In this document: positions 1 to 64,000 of the stretch, in pieces | Numbering within the stretch: the stretch's first letter is position 1 | Layout of the letters: each line of letters begins with the position of its first letter | DNA from: Variovorax sp. OAS795 | Lineage (GTDB): Bacteria; Pseudomonadota; Gammaproteobacteria; Burkholderiales; Burkholderiaceae_C | Direction: 5' to 3' | Length of the DNA stretch: 64,000 bases | NCBI RefSeq assembly: GCF_040546685.1 | Contig: NZ_JBEPOH010000001.1 | Location: 434,001-498,000, forward strand | The notes under the pieces: model-generated | The model's input: only the letters and a program-made list of their open reading frames with translations | Database searches by the model: none | Told to the model about the DNA's origin: nothing | Program-made: the position numbers and the translations under genes

Positions 1-16
1 TTCGAGTCTCTGCTTT

Positions 17-1243
17 TCAAGACACGGCCTCGATGAAGCGCTTGGCCAGAACGGGCCAAGTGTGATGCTCCTGGACATAGGATCTTCCGCGCAAACCCAT
101 CTGCCGCCGAACATCTGGATCGATTGACGCGATTATTCGAAGACCCTGCGCAATGTCTGGAGCAGATTCAGCCTGCACTGAAACGCCGCACCCTGCTTCT
201 GCCACCGGATCGTTTCCAGCTTCGATCGCACTGAGTACCACGCAACCAGCCATCATGTAGTCCATCAACTTGTTTGGAGCGATGCCGAACCTGAACAGCG
301 GCACGCTCTGCAAGCCGATGTACGCCACATCGACGGCGGCCAACATGGGCGAGATCTGACCCTTGGGGATGGGGCCAAACATGGCTACGTTGTGCAAGCC
401 TTCTGAAGCAACCCGGCGTTTCAGCCGCTCCCGTTCAGGCCCGCCACCGATCAGAACGAAACTGAATGGCTCCGACAGCAGGATGGCCGCGGCATCGAGC
501 AAGGAGTCCAGCGCATTGGCCAAACCATGCGCGCCCGCATAGGCCACCACGAGGCGGCCCTCACTCTGGGCCTTCTGGATGTGCTGCGCAATCTCCGGCG
601 CAAAGGTCTCGTTGACGTTGTCCCACTCTTCGGTAGACACGCCGTTAGGCACGATATGCAGCTTGGACAGATCCAACCCGTGCGCAGCCATGTGGTCTTG
701 AACCTTGGGCAGCATGGACACCACAGCATTCGAGCGCTTGCAGGCAAAGTCTTCTGCCATCTGGCATACGGCGATGAACGGATGACGCGCCGACATGCCA
801 TTGAGCTCCATTGGCGAGAGAGGCCAGAGATCGTGAACCTCGTGCACCAGTTTGGCCGAACATAGTCGTGCAATGCGATGGGCGGGCCAGATGTCCATGG
901 GATAGGTACTGGACGCCACCACGACATCGGGCTTGAATTCGCGTGCCAACCGCTTCGCGTCCCACATCAGCTGCGTGCAGAACGTGGCGATGTTCAATGC
1001 ACGTCCAACTCCGTTTCCTCTATAGGAAGGCGTGCGATACCAAAGGTAGTCGACGCCATCGACATTTTCCTGGTGCCGGCGACCGACGAACTCCGGCTGG
1101 ATGCTGCGTACGTGCGATTGGGATGCGGCCACGATGCGCACCGTGTGGCCGGAACGAACCCACTCGCGCGCCAGGTAGTGCGGCCGGTATTCCATGCCAT
1201 GCCGAAGGGAACCGGCATAGTGATTGATCAGCAGAATCTTCAC
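17..1243 (-). CDS. GT4-family glycosyltransferase of the glycan cluster
   Basis: This 408-residue protein is a GT-B fold family 4 glycosyltransferase that would add one sugar to the lipid-linked glycan at the cytoplasmic membrane face. The N-terminus reads VKILLINHYAG, a typical first strand. The linker contains VPNGVS, and the donor-site region near residues 318-336 has the family pattern ending KLMDYMMAG. The start is GTG at 1243: its first four bases, GTGA, overlap the stop of the epimerase gene upstream, so the two are probably translationally coupled. The open frame continues upstream of this GTG, but that part lies over the epimerase gene and does not look like protein. Donor and acceptor sugars cannot be told from sequence. 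Confidence 0.88.
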   Translation of the reverse strand: MKILLINHYAGSLRHGMEYRPHYLAREWVRSGHTVRIVAASQSHVRSIQPEFVGRRHQENVDGVDYLWYRTPSYRGNGVGRALNIATFCTQLMWDAKRLAREFKPDVVVASSTYPMDIWPAHRIARLCSAKLVHEVHDLWPLSPMELNGMSARHPFIAVCQMAEDFACKRSNAVVSMLPKVQDHMAAHGLDLSKLHIVPNGVSTEEWDNVNETFAPEIAQHIQKAQSEGRLVVAYAGAHGLANALDSLLDAAAILLSEPFSFVLIGGGPERERLKRRVASEGLHNVAMFGPIPKGQISPMLAAVDVAYIGLQSVPLFRFGIAPNKLMDYMMAGCVVLSAIEAGNDPVAEAGCGVSVQAESAPDIAQGLRIIASIDPDVRRQMGLRGRSYVQEHHTWPVLAKRFIEAVS

Positions 1244-2331
1244 AGGGACGATGCTTGAAGGATGTCCGCGATGCGCCGCGCAGCATCGCCCCGACCGTAC
1301 GGCTCGATGGCCTTGCCCGTTGTACCCAGTGCCGCGCGGAACGCGGTCTGCAATGCTGCGGCAGAAGTGGGGGGCGCCAGGCGATTCCAGCCAGCCTCTA
1401 CCAATTCGATCCATTCGGTTTCGTCGCGCAGCGTGACGCACGGTTTGCCGAAGAAGAAGGCTTCCTTCTGGACGCCTCCCGAGTCGGTGACGATCATTTG
1501 AGCCGACTGCTCCATCTGGATCATGTCGAGATAGCCCAGGGGCTCGATGCAGTGCAGCCCCGCATTCGCATTCACATTCAGTCCCAGGTTTGCGAGTACG
1601 CCCCGAGTTCGAGGATGCAAAGGCCAGACCACATCGATGTCGCGCGCCAGTTCGAGCAGTGCTTGCACGATGGTTTGAAGGGCCTCGCTGTTGTCGGTGT
1701 TTTCGGCGCGATGAATGGTCGCGAGTACGAAAGGGCGGCCTGACAGGCCTTCGAGCACCTGCGGGCCTTGAGTCCGGGCGGCGGCGACAGCAACGAAATG
1801 CAGCGCGGCATCGCACATCACGTCACCTACCAGCTGAATTTTGGAACCGGTGATTCCCTCGCTATGTAGATTGAGAACTGCCGCTTCCGTTGGCGCGAAC
1901 AGCCAGTGCGCCACATGATCCGTCAAGACCCGGTTGACTTCCTCGGGCATTCGCCGGTTGAATGATCGAAGTCCTGCCTCGACGTGCGCGACAGGGATGT
2001 GGAGCTTGGCTGCCGCCAGCGCGCCGGCAAGCGTGGAATTAGTGTCGCCATAGACCAGGACAGCATCAGGTTTCTCTTTCATCAGCACCCGTTCGATGCC
2101 TTCGAGCTGCGCTCCGGTCATCGCTCCATGGGGACCACCATTCACGCCCAGATTCCAACAAGGTGCCGGTATACCAAGCTCACGAAAGAATACGTTCGAC
2201 ATGTTGTCGTCGAAGTGCTGACCGGTGTGAAGCAGCCTTTCTTGCATGCCGGTACGCTTCTGCAGTTCGCTGCTCAGAGCCGCAGCCTTGATAAATTGGG
2301 GTCGTGCACCGACGACGGTAATGAGGTTCAT
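1240..2331 (-). CDS. wbpI: Non-hydrolysing UDP-N-acetylglucosamine 2-epimerase family, probably WbpI-type
   Basis: A full-length 363-residue member of the WecB/WbpI epimerase family. Seen: N-terminal NLITVVGARPQFIKA, the HVEAGLRSF motif, VTDSGGVQKEAFFFGKP near the C-terminus, and the RGDAARRI end. WecB makes UDP-ManNAc from UDP-GlcNAc; WbpI epimerises UDP-GlcNAc(3NAc)A to UDP-ManNAc(3NAc)A. Sequence alone does not separate them here. WbpA, WbpB, WbpD and WbpE homologues lie in the same operon, which favours WbpI. A GGAG motif about 9 bases before the ATG supports the start. It follows the upstream glycosyltransferase gene by 96 bases and overlaps the next gene by four. Confidence 0.85.
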   Translation of the reverse strand: MNLITVVGARPQFIKAAALSSELQKRTGMQERLLHTGQHFDDNMSNVFFRELGIPAPCWNLGVNGGPHGAMTGAQLEGIERVLMKEKPDAVLVYGDTNSTLAGALAAAKLHIPVAHVEAGLRSFNRRMPEEVNRVLTDHVAHWLFAPTEAAVLNLHSEGITGSKIQLVGDVMCDAALHFVAVAAARTQGPQVLEGLSGRPFVLATIHRAENTDNSEALQTIVQALLELARDIDVVWPLHPRTRGVLANLGLNVNANAGLHCIEPLGYLDMIQMEQSAQMIVTDSGGVQKEAFFFGKPCVTLRDETEWIELVEAGWNRLAPPTSAAALQTAFRAALGTTGKAIEPYGRGDAARRIADILQASSL

Positions 2332-2427
2332 GTAACTCCAAGAACTGGACAGCTGGTTCTGTTTCAGCGCCTTTAAGACTAACCAATACGGTTGAGAGGG
2401 GAAAAAATCAAGCCACTCATTGAGTCA

Positions 2428-3525
2428 TCACCTTTTTGCGCGCGCAATCGTGTCTTCATAGCATTGCTCCATTTGAGTGATGCAATGTCCCCATTCGTAC
2501 TCTTGCTCAACCCAAGCTCGCCCCTGTCGTCCAAGTTCATTGCGTCGACTTGGATCGAGAACCAAGCACTTGAGCGCCTCGCGCAGTGTTGAGACGTCGT
2601 TACGAGGCACTACGATCCCGGTTTCACCGTCTCGCACTACCTCTGGCAGCCCTCCTACGTCGCTCACCACCACTGGCAATGCACACGCACTGGCCTCAAT
2701 TACAGCGACACCGAAGCTTTCACTGTCCATGCGACTCGGCGCGACGTAGATGTCCAGACAACCAAGCCATAGTGGAACAGTCACATGAGCCACAGCGCCC
2801 TTGAATTGTGTGCGCTGTTCAATGCCAAGTTCCCAGGCGAGTGCTTCCAACGCCGCGCGCTCCGGGCCATCACCAACAATGAGCAACTTGAGTTCAGCTG
2901 CCACCGCATGGACCTCGGCGTCCGCCAGCAACTCGGAAAAGGCGTGGAGCAGAAGGTCCACACCATACTTCGGCGCAAGTGATTTGACGGTTCCGATCAT
3001 CAGCCCGTCTGGCGCCAGTCGAAGCAATCGAGGTGAAAAATGCGCGAGGTCGACGCCAAATGGTGTCACCGCAATCTCGCGGCGCTCTGGTGTCAAGCGT
3101 TGCACTTGCTGCGCCATCGCGCGACTAGTCGATGCAAGTGCCGTCGCACGCCGCAAGTTCCAACGAATGAGCCGCCCCTTCAAAAAACTCTCATACGGAA
3201 AGTCATACACGTCGCTGCCCCATACAGAAAGTAGGGTGGGACCAAATCCGCATAGGGCCGCCGTTGTGCCGTAGCCGCTCGCGTAGTGCACATTCAATAG
3301 GTCCGGTTGCCACCGCGCGAGTGTTCGACGCAACAAGAGCGCGTTGCGAAAGTAGCCCAACGAGCCTTGATGTGGCAGCCAAGCAATCTCCACCGAAGCG
3401 GGCAGCAACTCTCTGTCGCACCGGTGCTGAGAAATCACAAGCAATTCATGGCCCCGGCTCGCTAACGCTGCGACCCAACGTTGCAAGTGGATCGAACTCG
3501 CAGGGCCAAGTAGCGCCAAGCGCAT
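2428..3525 (-). CDS. GT4-family glycosyltransferase
   Basis: A 365-residue GT-B glycosyltransferase, cytoplasmic, presumed to act in assembly of the same glycan. Seen: N-terminal LALLGPASSIHLQRW, a Gly-rich turn LLIVGDGPERAALE in the C-terminal half, and the EX7E-type region MDSESFGVAVIEASACALPVV followed by DVGGLPEVV, characteristic of family GT4. It lies 14 bases after the flippase gene on the same strand. It shows only general family resemblance to the glycosyltransferase at 17-1243, so the two probably make different linkages. Specificity is unknown. Confidence 0.87.
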   Translation of the reverse strand: MRLALLGPASSIHLQRWVAALASRGHELLVISQHRCDRELLPASVEIAWLPHQGSLGYFRNALLLRRTLARWQPDLLNVHYASGYGTTAALCGFGPTLLSVWGSDVYDFPYESFLKGRLIRWNLRRATALASTSRAMAQQVQRLTPERREIAVTPFGVDLAHFSPRLLRLAPDGLMIGTVKSLAPKYGVDLLLHAFSELLADAEVHAVAAELKLLIVGDGPERAALEALAWELGIEQRTQFKGAVAHVTVPLWLGCLDIYVAPSRMDSESFGVAVIEASACALPVVVSDVGGLPEVVRDGETGIVVPRNDVSTLREALKCLVLDPSRRNELGRQGRAWVEQEYEWGHCITQMEQCYEDTIARAKR

Positions 3526-3539
3526 TGTCTGTTTCCTCT

Positions 3540-4730
3540 TCAGTTCTTGGCTTCAGCCAGCGCATGGTGCACAAACACGAGCAATGCCGCGCCCGCCGCG
3601 ATGGCCCAGACTACGCACACCGGCAACATGCCAGAAGGAAGCGGAAGCGCCCATCCGATGGCAAGCACGCACCAGCGAGCTATTTCTGCTCGTACACCGA
3701 CCCAAGGCAGGCCGCTCGCATTCGAGTGCACTGTCAACACTCGGGAAGCTGCCTCTGCGGCACCACCCGCCAACAGAACTGCGAGTGCACGGGTCGCTCC
3801 AGCATAGGCTTCGCCCAAGCCCAGGTCTGGCCACACATTTGCGAGCGCCCACGCAACGGCAGCGACTCCCAGAAGCGAGACAAACAGAATGCTGGCGCCA
3901 GTCCGCAACGCCTGCGTATTTGGCCGCTCCATCCATCGGCGCCACAACAGTGGCGCCGCATAGCTGATCGGCGTCAATGGGATCTGAGCCAAGGTCATTG
4001 CCATCGTGAATTTGCCCAGTGCAGCCGCCCCCGCTCGCACGTCTACTTCGTGCTGCGTTGCCAAAATGGCGGCGGTCGAGAGCGCGGCTACCAACCAAGT
4101 TGCCATTCCATATCGCCCCAGCGTACGCCATCCCGCTTGGGAGTCCTGCGCGCTTCCTGGCGCGGCTGCCAAACGACGCCATGCAAGTGCGGCGACACCT
4201 CCGTACGCAAGGCCGAACAACGCGGTCCAGACTAGGTTCCACGGCGCTCCCGCCGCGAAGATCGCAAAGACACAGAAAACGCCCAATAGCACAAGCATTT
4301 GCGGCAGCGCTGTCAGTACGTTAAACCAGGCAACGCGCTCCCGCACCAACGAAAGCGCCCGCAACTGGCCATGCGCCACCGTCGCCGCAACAGCGGCTCC
4401 GCACGCTACGGCCAAGATCAAGCCTGCATTTCGATGGCGGATGAGGCCGTATGCAGTGCCGACCGCCAACGCAAGTACGACGCTACGTAGCGCCCAGCGC
4501 ATCGCCGTGCGCATGTCCAGGCCGCCTGACTTCACATAAAAAAACAGTGCCTGCGGCAGACCCAGCATCGCAAATGCAGCGACGAACTCTATTTCCGACT
4601 TGGTTTGACTGAAGCCACCCTGAACCTCTGGTCCCAAGACGATTCCGATTGCAAGCGTCGCCAGAAGCACCGACGCCGCACCTGCCCCCTGCAGCCCGAA
4701 CGACGACAGCAGTTGGCTCCGCAGAGTCAA
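3540..4730 (-). CDS. Oligosaccharide flippase-like membrane protein (Wzx/MOP type)
   Basis: A 396-residue integral membrane protein with about ten to twelve hydrophobic segments, including VLLATLAIGIVLGP, FVAAFAMLGLPQALFFYV and PVCVVWAIAAGAALLVFV. Layout, size and place between glycosyltransferase genes fit a Wzx-type flippase that moves the lipid-linked glycan to the periplasm. No sharp motif exists for this family, so the call rests on topology and context. I chose TTG at 4730 because TTGA overlaps the methyltransferase stop by four bases, matching other junctions in this operon. The longer frame up to 4871 gives a Ser/Arg-rich lead that is an out-of-frame reading of the methyltransferase gene. 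Confidence 0.7.
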   Translation of the reverse strand: MTLRSQLLSSFGLQGAGAASVLLATLAIGIVLGPEVQGGFSQTKSEIEFVAAFAMLGLPQALFFYVKSGGLDMRTAMRWALRSVVLALAVGTAYGLIRHRNAGLILAVACGAAVAATVAHGQLRALSLVRERVAWFNVLTALPQMLVLLGVFCVFAIFAAGAPWNLVWTALFGLAYGGVAALAWRRLAAAPGSAQDSQAGWRTLGRYGMATWLVAALSTAAILATQHEVDVRAGAAALGKFTMAMTLAQIPLTPISYAAPLLWRRWMERPNTQALRTGASILFVSLLGVAAVAWALANVWPDLGLGEAYAGATRALAVLLAGGAAEAASRVLTVHSNASGLPWVGVRAEIARWCVLAIGWALPLPSGMLPVCVVWAIAAGAALLVFVHHALAEAKN

Positions 4731-5575
4731 GACCCTCGCCCTTGATCGGCGACTACAAGAGGCTTCCGACGAGCAGCGACGAAGAGATTTGACGCGAGCA
4801 GCCGCCGACCGAACCACGGCATTGCAGACGCGGCTGCGAAAACTGCTTTCCGCAATACTTGCATCGGCCATGCGCCGGCAAAGGCAGCACCAAAGCGTTC
4901 ATACCTGAGCGCACGGCGTGCCTGTTCCGTGGGCGTTTCATGGACCCAGACCCGGGAGTAAGCGACGACCTCCAATCCGGCACGCTCGAACAACTCCAAA
5001 CCGTCTTCCAACGAATACTTCCGCAAATGCCCCGACACGTCCTCGGGACCGTAGCGACGCCTTCGATTGAGCCAGTTATCTTCCAAGGGAAGATTTACGA
5101 GCACAATTTGACCGAGGGTTGCGGCGTCTTGGAGAAACTCTCGATCGTCTGGCACATGTTCGAGGACATCGCTCATGATCACTGCATCGAAGAAGTCGCT
5201 GAGCGCAGCCGTGCGGAAATCGCCGCAGCGAAATTCGACCTGCGGGAAGCGCATCCGTGCACTCTCAACATTGGCACTGGAGATATCTATCCCGACTTTG
5301 CGTCCGCCCTCACCTACGGGCACGGCCGCTATCAGCTCCCCCGTAGCACACCCTATTTCAAGTACATCTCCAAACTTCTGCTCAGCCGGAACAAGGCGCA
5401 TCAGGTTCGGCAATTTGAATCGACGAACTTCAATATCGATCTGCGCCTGTTCATACGAACCCACCTGCCGACGCGCGACATATTCTGGATGTTCGTTGTA
5501 GAGCGCGGAGTAATCGATCGCCGAGGGCGACGATCGAATCCGAGTCACTGGGTCCTTGGACATATCGTCGCTCAT
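4727..5575 (-). CDS. SAM-dependent class I methyltransferase
   Basis: A 282-residue Rossmann-fold methyltransferase. The SAM-binding motif I reads VLEIGCATGELIAAV (about residues 70-85), followed by the acidic end of strand 2 in VGIDIS, and the post-II region AVIMSDVLEHVPDD. The fold resembles the UbiG/Methyltransf_11-23 type used on many small substrates; in this cluster a sugar or the growing glycan is the likely acceptor. The start at 5575 (MSDDMSK) gives an ATGA overlap with the aminotransferase stop. The longer frame to 5767 covers the aminotransferase gene and was rejected. Substrate unknown. Confidence 0.83.
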   Translation of the reverse strand: MSDDMSKDPVTRIRSSPSAIDYSALYNEHPEYVARRQVGSYEQAQIDIEVRRFKLPNLMRLVPAEQKFGDVLEIGCATGELIAAVPVGEGGRKVGIDISSANVESARMRFPQVEFRCGDFRTAALSDFFDAVIMSDVLEHVPDDREFLQDAATLGQIVLVNLPLEDNWLNRRRRYGPEDVSGHLRKYSLEDGLELFERAGLEVVAYSRVWVHETPTEQARRALRYERFGAAFAGAWPMQVLRKAVFAAASAMPWFGRRLLASNLFVAARRKPLVVADQGRGS

Positions 5576-6689
5576 CCGGTCCTCGCAGCGAGGGCTGAAG
5601 ATAGTGCGCGAACAACTCGATCTTGCTGTGGTTGCGTCAGGTCGGCGCTCATTGGCAGGCTTAGCACGCGCGTTCCTGCGAGGACACTCTGCGGGCAATC
5701 CGCTTTTGCGGCATGGTCCGCATATGCGGTCTGAAGGTGCACAGGCCTCGGGTAGTGCACGGCGCACGGAACGCCCTGTTTGGTAAGTGCTTTCTGGACC
5801 GCTTCGCGCCCCTCAATGAAGACCGTATATTGAGATCGCACGCAGCTGCGCTCATCTCGCACTTTCAGCAGTTCCACGCCAAGCGTTCCGGCCAGCAGCT
5901 CGTCGTAGCGTTTACCAATTGCGAATCGCTGGGCGAGCTCCCATTCAAAACGCTCCAACTTGGCCAACACTATCGCGCACTGCAATGTGTCCATTCGACC
6001 TCCCACACCCACGCGAGTATGTACATAGCGGGCGCTCTGCCCGTGTACACGTATCTCGCGGCACGCTTGCGCGAGCGCGTCGTCGCTTGTGAATATTGCA
6101 CCTCCGTCCCCATAACAACCCAACGGCTTGCTAGGGAAAAAACTGGTGCAACCGAAGGTGCTGAGATTGCAACTGCGCCGCCCCTTGTAAGTGGCCCCGA
6201 AGCTCTGCGCCGCGTCCTCGATCACGGCCAAGCCGTGTCGAGCGGCAATCGCGTTGATCTCGTCCATGTCCGCGCACTGTCCGTACAGGCTCACCGGCAT
6301 GATGGCGCGCGTTCGATCGGTGATCTTGTCCTCGATCAGGCTGGCGTCGATATTGCAGGTGTCGGCTTCGATGTCCACGAACACCGGCTTACCACCTAAC
6401 AGCACGATCATCTCGGCAGTGGCAGCAAAGGTGAATGGCGTGGTGATGACTTCATCACCCGGCTTCAACCCCATTGCCATCAACGAGATGAGCAGTGCTT
6501 CGGTCCCGCTTGCCACCGTGATGCAATGCCTGGCGCCGGTGAATGCGGCAAGCCTTTCCTCCAACTCTGCGACCTCCGGACCCATGATGTATTGGCCATG
6601 GTCGAGTACTCGCTGGATGCGCTCATCAATCTGGACTTTCAAAGCCCGGTACTGGGCTTTCAGGTCCACGAACTCCATCTTGTTGCCGC

Positions 6690-6693
<4 letters not shown>
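5572..6693 (-). CDS. wbpE: DegT/DnrJ/EryC1-family PLP aminotransferase, WbpE-type
   Basis: A 373-residue sugar aminotransferase. Seen: the cofactor region [13 protein letters not shown] (61-73), [10 protein letters not shown] (158-167) carrying the PLP aspartate, and the Schiff-base lysine K189 in [14 protein letters not shown]. WbpE transfers an amino group from glutamate to the 3-keto sugar made by WbpB, giving UDP-GlcNAc(3NH2)A. WbpB and WbpE homologues lie in one operon here with WbpD between them, as expected of a coupled dehydrogenase-transaminase system. Start and stop both sit in ATGA overlaps with neighbours, so translation is probably coupled. Confidence 0.9.
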
Positions 6694-9515
<2,822 letters not shown>

Positions 9516-9526
9516 GTTTCCAGCTG

Positions 9527-11434
9527 TCAAGATAATGCCTCCTGTGGGCTGAAAGCAGGTATCAGTAGACGCATAGTGTGCTGCATTGTCGACAAATCTC
9601 CCGACCGTGCAGCCTTTAAGAGGGCTTCCAAGAGTATCGAGAACTCCGGCCAAGGCATAAAATCCTCCCTGGCCTTGATGATGCGAGGGTGCGCGGTCGG
9701 AAGCGGGTTCTCACCGATCAACAATTCCTCATAGAGTTTCTCGCCAGCTCGCAATCCCGTAATCAATATTGGAATATCTCCGTTGGGATTCTCTTGGTCG
9801 CGAACAGTATGTCCAGACAATGCAATCATCCGCTTGGCCAATTCGATGATTTTGACCGGCTTCCCCATATCCAGCACAAAAAGATCTCCCTCTTGAGCCA
9901 TCGCTCCAGCGTGCAAAACCAACTGAGCAGCCTCGGGAATCGTCATAAAAAATCGAGTAACCTCCGGATGCGTAACGGTGAGTGGCCCTCCTTCTGCAAT
10001 CTGCGATCTGAAAAGAGGGACCACACTGCCGCTAGAGCCAAGTACATTACCAAAACGCACCATCGAGAAACATGTTCGATGAAAATCATGCTCAACTTGG
10101 TCGTCAGCAACCATCTGGTAGTCGCTATTCGCAGCCAATGACTGCAAGATCATCTCAGCAATGCGCTTACTTCCTCCCATGATATTGGCCGGGCGTACCG
10201 CTTTGTCGGTAGAAATCAAAACGAATCGATTGACCTTTGATTTAATTGCCGCTCGGGCCATTGTCCAGGTTCCCAGCACGTTATTGATGACGCCTTCTTC
10301 TGCGTTTTGCTCGACCAGCGGCACGTGCTTGTATGCGGCGGCATGATAAATCGCTACCGGCCGATGAGCACAGCACAACGCATAAATCCGCTCGTAATTG
10401 CAGACATTGGCCAACCGAGGAATAAGCTCTACATTCAGATTACAAGCAGCCAACAGTTGCAACAGTTCCTGATGAATCCCGTAAAGCAGAAACTCGCTGT
10501 GATCCAATAAGATCATTTGCCGAGGCTTTTGCAGAATAATTTGGCGACAAAGTTCACTGCCGATGCTTCCGCCAGCCCCCGTCACCATTACGACCTGCTC
10601 TGCAAGGCTGCGGGCAAGAAGGGCAGGGTCCGAGACGACCGGCTCACGACCCAGCAGGTCTTCAATATCTAGATCCTGAAAATCCCTGACTGTGATACGG
10701 CCGCTGGCCAAATCTGCAAGGCTGGGCAGCGACCGGATACGAACCGGCAGCGGCTGCAATCGCTTGATGATCTGATTGCGTCGTTGCCTGCTGGCGCTGG
10801 GCAGTGCCAGTAGCACGTCAGTAACCGAGAAGAGTGAAATCGTTTCTTGAATTCCAGCCGAGGAAAAGACCGGAGCGCCATTAATAGATCGGCCGTTCTT
10901 CGACGGATCATCATCAATGAAACCAAGAAGGACGTAGTGCTCAGTACCCGCGAGCGCCGCGGCCGTTTGAGCGCCTGCCGTACCAGCCCCATAGATTAGG
11001 AGACGCCTTACCGCTCTGTTACCGGGTCCCGCCAACCATCGCCATCCCAATGTTCGGCTCGAGCTTACAAGTAACAAGAAAATCACGGGCTGCAGAATGA
11101 TCAAACTGCGAGGAACTCCTTCCCAATGATAGAGCGCCCAGATAAAAGGAGATAACACGGCCCCGTAGATCGCGACTGCTTTGCCGGTATCAAGGATTGT
11201 CGTGATTCCTGTGTAGCGGAAAATCGCTCTATAGAGCCCAAATTTGATAAATACTGGAATGACTAAAATTGGCGAAATCGCGTACGCGAGCCATTCCGCC
11301 CCCACGGGGCGATGAAATGAGTCGAGTCGAAGCGTAAACGCGAGCCACATCGAGGCCAAGGCCAGTCCAACGTCTAGCCCGATGACCAGCGATTGCTTCT
11401 TAGCTCGGGACCAGTTAAGAATGGTTTTCTGCAT
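9527..11434 (-). CDS. wbpM: Membrane-bound nucleotide-sugar 4,6-dehydratase, WbpM/PglF/CapD family
   Basis: A 635-residue two-part protein. The first 130 residues carry four hydrophobic segments. A first nucleotide-binding fold starts at IYGAGTAGAQ (148-157). The catalytic SDR domain starts at TGAGGSIGSEL (285-295). The active-site set is ISTDKAVRPANIMGGSKR, with Met419 and Lys423 where ordinary SDRs have Tyr and Lys; that S-M-K arrangement is diagnostic of the large WbpM/PglF dehydratases. Product is a UDP-4-keto-6-deoxy-HexNAc. The next step (for example a PglD/PglE or WbpV type enzyme) is not in this window, so it must lie beyond position 1 or elsewhere. Its stop is 11 bases before the WbpA start. 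Confidence 0.93.
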   Translation of the reverse strand: MQKTILNWSRAKKQSLVIGLDVGLALASMWLAFTLRLDSFHRPVGAEWLAYAISPILVIPVFIKFGLYRAIFRYTGITTILDTGKAVAIYGAVLSPFIWALYHWEGVPRSLIILQPVIFLLLVSSSRTLGWRWLAGPGNRAVRRLLIYGAGTAGAQTAAALAGTEHYVLLGFIDDDPSKNGRSINGAPVFSSAGIQETISLFSVTDVLLALPSASRQRRNQIIKRLQPLPVRIRSLPSLADLASGRITVRDFQDLDIEDLLGREPVVSDPALLARSLAEQVVMVTGAGGSIGSELCRQIILQKPRQMILLDHSEFLLYGIHQELLQLLAACNLNVELIPRLANVCNYERIYALCCAHRPVAIYHAAAYKHVPLVEQNAEEGVINNVLGTWTMARAAIKSKVNRFVLISTDKAVRPANIMGGSKRIAEMILQSLAANSDYQMVADDQVEHDFHRTCFSMVRFGNVLGSSGSVVPLFRSQIAEGGPLTVTHPEVTRFFMTIPEAAQLVLHAGAMAQEGDLFVLDMGKPVKIIELAKRMIALSGHTVRDQENPNGDIPILITGLRAGEKLYEELLIGENPLPTAHPRIIKAREDFMPWPEFSILLEALLKAARSGDLSTMQHTMRLLIPAFSPQEALS

Positions 11435-11475
11435 CTACGCCTCTGGCAACCTGCGTCCTAGTGATTCTCGATCGA

Positions 11476-13167
11476 CTAGTCTCGCAGTGTCGGAAATTTG
11501 ATGTTGCCCAGTTCAGGATATTTTTCCCTGCTCAACTCTCGCCACGTCTCTCGCGCCTCCATGCAATTTTTCTCAGTATGCATCTTGCACAGTCGAGCTA
11601 GCGTTTCTTCGGCCTTCTTGGGATCGCCGTTCAAGCCGGTTGCAACAGCATACTTGAACAAATTGTTAGCCCACCCGAATCGCTGAACTACACGAAACAT
11701 CTCGTCAAGATCAGCCTTTGACATATTAGGCTTTGCCTCGGCACGGGCAAATTTTGCAATTTCCGGAAACTCAGTCAGCAGGAAAACGCGCGGTGCGGGG
11801 ATATTCTCTCGGGCGCCAATCCTCGCTTTTTCAAATCGAAGTCGTTGCCATTCTTGCTCCCAAGGGGGGTACTCGACAAGGATGGCGGCGAAAAGTGCAA
11901 TGGCAGCAATGGCGCCACTCCACAATGGAAACTGCGGAAGTCGAATATTCCAAGTTTTTGTTTTCGGCAAATTCACCTGTAATGCGCCCATGAGGAGCCC
12001 AATGGGGAGCAGAAAATAGGCGTAGTACAGCGGAAATTCCACCAAAGAATGTCCAAATACCAAAATAATTGCGACCAAGGCACACCAAGATAGCGGATCA
12101 CGGCAATGCTTGATTTGCTGGACAAACCAAACCAATAGGCACAGGATCACAATAGTGGCCAAAGGCAAGCCGCACCAAATTGCAAGATCGAAAAATAGAT
12201 TATGGGCAGAAGTAAAGAAATGATTTGTCGCAGAATGCTCCAACGCCGTTGCATACTGAGCTATCGGAACTTGGTTCCACCCATAACCCAGCCAAGGCGA
12301 ACGCAACACGGCGTCGAGCATCTGCATCCACACCGTGAGTCTCAAATCCTGATGAAGACGCTCGGCAAGTGAACTGCCTCCGGAGAGCAACAGTAAGTCA
12401 TTGATAGTGGGCCAGGCCCACGCTACGCAGGCATACAAGACCGTAATGCTCAGCAACGGCAGCAAAGTTGTTCGCAACGATGCACGCGTCCTTAGCACCA
12501 AAAATGCAGCCCAGAAGAAAAAAAGCGCAATGAAAACAGAGCGAGATTGCGTCATCGCCAACCCAAACGCCAATATTGTTGCTCCTGCGAGGGCAACGGG
12601 CGCACGAATGGCCCGCATCTCAAACATGAATATCAGACCTACCTGAGCAAGTAGAAGAAGAGTGGCCAGTTGGTTCGGCTGAGCTAGATTTGCATAGGGG
12701 CGCTCTCCAAAACGCAGATCAACCACATAGAGGCCGGAGATTCCCAGGTCAAGCCACTGATGAATTGCAAAGGCCACTGACAAGAGGCCGGCAAAGATGA
12801 AGCACGCGAACAGTGGTGCGAGGTCTTTCAGCGCCAAATGTTGTGCGGGCTCTGCGGAGACAATCCGAGCGCCAGCCAATACAGAAAAGGCAAAACCTAA
12901 TAAGTACAGCGAAGCAAGCCAACTATCGCTCGCGAAGAGTATCTGTCCACTCAGAAGTTGACCAACGGGGACTGCGGCCATTATGAGAGCCAACAGCATC
13001 AATGTCGGTTTTGGCTGCCTCGGAAACAATCCCCAGATCAGTAGCGGTATGAATGCGGCCGCGGCGACTGCGTCTTCGTGGAACACGACCCAAGGCGGGA
13101 TGTGATTGGGAACCAAATAGGCTAGGCCAAGCACCATTCCCATAAAAATCATTAGGCGCCGCGTCAA
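11476..13167 (-). CDS. pglL: PglL-family O-oligosaccharyltransferase (Wzy-ligase superfamily)
   Basis: A 563-residue polytopic membrane protein. The N-terminal signature LVPNHIPPWVVFHEDA (18-33) matches the PglL_A motif, which is specific to protein O-glycosylation ligases. Middle segments include GYGWNQVP and SAHNLFFDLAIWCG, the Wzy_C/O-antigen ligase region with the periplasmic His-containing loop. The last 160 residues are a soluble domain after VEYPPWEQEW, typical of these enzymes. It would transfer the flipped glycan from undecaprenyl diphosphate to protein Ser/Thr in the periplasm. It lies directly after the pilin gene, separated by that gene's terminator, so pilin is the likely acceptor. 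Confidence 0.9.
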   Translation of the reverse strand: MTRRLMIFMGMVLGLAYLVPNHIPPWVVFHEDAVAAAAFIPLLIWGLFPRQPKPTLMLLALIMAAVPVGQLLSGQILFASDSWLASLYLLGFAFSVLAGARIVSAEPAQHLALKDLAPLFACFIFAGLLSVAFAIHQWLDLGISGLYVVDLRFGERPYANLAQPNQLATLLLLAQVGLIFMFEMRAIRAPVALAGATILAFGLAMTQSRSVFIALFFFWAAFLVLRTRASLRTTLLPLLSITVLYACVAWAWPTINDLLLLSGGSSLAERLHQDLRLTVWMQMLDAVLRSPWLGYGWNQVPIAQYATALEHSATNHFFTSAHNLFFDLAIWCGLPLATIVILCLLVWFVQQIKHCRDPLSWCALVAIILVFGHSLVEFPLYYAYFLLPIGLLMGALQVNLPKTKTWNIRLPQFPLWSGAIAAIALFAAILVEYPPWEQEWQRLRFEKARIGARENIPAPRVFLLTEFPEIAKFARAEAKPNMSKADLDEMFRVVQRFGWANNLFKYAVATGLNGDPKKAEETLARLCKMHTEKNCMEARETWRELSREKYPELGNIKFPTLRD

Positions 13168-13190
13168 GTGGAGCTCCGAAAGGTGATCAA

Positions 13191-13222
13191 CGAAAAAAGG
13201 CGACGCGTTTCAACGCGTCGCC
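13191..13222 (-). terminator. Intrinsic terminator after the pilin gene
   Basis: Read on the minus strand, 13222-13199 forms a perfect 10-bp GC-rich stem (GGCGACGCGT / ACGCGTCGCC) with a four-base loop, followed immediately by TTTTTT. It sits between the pilin stop and the PglL start. It would give abundant monocistronic pilin mRNA and lower read-through into the glycosylation genes. Confidence 0.9.
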
Positions 13223-13257
13223 TCATCTTGGGAGCTTAAAGCTCAGGCTATGTCGAA

Positions 13258-13764
13258 TTAGTTACCGCGGCAGGAACCGGGAAGGTACTTGGGAGCGATC
13301 GCGGCGGTTCCGCCAGGGCCGCAGACCCACTTGAACACGGTCTTTGAAGCCGAACCATTGGTGAACGCGACGGTATCGCTGGAGTAAGGAGTAAGGACGA
13401 AGGTCTTGCCACCAGCAGCACCGAGGTCCGTCACGCTAGTCGTAGCCACAATCACCTGACCAGCGTCGGTCGTGTTGATCGTGTTGACATACTTGCTTGC
13501 AGGAGCGCTAGCAGTGAGGACCTCGCAGCCCCAGTTATCGGCGGCAGGAAGGGTCGCACCCGAATTCGATTGAATCGTTTCGGTGATGCTGGTGCGGCAG
13601 GACGACGCGGCCAGAATCGCTTCAGAAACCTTGGCACGAATCGTGTAGTCCTGATAAGCCGGCAGAGCCACAGCAGCCAAGATACCGATGATCGCCACGA
13701 CGATCATCAATTCGATAAGGGTGAAACCCTTTTGCACGTTGCGTGCAATCAAACGACGGTTCAT
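13258..13764 (-). CDS. pilA: Type IV major pilin
   Basis: A 168-residue type IVa prepilin. The start [25 protein letters not shown] gives a 13-residue basic leader cut after Gly13 by PilD, leaving an N-methylated Phe and the conserved Glu at mature position 5. A hydrophobic alpha-helix follows. Cysteines at SSCRTS and NWGCEV, and at WVCGPG and PGSCRGN, suggest two disulfides, the second closing the C-terminal D-loop. A CTGGAG ribosome-binding site precedes the ATG at 13764. The longer frame to 13908 covers the promoter. Central and C-terminal parts are rich in Ser, Thr and Ala, fitting an O-glycosylation target of the PglL downstream. The last residues are RGN, so a C-terminal serine site as in Pseudomonas group I pilin is absent. 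Confidence 0.95.
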
Positions 13765-13823
13765 TGAAAAAACTCCAGGTTGGTTGGTAGAGCCCGGGAA
13801 CCAGCCCGGAGCGCTGTACCTCC

Positions 13824-13838
13824 GCAGCATCTGTGCCA
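13824..13838 (-). promoter_or_regulatory. Sigma-54 (-24/-12) promoter of the pilin gene
   Basis: The minus strand reads TGGCACAGATGCTGC, with GG and GC separated by exactly ten bases, as the sigma-54 consensus requires; the -12 element is CTGC rather than TTGC. The predicted start of transcription lies about 50 bases before the pilin ATG. Pilin genes in Pseudomonas and Neisseria relatives use sigma-54 with PilR. Confidence 0.82.
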
Positions 13839-13966
13839 CCCACCTCCAAGTAGCTTGAAATAGAAAAGTGAACACTTTTGTACGCAGCAAACTTACATCA
13901 AGTGACACATTCGGCGTTGGATGCTACAGAACGTGACAAATTTGTCATGCACTGACAAAGGCCGAC

Positions 13967-14803
13967 TCAAAACGTCAGCACCCCATCCGCCTTCAGCCAC
14001 CGGATATCCCGCTGCGCCAGCCCGGCGACCTGCCGCCCTACCAGCGCCTCGATCTGGCTCATGATTTCTCCCGTTTCGGCGGGCTTGGTATGGGTGATGT
14101 AGATGGGGTAGTGCTTGCCGGGGCCGATGTGCGCGAGTTCGTCCGCCAGCACCCTGGGGGACAGGTGCAGGCTGCGGTCGGCCAGGGCCTGCTCGCGGTT
14201 GCTGAACGCGGTTTCGATGACGAGCATGGCCACGTCGAGGGCGTTGACGCGGTCCCAGAAGGGGGCGTTGCGTTCGGTGTCGCCTGAAAAGACCCAATGG
14301 GCGCCGCCGCCGGCGCGGCTCACGGCAAAGCCGCAGGCGGGCACGGTGTGGACGGCGGGGAGCACCTCGATGTGCTTGGGGGCGCCGGTGCCCAGTTGCA
14401 GGGTCTGGCCGACGGCAATGTCGTGAAAGCTCACGAAGGGGGCTTCGGGGCTGGGAATGCTCTCGAAGTCGGGCCAGATGACGTTGTTGAACACATGGGC
14501 GCGCAGGGCCTCGATGGTGGCGCGCAAGGCATGCACGCGCAGTGGCCGGGTGCGGCGGCCGCCCACGGCGTCGAGCATGAGGGGGAGCGCGGCGATGTGG
14601 TCGAGGTGGCAATGGGTGAGCACCACGTCGTCGATGGCGGCCATTTCGTCGAGCGTGAGGTCGCCCACGCCGGTGCCCGCATCGACGAGCAGGTCGTGGT
14701 CGACCAGGAACGAGGTGGTGCGACAGTCCTTGGCAATGGCGCCCGAGCATCCCAGCACGCGAACCTGCATCTTGGAAGACCCCCTGCTTGTGTCTGTCGT
14801 CAT
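13967..14803 (-). CDS. Metallo-beta-lactamase-fold cyclic nucleotide phosphodiesterase-like protein
   Basis: A 278-residue MBL-fold hydrolase. The metal signature THCHLDHIAALP is clear, with the supporting GCSGAIAKDCRTTSFLVD start, FSGDTERN for the bridging Asp, and YITHTKP for the last His. The arrangement resembles class II cyclic-nucleotide phosphodiesterases (PDEase_II), so it may hydrolyse 3',5'-cAMP. I start it at 14803, where ATGA overlaps the stop of the adenylate cyclase gene. An ATG at 14770 (MQVRVLG) lies closer to the fold and is possible. Coupling a cyclase to this enzyme supports a cAMP role, but activity is inferred. Confidence 0.8.
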   Translation of the reverse strand: MTTDTSRGSSKMQVRVLGCSGAIAKDCRTTSFLVDHDLLVDAGTGVGDLTLDEMAAIDDVVLTHCHLDHIAALPLMLDAVGGRRTRPLRVHALRATIEALRAHVFNNVIWPDFESIPSPEAPFVSFHDIAVGQTLQLGTGAPKHIEVLPAVHTVPACGFAVSRAGGGAHWVFSGDTERNAPFWDRVNALDVAMLVIETAFSNREQALADRSLHLSPRVLADELAHIGPGKHYPIYITHTKPAETGEIMSQIEALVGRQVAGLAQRDIRWLKADGVLTF

Positions 14804-17061
14804 TTGGTTTCGAACCGGGTTGCGCCGTCCCATTCGGGGTCCTGGGGCCGCAATGCCATCGAGGCTAATCGCTGGGCATAGAGCTGGTAAAGGACTTTTT
14901 TGGCGTCGGCGGCGAGCAGCGGGTCCAGCAGGTTGCGGCCTGCCGCCCAGTCTTGCCGGCGGTAGGCGGCCAGCACCTGGCCCCAGCGCTGCAGCTGCTC
15001 GGTTTGCGCCTGTGCGGCGGAGCCCGGCGCCCGGGTGTCGGCCGCCAGGGGCGTGTACACGGCCACGGCCTGTGCCCTGCCCTTGACGAGCACGCTGTCG
15101 AGCTCCTGCCAGAGGCAGCCGGGCGCGAGTTCTCGCGTCGCGCCGCTGGCGACAATTTCAACGCCGTAGTGCGCGCTGAGGCCTTCCAGGCGTGAGGCAA
15201 GGTTGACCGCATCGCCCACCACGGTGTAGCTGCGCCGCGCCGCCGAGCCCATGTCTCCCACGCACATCACGCCGCTGTTGATGCCGATGCCCACGCTGAT
15301 TTCAGGGTGGCCCGCGGCGCGCTGGGCGTCGTTGATGTCGCGCACGGCCTGCGCCATGTCGAGCGCGGCGCGCACGGCCAGGGTGGCGTGGTCGGGGGTG
15401 GCGACGGGTGCGCCCCAGAAGGCCATGACGCAGTCGCCCATGTATTTGTCGACGGTGCCTCGGTGCGCGCTGATGACGTCGGCGAGGCGGCTGAACACGG
15501 TGTTCAAGAAGGCCTGGAGCTCCGTCGGCGCCATCTGCTCCGACAGGCAGGTGAAGCCGCGCATGTCGCAGAACATGACGGTCATGGTCCTGCTCTCGGC
15601 ACGCATGCTGTAGCGGCCGGGGTCGGTGAGCATTTCGTCGACGAGCTGCGGCGGCACGTAGGTGCCGAAGAGCCGCACCAGCCCGCGCCGCGCGCGGGAT
15701 TCGATGAAGTAGCCCCAGCCCATGTTGAGAATGAAGGCGAGCGCGGCCATGGCCAGTGCCGAGGCCACCGGGAGCACGAGGCTGTGGACCTGGTAGAGCC
15801 AGGCGTTGAGGCCGACCAGCAACACGAGCGTGGCCATGCCCAGCAAGACGGCGCGCGTGGCCGGCAGCAGCGAGAGGCCCAGCGCCAGCACGATGCCCGC
15901 GACCAGCACGCTCAGCACTTCGTAGCCGGCGGCATAGTCAGGAATCGCGAGCAGCCGCTGGTCGAGCAGGGCCGACACGACATTGGCGTGCACCTCGACG
16001 CCCGGGAAGCCGGCGCCCAGCGGCGTGGCATGCAGGTCTTGCAGGCCGGGCGCGGTGGCGCCGACGAAGACGATCATGTCCTTGAGTTCATCCGGCGCGA
16101 GCCGGCCCTCGAGCACGTCGGCGGCGGCCACGTAGCGGAAGGAGCCCCCGCTGGCGCCGCCCGGTCCGCGGAAGGGGATCTGCATGCTGGCGTTCTCGTC
16201 GACAGGGATGCGCAGCCCGCCGACCAGCAAGGACTCGAGCCGCGGCGCGTCGCCGCCGGAGGCAAAGGCCGGCAGCACGGGCGGCATGCCCTTGGCGAGC
16301 CGGTACACCGCAAGCCCCAGCGACTCGTAGTAGCCGCCCTGCCCCTGGCTGCCTTCATAGCGCGCGATAAGCGGCGCCTCGCGGATCAGGCCATCGTCGA
16401 CCGAGGTGACCAGCGTGTTGACGAAGCCCGACGAGGGCGCGGCGGTGGCCAGCACGGGCAGGTTGGCGCCAAATCCATTCCACGCCGTGGCGTGGTCACG
16501 GCCGGGCGGAAAAGCCTCGGGCGCCAGCAGCGGGGCGGCGGGCAGCCGGCCTTTCGCGATGGGCTTTTCGGTCCGCGTGAAGTAGTAGCCGAGCGCCACG
16601 CGGTGGCCTTCCAGCGCGCCGGCAAAGATGGCGTCGTTGTCGAGTGCGGAGGCAAGCCGTTCGATGCCGGCTGAAAGATCGGGCACGCCGCGCAGCGGCC
16701 CGCTGGCAATCTGGCGCAACTTGTCGAGGCCGGAGCTGCGGTCGGGCTCGATGAACATCACGTCGAAGCCCAGCACCGCCACCTGCTGGCGCACGGTGAG
16801 TTCCTCGGTGAGCCGCGCGAGCTTGTCGCGCGCCCAGGGCCACTGGCCTTGCCGCGCCAGGCTGGCCTCGTCCACGTCGACGATCACCACGCGGGGATCG
16901 GTCGTGCGCGGCATGGTGGCGCGCAGCCGGGTGTCGTAAATTTGGTGGTCGAGCCGATCGATCGCGCCCAGCCGCCAGAGGCCGGTCGAATGCGCCAGCG
17001 CCAGCAAGACCGGCAGCAAGGTGATGGCAATGCGCGGCCAGTGCCGCCGGAGCGCTTTCAT
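14800..17061 (-). CDS. CHASE2-domain class III adenylate cyclase
   Basis: A 753-residue membrane sensor. One transmembrane helix near residues 10-28 precedes a large extracytoplasmic CHASE2 domain that includes DPRVVIVDVDEASL and DMIVFVGATAPGLQDL. About three more helices (roughly 365-455) lead into the cyclase domain. The two metal aspartates are D499 (MFCDMRGF) and D543 (KYMGDCVMAF). Lys539 is the adenine-selecting residue, and SYTVVGDAVNLASRLE holds the transition-state Asn and Arg, so the site looks active and cAMP-specific. It lies 36 bases after the FHA gene and overlaps the phosphodiesterase gene by four. The CHASE2 ligand is unknown. Confidence 0.92.
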   Translation of the reverse strand: MKALRRHWPRIAITLLPVLLALAHSTGLWRLGAIDRLDHQIYDTRLRATMPRTTDPRVVIVDVDEASLARQGQWPWARDKLARLTEELTVRQQVAVLGFDVMFIEPDRSSGLDKLRQIASGPLRGVPDLSAGIERLASALDNDAIFAGALEGHRVALGYYFTRTEKPIAKGRLPAAPLLAPEAFPPGRDHATAWNGFGANLPVLATAAPSSGFVNTLVTSVDDGLIREAPLIARYEGSQGQGGYYESLGLAVYRLAKGMPPVLPAFASGGDAPRLESLLVGGLRIPVDENASMQIPFRGPGGASGGSFRYVAAADVLEGRLAPDELKDMIVFVGATAPGLQDLHATPLGAGFPGVEVHANVVSALLDQRLLAIPDYAAGYEVLSVLVAGIVLALGLSLLPATRAVLLGMATLVLLVGLNAWLYQVHSLVLPVASALAMAALAFILNMGWGYFIESRARRGLVRLFGTYVPPQLVDEMLTDPGRYSMRAESRTMTVMFCDMRGFTCLSEQMAPTELQAFLNTVFSRLADVISAHRGTVDKYMGDCVMAFWGAPVATPDHATLAVRAALDMAQAVRDINDAQRAAGHPEISVGIGINSGVMCVGDMGSAARRSYTVVGDAVNLASRLEGLSAHYGVEIVASGATRELAPGCLWQELDSVLVKGRAQAVAVYTPLAADTRAPGSAAQAQTEQLQRWGQVLAAYRRQDWAAGRNLLDPLLAADAKKVLYQLYAQRLASMALRPQDPEWDGATRFETK

Positions 17062-17097
17062 GGCGACGGGCGCACGCGGGCCGCGCTCAAGGCGGGG

Positions 17098-17751
17098 TCA
17101 GACCCGCATGAACTGCATGCGCGTGGCGCCGCCGAGTTCCAGCACGTCGCGCTCCTGCAGGCCGACAGCATCGGTGCCCAGCGGCGCGCCGTTGAGCGTG
17201 ACGCCGCCCATGACGCTGGCGGCCACGTAGCCTTGCCGGCGGCGCGTGACCACCGCCACGGCGATGCCGGGCTTGCCGATGGTGGTGACCACCTTCTGCA
17301 GCGGCATATCCTCGCCCTTGTTGGCGCCGGCCAGGACGCGCAGCACCGGAACGCCAAGCTCGACGAGCCCGGCGGATTCGGTGGGCGCCGACGACAGCGG
17401 AATCGAGTCGGCGAAGTGGCCCTGGGCGTCGTTGTGCGCCGCGCCGCCGCCCACCGCCAGGTGGCTGCTGGCGCGAAACTGGATGCGGCAGCCGCCAAGC
17501 TCGATGACGTCGTTGTCCTGCAGCACCTGCTTCTGGACGACGAGCGCATTGACGTAGGTGCCGTTGGTGCTGTTGAGATCTTCAATTTCGACCGTGCCGC
17601 CGCGCATGTGGACCACGGCATGCTCCCCGCTGACCGCGAGATTGTCGATCACGATGTCGTTGTAGGCGCGCCGGCCCAGCGTGGTGCGGTCTTTGGCGAG
17701 CGCCACTTGCGCGATGACAACGCCATCGATCGAAATGATCATTTTCGGCAT
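17098..17751 (-). CDS. FHA-domain protein with a degenerate second FHA-like half
   Basis: A 217-residue cytoplasmic protein. The first half is a canonical FHA domain that binds phosphothreonine: Arg27 (LGRRAYND), Ser41 and His44 (VSGEHAVV), and Asn60-Asn63 (LNSTNGTYV). The second half (about 130-217) has the same strand pattern (GGVTLNGAPLG, DVLELGGATRMQF) but lacks the Ser-X-X-His and the binding Arg, so it may be a structural or scaffold copy. It lies between the PP2C and cyclase genes on one strand. Such FHA proteins usually read marks set by a Ser/Thr kinase, which is not encoded here. Confidence 0.88.
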   Translation of the reverse strand: MPKMIISIDGVVIAQVALAKDRTTLGRRAYNDIVIDNLAVSGEHAVVHMRGGTVEIEDLNSTNGTYVNALVVQKQVLQDNDVIELGGCRIQFRASSHLAVGGGAAHNDAQGHFADSIPLSSAPTESAGLVELGVPVLRVLAGANKGEDMPLQKVVTTIGKPGIAVAVVTRRRQGYVAASVMGGVTLNGAPLGTDAVGLQERDVLELGGATRMQFMRV

Positions 17752-17822
17752 TGCCGATTTCCCCGATTTGCAGAACTTGATCGACCGCAGGCGGGGGCGA
17801 CGGGTGTCGCCAGGGCCTGCGA

Positions 17823-18629
17823 CTAGGCGGCGCCAGCCGCGTGGTCGACGCGCGCTTTTGCCAGAACAACTGAAATGTTATCGCGGCCGCCATTCTCGTT
17901 TGCAACTGCAACCAAAAGCGAGGCTTTCTGTTTCAGGCCGACGTCGTGGCTCAAAAGCGTGAAAAGGTGCGCATCCGAAATCATCTCGCTGAGCCCGTCG
18001 GAGCACAGCATGTAGAGGTCTTCAGGCCGCGCCGTGTGCTCGTGCATCTCAAGCAGCACCTGGGGTTCCACGCCGACGGCGCGGGTCACCAGGTTGCGGT
18101 GGGGCGAGTTCAGGGCCTCTTCGGCGGTGATGGCGCCGGCATCGAGCTGCTGCTGCCGCAGCGAATGGTCGCGCGTGAGCTGCTCGAGCTTGTTGTTGCG
18201 CAGCCGGTAGCAGCGCGAATCGCCGATATGGCCGACCACCACGCGCTGCGGCCTGAAGGCGGCCAGCACCAGCGTCGTGCCCATGCCTTGCACCTCGGCA
18301 TTGGTCATGCCGGCTTCGAAGATGGCCGCGTTCGCCTCGTCGGTGGCCGCCTGCAGCGCACGCCGGATCACGCGGGCGGGCGCCTGCGATCCGGCTTGTG
18401 CGTACCACCGCGCGAAGCTCGCATGAACCATCGTCACGGCCATGGCGCTCGCCACCTCGCCGCCCTTGTAGCCCCCCATGCCGTCGGCCAGCACGGCCAG
18501 GCCGAGCGCCGGGTCCACCTTGAGGTCGTCCTCGTTGTGCGCCCGCGTACGCCCGACGTCGGTCAGGGCCGCGTACTCCCAGCCCAGTGAAGGCCGGTTG
18601 GAGAAGAGGGACGCGCCAACGCTCGCCAT
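17823..18629 (-). CDS. PP2C-type Ser/Thr protein phosphatase (Stp1/PrpC-like)
   Basis: A 268-residue PPM phosphatase. The metal motifs are all present: LTDVGRTRAHNEDD (22-35), VLADGMGGYKGGEVAS (47-61), VGHIGDSRCYRL, and the C-terminal LCSDGLSEMI and GGRDNISVVL. It should remove phosphate from Ser/Thr of proteins with Mn or Mg. It lies 71 bases before the FHA gene in the same direction; together they form the eraser and reader of a phosphothreonine pathway, with the kinase elsewhere. It is full-length and shows no membrane segment. Confidence 0.93.
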   Translation of the reverse strand: MASVGASLFSNRPSLGWEYAALTDVGRTRAHNEDDLKVDPALGLAVLADGMGGYKGGEVASAMAVTMVHASFARWYAQAGSQAPARVIRRALQAATDEANAAIFEAGMTNAEVQGMGTTLVLAAFRPQRVVVGHIGDSRCYRLRNNKLEQLTRDHSLRQQQLDAGAITAEEALNSPHRNLVTRAVGVEPQVLLEMHEHTARPEDLYMLCSDGLSEMISDAHLFTLLSHDVGLKQKASLLVAVANENGGRDNISVVLAKARVDHAAGAA

Positions 18630-18656
18630 GTCTTGCAGCCGGGGCGCGCCGTGCCG

Positions 18657-19343
18657 TCAGTGCCGCGCAGCGGCGCGCGCACGCCGTTGCAGAAAGCGGC
18701 CGGCGGCCACCACGAACAGGGCGCCGGCAGCGGCGGCCGCATAGTGCAGCCAGGGGTTGGCGCCCAGCATGCCCTTCAGGGCAACGTCGCTCGCGATGGT
18801 TTCGCCCCCGACCCAGCCGATCAGGGCGGCACCCAGCATGACGATGATCGGAAAACGTTCCATGAGCTTGATCATGAGGGTACTGCCAAAAATCACCAAC
18901 GGAATGCTGATGGCCAGGCCGAGAATCAGCAACACCATGCTGCCATGTGCCGCGGCGGCCACGGCAATCACGTTGTCCAGGCTCATGACCAGGTCGGCCA
19001 AAAGGATGGTGCGCACGGCGGCCAGCATGCTGCCGTACTCCTTGCTCTCGCCCTCGCCTTCGTCTTCTTCGCCCAGCAGCTGCACGCCGATCCAGAGCAG
19101 CAGCAGGCCGCCGACGATCTGCAGATACGGCAGCGCCAGCAGCTTGGCCGCCACCACGGTGAGCACGATCCGCAGCACCACGGCCGCACCCGAGCCGAAC
19201 AGAACCGCCTTCTGCTGCTGCGCAGGCGGCAGCGAACGCGCGGCCATGGCAATCACCACGGCGTTGTCCCCCGACAGGATGATGTTGATCCAGATGATCT
19301 TGAAGAGGCCAATCCAGAAGTCCGCGCTTTGAACGAGTTCCAT
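18657..19343 (-). CDS. TerC/YjbE-family integral membrane protein
   Basis: A 228-residue protein with about seven hydrophobic helices. The family signatures are IIWINIILSGDNAVVIAMAAR (near 15-35) and ADLVMSLDNVIAVAAAA (near 115-131), each with the acidic residue inside a helix that marks TerC proteins, thought to handle Mn or other metal ions. An acidic loop GEEDEGEGESKEYG links the two halves. The start MELVQSADFW at 19343 fits the family better than an upstream ATG at 19385, which lies over the terminator. A 27-base gap separates it from the PP2C gene. In some species TerC-like genes sit behind a Mn riboswitch; none is visible here. Confidence 0.9.
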   Translation of the reverse strand: MELVQSADFWIGLFKIIWINIILSGDNAVVIAMAARSLPPAQQQKAVLFGSGAAVVLRIVLTVVAAKLLALPYLQIVGGLLLLWIGVQLLGEEDEGEGESKEYGSMLAAVRTILLADLVMSLDNVIAVAAAAHGSMVLLILGLAISIPLVIFGSTLMIKLMERFPIIVMLGAALIGWVGGETIASDVALKGMLGANPWLHYAAAAAGALFVVAAGRFLQRRARAAARH

Positions 19344-19370
19344 GTCTCTTGTCCCACTGTGTTGTAGTGA

Positions 19371-19403
19371 AAAAAGCGCCCGCAATGATTGCGGGCGCTT
19401 TTT
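19371..19403. terminator. Bidirectional-type intrinsic terminator between sucD and the TerC-like gene
   Basis: A perfect 15-bp inverted repeat AAAAAGCGCCCGCAA, loop TGA, then TTGCGGGCGCTTTTT. The A/T flanks supply a U-run in both directions. It lies 34 bases past the sucD stop and 28 bases before the TerC start, so its main job is ending the sucCD transcript on the minus strand. Confidence 0.92.
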
Positions 19404-19436
19404 ACTTTTTGCGTGGTGCGGGAGAACTGCGGAGGC

Positions 19437-20330
<894 letters not shown>

Positions 20331-20340
20331 GACTTGTTCC

Positions 20341-21507
<1,167 letters not shown>

Positions 21508-21573
21508 GAGGGATGTCTCTCGGAAGGAGGAGGTTGAGAACGGGAGTCTGGGGTCTGAGGCGTCTTTGGCTCT

Positions 21574-21620
21574 GTTGTTCGCGGGCGACGGCAGCCTGAC
21601 GGCTGGGGGCGGCGAACAAC
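21574..21620 (-). promoter_or_regulatory. Structured 5' leader hairpin upstream of sucC
   Basis: GTTGTTCGC at 21574-21582 pairs with GCGAACAAC at 21612-21620. Between them CAGCC and GGCTG form an inner stem around TGAC. The element lies 67 bases before the sucC ATG and would be transcribed. It lacks a U-run, so it is not a plain terminator. Whether it matches a known sucA/sucC RNA motif cannot be decided by eye. Confidence 0.45.
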
Positions 21621-21634
21621 CGCGGACTGTATCA

Positions 21635-21649
21635 TGGTGCGCCGCACCA
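21635..21649. promoter_or_regulatory. Palindrome in the sucC/argC divergent promoter region
   Basis: TGGTGC-GCC-GCACCA is a perfect 6-bp inverted repeat with a 3-base spacer, in the 205-base gap between divergent sucC and argC. It overlaps the area where promoters for both must lie, so it is a candidate operator. No regulator is recognised. Confidence 0.35.
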
Positions 21650-21712
21650 ATACTCGACGTGCCCTTGCGGTCAATACGTACTTTCTTCTAGCCTCTTTAC
21701 GCATACTCCGAT

Positions 21713-22636
21713 ATGGCCAAGGTTTTCATCGACGGCGAAGCCGGTACCACCGGGCTGCAGATTCGCGAGCGGCTCCAGACGATGCCGCAGATCGAACTCG
21801 TGAGCATTGCGCCCGAGCTGCGAAAAGACGTGAACGCCAAGCGCGAGCTCATGGCAGGCGTCGACCTGGTGGTGCTGTGCCTGCACGACGACGCGGCGCG
21901 TGAATCGGTGGCGCTCATCGACCAGTTGCAAGGCAAGAAGCCCAAGATCATCGATGCCTCCACCGCGCACCGCGTGGCACCCGGCTGGGTGTTCGGCTTC
22001 CCCGAACTCGCCGAAGGCCACTGGCAGGCCGTGGCCAAGGCCGACCGCGTCGGCAACCCGGGCTGCTACGCCACCGGCGCGATCGCCATCGTGCGTCCGC
22101 TGGTCGATGCCGGCCTGCTGCCGGCCGACTTCCCCATCTCGCTGCCTTCGGTGAGCGGCTATTCGGGCGGCGGGCGCGCCATGATCGAGGAGTACGAGAG
22201 CGGCAAGGCGCCGTTGTTCGAGACCTACGCGCTCGGCCTCAAGCACAAGCACATTCCCGAGATCATGAAGTACACCGGCCTCGTGCGCCGGCCGGTCTTC
22301 ATTCCTTCGGTGGGCAACTTCAAGCAGGGCATGCTGGTGCAACTGCCGCTGCACCTCGACCTGCTGCCCGGCAAGCCGAAATCCGGCGACCTGCACGACG
22401 CGCTGGCTGCGCACTACGCCAAGAGCAACACGCCCGAGCAGTTCGTCAAGGTGCTGCCGCCGACCGAAAACGGCAAGCTCGACGCGCTGGCGCTCAACGA
22501 CACCAACCAGCTCGAGATCCGCGTGTTCCCGAACGAGGACCACCACCATGCGGTGGTGATTGCGCGCCTGGACAACCTCGGCAAGGGCGCCAGCGGCGCC
22601 GCGGTGCAGAACCTGAAGCTGATGCTGGCGCTCTGA
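21713..22636 (+). CDS. argC: N-acetyl-gamma-glutamyl-phosphate reductase (short type)
   Basis: A 307-residue ArgC of the shorter class, which reduces N-acetylglutamyl phosphate to the semialdehyde with NADPH in arginine synthesis. Seen: [20 protein letters not shown] nucleotide-binding start, DASTAHR (81-87), catalytic Cys118 in GNPGCYATG, and the SVGNFKQGM loop. The start ATG at 21713 begins the fold directly. It stands alone, divergent from sucC and convergent with the next gene. Confidence 0.96.
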
Positions 22637-22664
22637 GCGCCAGCCAATTCGTTTCGCCTCGGGT

Positions 22665-23402
22665 TCAGTGGACGAGCCAGAGGCCCACGCCCAGCAAGAC
22701 CGCGTGCGCGCCGAGCGCGATGTAGAGCAGCGTGCGCGACGGCGTCGACATTTCCTGCAGCGTCTCGTGGATGCGGCGCGTGAGCAGGGCGCGCAAGGCC
22801 GGGTCTTGCGCCGCACCCTCCCCTGCCACCGGTTCTTGCTGCGCTGAACGGCCTTGCTGCCATTCGGCCAGCATGTCGCTCATCGGCAGCCGGTTGAGCA
22901 CGAAGCCCACCACCGAACGCACCGCCCTGCCCTCGCCCAGCACCGGCGCCAGCTGCTGGGTCAAGGCATCGACCGACAGCCAGTCGGCCGCACGCTGCAT
23001 CGTGCCGTGGGTGCGCGGCATGGCTTCGATGCGGCCCGCAATCGCGCCGGCCAGGCGCTGGGACACGGCCTCGCCGCGCGCGGCCACCAGGTGCCGCATG
23101 GCCTTGGTCCGGCCCTGGTGCACGCCCAGCATCAGGTAGACGGCGCCAAAAAGGAACAGCAGCACCGCGACCAGCAGCGGCGGCGAAGTGATGAGCGCGA
23201 GCACCGCGCCAAAGCCGCCCGCGCGCGCCGCCGTGTTGCCGGGGCCCTCCAACTGAGCCAACTGGCTCAGATAGAAAAAGAAAACGCCGCCGCCAAGAAT
23301 CAGGGCAAGCAGGCCGCCCTTGATGACGGAGCCGGCGAACGCGGCTCCGGCCTTGACGCCAGTGCGGACGAGCGATGGCTGGGCGGGCTGGTCTGTGGAC
23401 AT
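22665..23402 (-). CDS. Uncharacterised membrane protein
   Basis: A 245-residue protein with no motif I recognise. Hydrophobic segments lie near 25-47 (GGLLALILGGGVFFFYL), 62-88 (LALITSPPLLVAVLLFLFGAVYLML) and at the C-terminus (LLYIALGAHAVLLGVGLWLVH). The soluble stretch between 90 and 220 is helical, Ala/Arg-rich and carries a possible coiled coil (MRHLVAARGEAVSQRLAGAIAGRIEAM). The start MSTDQP at 23402 was preferred to an ATG five codons earlier. Codon use matches the neighbours. It converges with argC. Confidence 0.75.
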   Translation of the reverse strand: MSTDQPAQPSLVRTGVKAGAAFAGSVIKGGLLALILGGGVFFFYLSQLAQLEGPGNTAARAGGFGAVLALITSPPLLVAVLLFLFGAVYLMLGVHQGRTKAMRHLVAARGEAVSQRLAGAIAGRIEAMPRTHGTMQRAADWLSVDALTQQLAPVLGEGRAVRSVVGFVLNRLPMSDMLAEWQQGRSAQQEPVAGEGAAQDPALRALLTRRIHETLQEMSTPSRTLLYIALGAHAVLLGVGLWLVH

Positions 23403-23584
23403 GCGAAGTTCCTCCAACTGATTTTTTTTCTATTTTCTGGCGCGTCGATCTCTGGAATCGATGCGAGCCGGTCTTAAAGATTCTGCAGACGTGAACAAGT
23501 GCAGAAGGCACCGAGCGCATTCGATCATGCCATTGGCCAGCGAGCCCAGAATCACGCGCACACAACAAAACGGGAGGAATTTCG

Positions 23585-24022
23585 ATGGACCACAAGTTTC
23601 AAAAACCCACGGGCGCGTTTGTTGCCGCGTCGTGGGCCGCACTGTTTGCAGGCGGGGGCGTCTATCTGGTCGGGCTATGGAATGCCACCATGCAGCTCAA
23701 CGAAAAGGGCTATTACTTCACCCTCCTCATGTACGGCCTCTTTGCCGCCGTGTCACTGCAGAAGACCGTGCGCGACCGTCTCGAGGGAACGCCGGTCACC
23801 GGCATTTACTTTGGCTTTTGCTGGATATCGCTGCTGCTTGCAATCGGGTTGCTGGCTGTGGGCCTGTTCAATGCAACGCTCGCCAACAGCGAGAAAGGCT
23901 TCTATGCCATGGCGTTCCTGCTGAGCCTTTTCGGGGCTGTGGCGGTACAGAAGAATGTTCGCGACGTCGCGTCGCAAGACAAGGGAACGGGCTCCGGCGC
24001 CGATATTCCTGAACTCGAATGA
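23585..24022 (+). CDS. YiaA/YiaB-family inner membrane protein
   Basis: A 145-residue protein with four hydrophobic helices in two similar halves: AAWSAALFAGG-type segment then [20 protein letters not shown], repeated as [20 protein letters not shown]. The duplicated LxNA(T/M)...EKGxY pattern and following QK(T/N)VRD motif mark the YiaAB domain. Function is unknown in the family. The start follows a GGGAGG ribosome-binding site. Confidence 0.85.
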
Positions 24023-24073
24023 CGCGCTGCTGCGGCGCGGCCCCACACGCCCGTTGCGCAAGCACGCTCGAAG

Positions 24074-24472
24074 TCAGCCGGCTTCCAGCAAACGCCGCAG
24101 CGACTTCAAGTCGCGCGCAATCCAGGCGGCGTCGCGCTCGAAGGCCGCATCGTCCATGTGCGGCTGGCGCAGCAGCGTGAACTGGAACTCGCAGAGGCAC
24201 GGCGCGACACCGATCACGCGGAACGGCAGGTAGATTTCGGGCACGCCTTCGGGCGCGACCCAATGGTCGAGCACGCCAAGTTCGTTGGCGGGTGCGAAGC
24301 GCAGGCGGGCTTCGCCGTCCGGCGTCGTGGCCACCCAGTGATCGCCGTGCGGAACCAAGGCGCTCTTCGCCAGGCCACTGGCCCAGTCGGGCAGGCGCGC
24401 CGGGTCGGAGGCCAGCGCATAGGCGCGGCGCCAGTCGCAGGCCACGCGCTGCGTGACGACGCGGGACTGCAT
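24074..24472 (-). CDS. SRPBCC-fold (polyketide cyclase/START-like) protein
   Basis: A 132-residue protein with the helix-grip layout: an N-terminal strand (SRVVTQRVACDW), a helix then LPDWASGLAKSALV, strands across the middle (HWVATTPDGEARLRF, GVLDHWVAPEGVPEIYLPFRVI), and a long C-terminal helix (DAAFERDAAWIARDLKSLRRLLE). Such proteins bind hydrophobic ligands; the ligand here is unknown. The start MQSRVV at 24472 has GAAGG eight bases before it. The alternative start at 24514 would overlap recX. It follows recX by ten bases. Confidence 0.75.
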   Translation of the reverse strand: MQSRVVTQRVACDWRRAYALASDPARLPDWASGLAKSALVPHGDHWVATTPDGEARLRFAPANELGVLDHWVAPEGVPEIYLPFRVIGVAPCLCEFQFTLLRQPHMDDAAFERDAAWIARDLKSLRRLLEAG

Positions 24473-24482
24473 CGCGCCGCCT

Positions 24483-24956
24483 TCATTCGCTTGTTTCGTT
24501 GTCGTCGTCGCCATCGAAATCGCTCCTGAGTACCTTGGCCACCACGGCGCCCGAAAAGCCGCGCGCCAATAGAAAGCGCATCTGTTTGGCGCGCTCCTTG
24601 GCGTCGGCGGGCGGCGCGTCGAAACGGCGTCGCCACAAGGCCGTGGCGCGCGCCACTTCGGTGCCTTGCAGGCTGGCCACTGCTTCTGCGATGGCCTCGG
24701 GCGCGATGCCCTTGGCCTGCAGTTCCTGGCGCACCCGCAAGGCGCCGGACCGGGCGGCGCGCTGGTTCAACACCGAGGCCACCACGCGCGGCTCGCTGAT
24801 GAAATCCTTGGCGGCCAGTTCGTCGAGCGCGCGGGCCAGCGTGCCGGGCTCTTCTTCGTGCCGGGCCAGCTTGCGCTCCAGTTCCGCGCGCGAATGTTCG
24901 CGCTGGCTCAGGAGCCGCAATGCGCGGCCTTTGAGGGAGGGGGCGCCGAAAGCCAT
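24483..24956 (-). CDS. recX: Regulatory protein RecX
   Basis: A 157-residue RecX, which binds RecA filaments and limits their growth. The three-helix repeats are visible: LRLLSQREHSRAELERKLARH, ALDELAAKDFISEPRVVASVLNQRAAR, and KQMRFLLARGFSGAVVAKVL. It lies 48 bases after recA on the same strand, the usual arrangement, so it should be induced with recA. Confidence 0.95.
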   Translation of the reverse strand: MAFGAPSLKGRALRLLSQREHSRAELERKLARHEEEPGTLARALDELAAKDFISEPRVVASVLNQRAARSGALRVRQELQAKGIAPEAIAEAVASLQGTEVARATALWRRRFDAPPADAKERAKQMRFLLARGFSGAVVAKVLRSDFDGDDDNETSE

Positions 24957-25004
24957 GCCGGGTGTTGCCTGGCGCGGCCTTGGAGCAGGCCGCGCCGTGC
25001 TGGC

Positions 25005-26120
25005 TTACTCGCCCTTGTCGGCCTTCTCTGCCTTGGAAGCCTTGGCAGGCTTCTCGGCCTTTTCTGGCGTGGCGTCGGCATCGGCCGCGAGCAGCGGAAT
25101 GCCCAGCGACTCGCGCACCTTGTTCTCGATTTCGCGCGACAGCTCGGGGTTCTCGCGCAGGAACTCGCGCGCGTTGTCGCGGCCCTGGCCGATCTTTTCG
25201 CCGTTGTAGGCGTACCAGGCGCCCGACTTGTCGAGGATCTTGGCGGTCACGCCCATGTCGATGATCTCGCCTTCGCGGCTGATGCCTTCGCCGAACAGGA
25301 TGTCGAACTCGGCCGTCTTGAACGGAGGGCTGACCTTGTTCTTCACCACCTTGACCTTGGTTTCGTTGCCGATGGCCTCGTCGCCTTTCTTGATGGTGCC
25401 GATGCGGCGGATGTCCAGGCGCACCGAGGCGTAGAACTTCAGCGCGTTGCCGCCGGTGGTGGTTTCGGGCGAGCCGAACATCACGCCGATCTTCATGCGG
25501 ATCTGGTTGATGAAGATGACCATGCAGTTGGTCTTCTTGATGGTGGCGGTGAGTTTGCGCAGGGCCTGGCTCATCAGGCGGGCCTGCAGGCCGGGCAGCG
25601 AGTCGCCCATTTCGCCTTCGATTTCGGCCTTGGGCGTGAGCGCGGCGACCGAGTCGATGACGATCAGGTCGACGGCGCCCGAGCGCACCAGCGAATCGAC
25701 GATCTCGAGCGCCTGCTCGCCGGTGTCGGGCTGGCTGATCAGCAGGTCGGACAGGTTCACGCCGAGCTTCTGGGCGTATTGCACGTCGAGCGCATGCTCG
25801 GCATCGACGAAGGCGCAGGTGCCGGCCTGCTTCTGCATGGCGGCGATGACCTGCAGGGTGAGCGTGGTCTTGCCCGAGGATTCCGGGCCGTAGATCTCGA
25901 TGACGCGGCCGCGCGGCAGGCCGCCGACGCCCAGTGCGATGTCCAGGCCCAGCGAGCCGGTGGAGACCACCTGGATGTCCTCGAGCGCCTCGCCCTCCCC
26001 CAGCCGCATGATCGTGCCCTTGCCGAACTGCTTTTCGATCTGGGCCAGCGCGGCCTGCAGGGCCTTGGCCTTTTCACTGTTGGCGACCGAGATGCTTGCG
26101 CCCTTGACGACTGCGTCCAT
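25005..26120 (-). CDS. recA: Recombinase RecA
   Basis: A 371-residue RecA, the strand-exchange ATPase and LexA co-protease. Walker A is [10 protein letters not shown] (78-87); [20 protein letters not shown] holds Walker B and the DNA-binding region; [13 protein letters not shown] is loop L2. The C-terminal 30 residues are a Lys/Ala/Glu-rich tail. A LexA-like box lies 63-82 bases upstream. Confidence 0.98.
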
Positions 26121-26182
26121 GTGGAATCTCCTTGAAAATCAACGGTTTGTGTGAGGTTGCCATCCATCTGCTTTTAACCACA

Positions 26183-26202
26183 GGCTGGATGCTTGAACAG
26201 TA
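26183..26202 (-). promoter_or_regulatory. LexA (SOS) box upstream of recA
   Basis: The minus strand reads TACTGT, eight bases, then CCAG: CTG-N10-CAG with one perfect TACTGT half-site. It lies about 63 bases before the recA ATG, in the expected promoter position. Confidence 0.75.
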
Positions 26203-26221
26203 GTGTAGGGGTTCGTTGGTT

Positions 26222-26233
26222 TGAGTAAACTCA
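26222..26233. promoter_or_regulatory. Palindrome before the marR-like gene, possible autoregulatory operator
   Basis: TGAGTAAACTCA is a perfect 12-bp palindrome 32 bases before the MarR-type ATG. A TTTACTATTTAG stretch downstream may be the -10 area. MarR proteins commonly repress their own promoters through such sites; the link is inferred. Confidence 0.4.
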
Positions 26234-26265
26234 TTTTTTGGTCAGTTTGCTTTACTATTTAGCGG

Positions 26266-26751
26266 ATGGCCGAAACCGCTTTTCCGACCGATGCCGACGC
26301 CTGGCGGCAAACCCACCTGGGGCGGCTGCTGGGCCATGCGATGCGCCGCTTCGACGAGCGCGTGCTCGAACTCATGGCGCACGACGTCGACGTGCCGCTG
26401 GCGCTGTCGAACCTGGCGGCCCGCGCCCAGGTGAGTGCCGCGCACATCCACATCACGCGGCACCTGGCGCGCGAGGGTTCGCGCCTGACCGACATGGCCG
26501 CACGCGCCGGCATGACCAAGCAGGCGATGGGCGCTCTGGTGGACCAGTGCGAGGCCTGGGGCCTGGTGACGCGCGGGCCCGACCCGCTCGACGCCCGCGC
26601 GCGGCGCGTGCTCTTCACTGCCGACGGGCTGGCGTGGCTCGACGCCTTCCGCAGCGCGGTGACGCAGGCCGAGCGCGAATTCCGCGCCAGCGTGGGCAGC
26701 GACGTGGCCACGGTGGTAACCATCGGTCTGGAAGCCTATACAGCGGGCTAG
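26266..26751 (+). CDS. MarR-family transcriptional regulator
   Basis: A 161-residue winged-helix regulator. Seen: recognition-helix region REGSRLTDMAARAGMTKQAMGALVDQ (about 76-101), followed by the wing GLVTRGPDPLDARARRVLFTADG. Flanking helices supply the dimer interface. It lies divergent from recA and 67 bases before a two-component operon in the same direction. Ligand and targets are unknown. Confidence 0.9.
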   Translation: MAETAFPTDADAWRQTHLGRLLGHAMRRFDERVLELMAHDVDVPLALSNLAARAQVSAAHIHITRHLAREGSRLTDMAARAGMTKQAMGALVDQCEAWGLVTRGPDPLDARARRVLFTADGLAWLDAFRSAVTQAEREFRASVGSDVATVVTIGLEAYTAG

Positions 26752-26818
26752 ACTCGGCCAGCGAGACATATGTGAACGCGGCGCCAGCGCGGCGCCCGAA
26801 CCCGGCCGGAGGTGGCTC

Positions 26819-27493
26819 ATGCGGATTCTGATTGCCGAAGACGACCAGGTGCTGGCCGATGCCCTGCTGCGCAGCCTGCGCACCTCGGGCGCGGCGGTGG
26901 ACCACGTGGCGAACGGCTCGCAGGCCGATACCGCCCTCATGACACACAGCGAGTTCGACCTGCTGATCCTCGACCTGGGGCTGCCCAACCTGCACGGCAT
27001 CGAGATACTGAAGCGGCTGCGCGCGCGCGGCTCGCAGCTGCCGGTGCTGGTGCTCACCGCGGCCGACAGCGTGGAAGAGCGCGTCAAGGGCCTGGACCAC
27101 GGCGCCGACGACTACATGGCCAAGCCCTTCAGCCTGCAGGAGCTCGAAGCGCGCGTGCGGGCGCTCACGCGGCGCGGCATGGGCGCCACCAGCAACACGA
27201 TCCGGCACGGCCCGCTGGTCTACGACCAGGCCGGCCGCGTGGCCACCATCGACGGCAAGATGGTCGAGCTCTCGGCGCGCGAACTGGGCCTGCTCGAAGT
27301 GCTGCTGCAGCGCGCGGGCCGGCTGGTCAGCAAGGACCAGCTGGTGGAGCGCCTGTGCGAATGGGGCGAGGAGGTGAGCCTCAACGCGATCGAGGTGTAC
27401 ATCCACCGCCTGCGCAAGAAGATCGAGAAGGGGCCGGTGCGCATCGCCACGGTGCGCGGCCTCGGCTACTGCCTCGAAAAAATCCAGCAATGA
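26819..27493 (+). CDS. OmpR-family response regulator, TctD/QseB-like
   Basis: A 224-residue response regulator. The receiver has the acidic pair in AEDD (7-9), phospho-acceptor Asp52 in LILDLGLP, Thr80 and Lys102 in YMAKPFS. The C-terminal winged helix ends with the family pattern VEVYIHRLRKKI and TVRGLGYCL. It is followed 37 bases later by its presumed sensor kinase. Confidence 0.94.
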   Translation: MRILIAEDDQVLADALLRSLRTSGAAVDHVANGSQADTALMTHSEFDLLILDLGLPNLHGIEILKRLRARGSQLPVLVLTAADSVEERVKGLDHGADDYMAKPFSLQELEARVRALTRRGMGATSNTIRHGPLVYDQAGRVATIDGKMVELSARELGLLEVLLQRAGRLVSKDQLVERLCEWGEEVSLNAIEVYIHRLRKKIEKGPVRIATVRGLGYCLEKIQQ

Positions 27494-27530
27494 CGCCCGG
27501 GCGTGCCCGGCGGCCCGGAGGCCGCAAGCC

Positions 27531-28976
27531 TTGAAATTGTTCCAGCGCGCGCAGCGCTCCCTGTTCGGCGAGATCCTCGACTGGATGCTCACGCCGCTCT
27601 TGCTGCTGGTGCCGGTGAGCATCGGCGTGACGTGGCTGGTGGCGCAGGGCATCGCCAATGCGCCTTTCGACCGTGCGCTCGAATACAACGTGCAGACCTT
27701 GGCGCGGCTGGTCACGGTGCAGCAGGGACAGACGGAGTTCGTGCTGCCGCAGCCCGCGCGCGAGATCCTGCGGGCCGACGATGCCGACCGCGTGTACTAC
27801 CAGCTGCTGGACAGCCACGGCAAGCTGCTCAGCGGCGAACCCGACGTGCCGCATCCCAACACCGACGAGCCCCCGGTCACGGGCGTGGTCACGCTGCGCA
27901 ATGGCGAAATGCGCGGCAAGCCGGTGCGCGTGGCCTCGCTCTGGCTGGCCGACGGCGACGACGACGCGGTGACGGCGCTGTTGCAGGTGGCCGAGACGCG
28001 CGAGAAGCAGTCGGTGCTGGCCACCGAGATCATCAAGGGCGTGCTGCTGCCGCAGTTCGCCATCCTGCCATTGGCCGTGCTGCTGATCTGGCTGGCGCTG
28101 GTGCGCGGCATCAAGCCGCTGTCGGTGGTGGAGGCGCGCATCCGCGAGCGGCGCCCGGGCGACCTGAGCCCGCTCGACGAATCGTCGGTGCCGCTGGAAG
28201 TGGTGCCGCTGGTGTCCTCGGTCAACGAGCTGCTCGACAAGCTCAACGAATCGATCCACACCCAGAAGCGCTTCCTGGCCGACGCGGCGCACCAGCTCAA
28301 GACGCCGCTCGCGGGCCTGCGCATGCAGGCCGACCTGGCCCAGCGCGAAGGGGCCAATGCCGACGAGCTCAAGCAGTCGCTCAAGCAGATCGGCCGCGCC
28401 AGCGTGCGGGCCACGCACACGGTGAACCAGCTGCTGTCGCTGGCGCGCGCCGAGAGCACCGGCGCCGGCACCGGCCGCCAGCCCTGCGACCTGGCCCGGC
28501 TCACGATCGAGGTGGTGCGCGAAGCGGTGCCGCGCGCCATCGAGAAGCGCATCGACCTGGGCTACGACGGCGCCGAGGCAGGCGCGCCGGGCGTGGTGCT
28601 CGAGGGCAACCCGACGCTGCTGAAGGAGCTGGTGCGCAACCTGCTCGACAACGCAATCAACTACACGCCATCGACCGCCGAACGGCCCGGCGTGATCACC
28701 GCGCGCGTGCTGGCCGACCCGTTCGGCCACGTGGTGCTGCTGCAGGTGGAGGACAACGGCCCGGGCATCGCGGAATCCGACCGGGAGCTGGTGTTCGAGC
28801 CCTTCTACCGGGTGCTGGGCAACGAGGCCGATGGCTCGGGGCTGGGCCTGCCGATCGTGCGCGAGATTGCCAACCAGCACCATGCGCAGGTCAAGCTCGA
28901 AGATGCGCACCCGGGCCGGCAACCGCCGGGCGCCCGCTTCACGGTGCGCTTCGAGGGCGAAGCAGCGGTGCCCTGA
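27531..28976 (+). CDS. Sensor histidine kinase, TctE-like with 2CSK_N-type sensor region
   Basis: A 481-residue membrane kinase. Two membrane helices (about 20-40 and 172-192) flank a periplasmic sensor region of roughly 130 residues that begins APFDRALEYNVQTLA, as in the 2CSK_N domain of TctE. His254 lies in the H-box DAAHQLKTPLAGLRMQADLA. The N-box LVRNLLDNAINYTP and the G-boxes DNGPGIAES and GSGLGLPIV are complete. The start is TTG at 27531, supported by GGAGG nine bases upstream. TctE relatives sense tricarboxylates; no transporter gene is adjacent, so the signal is open. Confidence 0.92.
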   Translation: MKLFQRAQRSLFGEILDWMLTPLLLLVPVSIGVTWLVAQGIANAPFDRALEYNVQTLARLVTVQQGQTEFVLPQPAREILRADDADRVYYQLLDSHGKLLSGEPDVPHPNTDEPPVTGVVTLRNGEMRGKPVRVASLWLADGDDDAVTALLQVAETREKQSVLATEIIKGVLLPQFAILPLAVLLIWLALVRGIKPLSVVEARIRERRPGDLSPLDESSVPLEVVPLVSSVNELLDKLNESIHTQKRFLADAAHQLKTPLAGLRMQADLAQREGANADELKQSLKQIGRASVRATHTVNQLLSLARAESTGAGTGRQPCDLARLTIEVVREAVPRAIEKRIDLGYDGAEAGAPGVVLEGNPTLLKELVRNLLDNAINYTPSTAERPGVITARVLADPFGHVVLLQVEDNGPGIAESDRELVFEPFYRVLGNEADGSGLGLPIVREIANQHHAQVKLEDAHPGRQPPGARFTVRFEGEAAVP

Positions 28977-28991
28977 ATCGCGTCCGGCGCG

Positions 28992-29198
28992 TCAGGGCGC
29001 GCCGTTGCCGCTCTTGCTGTCCTTGCTGTCCTTGCGGACCTGGAGCCATTCGGGGTGGACCTGGCGCGCGAGGCGCTGCGGTTCGCGCTCGTTGAGGCTC
29101 GCGGGCGCCAGCGCGAAACCGGCAAGGTCGCCGCGCGACCAGAGCCAGTAGCCGATGTTGGCAAGGAGCAGGGCGGCGACCAGCAGGCGCAGTTTCAT
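28992..29198 (-). CDS. Small membrane-anchored protein after birA
   Basis: A 68-residue protein starting MKLRLLVAALLLANIGYWLW, a single N-terminal helix without a clear cleavage site, then a polar tail ending KDSKDSKSGNGAP. It begins eight bases after the birA stop on the same strand. Codon use fits the surroundings. No family is recognised; the layout resembles small SPOR-linked or cell-envelope proteins but nothing proves it. Confidence 0.7.
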   Translation of the reverse strand: MKLRLLVAALLLANIGYWLWSRGDLAGFALAPASLNEREPQRLARQVHPEWLQVRKDSKDSKSGNGAP

Positions 29199-29206
29199 CG
29201 GGATCC

Positions 29207-30028
29207 TCAAAAGGCCATGCCGCGCGGACGCACGCTGACTTCGTCGCTCGAGATCATCTGCAATCCGGCGGCGGTGCGCACCTGCAGTTCGCCGCCCCAG
29301 GCCACGCCTTCGCACAGGCCGACGCTGCCGTCGCTGAGCTGCACCTCGCGGCCTCGCAGCGCGTCGCGCGCGGCAAAGCGTTCGGCAAAGGGCACGAAGC
29401 CCTCGGCCTCGAAAACCTGCACGCTGCGCACCAGCGGCACGGCCAGTTCGGCCAGCACCTGGGGCGCCGTGGCCTCTGCGCGCCATTGGCGCAGCCACGC
29501 GGGCGGGGTGCGCATGCCCTCCGCGTCGCGGGGGCCGATGTTGATGCCGATGCCGATCACCAGGTAGCGCGGCGTGGCCGGGCCCTCGGCGCGGCCCGCA
29601 TGCGGCATGGCGGTTTCGATCAGGATGCCGGCGAGCTTGCGGTCGTCCACCCACAGGTCGTTGGGCCACTTGAGGGCAACTTTGGCATCGCCCGAGGGGT
29701 CGAGGCTTTCGGCCACGCCGACACCCACGGCCAGCGAGAGGCCCGACCACTCGCGCGGCGCGAGCGGCAGGCCGAGCGAGAAGGTCAGGGAAGCGGCGCT
29801 TTCTTCGCTTTGCTGCGCGCTCTGCCACGGCCGGCCGAGACGGCCGCGCCCCGCGGTCTGGCGCTCGGCCACAAGCAACACCGGTGGGGTGTGGCCGGCG
29901 CGCGCGCGGCGCATCAGCTCGGTGTTGGTCGAATCGATTTCTTCCACGGCCTCGACCGTGAAGCCGGGCAGCAGCGGCGCCACGGCGGCGGCGATGCGGT
30001 CTTCGAACCAGGCGGCCGTGGTGCCCAT
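29207..30028 (-). CDS. birA: Biotin-acetyl-CoA-carboxylase ligase (no DNA-binding domain)
   Basis: A 273-residue class I biotin protein ligase. Seen: DSTNTELMRRA, the biotinyl-AMP loop AERQTAGRGRLGRPW, LKWPNDLWVDDRKLAGILIE, and YLVIGIGINIGP. It lacks the N-terminal winged helix of E. coli BirA, so it should act only as an enzyme, attaching biotin to AccB and related carriers. The start at 30028 sits just past the SET-gene stop, so the two genes are separated by two bases and probably co-transcribed. Confidence 0.95.
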   Translation of the reverse strand: MGTTAAWFEDRIAAAVAPLLPGFTVEAVEEIDSTNTELMRRARAGHTPPVLLVAERQTAGRGRLGRPWQSAQQSEESAASLTFSLGLPLAPREWSGLSLAVGVGVAESLDPSGDAKVALKWPNDLWVDDRKLAGILIETAMPHAGRAEGPATPRYLVIGIGINIGPRDAEGMRTPPAWLRQWRAEATAPQVLAELAVPLVRSVQVFEAEGFVPFAERFAARDALRGREVQLSDGSVGLCEGVAWGGELQVRTAAGLQMISSDEVSVRPRGMAF

Positions 30029-30030
30029 GT

Positions 30031-30651
30031 TCAGTCCTTGCCGGCCTTCTCGTCTTTCCTGGACTTCTTTTTTTCCGCCTTCTTTTCGGCTTTCTTGTCT
30101 GCCTTCCTGGCCTCTTTCTTTTCGGCCTTTTTCTTTTCGGCCTTCTTCCTGGCCTTTTTCTTCTTTTTCTTTTCCTCGTCTTCGTCCTTGGGCGTCAGCA
30201 AGGTGCCGCGGCAATTCTCGGAGCCGCACCAGCAGGGAAATTCGGCCAGCAGCTTGGGCGTATAGGGCTCGTCGATGATCAGGCCGTAGTCGTAGTTGAG
30301 CTCTTCTCCTGCAGCGATGTTGCGCAGCGCCTTGATATAAACGCGCCCATCGACCTCGTCGGCCTCGCAATTCGGTTCGCACGAATGATTGATCCAGCGC
30401 GCCGCATTGCCGTTGACGTTGCCGTCGATCACGCGCCCGTCGTCGATGTGGAAGTAGAAGGTGTGGTTCGGCTGGGCCGGGTCGTGCGGGTGGCGGCGCA
30501 GCGCCTCTTTCCAGCTGATGACTTCGCCCTTGTATTCGATCAGCGTCTCGCCTTCGGCCAGGTCGTCGACGGCGAACACGCCGTTGCCGTGGACGTCCGA
30601 ACGCCGCATCTGAATGCGGCGGCCGGCGAATTGTGGGGATTTGGAAGGCAT
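30031..30651 (-). CDS. SET-domain protein-lysine methyltransferase with lysine-rich tail
   Basis: A 206-residue protein. Residues 12-150 form a SET domain: SDVHGNGVFAVDDLAEGE (18-35), IEYKGEVIS, RWINHSCEPNC (85-95), the catalytic-core ELNYDY (117-122), and a post-SET cysteine cluster C140, C142, C147 that with C95 would bind zinc. From about residue 155 the chain is almost only Lys, Ala and Glu, like a histone H1 or AlgP-type tail that could bind DNA. SET enzymes methylate lysine in proteins; the substrate here is unknown, and the tail itself could be one. It is divergent from topB and co-directional with birA. Confidence 0.9.
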   Translation of the reverse strand: MPSKSPQFAGRRIQMRRSDVHGNGVFAVDDLAEGETLIEYKGEVISWKEALRRHPHDPAQPNHTFYFHIDDGRVIDGNVNGNAARWINHSCEPNCEADEVDGRVYIKALRNIAAGEELNYDYGLIIDEPYTPKLLAEFPCWCGSENCRGTLLTPKDEDEEKKKKKKARKKAEKKKAEKKEARKADKKAEKKAEKKKSRKDEKAGKD

Positions 30652-30672
30652 CGCCGAAGTCTGTTAGGTTGA

Positions 30673-30709
30673 ATATGCACACATGCGCGTGTGCGCGTGC
30701 GCACACGCG
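30673..30709. other. 37-bp alternating purine/pyrimidine tract (Z-DNA candidate)
   Basis: Thirty-seven bases in the SET/topB intergenic region alternate purine and pyrimidine without a break, mainly CG and CA/TG steps. Such tracts adopt Z-form under negative supercoiling. It lies about 20 bases before the SET start and 126 bases before topB. Confidence 0.7.
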
Positions 30710-30729
30710 GGAAGCCGCAGATTGTATGT

Positions 30730-30808
30730 GGCCCCCACGCTCTCGCACTGCGTGTCGTTGCTGCCCCCCGGAGGGGGCCGCAGGCCGCCTTGAGGCGGCT
30801 CGGCGCCG
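30730..30808. repeat. REP-like intergenic palindromic element
   Basis: The stretch carries two hairpins: CCCCC/GGGGG around CGGA (about 30764-30779) and GCCGCC-TTGA-GGCGGC (30784-30799), preceded by CCCCCACGC and ending near GCGCC. From memory, similar CCCCC-rich intergenic repeats recur in Comamonadaceae genomes; no second copy was noticed here, so repeat status is not shown by this window. Confidence 0.4.
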
Positions 30809-30834
30809 GCCTGGGAACTCTTTTAGGAATGTTG

Positions 30835-39379: not shown

Positions 39380-40357
39380 TCAGTCGATCTTCGCGCCGGA
39401 AGCCTTCACCACCGCGCCCATCGCATCCCAGTCGGTGCGCAGCAGCTTCTGGAACTCTTCGGCCGTTTGCGTGCGCGGCTCCACGCCCAGGCGCTTGAAG
39501 CGCTCCTGGATCGCCGGATCGGCCAGCACCTTGTTGGTGGCCGCATTGAGGCGCTCGACTTCGGCCTTGGGCGTGCCGGCGGGCGCGAGCAGGCCGATCC
39601 ATGAATCGAAGGCATAGCCCGGCAGGCCGCTTTCGGCCACGGTCGGCAAGGCGGGAAGGAACGGGCTGCGCGCCTGGCCGGTCGAGGCCAGCAGCTTCAT
39701 GCGCGGATCGGTCTGGAAACCCATCACGCCGATGCTCGACGAGATGACGGCCTGCACGCGGCCCGCGAGCACCTCGTTCACCGCTTCCCCGGTCGACTTG
39801 GTCGGGATGTGCGTCATCTGCAGCCCGGCCTTGGCAAGGAACGAAGCCATCGCCAGGTGCGTGGCGCTGCCGTTGCCCGCCGAGGCGTAGTTGTACTTGC
39901 CCGGGTTGGCCTTGACCTCCTTGACGAAGTCGGCCGTGTTCGACACATTGAGCCCGCTCGCCACCGCCAGCACATAGCCCGCGTTGCCGATGTTCGCCAC
40001 GCCCACGAAATCCTTCAGCGGGTCGTAGGACAGCTTGCTGTACAGGAAGCCCGCGATGTGGTGGCTCGCGGCCGCGAGCACCAGCGTGTTGCCGTCCGGC
40101 GGGGCCTTGGCCACGACCGCGGCGCCCACCGTGCCGCCCGCGCCCGCGCGGTTCTCGACGATCGCACTGGCGTTGAGCGCCGCGCCCAGCTCGGCATTGA
40201 AGGCGCGCGCCACCGTGTCCTGCACCGCGCCCGTGCCGAAGGGCACGACGATGTGGATCACGCGTTGCTGCTGCGCGTGCACGGGCGCGAGCGCGACGAG
40301 GGCCGAGGCGGCTGCGAGCGCCGCCAGTGAACGCCGGGTGAAAAGGGTAAAGGTCAT
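39380..40357 (-). CDS. Bug-family tripartite tricarboxylate transporter substrate-binding protein
   Basis: A 325-residue periplasmic protein. The signal peptide TRRSLAALAAASALVALAPVHAQ has an Arg pair and ends before residue 30. The mature part shows the Bug pattern: IHIVVPFGTGAVQDTVAR, VENRAGAGGTVGAAVVAKAPPDGNTL, and GLPGYAFDSWIGLLAPAGTP. Ligands of the family are usually carboxylates. No TctA/TctB membrane genes are adjacent, so it is an orphan binder, as is common in Burkholderiales. In-frame ATGs at 40375 and 40378 are alternative starts. It follows the M20 hydrolase on the same strand. Confidence 0.9.
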   Translation of the reverse strand: MTFTLFTRRSLAALAAASALVALAPVHAQQQRVIHIVVPFGTGAVQDTVARAFNAELGAALNASAIVENRAGAGGTVGAAVVAKAPPDGNTLVLAAASHHIAGFLYSKLSYDPLKDFVGVANIGNAGYVLAVASGLNVSNTADFVKEVKANPGKYNYASAGNGSATHLAMASFLAKAGLQMTHIPTKSTGEAVNEVLAGRVQAVISSSIGVMGFQTDPRMKLLASTGQARSPFLPALPTVAESGLPGYAFDSWIGLLAPAGTPKAEVERLNAATNKVLADPAIQERFKRLGVEPRTQTAEEFQKLLRTDWDAMGAVVKASGAKID

Positions 40358-40395
40358 CGGGGAGGCCGCTTTCATCATCGTCGACAGAAAAGGGT

Positions 40396-41601
40396 TCAGC
40401 TGCCCGAAGGCAACCAGCGCTGCACCAGCTTCACGAAGTAGCTGGCGCCGATCGGAATGATCTCGTCGTTGAAGTCGAACGAGGTGTTGTGGATGATGCA
40501 AGGGCCGGGCCCATGGCCACCAAGGCGGTGGTCGCCGTCGCCATTGCCGAGGAACGCATAGCAGCCGGGCCGCGCGAGCAGCATGTGGGCGAAGTCTTCG
40601 GCGCCCATCACGGCGGGAAAGTCGTCGGTCACCATGCCGTCGCCCACCACCTCGCGCATCACGCCGGCCGCAAAGCGCGCCTCGGCCACGTGGTTGACCA
40701 CCGGCGGCGAGGAGCGGTTGAAGAAGACCTCGGCCGTGCAGCCGTGCGCCGCCGCCACGCCGGCCGCCACTTCGCGCAGCCGCGCCTCGATCTTGTCGAT
40801 GGCCTCGATGGAGAAGGTGCGGATGGTGCCGCCCACGGTCGCCACGTCGGGAATCACATTGGGCGCATCGGAGCCCTGCAGCTGCGTGACCGCGAGCAGC
40901 GCGCGCTCGGTGCTGGGAATCGTGCGCGGCACGATCGTCTGCAGCTGCTGCGCGAGCGTGACCACCGCGGCCACCGGGTCGATGCCGGTATGCGGCATCG
41001 AGGCATGCGTGCCGCGTCCGCGCAGGGTGACCTTGTAGGTGTTGCTCGAGGCCATGAGCGCGCCTTCGTTGAGTGCGAAGCGGCCCACGTCGCCCACGGG
41101 AAAGTTGTGCAGCGCAAAGACCGCGTCGCATGGGAAGCGCTCGAACAGCCCGTCCTGGATCATCTTTTTGGCGCCGGCCTTGCCCATCTCCTCGGCGGGC
41201 TGGAAGATGAAATGCACGGTGCCGTCGAAATCATCGGGCCCCTGCCGTGACAGGTGCCAGGCGGCGGCCAGCAGCATGGTGGTGTGGCCGTCGTGGCCGC
41301 AGGCATGCATGCGGCCCGCGTGCGTGGACTTGTGCGCGAACTCGTTGGCCTCCTGCATCGGCAGCGCGTCCATGTCGGCGCGCAGGCCGATGGTGCGCGA
41401 GCCGGTGCCCTTGCGCAGCACGCCCACCAGGCCGGTGCCGGCGATGCCGCGATGCACCTCGATGCCCCATTCGGCCAGCAGGCCCGCGACTTTTTCGGAA
41501 GTGCGGTGCTCCTCGAAGCCGAGTTCGGGGTGGGCGTGGATGTCGCGCCGTATATCGACGAAGCGGGCGGCGTTGTTGGCGAAGGAGTCGACGATGTTCA
41601 T
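40396..41601 (-). CDS. M20-family amidohydrolase (hippurate hydrolase-like)
   Basis: A 401-residue metallopeptidase of the aminoacylase/HipO type. Metal ligands: Cys101 and His103 in MHACGHDGHTTML, Glu of FIFQPAEEMGKAG near 140, and the GAEDFAHMLL segment near the C-terminus. It should cut an N-acyl amino acid or similar amide. It shares a strand with the Bug-type binding protein gene 38 bases away; the pair may take up and hydrolyse one substrate. Confidence 0.92.
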   Translation of the reverse strand: MNIVDSFANNAARFVDIRRDIHAHPELGFEEHRTSEKVAGLLAEWGIEVHRGIAGTGLVGVLRKGTGSRTIGLRADMDALPMQEANEFAHKSTHAGRMHACGHDGHTTMLLAAAWHLSRQGPDDFDGTVHFIFQPAEEMGKAGAKKMIQDGLFERFPCDAVFALHNFPVGDVGRFALNEGALMASSNTYKVTLRGRGTHASMPHTGIDPVAAVVTLAQQLQTIVPRTIPSTERALLAVTQLQGSDAPNVIPDVATVGGTIRTFSIEAIDKIEARLREVAAGVAAAHGCTAEVFFNRSSPPVVNHVAEARFAAGVMREVVGDGMVTDDFPAVMGAEDFAHMLLARPGCYAFLGNGDGDHRLGGHGPGPCIIHNTSFDFNDEIIPIGASYFVKLVQRWLPSGS

Positions 41602-41704
41602 GAAAGCGGGCGCTGCGGCCGGGTCGTTCGAAGCGAACGATTCTGGCGCAGCCGCCCGCCGCGTGCACGCTGGTTTGCGCTACGCGGGCGGAAGGGCGCT
41701 CGCC

Positions 41705-42571
41705 TCAGCGCAGGCGGCCTTGCTCGCGCAGCCGCGCGCCGATGCGCCGGATCTCGGCCTCGCCTTGGTCGAGCGCCGCCTGGCTGGTGTGCACCGAATA
41801 GCGGCCCATCACCAGCGCGTGCGGGTGCTTGGCGGCGGAGCCCAGCACGAAGGCGGTGTCGCCGTGGGCGACGAAGTCGATGGCCGCGGCCGATTCCTCG
41901 AATACCGCCAGTTCGCCGGTGGCGACCGGCTCGCCGCTGCCGTCGCCCGCATCGAGCCGGCCGGCGCTGACCGCGACCCAGCCCACCGTGTGGCCGGCCG
42001 GCGGCGTGTAGCGCCAGTGCTCGCCGTCCTTCAGCTGCACGGCCAGGTAGTTCATGGGCGCCGGGGCCGGAATGGGGCTTTGCGCCGCGCCGTAGCTTCC
42101 CAGCAGCACGCGCGCCGGGCCTTCGACGGGCACCTGCGAGGGCGCCAGGTAGATGCTCTCCGCCGGCGCGTTCTCTTCCGCCGCCGGCAGGGCCACCCAC
42201 AGCTGGAATCCCTGCACGCGCCTGGTGTCCGGCGCGGGCGCGCCGTCATGCCACACGCCGTTGCCGGCACGCATCCACTCGACGCCGCCGGCCCGCAGCA
42301 CGCCGGTTTCGCCGGTCGTGTCCTCGTACACCGTGTCGCCTTCGATCAGCCATGTCAGCGTGGCGATGCCCGAGTGCGGGTGCATGCCGAAGCCGGCGCG
42401 GCTGCCGGTGGTGTCGAAACCGAACAGGTCCAGGAAGACGAAGGGCTTCAGGAACTCGCCCAGGTCGCCCGGGCTCATGAGCCGGATGATCGGCCCATGC
42501 TGCGAACCGCGCGTGCGATAGACGATGGGGCGGGCTTCGGTGATGGGGGGCCTTGCAACGGCAGTGGTCAT
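41705..42571 (-). CDS. Pirin family protein
   Basis: A 288-residue bicupin. The N-terminal cupin carries the pirin metal motif FGMHPHSGIATLTWLIEG followed by GVEWMRAGNGVWHDG. The C-terminal cupin begins near residue 150. An AGGAG ribosome-binding site precedes the start at 42571. It is divergent from the LysR-type gene, which probably controls it. Pirins act as quercetinase-like enzymes or redox-linked regulators; which applies here is unknown. Confidence 0.9.
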   Translation of the reverse strand: MTTAVARPPITEARPIVYRTRGSQHGPIIRLMSPGDLGEFLKPFVFLDLFGFDTTGSRAGFGMHPHSGIATLTWLIEGDTVYEDTTGETGVLRAGGVEWMRAGNGVWHDGAPAPDTRRVQGFQLWVALPAAEENAPAESIYLAPSQVPVEGPARVLLGSYGAAQSPIPAPAPMNYLAVQLKDGEHWRYTPPAGHTVGWVAVSAGRLDAGDGSGEPVATGELAVFEESAAAIDFVAHGDTAFVLGSAAKHPHALVMGRYSVHTSQAALDQGEAEIRRIGARLREQGRLR

Positions 42572-42758
42572 GGAGTGCTCCTGAATCGATAGAAGAAGAG
42601 GAAGAAAGATCAGCCCGCCCTGACCGGCAATTGCGGCACCGGCCGCAGGCGCCAGGCCAGGAACGCCGAGAGTGGATCGAAGGTTATGGCGGCACCCATT
42701 GATCGACAAGACAGCAGAATAGGATTGCACTCGTCCATCAAGAGAAGGAATCATCGCC

Positions 42759-43688
42759 ATGCTCGACCTCAACGACATCGCCGTCTTTGTGCAGGTGGTG
42801 CGCCATGGCAGCTTTGCGGAGGCCGCGCGCCGGCTCGGGCTGCCGCCCAATACCGTGAGCCGGCGCGTGCAGCAGCTGGAAGCGCAGCTGGGCACGCGGT
42901 TGATGCAGCGCTCCACGCGCAAGCTCACGCTCACCAGCGCGGGCCAGGCCTTTCACGAGCGCTGCGCGGGCGCGGTCGACGGGCTGGTGGAGGCCGGGCA
43001 GGAGCTGATCACCGGCAGCCGCGAACCCAGCGGCCTGGTGCGCGTGGCGGCCACGGCCGACTTCTTCGATTTCTTCCCGATGGAATGGGTCGCCGACTTC
43101 CTGGCCGCGCATCCGCTGGTGCGCGTCGACTTCGTGCTCAGCGATGCCAAGGCCGACCTGATCGCCGAGCAGATCGACGTCGCCTTCCGCGGCGGCGCGC
43201 TGCCCGACTCGGGCTATGTCGGCCGCAAGCTCATGAGCGTTCGCACCGACGGCATGGTGGCGAGCCCCGCCTACATCGCCGCGCGCGGCGCGCCGGCCAG
43301 CTTGCAGGATCTGGCGAACCACGACTGCGTCACCGCGGCCCATCCGAGCGGCCGCACCGTCTGGCGCCTGGTGGGCCCCGGCGGCGCGGAAGAAGAAGTG
43401 CAGGTGAGCGGCCGCTTCACCGGCAACACCGCGCAGGCGCTGCGCAAGGCCGCGCTCGCCGGCCTGGGCGTCGCGCTGCTGCCGCCCACCATGGCCCGGC
43501 TCGACCTGGAAGCCGGCCGGCTCGTGCCGGTGCTGCCGCGCTACCAGCGCACCGGGCAGGGGCTGAGCGTGCTGTACCCGAGCCGCAAGCACCTGCCGCT
43601 CGCGGTGTCGGCGTTCATCGGCATGGTGATGGAGAAGCTGAGCGGGGTGGAGGGGCTACTTGAGATAGGGCAGTTGGGACGGAGCTAG
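42759..43688 (+). CDS. LysR-family transcriptional regulator
   Basis: A 309-residue LTTR. The helix-turn-helix is at residues 2-60 (DLNDIAVFVQVVRHGSFAEAARRLGLPPNTVSRRVQQLEAQLGTRLMQRSTR pattern), followed by the effector-binding domain with two alpha/beta halves. It is divergent from the pirin gene by 187 bases, the usual layout for regulator and target. Its stop at 43688 is the last conserved base before the AT-rich defence segment. Confidence 0.94.
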   Translation: MLDLNDIAVFVQVVRHGSFAEAARRLGLPPNTVSRRVQQLEAQLGTRLMQRSTRKLTLTSAGQAFHERCAGAVDGLVEAGQELITGSREPSGLVRVAATADFFDFFPMEWVADFLAAHPLVRVDFVLSDAKADLIAEQIDVAFRGGALPDSGYVGRKLMSVRTDGMVASPAYIAARGAPASLQDLANHDCVTAAHPSGRTVWRLVGPGGAEEEVQVSGRFTGNTAQALRKAALAGLGVALLPPTMARLDLEAGRLVPVLPRYQRTGQGLSVLYPSRKHLPLAVSAFIGMVMEKLSGVEGLLEIGQLGRS

Positions 43689-44006
43689 CAAAGTTGTTTT
43701 TTGATCAAACAGCGCGGCTAGTGTCTTTTCAAGGTGCTTACGGGATGCGGACTGAGCCGAAATCATTTACAAAGAGATGCTTTTGAATCGTTCCGACGGT
43801 GTTGGGCGCCGGCAGCCTTCCCACGATCCATCTTTTTGGCGCCAAGCGAGAGGCGCCTCGCAAAAAGCTCGACGACTCACATCGTACATATCAATTTTAT
43901 ACGTTCTACAGATGGAAAAATCGAGTTCAAGAGTCACCCCACGTAAAACCACGCGAAAACGCCTGCCTCTGGAACCAGAAAGCCCAGAATAGAACTAGTT
44001 TTTGGC
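43689..44006 (+). other. AT-rich leader of the deaminase gene, possible AvcI-like RNA region
   Basis: About 318 bases without a normal gene. A folded element lies at 43833-43866: TTTTTG-GCGCC, eight-base loop, GGCGC, a four-base bulge, CAAAAA. An ATG at 43912 opens a 26-codon frame (MEKSSSRVTPRK...) that ends in TAG at 43990, one base out of frame with the deaminase. In Vibrio, avcD is preceded by the inhibitory RNA AvcI; a similar RNA could lie here, but sequence similarity was not tested. Confidence 0.35.
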
Positions 44007-45488
44007 TTGGTGGGACCGACGGGGGTCGACTTGACCAAAGTTTATGAAAGCTTGCGGAGCCAACTTAAGAGTGTTAATTACCAAGCGCATCTCGTAAAAC
44101 TGAGCGATCTTATCGACCCCTATCTAAAGGGAAAGAAAGTTAACGCTTCCAGCGAATACGACAGAATTAGAAACTTAATGGAAAGCGGAACTCGGTTACG
44201 AGAAAAGACTGATCAACGCGACATCGTCGCGCGACTAGGAATTGCGCGAATCAAAGCAATACGCACAGAAAAAGCGGGCACATCAAACAAGCCTTTGCCA
44301 CGGACAGCATACATCGTAAGTTCATTCAAACGACCAGAAGAGGTGGAGTTATATAGGCAGGCTTATGGAAAAGCCTTCTGCTTAATTTCAGTTTATGCGC
44401 CAAGACAGTCTCGAGTAAAAGATTTGGCGCGACGCCTGCGATCATCCGTGGGAAAAAGCACGTCAACCGCGGAGGAAATGGCGGTCCAACTAGTCTCTCG
44501 CGACTTTGAAGAAGAAGCCCGTAAATCCGGGCAACGAGTTGGAAAAACTTTTCCGCTTGCAGACTATTTTGTTAGCGCCGAGTCACGGTCCAAATTAGAT
44601 GAGAATCTGCTGAGGCTCGTGCGCCTAAGCTTCGGACACCCGTATATATCACCTACACGTGATGAACAAGGAATGTTCTACGCACAGGCGTCGGCGATGC
44701 GCTCCTTAGATCTCTCGCGTCAAGTGGGAGCCGCCATCACCGATTCGGACGGATCTGTGCTCGCTACTGGTTGCAATGAAGTACCAAAATTTGGCGGCGG
44801 CCTCTATTGGGGGGAAGATGACTTTGTAGCTAGAGACTTTGAGCTTGGAAACGATTCCAACGTAAAAATCAAGTCCGAAATTGTGGAGGACGTACTTTCA
44901 CGACTGCGTCAAAAAGGTTGGCTTCACCACAGCTTAAAGAAAAATAGCAACAAGGATCTAGCAGACACTTCACTTTTTCAAGGCGACGCTTTTCTCAAGA
45001 ATTCCTTGATATTTGATGTCATTGAATTCGGCCGGGCCGTTCACGCAGAGGCTGCATCTATTACCGACGCGGCCAGAAGAGGGGTTCAAATTGGAGGCGC
45101 CAAACTTTTTTGCACTACTTTCCCGTGTCACATTTGTGCACGCCATATTACGGCAAGCGGAATCAAGGAAGTCGTCTTTATCGAACCGTACGAAAAAAGC
45201 CGCACTGCAGAACTCTATTCAGATTCAATCAGCATTGAACCCCAGGAATTGTCAGGCAATAGGGCGAATTTTCGTGCTTTTGTTGGGGTAGCGCCGCGGA
45301 GTTTCATGGATTTCTTTCAGATGAACAGGAACCGGAAATCATCCAAAGGAGATGTACTTGATATTGATGCGATCTCAGAAAATCCAAGGATTAAAAGAAT
45401 TGTTTTGACTTATCTGATGATCGAGGATATTATAGTTAATGAAACACGCACCACCCCAGGAGTAGACCAATGGACGAAAAATCAGTAA
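44007..45488 (+). CDS. AvcD-type anti-phage dCTP/dCMP deaminase
   Basis: The protein has an N-terminal P-loop kinase-like domain (LVFGLVGPTGVDL) and a C-terminal zinc deaminase domain: His346 and Glu348 in GRAVHAEAAS, and Cys374 and Cys377 in FPCHICARH (numbered from TTG 44007). This layout is that of anti-phage dCTP deaminases (AvcD), which drain dCTP during infection. The N-terminus is odd. TTG 44007 cuts off the first strand, residues RIELVFG encoded just upstream, and no ATG, GTG or TTG lies between the in-frame stop at 43944 and 44007. An ATG at 43912 is in another frame. The segment is AT-richer than its neighbours, with different codon use, so it was probably acquired. Confidence 0.85.
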   Translation: MVGPTGVDLTKVYESLRSQLKSVNYQAHLVKLSDLIDPYLKGKKVNASSEYDRIRNLMESGTRLREKTDQRDIVARLGIARIKAIRTEKAGTSNKPLPRTAYIVSSFKRPEEVELYRQAYGKAFCLISVYAPRQSRVKDLARRLRSSVGKSTSTAEEMAVQLVSRDFEEEARKSGQRVGKTFPLADYFVSAESRSKLDENLLRLVRLSFGHPYISPTRDEQGMFYAQASAMRSLDLSRQVGAAITDSDGSVLATGCNEVPKFGGGLYWGEDDFVARDFELGNDSNVKIKSEIVEDVLSRLRQKGWLHHSLKKNSNKDLADTSLFQGDAFLKNSLIFDVIEFGRAVHAEAASITDAARRGVQIGGAKLFCTTFPCHICARHITASGIKEVVFIEPYEKSRTAELYSDSISIEPQELSGNRANFRAFVGVAPRSFMDFFQMNRNRKSSKGDVLDIDAISENPRIKRIVLTYLMIEDIIVNETRTTPGVDQWTKNQ

Positions 45489-45649
45489 AGGTCTTTTTGG
45501 ATCAATTTTCGGAGTCACACAAGCGCGTTCAACAGTGGCCCGAATGGATGCGGCAATCAACGCGAGTCGATGCTGCGTATTTTCCTCGTACGCAGAAATC
45601 CAATCCCGTGCAAGTTACTAACAAGGTACTGGCGCTGCCCAAAAAATAG
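45470..45649 (+). CDS. Small WPEWM-motif protein overlapping the deaminase gene
   Basis: A 59-residue protein, MDEKSVKVFLDQFSESHKRVQQWPEWMRQ then STRVDAAYFPRTQKSNP, ending LALPKK. Its ATG at 45470 has a strong AGGAG at 45458-45462, seven bases away, and it overlaps the deaminase by 19 bases, so the two are one transcription unit. The amphipathic helix ending in QWPEWM recalls short proteins seen beside defence and prophage genes. Function unknown; a partner, inhibitor or accessory of the deaminase are all possible. Confidence 0.72.
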   Translation: MDEKSVKVFLDQFSESHKRVQQWPEWMRQSTRVDAAYFPRTQKSNPVQVTNKVLALPKK

Positions 45650-45822
45650 TCAGCATTTTTCCGACATTGGTCGGGCTTATTGGCCGTACGTGCGGTACTG
45701 CCAAAGCGAAGCTTTAGCATTGCTTGGCATCCGCCGGCGCGATGGACCTTATTGCTGGACATTGTCGTTAGGATTTCCTTTCCGTCGGCGTTTGTTGGCT
45801 CACGGTTGCGGGACAATGCCGC

Positions 45823-46299
45823 ATGAAAATCGAAAAAGACACCGTCGTCACGCTGAAGTACAAGGTCGCCGACGCGCAGGGCAAGCTCATCGAAGCCAGC
45901 CCCGAGCCCATGGCCTACCTGCATGGCGGGTACGAGAACACGCTGCCCAAGATCGAGGAAGCGCTGGACGGCAAGGAAGCGGGCTTCCAGACCACGCTGC
46001 ACCTGGCGCCTGAAGACGCCTTCGGCCTGCGCGACGAGTCGCTGGTGCGCAGCATTCCGAAGGCTGACTTTCCGCCGGGCGTGAAGGTCGGCGGGCAACT
46101 GGAAGGGCGGCTCGACGATGGCCGCCAGCACCTCTTCACCGTGATGAAGATCAAGGGCCCGGTCGTGCTGCTCGATGGCAACCATCCGTGGGCAGGCAAG
46201 GCGCTGCGCTTCAGCCTGCAGGTGACGGACGTGCGCGCGGCGCTGCCGGTGGAGATCGAGCATCGGCATGTGCATGGGGCGCACGGGCACCATCACTGA
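45823..46299 (+). CDS. slyD: FKBP-type peptidyl-prolyl isomerase, SlyD-like
   Basis: A 158-residue SlyD homologue. Seen: VVTLKYKVADAQGKLIEAS, YLHGGYENTLPKIEEALDGKEAG, the chaperone IF-domain insertion (LAPEDAFGLRDESLVRSIPKADFPPGVKVGG), and a His-rich C-terminus HRHVHGAHGHHH that would bind nickel. It folds proline-limited proteins and stores metal. The GC-rich codon use of the chromosome resumes here. Confidence 0.93.
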   Translation: MKIEKDTVVTLKYKVADAQGKLIEASPEPMAYLHGGYENTLPKIEEALDGKEAGFQTTLHLAPEDAFGLRDESLVRSIPKADFPPGVKVGGQLEGRLDDGRQHLFTVMKIKGPVVLLDGNHPWAGKALRFSLQVTDVRAALPVEIEHRHVHGAHGHHH

Positions 46300-46326
46300 G
46301 CGGTCTGTCTCGACCGCCTGGTTCCC

Positions 46327-47907
46327 TTAGTTTTTCTTCTTCCAGAACCGCGGCGCCTTCTCGATCTTGCCCAGCGCCTTGCGGCACGCCTTCGCGCCCG
46401 CCGCATGGCGCGCGCTGAACCAGCCGACGGCATACCAGGCGCGGGCATCTCGCGCGGTGGCCTTCCGGTACAGCGTGAGCGCCACGGCTTCGTCGTTGAA
46501 GCGGCCCAACGCGTCCTGCGCGGGGCGCAGCCGCTTCAGGTAGCGTGCGGCCGACTTGTCATCGCTTGCGTCGGCGAACAGTGGCGCCGCGAACTCGGCC
46601 AGGTAGCGCAGCCGCTTGAGCCGCTTGCGGACGCGGTGCTGGGCTTCGGTCGCGAGCGATTCGAAGCGGCGACCGTCGCGCACGGTCTGCGCATGCAGTC
46701 GCTGTAGGCGTTGCCGCAGCAGGCGGTGGGCATCGCCGGCGTTCAGCGGGCCTGCGTCATCCGGCGCCGCTTCTGCGGCTTGGCCCGGCTCTGCGGACAC
46801 CGAGGCGGTGAAGCCGATGAGCGACACCAGCACCGACTGGAATCCCGGCGCGCGCACCACCTCGCCGGGCGAGCGCGCATCGGCTGATGCCGGATCGCCG
46901 GCGAGCGGATCGAACGCCGGTGCGCCCGCTTTCCCCAGTTGCGCCTGCGCCAGTGCCAGGACCTGCTCGCGGTCGCGCAGCATGCCGAGCGCGCGAAACG
47001 CGTCGACCAGCCGTGGCTCCCATTCGGCGCGGTTGAAAAGATCGGTGCGCGTGTCCAACCCCGCGAGTTCGCGCAACGCGGTGCGCAGGCGCCGGATGCC
47101 GATGCGCAGCTGGTGGATCTGCTCTTCGTCGGTTCCGCCCGCCGCGATCTCGCTGGCGTTGGGCAGCATCTGCGCCAGGCAGGAGGCGACCACCGCTTGC
47201 TGGATGGCGCGGCCATCGGCCGCTTCGCCGAAGCGCGGCGCTTCGGCCTTGACGGCCGGAACCGCCTCGACCCCGGCCAGGAGGCGCGCGCCGCGTTCGG
47301 CCTTGGAGACGGTGCTGAACCACAGGCCATGCTGCTGCGACCAGCGGCGTGCGAGCGCGACGAGGCCCTGCACGTCGCCGCGCTTGAGTTCGAGCTCCAG
47401 TTCGCACACGGGCGACTCGCGCGCGTCGGGCGTCCCCGCATGGGCGATGACCTTGCCGACGTCGAGCGCCAGTTCGACCACTGCGGCGCCGGCGCCGGCC
47501 CCTCCGGTGCGCACCTCGCGCGTGAGCCGCACGATGTCGGTGGACTGGCGCTCCACCAGCGGCTCGCCGCTCGCGGCCAGCACCTTCGCGAGCCTGTCGC
47601 CGACGGGCGTGCCCTGGTGGCGCTCGGGGTCGACGGCCGGTGTTGCGATGCCGGCCGACGCGGCGCCCAGGTCGACGTTGTGCTCCAGCCGGTGCAGCGC
47701 GTTGTCGCCAGTGGCCTTGGCGGTCTGCACCCAGCGCCGGCCCTCCTTGCGCAGCCGCAGCACGATGCCTTGCGCGGCCAGCGCCTGGCCGGCGGTGTCG
47801 AAGTAGCGCGCCTGCAGCCGGGTACGCACGACAGCGCCACGCCGCATCGCGGCCTGCACCGCTTGCAGTCGTTCGGCGGGAATATGAAACTTGAACTCGA
47901 TTTCCAT
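46327..47907 (-). CDS. CYTH-CHAD domain protein, probable inorganic triphosphatase
   Basis: A 526-residue protein. The N-terminal CYTH domain starts with the signature EIEFKF (ExExK) and continues with charged barrel strands (VVRTRLQARYFDT, GIVLRLRKEGRRWVQTAK). The CHAD domain follows from about residue 230, with HQLRIGIRRLRTALRE and HRVRKRLKRLRYLAEF, whose conserved His/Arg/Lys bind polyphosphate. CYTH enzymes hydrolyse tripolyphosphate with Mg. Its start codon lies only eight bases from that of the divergent amidase. Confidence 0.93.
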   Translation of the reverse strand: MEIEFKFHIPAERLQAVQAAMRRGAVVRTRLQARYFDTAGQALAAQGIVLRLRKEGRRWVQTAKATGDNALHRLEHNVDLGAASAGIATPAVDPERHQGTPVGDRLAKVLAASGEPLVERQSTDIVRLTREVRTGGAGAGAAVVELALDVGKVIAHAGTPDARESPVCELELELKRGDVQGLVALARRWSQQHGLWFSTVSKAERGARLLAGVEAVPAVKAEAPRFGEAADGRAIQQAVVASCLAQMLPNASEIAAGGTDEEQIHQLRIGIRRLRTALRELAGLDTRTDLFNRAEWEPRLVDAFRALGMLRDREQVLALAQAQLGKAGAPAFDPLAGDPASADARSPGEVVRAPGFQSVLVSLIGFTASVSAEPGQAAEAAPDDAGPLNAGDAHRLLRQRLQRLHAQTVRDGRRFESLATEAQHRVRKRLKRLRYLAEFAAPLFADASDDKSAARYLKRLRPAQDALGRFNDEAVALTLYRKATARDARAWYAVGWFSARHAAGAKACRKALGKIEKAPRFWKKKN

Positions 47908-47915
47908 GGAGACCC

Positions 47916-49307
47916 ATGATGCCCGTCTTCACCCCAGCCGCGACAGCCGACCCCGTCACCTTGCTGGCCGCCGGCGCCGCACGCTCGGCCCAGGCCCTCG
48001 CGGCCGGGGAGGTCGGCGCCGTCCAGCTCTGCGAAGCCGCCATCGCGCGCATCGAGGCGCTCGATGGCGCACTGAACGCCGTGGTGGTGCGCGATTTCGA
48101 CCGCGCACGCCAGCAGGCGAAGGACGCCGATGCGGCACTGGCGCGCGGTGAGCGCCGTCCGCTGCTCGGCGTGCCGATGACGGTGAAGGAAGCATTCAAC
48201 ATCGCGGGGCTGCCGACGAGCTGGGGCCTGCCGCCGTTTCGCGATTTCGTTCCACCGCATGACGCCGTGGCCGTGCAGCGACTCAGGGCAGCAGGCGCGG
48301 TGATCCTGGGAAAGACGAACGTGCCGCCGGGCCTGGCCGACTGGCAATGCGACAACCCCGTGTATGGCCGCACGGTGCACCCCCTGGACCCGAGGCGCAC
48401 GCCGGGGGGTTCGTCCGGCGGCGGCGCCGTGGCGGTGGCCACCGGCATGGTGGCGCTGGAGCTGGGAAGCGACCTGACCGGATCGCTGCGCGTTCCCGCG
48501 AGCTTTTGCGGCGTGTACGCGCACAAGCCGAGCGAAGGCCTGCTGCCGGCGCGCGGCTTTGCATTTCCGGGCACCGAAGAAGCGCCCGCCGGGCTGCCTT
48601 CCGAGATCGGGCCGATCGGCCATTGCCCTGACGACCTGTCGCTGGCGCTCCAGGTGCTCGCCGGGCCCGATGCCGCGCAAGTGGCCCAAGGAGGTTTCGC
48701 GTTGCCCCAGCCGCGCCGCGCGGCCGCAAAGGATTGGCGCGTGCTCGTGGTCACGGCGCATCCGCAGGCCCCGGTGGCGGCCGAGGTGCGCGCGGCCGTC
48801 GAAGGCGCGGGGCAACGGCTTGCGGAGGCGGGCGCAAGCGTGGCACATGCCTCCGACCTGCTGCCGGACCTGGCAGAGATCGGCGACACCTACGGACAGA
48901 TCGTCGAGACCGTGCTCGCCCATCTCGAGCCGGGCGGCCGCTCGCCGTTGGCGCTCTCCGCCTGGTTCGATCTGATGGCCAGCCGCACGCGCATCCGTGC
49001 CCAGTTGCGCGCGTTGTTTGCGGAATTCGACGCGGTACTGTGCCCTTCGGTCGGGTGTGCGGCCTTCGAGCATGTGAGCGAACCGGATCTCACAAAGCGA
49101 GCGATCACTATCGATGGAACGCCGGCACCGTATGAGACCTTGGGTGCCTGGGCGTCACTCGCGAGCCTTGGCGGGCTGCCCGCGACGGCGGCGCCGGCCG
49201 ACTTCACCAAGCGCGGACTGCCGCTGGGCGTGCAGATCGTCGGCCCCTTTTTCGAGGACCGCAGCACCATTGCCCTGGCTGGCTTGCTCGCCGGATACGC
49301 CCGCTGA
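47916..49307 (+). CDS. Amidase-signature family amidase
   Basis: A 463-residue amidase. The Ser-cisSer-Lys triad is visible: Lys91 in PMTVKEAFN, cis-Ser in TPGGSSGGGAVA (162-172), and nucleophile Ser190 in GSDLTGSLRVPA. It cuts a carboxamide; the substrate is not evident. A second ATG at 47919 has better spacing from the GGAG at 47908-47911. The start is eight bases from the divergent CYTH gene, so promoters must lie inside each other's coding regions. Confidence 0.92.
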   Translation: MMPVFTPAATADPVTLLAAGAARSAQALAAGEVGAVQLCEAAIARIEALDGALNAVVVRDFDRARQQAKDADAALARGERRPLLGVPMTVKEAFNIAGLPTSWGLPPFRDFVPPHDAVAVQRLRAAGAVILGKTNVPPGLADWQCDNPVYGRTVHPLDPRRTPGGSSGGGAVAVATGMVALELGSDLTGSLRVPASFCGVYAHKPSEGLLPARGFAFPGTEEAPAGLPSEIGPIGHCPDDLSLALQVLAGPDAAQVAQGGFALPQPRRAAAKDWRVLVVTAHPQAPVAAEVRAAVEGAGQRLAEAGASVAHASDLLPDLAEIGDTYGQIVETVLAHLEPGGRSPLALSAWFDLMASRTRIRAQLRALFAEFDAVLCPSVGCAAFEHVSEPDLTKRAITIDGTPAPYETLGAWASLASLGGLPATAAPADFTKRGLPLGVQIVGPFFEDRSTIALAGLLAGYAR

Positions 49308-49316
49308 AAAAATATG

Positions 49317-49361
49317 TGGACACCGTCCATTTTGTTTGATATCTTTTGTGGACGGTGTACA
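49317..49361. promoter_or_regulatory. Pair of 13-bp palindromes, likely operator of the VOC gene
   Basis: TGGACACCGTCCA (49317-49329) is a perfect TGGAC-N3-GTCCA palindrome. TGGACGGTGTACA (49349-49361) is the same with one mismatch. Centres are 32 bases apart, about three helix turns, and the AT-rich spacer TTTTGTTTGATATC can hold the promoter. A TetR- or similar dimeric repressor is the likely user; no such gene is adjacent. Confidence 0.65.
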
Positions 49362-49412
49362 CAACACACCGGCAAACATCCGATCCACTCTTCATCGCAA
49401 CAGGAAGGCACC

Positions 49413-49835
49413 ATGGCCAACAAGCAGATCTTCGTGAACCTCGCCGTCAAGAACCTCGAGAAGTCCAAGGCTTTCTTCGCCGCGCTCGGCTATACCTTCA
49501 ACGAGAAATTCACCGACGCCAACGCCGCGTGCCTGGTCATCCAGGAGGGCAGCATCCATGCGATGCTGCTGGCCGAGGATTTCTTCAAGACCTTCACCGA
49601 CAAGAGCCTCACCGACACCAGCAAGAGCACCGAGGTGCTGCTGTGTCTCTCGTGCGAAAGCCGCGCCGAGGTCGACGAGATGGTGGCCAAGGCGGTGGCC
49701 GCGGGCGGCACGGTGCCGCGCGCGCCGCAGGACTACGGCTTCATGTACGGCCACGGCTTCCAGGACATCGACGGCCACCTGTGGGAGCTGATGTACATGG
49801 ACCCGAACGCCGAAGTGGTCCACCAGAATCCGTGA
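49413..49835 (+). CDS. VOC-superfamily (glyoxalase/bleomycin-resistance-like) protein
   Basis: A 140-residue vicinal oxygen chelate protein. Seen: QIFVNLAVKNLEKSKAFFAALGYTFNEKF first beta-alpha-beta unit and YGHGFQDIDGHLWELMYMD second half, with metal-type Glu in the last strand. The start at 49413 follows AGGAAGG. Relatives bind metals or antibiotics or act as dioxygenases. A twin palindrome upstream suggests induced expression, perhaps with the pirin gene downstream. Confidence 0.9.
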   Translation: MANKQIFVNLAVKNLEKSKAFFAALGYTFNEKFTDANAACLVIQEGSIHAMLLAEDFFKTFTDKSLTDTSKSTEVLLCLSCESRAEVDEMVAKAVAAGGTVPRAPQDYGFMYGHGFQDIDGHLWELMYMDPNAEVVHQNP

Positions 49836-49995
49836 CGCCGCGCGGCCGGAAAGAACGAGCGCGATGCCCATCGTTCCATATGCGCTTCTCACTGTTGCGC
49901 GGAAGGGCCCTTCCGTGCAGCGCGGGCGCCCCGATATTCCGAAGAGCAGCGCCGCCGACTCCTCCGCGGCGCGCCCCAAGGAAAGGAATACCGAG

Positions 49996-51075
49996 GTGCC
50001 TAGCAACAACAACCGCCCTGAAGAAAGCCGCAGCCCCGTGCTGCAGGTGAGCCCGCTGGGCTTTCCGTGGCAGACGATCGATCCGTTCCTGTTCTGCGTC
50101 TATCACGACGACGCCTATCCCAATGCCAACGCGCAGATGGGGCCCGAAGCACCGCTCGCCGGCCGGCAGATCGGCCAGGACTTCAGCCGCAAGGACGGCT
50201 GGAGCATGTACCACGGCCAAACGGTGCCCGGCTTTCCCTCGCACCCGCACCGAGGCTTCGAGACGGTGACCATCGTGCGCAAGGGGCTTGTAGACCATTC
50301 CGACTCACTGGGCGCCACCGCGCGTTTCGGCGGCGGCGACGTGCAGTGGCTCACGGCCGGCAAGGGCATCGTGCATTCGGAGATGTTTCCGCTGCTCGAC
50401 ACCCAGGCGCCGAACCCGCTGGAGCTGTTCCAGATCTGGCTCAACCTGCCGGCCCGGAGCAAGATGGCCGAGCCGCACTTCACGATGTTCTGGTCGGAAG
50501 CGATTCCGCGCTTTGCATCCACCGATGCGAAGGGCGGGCGCACGGACGTCGCAGTCATCGCGGGCCGCATCGGCGATGCGGCGACCAATGGGCAGGAGCC
50601 GATCGCGCCGCTGGCACCGCCGCCCGATTCGTGGGCCGCAGAGGCCGATGCCGACGTCGCGATCTGGACCCTGCGCATGACGCCCGGTGCGCAATGGACG
50701 CTGCCGGCCGCCGCGGGCGCCGGCACGCGGCGCATGCTGTACTTCTTCAAGGGCGGCTTCGCACACATCGCGGGCCGGCGTGTGGAAGGGCCCGCCGCCA
50801 TCGAATTGCGTGCCGACGTGCCCGTGGAGGTGGTCAATGGCGACGGAGAAGCCGCCGAGTTCCTGCTGCTGCAGGGCCGCCCCATCGCAGAGCCGGTGGT
50901 GCAGTACGGGCCGTTCGTGATGAACACACAGGCCGAGATCAGCCAGACCCTGGCCGACTACCGCCGCACGCAGTTCGGCGGCTGGCCCTGGGACGATCCG
51001 GCGCCGGTGCACGGCAACAGCGCCGCGCGCTTTGCGCGGCATCCCGGCGGGCGCGAGGAACTGCCACGGGCCTGA
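49996..51075 (+). CDS. Second pirin family protein (longer form)
   Basis: A 359-residue pirin. Metal-cupin motif PGFPSHPHRGFETVTIVRKG is followed by GGGDVQWLTAGKGIVHSEMF; the C-terminal cupin follows from about residue 260. The GTG start at 49996 has AAGGA eight bases before it. The frame extends back to 49864 but its first 44 residues look unlike pirin. It differs from the pirin at 41705 in length and motif spacing. It lies 160 bases after the VOC gene. Confidence 0.88.
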   Translation: MPSNNNRPEESRSPVLQVSPLGFPWQTIDPFLFCVYHDDAYPNANAQMGPEAPLAGRQIGQDFSRKDGWSMYHGQTVPGFPSHPHRGFETVTIVRKGLVDHSDSLGATARFGGGDVQWLTAGKGIVHSEMFPLLDTQAPNPLELFQIWLNLPARSKMAEPHFTMFWSEAIPRFASTDAKGGRTDVAVIAGRIGDAATNGQEPIAPLAPPPDSWAAEADADVAIWTLRMTPGAQWTLPAAAGAGTRRMLYFFKGGFAHIAGRRVEGPAAIELRADVPVEVVNGDGEAAEFLLLQGRPIAEPVVQYGPFVMNTQAEISQTLADYRRTQFGGWPWDDPAPVHGNSAARFARHPGGREELPRA

Positions 51076-51089
51076 TGCCCGGGGGTCGT

Positions 51090-51380
51090 TCAGACGGTCT
51101 TGAGGATCTCGGTCGCGGGGGCGGTCATGCTCGGCACGAACTCGATCACTTCGGTGGTCGCCACGCCGTTCTGAACGAACGGATCGCGCGCCAGGACCGC
51201 CTCCAGCGCGGCGCGGTCGCCCGAGCGCGCGAAGATCACGCCGCCCTTGCGCGGCACCTGCCGGCCCGAGGCCAGGAAGAGGCCGCTTTCATAGTGCTTT
51301 CGAAGCCACGCCATGTGCCCGTCCATCAAAGCATCGAGCTCTTCGAGGGGGCGGATATAGCTGAGGGTGACGATGAACAT
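51090..51380 (-). CDS. YciI-like (dimeric alpha/beta barrel) protein
   Basis: A 96-residue YCII-family protein: FIVTLSYIRPLEELDALMDGHMAWLRKHYESGLFLASG then GGVIFARSGDRAALEAVLARDPFVQNGVA. The HMAWL and DPF features hold the conserved His-Asp pair. Family function is mostly unknown. It converges with the pirin gene. Confidence 0.87.
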   Translation of the reverse strand: MFIVTLSYIRPLEELDALMDGHMAWLRKHYESGLFLASGRQVPRKGGVIFARSGDRAALEAVLARDPFVQNGVATTEVIEFVPSMTAPATEILKTV

Positions 51381-51525
51381 GGCAAAGGCGGCAAGTGGAT
51401 CGGGAGCTTCGATCCTATGGCCTGAACGGGCGAATCCATGACACCAGAAGTAACGGAGTGATCCAGGTTTTACGGCTTTCTGCTACCGTCATTTCTACCC
51501 GTCCCACTGCGCGAGGAAACCGCCC

Positions 51526-52596
51526 ATGCCGCTGCGGCCGACGCCCCTTTTGCAACCCAGCTTCGTACCGCCTTACCTGCTGGACCGGCTGGCGGAACAC
51601 GCCGGCGCGCACGCCAGCGCACGCGCCGCACAGACGCGGTTGATCGACCGCGAACACCGCGGCTTGCGCGAGGCCGTGGGCTCCAATGGCGTGTCTTCCG
51701 GCCCGGTGCCGCGCTACCTCCGGCGGGGCTCGCCCGCGCGCGCGATCCACGACGCGGAGCACACCATGGCCTTGCCCGGCCGGCAGGTGCGCGCCGAAGG
51801 CCAGGCTGCCATCGGCGACATCGCGGCCGACGAAGCCTACGACTACCTGGGCGCCACCTACCGCCTGTACCACGACGTCTTCGAGCGAGATTCCATCGAC
51901 GCCGCGGGCATGCCGCTGACCGGCAGCGTGCATTACGGCAACGACTACGACAACGCATTCTGGAACGGCAGGCAGATGGTGTTCGGCGATGGCGACGGCG
52001 ACGTCATGAACCGCTTCACCATCGCCGTGGACATCATTGGCCACGAGCTCACGCATGGCGTCATCGACCACGAATGCGGCCTCGTCTACCAGGGACAGCC
52101 CGGCGCGCTCAACGAATCGATCTGCGATGTGTTCGGCGCGCTCGTCAAGCAGCATCTGCTGAAGCAGACGGCGCAGCAGGCCGACTGGCTGGTGGGCGCG
52201 GGTCTTTTCACCGGCAAGGTGAAAGCGCGCGCGCTGCGCTCGATGGCCGAGCCCGGCATGGCCTACGACGACCCGGTGCTGGGCCGCGACCCGCAGCCTG
52301 CCCACATGAAAGACTTCGTCGACACGCGGCAGGACAATGGCGGCGTGCACATCAATTCCGGCATTCCGAACCGCGCCTTCCATCTCGCTGCCACGGCTGT
52401 TCCGGGCCCGGCATGGGAAACGGCGGGCCGCGCCTGGTACGACACTGTCTGCGACAGGCGGTTGCGCCAGGACGCCGACTTTGCGGACTTCGCGCAGCTC
52501 TGCATAGAGAATGCGGCCAGGCGCTTCGGCACCGGCAGCGCAGTGCACCAGGCAGTGGGCACCGCCTGGAACACCGTGGGAGTCTCAACGTCATGA
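51526..52596 (+). CDS. Protealysin-like M4 metallopeptidase
   Basis: A 356-residue thermolysin-family protease. The zinc motif is GHELTHGVIDHE with His173, Glu174 and His177; the third ligand is Glu197 in GALNESICDVFG. The C-terminal catalytic His lies in GGVHINSGIPNRAF. The short propeptide has a PPYLL motif near residues 15-19, as in protealysins, and there is no signal peptide, so it is probably cytoplasmic or released by another route. Its stop overlaps the start of the emfourin gene (ATGA). Confidence 0.93.
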   Translation: MPLRPTPLLQPSFVPPYLLDRLAEHAGAHASARAAQTRLIDREHRGLREAVGSNGVSSGPVPRYLRRGSPARAIHDAEHTMALPGRQVRAEGQAAIGDIAADEAYDYLGATYRLYHDVFERDSIDAAGMPLTGSVHYGNDYDNAFWNGRQMVFGDGDGDVMNRFTIAVDIIGHELTHGVIDHECGLVYQGQPGALNESICDVFGALVKQHLLKQTAQQADWLVGAGLFTGKVKARALRSMAEPGMAYDDPVLGRDPQPAHMKDFVDTRQDNGGVHINSGIPNRAFHLAATAVPGPAWETAGRAWYDTVCDRRLRQDADFADFAQLCIENAARRFGTGSAVHQAVGTAWNTVGVSTS

Positions 52597-52931
52597 TTCA
52601 GCTTCCGCCCTTGGACCAAGCCTCCGTCGTGCGCGTGACGCGCGAGGGCGGCGTCGCCTACCTGCCGGGGCTTTCGCGCCCGCGCAGCTACCAGTTGGGC
52701 AACTGCAGCGAGGCGCTGCGCCAGCAGATCGGCGAAGCCCTGCAAAGCGCTGCGCCGCATGCGGCGCAGCGCGACGGTCCGGCTTCGCCCGGCGGCGACC
52801 AGCGCTTCTACCGTGTCGAACTGGTGATGCAGAGCGCGACGGCGCATTCGGGATCGATCAGCTTCGAAGTGCCCGAGACCGAGGCGCCCGAGGCGCTGGT
52901 GCATCTGTGGAAAGACGCCGCCGACCGCTGA
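52593..52931 (+). CDS. Emfourin-like inhibitor of the M4 protease
   Basis: A 112-residue protein starting MIQLPPLDQASVVRVTREGGVAYLPGL. Size, layout and position directly after a protealysin gene with a four-base overlap match emfourin (M4 inhibitor), which blocks the active site of the partner protease. Middle and end contain FYRVELVMQSATAHSGSISFEVPE. Assignment rests on context plus the N-terminal pattern. Confidence 0.85.
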   Translation: MIQLPPLDQASVVRVTREGGVAYLPGLSRPRSYQLGNCSEALRQQIGEALQSAAPHAAQRDGPASPGGDQRFYRVELVMQSATAHSGSISFEVPETEAPEALVHLWKDAADR

Positions 52932-53028
52932 CCGAACAACCGGCGCGGTCGCACGCGCGACCCGCGCCTTGGCGGCGGATCTTTTAGATTCGGCGCCTGT
53001 CATCCACCACACACCGGAGCCTCTTTCC

Positions 53029-53337
53029 ATGATCCACGTCGTCGCCATCATCAACGCCAAGCCGGGCCAACGGGCCAAACTGCTCGAAGCCTTTGCCGCC
53101 AACCGCGCGGCCGTGCTGGCCGAAGAGGGCTGCATCGAATACGGCGCCACCGTCGATGCGCAGGGTGTTCCGGCATCGAAGGCCAGCTTCGGTCCCGATA
53201 CTTTCGTGGTCATCGAGAAATGGGAAACGCTGGCCCACCTGCAGGCGCATGGCGTCGCGCCGCACATGAAAGCGCATGGCGAGAAGACCAAGGCGCTGGT
53301 CGAGAGCAAGCTGATCCACGTGCTCGAGCCGGTCTGA
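53029..53337 (+). CDS. Antibiotic biosynthesis monooxygenase (ABM)-fold protein
   Basis: A 102-residue dimeric ferredoxin-like protein: IHVVAIINAKPGQRAKLLEAFAANRAAVLAEEGCIEYGATVD and FVVIEKWETLAHLQAHGVAPHMKAH. The pattern is close to YgiN-type quinol monooxygenases. The ATG at 53029 was chosen over one 20 codons upstream, where the sequence is not protein-like. Confidence 0.88.
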   Translation: MIHVVAIINAKPGQRAKLLEAFAANRAAVLAEEGCIEYGATVDAQGVPASKASFGPDTFVVIEKWETLAHLQAHGVAPHMKAHGEKTKALVESKLIHVLEPV

Positions 53338-53413
53338 ACCGGGCCTTCGCGCGCGGCGCAATGCCTGCTACCCTCGCGCCCGGGAGCAGGCATCTCGAGG
53401 AGGGACCGAAGGC

Positions 53414-54010
53414 ATGGCGATCTTCATCGGACCGCAGCGTCTGCGCTTGCGCGCTTTCACCGCATTGCTCGGCACGCTGGCCGCGGGCCTGCTGGCGTCG
53501 GGCTGCGCGCAGCTTGCCGCGCCGCCCTACGCGGCCGACTACGAAGCACTCGACCGGCTGGAAGCCACGCGACCGGCCATGGTGGCCGTCGCAAAGGTGC
53601 AGCCCACCGATCCCAACGACAGCGTCAACTCGCTGAGCCTGCGCCGCGCAAGACTGCTGTCGCCCAGCGGCACCTTTTCGCAATACCTGGAAGACGCGCT
53701 GATGCGCGACCTGGCGGAAATATCGGCCTACGACCCCAAGGCGCCGACCCGCATCGCGGCGACCCTCCGCGTCAACGAGCTCGACCTTGGCGTGATCAAC
53801 GGCACCGGCCGCATGGACGTGGAGGTGACCGTGACGCGCGCGGCCGCCGAGCGCTTGCGCAAGACCTACCGCGCCGAAATTGCCTTCGATTCGAGCTACG
53901 CCAACATCGTGGCCGTGCCCGCCGGCCAGGCCGCCTACCCGCGGCTGGTGCGCGCGCTGCTGCGCAAGGTCTACGCCGATGCGCAGTTCATCGCGGCCAT
54001 CGCCCCGTAG
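53414..54010 (+). CDS. Lipoprotein of unknown function
   Basis: A 198-residue lipoprotein. The signal peptide ends in LLASGCAQL, with Cys31 as the lipid site. The mature part has beta-rich stretches (TRIAATLRVNELDLGVINGTGRMDVEVTVTRA) and a C-terminal helix, like small outer-membrane assembly-type lipoproteins. No named family recognised. Another lipoprotein gene of the same length follows 19 bases later. Confidence 0.8.
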   Translation: MAIFIGPQRLRLRAFTALLGTLAAGLLASGCAQLAAPPYAADYEALDRLEATRPAMVAVAKVQPTDPNDSVNSLSLRRARLLSPSGTFSQYLEDALMRDLAEISAYDPKAPTRIAATLRVNELDLGVINGTGRMDVEVTVTRAAAERLRKTYRAEIAFDSSYANIVAVPAGQAAYPRLVRALLRKVYADAQFIAAIAP

Positions 54011-54029
54011 CCGCGCAAGAAGAACCTCC

Positions 54030-54626
54030 ATGCCACCGATCCTTCGCCCAACCGCTAGCCTGCTGGCCGCCGCGGCCTTCGCTGCCTTGCTGTCCGCCTG
54101 CGCCCATCCGATCACGATGATCACCGAGACGGCGCCTCCGCGCGCGACGGCCCACCTCGTTCCGAAGAAGGTCGCCTACGTGATGACCGACGCCCAGCGC
54201 GACCAGCAGGTGACCACCGCCGGCGGAAGCGGCGACCGCGTGAGCTACTACCCCTACCGGGACCTCGAGAAGTCGATCCGCGATGCGCTGCGCGCGGTCT
54301 ACCGCGACGTGGTCGTGCTGCGCACAGCCGGCGACGCCAAGGCCAACGAGGCAGCGGGCGTGTCCCTGGTGTTCACGCCGCAGATCAGGACCGATTCGAG
54401 CTCGTCCTCATGGATCACCTGGCCGCCCACGTCGTTCACCGCCGAGGTGGCGTGCGTCGTGACCGACCCGGCCGGCGCCGAGGTGACGCGCGTGCGCGCG
54501 GTCGGCAACGGCACGGCCGCGTTCAACGAGTTCAACGGCGACTACGGGCTGGCCGCCCGGCGCGCAGCGACGCGGATGACGTCGCAGCTCAGCAGCGAGA
54601 TCAGGAGGAACGAGAAGCTGCGCTGA
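54030..54626 (+). CDS. Second lipoprotein of unknown function
   Basis: A 198-residue lipoprotein with a signal peptide ending LLSACAHP. The mature part starts polar, has DLEKSIRDALRAVYRDVVVLR, a Ser-rich stretch TDSSSSSWITWPP, and a beta-rich region FTAEVACVVTDPAGAEVTRVRAVGNGTAAF. It is the same length as the neighbour and shares its beta-rich C-terminal half, so the two may be a functional pair or diverged duplicates. Function unknown. Confidence 0.78.
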   Translation: MPPILRPTASLLAAAAFAALLSACAHPITMITETAPPRATAHLVPKKVAYVMTDAQRDQQVTTAGGSGDRVSYYPYRDLEKSIRDALRAVYRDVVVLRTAGDAKANEAAGVSLVFTPQIRTDSSSSSWITWPPTSFTAEVACVVTDPAGAEVTRVRAVGNGTAAFNEFNGDYGLAARRAATRMTSQLSSEIRRNEKLR

Positions 54627-54652
54627 GGCACCGCCCCGGGTCGGCACGCCCA

Positions 54653-54679
54653 TGAAAAAACGCGCCCGAGGGGCGCGTT
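54653..54679 (-). terminator. Intrinsic terminator after gapA
   Basis: On the minus strand AACGCGCCC, loop CTC, GGGCGCGTT is followed by TTTT: a 9-bp stem with a good U-run, 22 bases past the gapA stop. It also folds on the plus strand with weaker U-content, serving the lipoprotein gene. Confidence 0.85.
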
Positions 54680-54700
54680 CTTCATTGGGGCCGTGAAGTC

Positions 54701-55765
<1,065 letters not shown>

Positions 55766-57874
55766 TCAGTCGCGCAGGGCCGCTTCGACCGTGGCGGCGA
55801 CGTTCTCTGCCGTGAACCCGAAATGCTTGAACAGAGCCGGCGCCGGTGCCGACTCGCCGTAGCTGTCGATGCCCACCACGGCTGCGCAGCCGTACTTCCA
55901 CCAGCCGCCGGTGCAGCCCATTTCGACCGCGATGCGCGGCAGCTTCTTCGGCAGCACGCTCTTCTTGTAGGCCACGTCCTGGCGGTCGAAGGTGGTGGTC
56001 GAGGGCATCGACACCACGCGCACCGCAATTTTCTTCTCTGCCAGCAATTTCTGCGCGGCAAGGGCCAATTGCACCTCGGAACCGGTGGCGATGATGACCG
56101 CGGCGGTCTTCTTGCTCTTGAGGCCGACGGCCTCGGGCTCCGACAGCACGTAGGCGCCGCGGCTGATGTCGCCGAGATCGCCCTTGGGCGCGTAGGCGAT
56201 GTTCTGGCGGCTCAGCAGCAGCGCCGTGGGGCGCGACTGGTTCTGCAGCGCCACGGCCCAGGCCACGGCGGTTTCGGCCGTGTCGCCCGGACGCCAGACG
56301 TCGAGGTTGGGAATCAGGCGCAGCGACGCTGCGTGCTCGATCGATTGGTGCGTCGGGCCGTCTTCGCCCAGGCCGATGGAGTCGTGCGTGAACACGTGCA
56401 CCACGCGGCGCTTCATGAGCGCGGCCATGCGGATGGCGTTGCGGCTGTAGTCGCTGAAGGTCAGGAAGGTGCCGCCATAGGGAATGAAGCCGCCATGCAG
56501 CGCCACGCCGTTCATGATGGCCGCCATGCCGAACTCGCGCACGCCGTAGTTGATGTGGCGGCCGATCACGCCATGGGGCGGCTCGGCCTTGTCGGCGGTG
56601 CTGTCGGGCTTGGCCTCGTCTTCGGCGCCCTGGTTGGGCTGCTGCGGCTGGCCCATGACCACGGCACCGGTCTTCGCATCGAAGCGCAGGGCCGCGGTGC
56701 TCTTGGTGTTGGTGAGGTTGGAGCCGGTGAGGTCGGCGCTGCCGCCGAGCATTTCGGGCAGCGCGGCGGTGAAGGCCTCCAGCGCGAGCTGGCTGGCCTT
56801 GCGGCTGGCCACGGTTTCGCCCTTGGTGTGGGCGGCCACCACGGTGTCGAACGCCACCTGGTGGAAGTTCTTCGGCAGCTCGCCCTTCATGCGGCGGGTG
56901 AACTCGGCGGCAAGGCCGGGGTAGGCCTGGGCGTAGGCAGCGAACTTGTCGTTCCAGGCCGCTTCGGTGCTGGCGCCCTCGGCCTTGTGGTCCCAGTCGG
57001 CGTAGGCTTCCTGCGGCACTTCGAACGGCGCGTAGGGCCAGTTCAGCGCGGCGCGGGTGAGGGTGATTTCATCGGCGCCCAGCGGCTCGCCGTGGGCCTT
57101 GGCGGTGTTGGCGCGGTTCGGGCTGCCCTTGCCGATCTGCGTCTTGCAGATGATGAGGGTGGGCTTGCTGTCCTGCTTCTTGGCCTTGGCGATGGCCTTG
57201 GACACGTCCTTGGCGTCGTTGCCGTCGATCGGGCCGATGACATTCCAGCCGTAGGCCTTGAAGCGCTCTTCGGTGTTGTCGATGAACCAGGGCTTGACCT
57301 GGCCGTCGATGCTGATGCCGTTGTCGTCGTACAGCGCGATCAGCTTGTTCAGGTGCCAGGCGCCGGCCAGCGCGCAGGCTTCGTGGCTGATGCCTTCCAT
57401 CATGCAACCGTCGCCCAGGAAGGCGTAGGTGTGGTGGTCGACGATCGCGTGGTCCTTGCGGTTGAACTCGGCGGCGAGCAGCTTCTCGGCCAGGGCAAAG
57501 CCCACGGCATTGGTGATGCCCTGGCCCAGCGGACCGGTGGTGGTTTCCACGCCGGGGGTCACGTCGACCTCGGGGTGGCCCGCGGTCTTGCTGTGCAGCT
57601 GGCGGAAGTTCTTGAGCTCGCCGATCGGCAGGTCGTAGCCGGTGAGGTGCAGCACCGCGTACAGCAGCATCGAGGCATGGCCGTTCGACAGCACGAAGCG
57701 GTCGCGATCGAACCAGTGCGGGTTGGCCGGGTTGTAGCGCAGGTGTTCGCCCCAGAGTGCGACGGCCATGTCGGCCATGCCCATCGGTGCGCCCGGATGT
57801 CCGGAATTTGCTTGTTGGACGGCATCCATGGCCAGCGCGCGAATCGCGTTGGCCATCAGGGCTTCGTTTGCCAT
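55766..57874 (-). CDS. tkt: Transketolase
   Basis: A 702-residue thiamine diphosphate enzyme that moves two-carbon units in the pentose phosphate pathway. Seen: [24 protein letters not shown]-type equivalent [14 protein letters not shown], the ThDP motif [38 protein letters not shown], and [16 protein letters not shown] in the second half. It is slightly longer than E. coli TktA because of an insertion at [21 protein letters not shown], an acidic low-complexity loop. It is divergent from speD. Confidence 0.96.
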
Positions 57875-58009
57875 GGGCGGAGGACTTTCGGGGAATGTGG
57901 ATTGGGGGGAACCCGCGATTTTACCGGGCTCGCTCCCACCCCCTCCAATACGCGCCCTGCACGCGCCGATGTTCCTTGGCAGCGCGCCGGACTGCTAGAG
58001 TTGCGACCC

Positions 58010-58390
58010 ATGCATGGGCTGCACCTCACCGCCGATCTCCACGACTGCCAATGCGGGATGCAATGGCTCACCGACAAGGAGGCGCTCGGCGCGGTCTGCC
58101 TCAAGGCAGTCGGCGCCGCGGGGCTGCAGCCGGTGGGCACGCTGGTCCATGGATTCCCCGCCACGCCCGAGGGGCCGGGCGGGGTCACGGCCACGGTGCT
58201 GCTGGCCGAATCGCACCTTTGCATCCACACCTGGCCCGAACAGCGCGGCGCCACGCTCGACGTGTACGTGTGCAACTTCGGCGGCGACCATTCGGCCAAG
58301 GCGCATGCGCTGATGGCCTGCCTGCTGGCGCTGTTCCAGCCCCGCCACTGCGAACGCAACGAGCTGATGCGCGGCCAGGTGGCGGCGTGA
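58010..58390 (+). CDS. speD: S-adenosylmethionine decarboxylase proenzyme, class 1b type
   Basis: A 126-residue AdoMetDC. The self-cleavage site is Glu67-Ser68 in AESHLCIHTWPE; the processing His73 and the catalytic Cys88 keep the family spacing (5 and 20 residues after the Ser). The mature pyruvoyl enzyme supplies aminopropyl groups for spermidine. No speE is adjacent. Its stop overlaps the next gene by four bases (GTGA). Confidence 0.93.
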   Translation: MHGLHLTADLHDCQCGMQWLTDKEALGAVCLKAVGAAGLQPVGTLVHGFPATPEGPGGVTATVLLAESHLCIHTWPEQRGATLDVYVCNFGGDHSAKAHALMACLLALFQPRHCERNELMRGQVAA

Positions 58391-59124
58391 GCACCCCCGC
58401 TTCCGTTCGCGCCATGATCCTTGCCGCGGGCCGCGGCGAGCGCATGCGGCCGCTGACCGACGCCACCCCCAAGCCGCTGCTCGAGGTGCGCGGCAAGCCG
58501 CTGATGCAATGGCCGATGGAAGCGCTGGCCCATGGCGGCTTCTCCGAGCTGGTGGTCAACACCGCCTGGCTGGGCGAGCAGATCTCCGGGCGCTTCGGTG
58601 CCAACCCTTTGCTGGATGGGCATGGCGCGCTATCGATTTCATACTCCGATGAAGGCCTCGACTTTGGCGGAGCGCTGGAAACGGCCGGCGGCATCGTGCG
58701 CGCGCTGCCTCGCCTCGGCGAGGTGTTCTGGGTTGCGGCCGGCGATGTGTTCGCGCCCGATTTCGCCTTCACGCAGGCTGCGGTCGACCGCTTCGTGGCC
58801 AGCGGCAAGCTCGCGCACCTCTGGCTGGTGCCGAACCCCGCGCACAACCTGAAGGGCGATTTCGGTCTTTCCGCCAGCGGACTGGCGCTCGATTCGGCCG
58901 CCGAGAAATACACCTTCTCGACCATCGGCCTGTACCGCGCAGCGATCTTCGCGCCGCCGTACTGCGGCATTCCCCCGGGCAATCCGGCGGGCGCCAAAGC
59001 CCCGCTCGCACCCATCCTGCGCGCCGCGATGGACAATGAACTCGTGAGCGCCGAGCTCTACACCGGACCCTGGACCGATGTGGGCACGCCCGAACGGCTT
59101 CTTCAACTGAACACGCCAAGATGA
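58387..59124 (+). CDS. murU: Nucleotidyltransferase, MurU-type
   Basis: A 245-residue sugar-1-phosphate nucleotidyltransferase. Seen: MILAAGRGERMRPLTDATPKPLLEVRGKPL nucleotide-binding start, the ETAGGIVRALP segment, VAAGDVFAPDF metal site, and YTGPWTDVGTPERL at the end. Length and pattern match MurU, which makes UDP-MurNAc from MurNAc-1-phosphate in cell-wall recycling. The GTG start at 58387 gives a four-base overlap with speD. Confidence 0.88.
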   Translation: MSTPASVRAMILAAGRGERMRPLTDATPKPLLEVRGKPLMQWPMEALAHGGFSELVVNTAWLGEQISGRFGANPLLDGHGALSISYSDEGLDFGGALETAGGIVRALPRLGEVFWVAAGDVFAPDFAFTQAAVDRFVASGKLAHLWLVPNPAHNLKGDFGLSASGLALDSAAEKYTFSTIGLYRAAIFAPPYCGIPPGNPAGAKAPLAPILRAAMDNELVSAELYTGPWTDVGTPERLLQLNTPR

Positions 59125-60515
59125 CCACCGAAGACAACAGGATCTACGCCGAGCGCCGTGCGCGCCTCGCCTCGCAACTGGGCAAGGACGGCATCGCCAT
59201 CGTGCCGACCGCGCCCGAGCGGCAGCGCAACCGCGACAGCGACTTCTTGTTCCGCCACGACAGCTACTTCTATTACCTCACCGGCTTCACCGAGCCCAAT
59301 GCCTGGCTGGTGCTCGCAGGCGACGGCCGGGCGACGCTGTTCTGCGCGCCCAAGGACCTCGAACGCGAGATCTGGGATGGCTATCGCCTGGGCCCCGATG
59401 CGGCCCCCGGGGCGCTGGGCGTGGACGAGGCTTTTTCGGTCGACGAACTCGATGCCAGGCTGCCGAAGCTGCTCGAGAACCGCTCGACCGTGTGGTTTCC
59501 GTTCGCGATCCACAAGGGCCTGGAGACCCGCATCGACGGCTGGCTGCAATCGGTGCGCGCGCGCGTGCGCTACGGCGCGCTGTGCCCCGAGGAGCAGCGC
59601 GACCTCTGCGGCCCGCTCGATGAAATGCGCCTCTTCAAGGACGCGCACGAACAGGACGTCATGCGGCGCGCCGCGCAGATCAGCGCGCGCGCCCACATCC
59701 GTGCGATGCAGCTGTCGGCCCGCATGCTGCGCGAAGGCAAGGACGTGCGCGAATACCACCTCGACGCCGAGCTGCTGCACGAATTCCGCCTCGGCGGCTC
59801 GCAGTACCCGGCCTACGGCTCCATCGTGGCGGCCGGCGCGAATGCCTGCGTGCTGCACTACCGCGCCGACGCGGCGCCGGTGCGCAGCGGCGAGCTGGTG
59901 CTGATCGACGCGGGCTGCGAGCTCGACGGCTACGCGAGCGATATCACGCGCACCTTTCCGGCCAACGGCACGTTCAGCGGACCGCAGCGCGCGCTGTACG
60001 ACCTGGTGCTGGCCAGCCAGGACGCATCGGCCGCGGCCACCAAGGCCGGCAACCGCTTCACCGATCCGCACGATGCGGCCGTGCGCGTGCTGTCGCAGGG
60101 CATGCTCGACCTGGGCCTGCTCGATGCCAACAAGGTGGGCGGCGTGGACGACGTGATCGACAAGCGCGCCTACTTCCAGTTCTACATGCATCGAACCGGC
60201 CATTGGCTCGGCATGGACGTGCACGACTGCGGCAGCTATGTGGAGCCCACGCAGGTCGGCGAAGTGAGCGAGCGCAAGGATCCGCTGTCGAACGAAATCA
60301 TCAAGAACCGGCCGAGCCGCATCCTGCATCCCGGCATGGTGCTGACGCTGGAGCCAGGCATCTACGTGCGGCCCGGCGAGGGCGTGCCGGAGCAGTTCCA
60401 CCACATCGGCATCCGCATCGAAGACGACGCGATCGTCACCGCCACGGGCTGCGAACTCATCTCGCGCGGCGTGCCGGTGAAGGCAGACGAGATCGAGGCG
60501 CTGATGCGGGCCTGA
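59121..60515 (+). CDS. pepP: Xaa-Pro aminopeptidase P
   Basis: A 464-residue metallopeptidase. The N-terminal domain has FLFRHDSYFYYLTGFTEPNAWLVL; the C-terminal pita-bread domain holds metal ligands in LVLIDAGCELDGYASDITRTF, HGxGH-type MHRTGHWLGMDVHD, and VLTLEPGIYV, with the last Glu in GIRIEDDAIV. It removes an N-terminal residue before proline. The ATG overlaps the MurU stop (ATGA). Confidence 0.95.
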   Translation: MTTEDNRIYAERRARLASQLGKDGIAIVPTAPERQRNRDSDFLFRHDSYFYYLTGFTEPNAWLVLAGDGRATLFCAPKDLEREIWDGYRLGPDAAPGALGVDEAFSVDELDARLPKLLENRSTVWFPFAIHKGLETRIDGWLQSVRARVRYGALCPEEQRDLCGPLDEMRLFKDAHEQDVMRRAAQISARAHIRAMQLSARMLREGKDVREYHLDAELLHEFRLGGSQYPAYGSIVAAGANACVLHYRADAAPVRSGELVLIDAGCELDGYASDITRTFPANGTFSGPQRALYDLVLASQDASAAATKAGNRFTDPHDAAVRVLSQGMLDLGLLDANKVGGVDDVIDKRAYFQFYMHRTGHWLGMDVHDCGSYVEPTQVGEVSERKDPLSNEIIKNRPSRILHPGMVLTLEPGIYVRPGEGVPEQFHHIGIRIEDDAIVTATGCELISRGVPVKADEIEALMRA

Positions 60516-60540
60516 CCGCGCCCGCGGGCGGCAGCGCCTT

Positions 60541-61893
60541 CTACTTCGCCTGCAGCAGCGCACCCGCTTCGAGCAGCACCAGCTCGTTGTCATCGGCCTT
60601 GTTCGGCTCGCGGCTGCTGGAGAACGGCAGGTTGTTGTCGTTGCCCATCACGATGTGCGTCGCATCGACCACGTCGACATTCTCGATGGTGAAGAACGGG
60701 AACTTGAACACGCCGCTGTTCAGCGGCTTGCGTGCCAGCCTGGCCGGATCGGCAATGTCCAGCAGGTCGATGTAGCCGATCTTGCGCACCGGACCGCCCA
60801 CGTTGGCGTCGCTCAGTTCGATCTTGTAGACGCGCTTGAACTTGGCGATGTCGTGGAAGCAGCCGGCGTGCTTCTGGCCTTCGGGGCAGGCCTTGTCGCT
60901 CGTACCCTCGCCGTTGTCACGCTCGATGACGAGGCCCGTGGTGCCATCGATCATGTTGAAGTCGCCGATGGCGTGGCCGTTGGCTTCGAGCGGATATTTC
61001 CAATGCCGGCCGGTCCACTTCTCGGTTGCCACGTCGAACTCCAGCACGCGCAGAGCTTCCTTGCCGTCGAGCTTTTCGTACTCCCTCCTCTCGGCATTCC
61101 ACACCGGGCCTTCGAGCAGTGCATAAAGCTTGCTGCCGTCCTTCGACGCGGCCATGCCTTCGAAGCCCTTGGAGCGCTTGACCTGGAAATCGACCGCACC
61201 GCCAGGGGCGCCCGGCGTGGTGACCGCGGGATGGTCGGGCGAGCGAACGGCCTTGCCGTCCACCAGCGTGTCGAACACCCCGAGCACCTTGCCCTTCAGG
61301 TCGGCCTTGATGAGGAAGGGGCCGAACTCCTCGCCGATCCACAGCGCGCCGCCGGCGAACTGGAAGCTCTCGGGGTCGAAGTCGGAACCTGTCAGGTAGC
61401 GCTGCTTCGTGCCTTCATGGACGATGCGGAAGGGCACCTTCTTGTCGGGGTCGTGCAGGAAGACGGTGTCGAGATGGTTGAACTTGCCGCTCCTGAAGTC
61501 CACCTTGTAGTGGTTCAGGTACAGCATGAAGTCAGGCGAGTTGGCCTTGGCGCCGGCCCCGTTGTCGGTGAGGATCCAGAACGAACCATCGTCCATCTTC
61601 TTGATGCCCGAATGGCCTTGCAGCGGCTGGCCCTTGAACGGCAGCGAGACACCCGTGCCGCGCCCGCCCGAGAGGCCTTCGACCGTGCCCGGCGCCTCCA
61701 CGCGCTGGCCCGAGGTGAACTTGCCGCTGAGCTGCAGATCGGCCGGTGCATCCTTGGGCGTTGTCACGAAGCTCTGCGCGGGCAGCACGGCATGGCCGGC
61801 GAGCGTGGCGTGGAAGGCCGTCTGTGCGGCAGCGCCGCCGCAGGCGAGCGCGGCGGCAAGGGCGATGAAGGAGAGAGAAGCGAGGCGGGTCAT
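60541..61893 (-). CDS. Esterase-like phytase-family secreted protein
   Basis: A 450-residue exported protein. The signal peptide SLSFIALAAALACGGAAAQ is clear. The mature part has GTVEGLSGGRGTGVS, ILTDNGAGAKANSPDFMLYL and LWIGEEFGPFLIKADLKGKVL, the pattern of the esterase-like phytase family (beta-propeller, metal-binding). Substrate could be a phosphoester. It converges with pepP and lies 76 bases after pbpC. Confidence 0.87.
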   Translation of the reverse strand: MTRLASLSFIALAAALACGGAAAQTAFHATLAGHAVLPAQSFVTTPKDAPADLQLSGKFTSGQRVEAPGTVEGLSGGRGTGVSLPFKGQPLQGHSGIKKMDDGSFWILTDNGAGAKANSPDFMLYLNHYKVDFRSGKFNHLDTVFLHDPDKKVPFRIVHEGTKQRYLTGSDFDPESFQFAGGALWIGEEFGPFLIKADLKGKVLGVFDTLVDGKAVRSPDHPAVTTPGAPGGAVDFQVKRSKGFEGMAASKDGSKLYALLEGPVWNAERREYEKLDGKEALRVLEFDVATEKWTGRHWKYPLEANGHAIGDFNMIDGTTGLVIERDNGEGTSDKACPEGQKHAGCFHDIAKFKRVYKIELSDANVGGPVRKIGYIDLLDIADPARLARKPLNSGVFKFPFFTIENVDVVDATHIVMGNDNNLPFSSSREPNKADDNELVLLEAGALLQAK

Positions 61894-61969
61894 GGGCAGG
61901 AAGAAAGGTCTCAGTCGAAACGCGAGACCATGCCCATCGCGCGTGACGCGGCCATGACATCCGTGAGGC

Positions 61970-64000
61970 TCAGGGCGCGATGTCCACCGTCACTTCGCGC
62001 GACTCCGCGCGTCCTTGGTCATCGACCGCGCGCAGCACATAGCGCCGGCCCGAGTCCGCGAGATCGGGCATCCAGGTGATGCCCTCGCCGGGCGCGGCGC
62101 GGCCGATCAGCGCATCGTCCGCGAACCAGTAGATCGTCTGCGTGCCGGCCGCCGCTTCGGCGCGCAGCACCAGCGGCTCGGGCCTTTTCACGCGCAGCGT
62201 GTGCCGCACGCCGCGCAGTGGCGAGGTGATGAGCGGCGCCGTCTCCGAAGACGCATTGCCTTTTTCGCAGCCATCGGCCGGCGGGCTTGCGCGCGGCAGC
62301 CCGGCCTGCCGGAACAGCCGGCGCATGTCGCTGCCCCACTGCTCGACCACCTGCTGGCGCGCGTTCGGCTGCGGGCCGCAGACCACCTTGCCCGTGGTCT
62401 CGTCGACCCATACCGCACGATGCAGGTTGCTGACCTGGATCGGCGACTTGCCGGCGATGAACCAGGTGCTCGTGCGCACCGGGCACAGCGCATCGGGCAG
62501 GCCGCCCGTCGCAGCGCAGACCTCGACCTGGCGCAGGTCCGGAGGCTGCCGCGCGGCGATCTCGCCGGGATCGAGCCGCTCGGCGCGCAGCGCATCGACC
62601 ATGCGCAGGAACAGCGGCGCAGCCGCATCGACGCCGACGAGCGCAGGGTTGCTGGTGCCGTCGAAATTGCCGACCCACACCACGAGCACATGGCGCCCGA
62701 ACACGCCCGCGGTCCATGCATCGCGAAAGCCCCACGAGGTGCCCGTCTTCCACGCGATGGCCGGGCGAGCGGGCAAGGTGGTGTCGGGCCGCGGCGTGTG
62801 GCGCAGCATGTCGAGCGTGATGAACGAGGCCTCTTCGCTCAACAAACGAAGCGGCTGGGCCGGCCGCTCGTCGGTCGCAGGCTGGGTGTAGCGCAGCGGC
62901 TGCGAGATGCCGCCGTTGGCCAGCGTGGCATAGAGGCCCGCGAGCTCCTCGGGCGTGACCTCGCCGCCGCCGAGCACCAGCGCCAGCCCGTAGTGCGATT
63001 CGCTCTGCAGCTTGGAGACGCCCGCGAGCCGCATGAAGTCGTACAGCCCCGGCTTCGACAGCTTGGCCGCGACGGACACCGCGGGGATGTTGCGGCTGCG
63101 GATCAACGCCTCCTGCGCGGCGAGCGGTCCCGCAAAGCGATGGTCGAAATTCTCCGGCGTGTAGGGCCCGAAGGACGTGGGCGCGTCCTTCAGCATGGTC
63201 TTGGGATGCAGGAGCCCCTGGTCGAGCGCCAGCGCATAGATGAAGGGCTTGAGCGTGGAACCGGGCGAGCGCTTGGCCTGCGTGCCGTTGACCTGGCCCG
63301 CGATGGCGTCGTTGTGCCAGTCGGCCGAGCCGATCAAGGCGCGCACCTGCATGGTCGAGGCGTCGAGCAGCAGCGCGCTCGCATTGGTCATGCCCACGTC
63401 GGCATGTGCGCGCAGGTACTGGCCCATCACGCGTTCGAGCGTGGCCTGCATGCGCAGGTCGATGGTGGTGCGCACTTCCTGCACGCCGCGCTCCTGCGCG
63501 AGCAGCATGTCGGTGGCGTGCGGCGCAAGAAAGGGCAGGCTGCCGCGCGATTGCGCCGAGAGCGCGAGCTGCGCGTCGGGCGCATGCTGCCTCGCGGCCG
63601 GGTCGCGTTCGGCCCACAGCGCCCAGAGCCGCTCACGCGCCGATTGCAGTTCGGCATTGCGTCCGCGCTCGGCGATGCGCTTGACGGGGTTCTGCGGAAT
63701 CACCGCGAGCGTCAGCGCCTCGGGCAGGCTGAGCTTGGCGGCGTCCTTGCGAAAGTAGATGAGGCTCGCGGCCTGCACGCCTTCGATGTTGCCGCCATAG
63801 GGAGCGGTGTTGAGGTAGGCCTCGAGGATCTCGCGCTTGCTGAAGCGCGCCTCGAGCCAGAGTGCCGCGCCGATCTGCGCGACCTTGCCCACGGCCGTGC
63901 GGCTGTCGATGCCGTACACGCGCCGCGCGAGCTGCATCGTGAGCGTCGAGCCGCCCTGCCGGCGCTCGCCGCGCGCAATGCGCCATGCGCTTCGCGCCAG
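61970..64000 (-). CDS. pbpC: Penicillin-binding protein 1C (5' part outside window)
   Basis: The gene runs off the right edge in frame; 677 codons including the stop are present. The glycosyltransferase end shows GGSTLTMQLARRVYG. The transpeptidase has the Ser-X-X-Lys motif in RSPGSTLKPFIYALALDQG, and Lys-Thr-Gly in AWKTGTSWGFRDAW. The C-terminal 90 residues are a BiPBP_C domain (PLITSPLRGVRHTLRV), which is specific to PbpC. It would polymerise peptidoglycan at the inner membrane. In E. coli it follows yfhM (alpha-2-macroglobulin-like); that gene would lie beyond 64000. Confidence 0.95.
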   Translation of the reverse strand: MARSAWRIARGERRQGGSTLTMQLARRVYGIDSRTAVGKVAQIGAALWLEARFSKREILEAYLNTAPYGGNIEGVQAASLIYFRKDAAKLSLPEALTLAVIPQNPVKRIAERGRNAELQSARERLWALWAERDPAARQHAPDAQLALSAQSRGSLPFLAPHATDMLLAQERGVQEVRTTIDLRMQATLERVMGQYLRAHADVGMTNASALLLDASTMQVRALIGSADWHNDAIAGQVNGTQAKRSPGSTLKPFIYALALDQGLLHPKTMLKDAPTSFGPYTPENFDHRFAGPLAAQEALIRSRNIPAVSVAAKLSKPGLYDFMRLAGVSKLQSESHYGLALVLGGGEVTPEELAGLYATLANGGISQPLRYTQPATDERPAQPLRLLSEEASFITLDMLRHTPRPDTTLPARPAIAWKTGTSWGFRDAWTAGVFGRHVLVVWVGNFDGTSNPALVGVDAAAPLFLRMVDALRAERLDPGEIAARQPPDLRQVEVCAATGGLPDALCPVRTSTWFIAGKSPIQVSNLHRAVWVDETTGKVVCGPQPNARQQVVEQWGSDMRRLFRQAGLPRASPPADGCEKGNASSETAPLITSPLRGVRHTLRVKRPEPLVLRAEAAAGTQTIYWFADDALIGRAAPGEGITWMPDLADSGRRYVLRAVDDQGRAESREVTVDIAP

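Follow-up and report, generated by a model that had tools for sequence, protein, structure and literature searches.

The long open frame described here encodes, on profile evidence, an anti-phage dCTP deaminase of the AvcD type, and the 59-residue gene that overlaps its end is a recurrent partner of this deaminase in diverse bacteria and on viral contigs. Both genes lie in the window, the 64,000-nucleotide stretch of the Variovorax sp. OAS795 genome that was analysed. We propose, with a probability that we put at roughly 0.45, that they make up a variant AvcD system with two genes, in which the small protein would bind the deaminase and keep it off until infection.

An AvcD-type deaminase with a disturbed start

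The deaminase occupies a frame of 513 codons on the forward strand (positions 43947-45488 of the window), the first canonical start of which is a TTG at 44007. Read from this TTG, the product matches the NCBIfam model for anti-phage dCTP deaminases (NF041025) with 454.9 bits against a cut-off of 400, over positions 6-437 of a profile of 437, and it matches the PADLOC dCTPase model with an E-value of 6.8e-158. A previous sequence-only reading of this DNA had assigned the gene to this family and called for comparison with anti-phage dCTP deaminases, and its assignment proved correct. The complete HAE and PCxxC sites that it described are likewise present, the former as the HAE zinc/catalytic motif at 45042-45050 and the latter as the zinc motif PCHIC at 45123-45137, both on the forward strand (residues 366-368 and 393-397 of P0001, respectively) and both conserved in every row of two alignments (32 and 42 rows). 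Among the matches listed the closest named protein is from Variovorax boronicumulans (P0004), and a related locus is found in Ramlibacter (L032). The deaminase is present in a single copy in the genome, which comprises 6.09 Mb on two contigs.

The start of the gene appears to be disturbed. The deaminase frame opens 42 bases before the residues IELVFG with no ATG, GTG or TTG in between, and TTG 44007 falls within the conserved IELVFGLVGPTG stretch, whereas at least 11 residues precede this stretch in 109 of 120 homologues among the matches listed of 4205; in the remaining 11, which include P0003, the conserved stretch was missed by the motif that was used. Among the matches listed, the only entry for the protein of the window is a reading of 492 residues whose first residue falls within IELVFGLVGPTG (P0003). 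Because the listed homologues begin so much earlier, what the sequence-only reading called an odd start looks more like a frame disturbance in the linker, which is the simplest reading, than like an unusual start codon. A 26-codon ORF in another frame of the same strand (ATG at 43912 to stop at 43992) is likely to be the displaced N-terminal linker; it encodes a basic linker ending in LPLEPESP, similar to RSPLEADGP, found ahead of IELVFG in P0008 (four of eight positions identical, by eye). The sequence of the nucleotide-kinase-like N-terminal domain lies in the open frame, yet the N-terminus of the P-loop protein of the sequence-only reading is incomplete as annotated, with an in-frame canonical start absent before IELVFG. 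The disturbance may stem from a true mutation, recoding, initiation at a non-canonical codon or an error of assembly; a slippery heptamer of the sort used in programmed frameshifting was not seen by eye.

We give even odds to the explanation that the copy in the window is in decay or has lost its N-terminal end and that the locus is inactive in this genome, an explanation that is compatible with all of the others considered below. It would account for the lack of a canonical start before IELVFGLVGPTG, and several relatives are broken as well, for example through an internal stop (L032), an in-frame stop in the linker (L008), or stops together with a split reading (L162/L167), so that damage is not rare in this family. 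Against it, 513 codons remain open with the active sites intact, and the assembly might be in error, or recoding or a start at a non-canonical codon might be at work instead. The P0003 cluster moreover has four members on three contigs, although clusters were built at 90% identity and its members need not therefore share the disturbance. When L171 is counted with L032, L008 and L162/L167, the interruptions among relatives of the deaminase take the form of an internal stop, a linker stop, a split reading or a split annotation, and they suggest frequent loss in the family; intact homologues also exist, for example in Rhizobacter sp. OV335 (L033), where the deaminase is at 3923-5512 and the small gene at 5516-5698.

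A small gene recurs at the deaminase stop

The 59-residue gene (45470-45649, forward strand) overlaps the deaminase by 19 bases and is preceded by the ribosome-binding site AGGAG at 45458-45462, seven bases upstream of its ATG; the overlap and the AGGAG had been described from the sequence alone. Its product, with the core FLDQF...V..WPEWM, belongs to what we term class I, defined as ORFs of 48-80 residues that start near the deaminase stop and carry an amphipathic core ending in W-P-x-W or in a degenerate form of it. In leave-one-out scoring the ORF of the window reaches 52.5 bits (E 1.6e-15), above all 416 control ORFs.

Recurrence was counted over 78 non-redundant deaminase loci, which are what is left of 96 once 17 near-copies and one short fragment are removed; copies of the window (L001, L043 and L093) and matches to the zinc domain alone (L017-L031) stayed outside the counts. 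A strict WPxW ORF starting between -31 and +18 bases from the deaminase stop is found at 14 of the 78 loci. The same strict scan over all collected DNA, which covered 1463 ends of ORFs of at least 150 codons with deaminases included, gave 20 matches, and the five of these that are not at a deaminase look unlike the family. Many deaminase loci without the strict motif carry a recognisably related ORF at the same position, and a class I profile was accordingly seeded with the 14 strict ORFs and iterated. This profile recruits an ORF at the end of the deaminase in 28 of the 78 loci and none of the 416 control small ORFs, which come from 865 ends of control ORFs. When every member in turn is left out together with its close relatives, all 28 still outscore every control, the weakest being L037 (E 0.0079) and L016 (E 0.0057). 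The recurrent WPEWM-type gene that the sequence-only reading had suggested looking for is thus encountered well beyond near relatives, in Burkholderiales, a Vibrio plasmid, a P4-like element of E. coli, Planctomycetota and viral contigs.

These ORFs have coding character. In 24 of the 28 class I genes a start follows a Shine-Dalgarno core, as compared to 62 of 417 control ORFs, and when the longest start is taken 12 of the 28 overlap the stop in the ATGA/GTGA manner (-3). All 11 small-gene pairs that were compared (nine of class I and two of class II, described below) are most changed at third codon positions and have pN below pS; for example, the window and L040 give 29/22/38. In each of the nine pairs for which both genes were comparable, pN is higher for the small gene than for the deaminase, the deaminase figures for the window/L032 and L160/L162 pairs having been set aside because broken copies misalign. 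The aligned class I core is hydrophobic at positions 9, 10, 13, 20 and 23 (93-100%) and never so at positions 17, 22 and 24 (0%), a spacing that fits a predicted amphipathic helix closed by W-P. Searches of Pfam, NCBIfam, PADLOC and PHROGs yielded no credible family for the small protein, the best E-value in a PDB sequence search was 1.6, and a search for fusions of class I or class II to the C-termini of deaminases gave nothing below E 0.1. A villin-headpiece identity was indicated weakly in two of 14 members (best E 0.0014) and is not claimed.

Distribution of the small gene across the deaminase tree

In a maximum-likelihood tree of the 78 deaminases, class I genes accompany all 16 members of the clade to which the window belongs (branch 94/91, with an inner group of ten at 100/100). 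A second class I set extends over the Vibrio plasmid, the satellite-like element of E. coli, Planctomycetota and viral contigs, and two further rows are scattered. Part of a separate clade has a different small ORF, class II, at or near the deaminase stop (12 loci: L002, L003, L009, L011, L014, L098, L100, L101, L116, L150, L165 and L166); all 12 score above every control in leave-one-out, but with weak E-values, the worst being 0.85. Among the 40 rows with either class, the 38 with neither being left out, classes I and II lie on opposite sides of a branch with support of 100/98.

Neither class is found at 38 of the 78 loci, among them a clade of 18 rows. The clade that contains the deaminase of an ETEC plasmid has neither class, and a downstream gene of class I or II is absent from the ETEC plasmid p58 (L115), from Klebsiella (L117) and from L112-L114.

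The association is particularly illustrated by E. coli, where, among 5426 complete genomes, the small gene was found in 12 and a closely matching deaminase in 12, and these are the same 12 records; at that sensitivity no free copy of the small gene without the deaminase was found in these genomes. At the two E. coli loci inspected the small gene, annotated as a hypothetical protein, has a phage polarity suppression gene on one side and an integrase next to tRNA-Sec on the other. A second deaminase type is present in 18 further E. coli genomes (a match of about 69% over 38% of the gene), and the one locus of this type that was inspected, L170, has no small ORF. By eye, the deaminase of L170 (1015-2784) has an extra N-terminal region similar to that of a planctomycetotal deaminase (L039, from 3623) that is accompanied by a small gene.

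A proposed two-gene system

Going by its family, the deaminase (dCTP/dCMP) would drain deoxycytidine nucleotides during phage infection. We propose that the small protein, which has an amphipathic core and a variable tail and is probably translated by coupling from the deaminase stop, would bind the deaminase and hold it inactive before infection, and that, as a labile inhibitor, it would be lost once the phage shuts down host expression. It would thereby do the job that is done in the characterised clade by the RNA AvcI, which according to PMC10511110 binds and inhibits AvcD and is lost when transcription is shut off. Inhibition is preferred because of this parallel and because the tail is variable and, by eye, disordered-looking. 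The two-gene reading is supported by the identity of the deaminase, by the contrast between 28 of 78 deaminase loci and none of 416 controls, by the unbroken 16 of 16 in one clade, by the coincidence of both genes in the same 12 E. coli records, by the Shine-Dalgarno cores at 24 of 28 genes and by pN being below pS. It is weakened by the occurrence of WPxWK elsewhere (see below), by the 38 of 78 loci with neither class and by the higher pN of the small gene in nine of nine pairs. Antitoxins usually precede their toxins, and the downstream position of the small gene therefore counts against an inhibitor. In addition, the unit may be impaired in this particular genome, since the deaminase start is disturbed.

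Several known systems bear comparison. AvcID of Vibrio and ETEC, as described in PMC10511110, has a deaminase of the same family with HAE and PCxxC sites and is governed by an upstream RNA, AvcI, whereas the window has a downstream small-protein gene instead of, or besides, an RNA. The same paper counts ETEC AvcID among the characterised RNA-antitoxin systems; p58 may be the copy tested there, and the clade of the p58 deaminase differs from the window in having no downstream gene of class I or II. The window also reaches the NCBIfam cut-off for a single-gene anti-phage dCTP deaminase (NF041025; PADLOC dCTPase), but these models cover the deaminase, and its small partner is without a credible curated family match. 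In Clover, the dGTPase CloA is held off by a nucleotide signal from CloB (PMC12265719), so that a nucleotide-depleting effector is paired there with a partner that restrains it, as is proposed here; the partner in Clover, however, is an enzyme that makes an inhibitory nucleotide, while here it would be a protein of roughly 60 residues. A protein partner of the deaminase is not mentioned in the available portions of the literature searched, which included PMC10511110, PMC12409362, PMC10121019, PMC12265719 and PMC9690074; the two founding papers of 2022 lie outside that scope, and we therefore do not call the small gene unreported.

In the libraries searched the deaminase is modelled by itself, and what has been characterised is a gene together with an RNA. 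If about half of these deaminases do have a conserved protein partner, experiments in heterologous hosts that used only the deaminase may have missed a control element. Should the proposal be true, the off-state of these enzymes in uninfected cells would be directly testable with intact homologues, and there would be a protein handle on activation as well as a candidate phage counter-defence.

The main rival to an inhibitor is that the small protein serves as a required subunit, an activator or an infection sensor of the deaminase, with class II (QLEL-type) perhaps sensing the replisome via the beta clamp. We consider this somewhat unlikely. The presence of the small gene in 16 of 16 members of the clade is in keeping with it, and the motif Q[LMI][EDS][LIF] is found within 45 residues of the N-terminus in 12 of 12 class II proteins versus 3 of 416 controls, a count that is circular because 10 of the 12 were seeded by that motif. 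The class II motif resembles the beta-clamp-binding consensus QL(S/D)LF given in a review (PMC9690074). However, class I has no such clamp-like motif, and the same review places clamp motifs at the C-terminus whereas that of class II is N-terminal. The inhibitor reading is the one preferred here, with a sensor or subunit as its principal competitor.

WPxWK proteins outside of deaminase loci

Stand-alone relatives of the class I core were identified in phages of Xanthomonas and Pectobacterium, namely XbC2_73 (37 residues, 26.9 bits) and phiTE_068, which equals CB5_09 (92 residues, 16.7 bits). The WPxWK proteins of these Pectobacterium and Xanthomonas phages are located at L172 639-917, L173 639-917 and L174 495-608, and no deaminase is among the adjoining features shown for XbC2_73, phiTE_068 and CB5_09. 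A further phage, Peat1, gave this match too. Although phiTE and CB5 are phages from different groups, their proteins are identical.

The pattern VA[ST]WPxWK was also found in 77 viral-contig stretches (L175-L251), and tblastn revealed a deaminase in none of them. From these stretches 70 ORFs were read, matches without a start codon being skipped, and 33 of the 69 ORFs listed match the class I profile with E < 1e-3, some of them inside larger proteins and all with scores inflated by a search pattern that itself contains the motif. The pattern is scattered over both small and larger proteins, the longest running to several hundred residues, and the motif is therefore wider than deaminase systems. 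For 20 of these viral loci the 71 neighbouring ORFs include HNH and homing endonucleases, polynucleotide kinase, helicases, DNA methylases and one match to ribonucleotide reductase, with no single recurrent partner. A protein-database search with the small-gene profile returned 41 proteins at E-values up to 1, including some from Vibrio, Klebsiella and Pseudomonas. Among plasmids, the small protein of the window had no match at E 1, and searches with P0132 and P0148 recovered the deaminase plasmids of Vibrio nigripulchritudo along with a few weak matches in other genes; a scan of viral contigs with P0148 gave no confirmed relative.

The viral WPxWK proteins may be phage mimics of the inhibitor, or they may belong to a broader module. 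The most far-reaching version of our proposal would join two statements: that 40 of the 78 sampled AvcD-type deaminases, about half, belong to two-gene systems where the RNA antitoxin is replaced by a downstream protein of class I or II, and that the stand-alone WPxWK proteins of phages such as XbC2 of Xanthomonas and phiTE and CB5 of Pectobacterium mimic the inhibitor and disarm the defence. We regard this conjunction as unlikely. Still less probable, in our estimate, is that the small gene is independent of the deaminase, for example as a general phage or mobile-element module travelling in its operon. The stand-alone phage relatives, the many viral contigs, the mixed neighbours at the 20 viral loci and the 41 database matches all point that way. 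Yet hitch-hiking can hardly explain why the gene keeps its place at the deaminase stop across deep divergence and is present in 16 of 16 members of one clade. In addition, 275 other sampled genomes of the class gave no match to the small gene at E 1e-4 with at most 27 candidates scored per genome, in a search that was insensitive, the degenerate copy of G783 (L105) having escaped it.

The leader region

The sequence-only reading had proposed a three-part unit of leader RNA, deaminase and small protein. The latter two parts are those that stand, while the leader RNA is unsupported, though not refuted. The leader comprises 223 bases on the forward strand (43689-43911), from the LysR stop up to the ATG with which the N-terminal fragment begins. 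The structured element described in a leader of 318 bases is not evident, as positions 43689-43946 fold at chance (z -0.15, with 85 of 200 shuffles at least as stable), in a test that gave z -0.09 for the leader of the ETEC AvcD, its positive control. Because this control was missed, folding cannot serve as a test for an AvcI-like RNA, which the region could still encode. Of 18 leaders folded, two were clearly more stable than their shuffles, those of L033 in the clade of the window (z -2.29) and of L114 in the RNA clade (z -3.44). No Rfam family reached its cut-off on 43600-45850, where the only match, a sub-threshold one to SNORD52, falls inside the gene, and a promoter and terminator scan found no sigma-70-type promoter-like site in the leader. 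Similarly, blastn detected nothing significant shared among the upstream regions of ten clade members, and the best pair (L015/L040, E 0.053) overlaps what appears by eye to be the end of a tRNA.

That the leader encodes an RNA antitoxin, as in AvcID, with the small protein secondary, we judge very improbable: the AvcI precedent, a leader longer than the roughly 171-base minimal AvcI and the two stable leaders of L033 and L114 favour it, but they are set against the lack of significant similarity among ten upstream regions, the lack of a promoter-like site and a z near zero in the window, this last being a weak point given the ETEC result.

Genomic setting of the insert

Both genes, the 513-codon open frame and the 59-residue ORF, are the contents of an AT-rich insert of about 2.1 kb, with approximate ends at 43667 and 45802 as drawn from blastn similarity and GC, between flanks that are conserved in the genus. 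To its left is a LysR-type regulator (42759-43688) and to its right an FKBP-like gene (45823-46299), the Pfam match of which is below the curated cut-off. In same-genus genomes the similarity extends no further than base 908 of the 930-base LysR gene and is found again from about 20 bases ahead of the FKBP-like start. The GC content is 44-50% in the body of the insert versus about 59-75% in the flanks, in agreement with the lower GC that the sequence-only reading had pointed out. None of the direct repeats found joins both ends of the insert, and by eye no integrase-like ORF was seen in its ORF list. An imperfect 18-base inverted repeat (45465-45482 and 45655-45672, 83%) brackets the small gene and is probably due to chance, as about one such pair is expected per 2.2 kb by a rough hand estimate.

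The intergenic site between LysR and FKBP is a cargo hotspot in this genus, where defence genes are swapped. Each of the 101 genomes of the genus that were searched has a match to part of a LysR-to-FKBP query, and 20 sites were read, chosen from the matches for short or long gaps, so that the proportions of cargo that follow are not those of a sample. Five of the 20 are uninterrupted (G377, G329, G337, G302 and G303), with 59-72 bases from the end of the LysR match to the FKBP start. Defence-type cargo is present at another five, namely DRT3 (G324), DRT8 with RTasPDDEXK (G325), a NACHT protein (G318), NERD-UvrD (G341) and RhuM/PDC-S05 (G384). Unclassified genes occupy five sites, and five carry a high-GC segment of 5 kb with what by eye are possibly transport genes.
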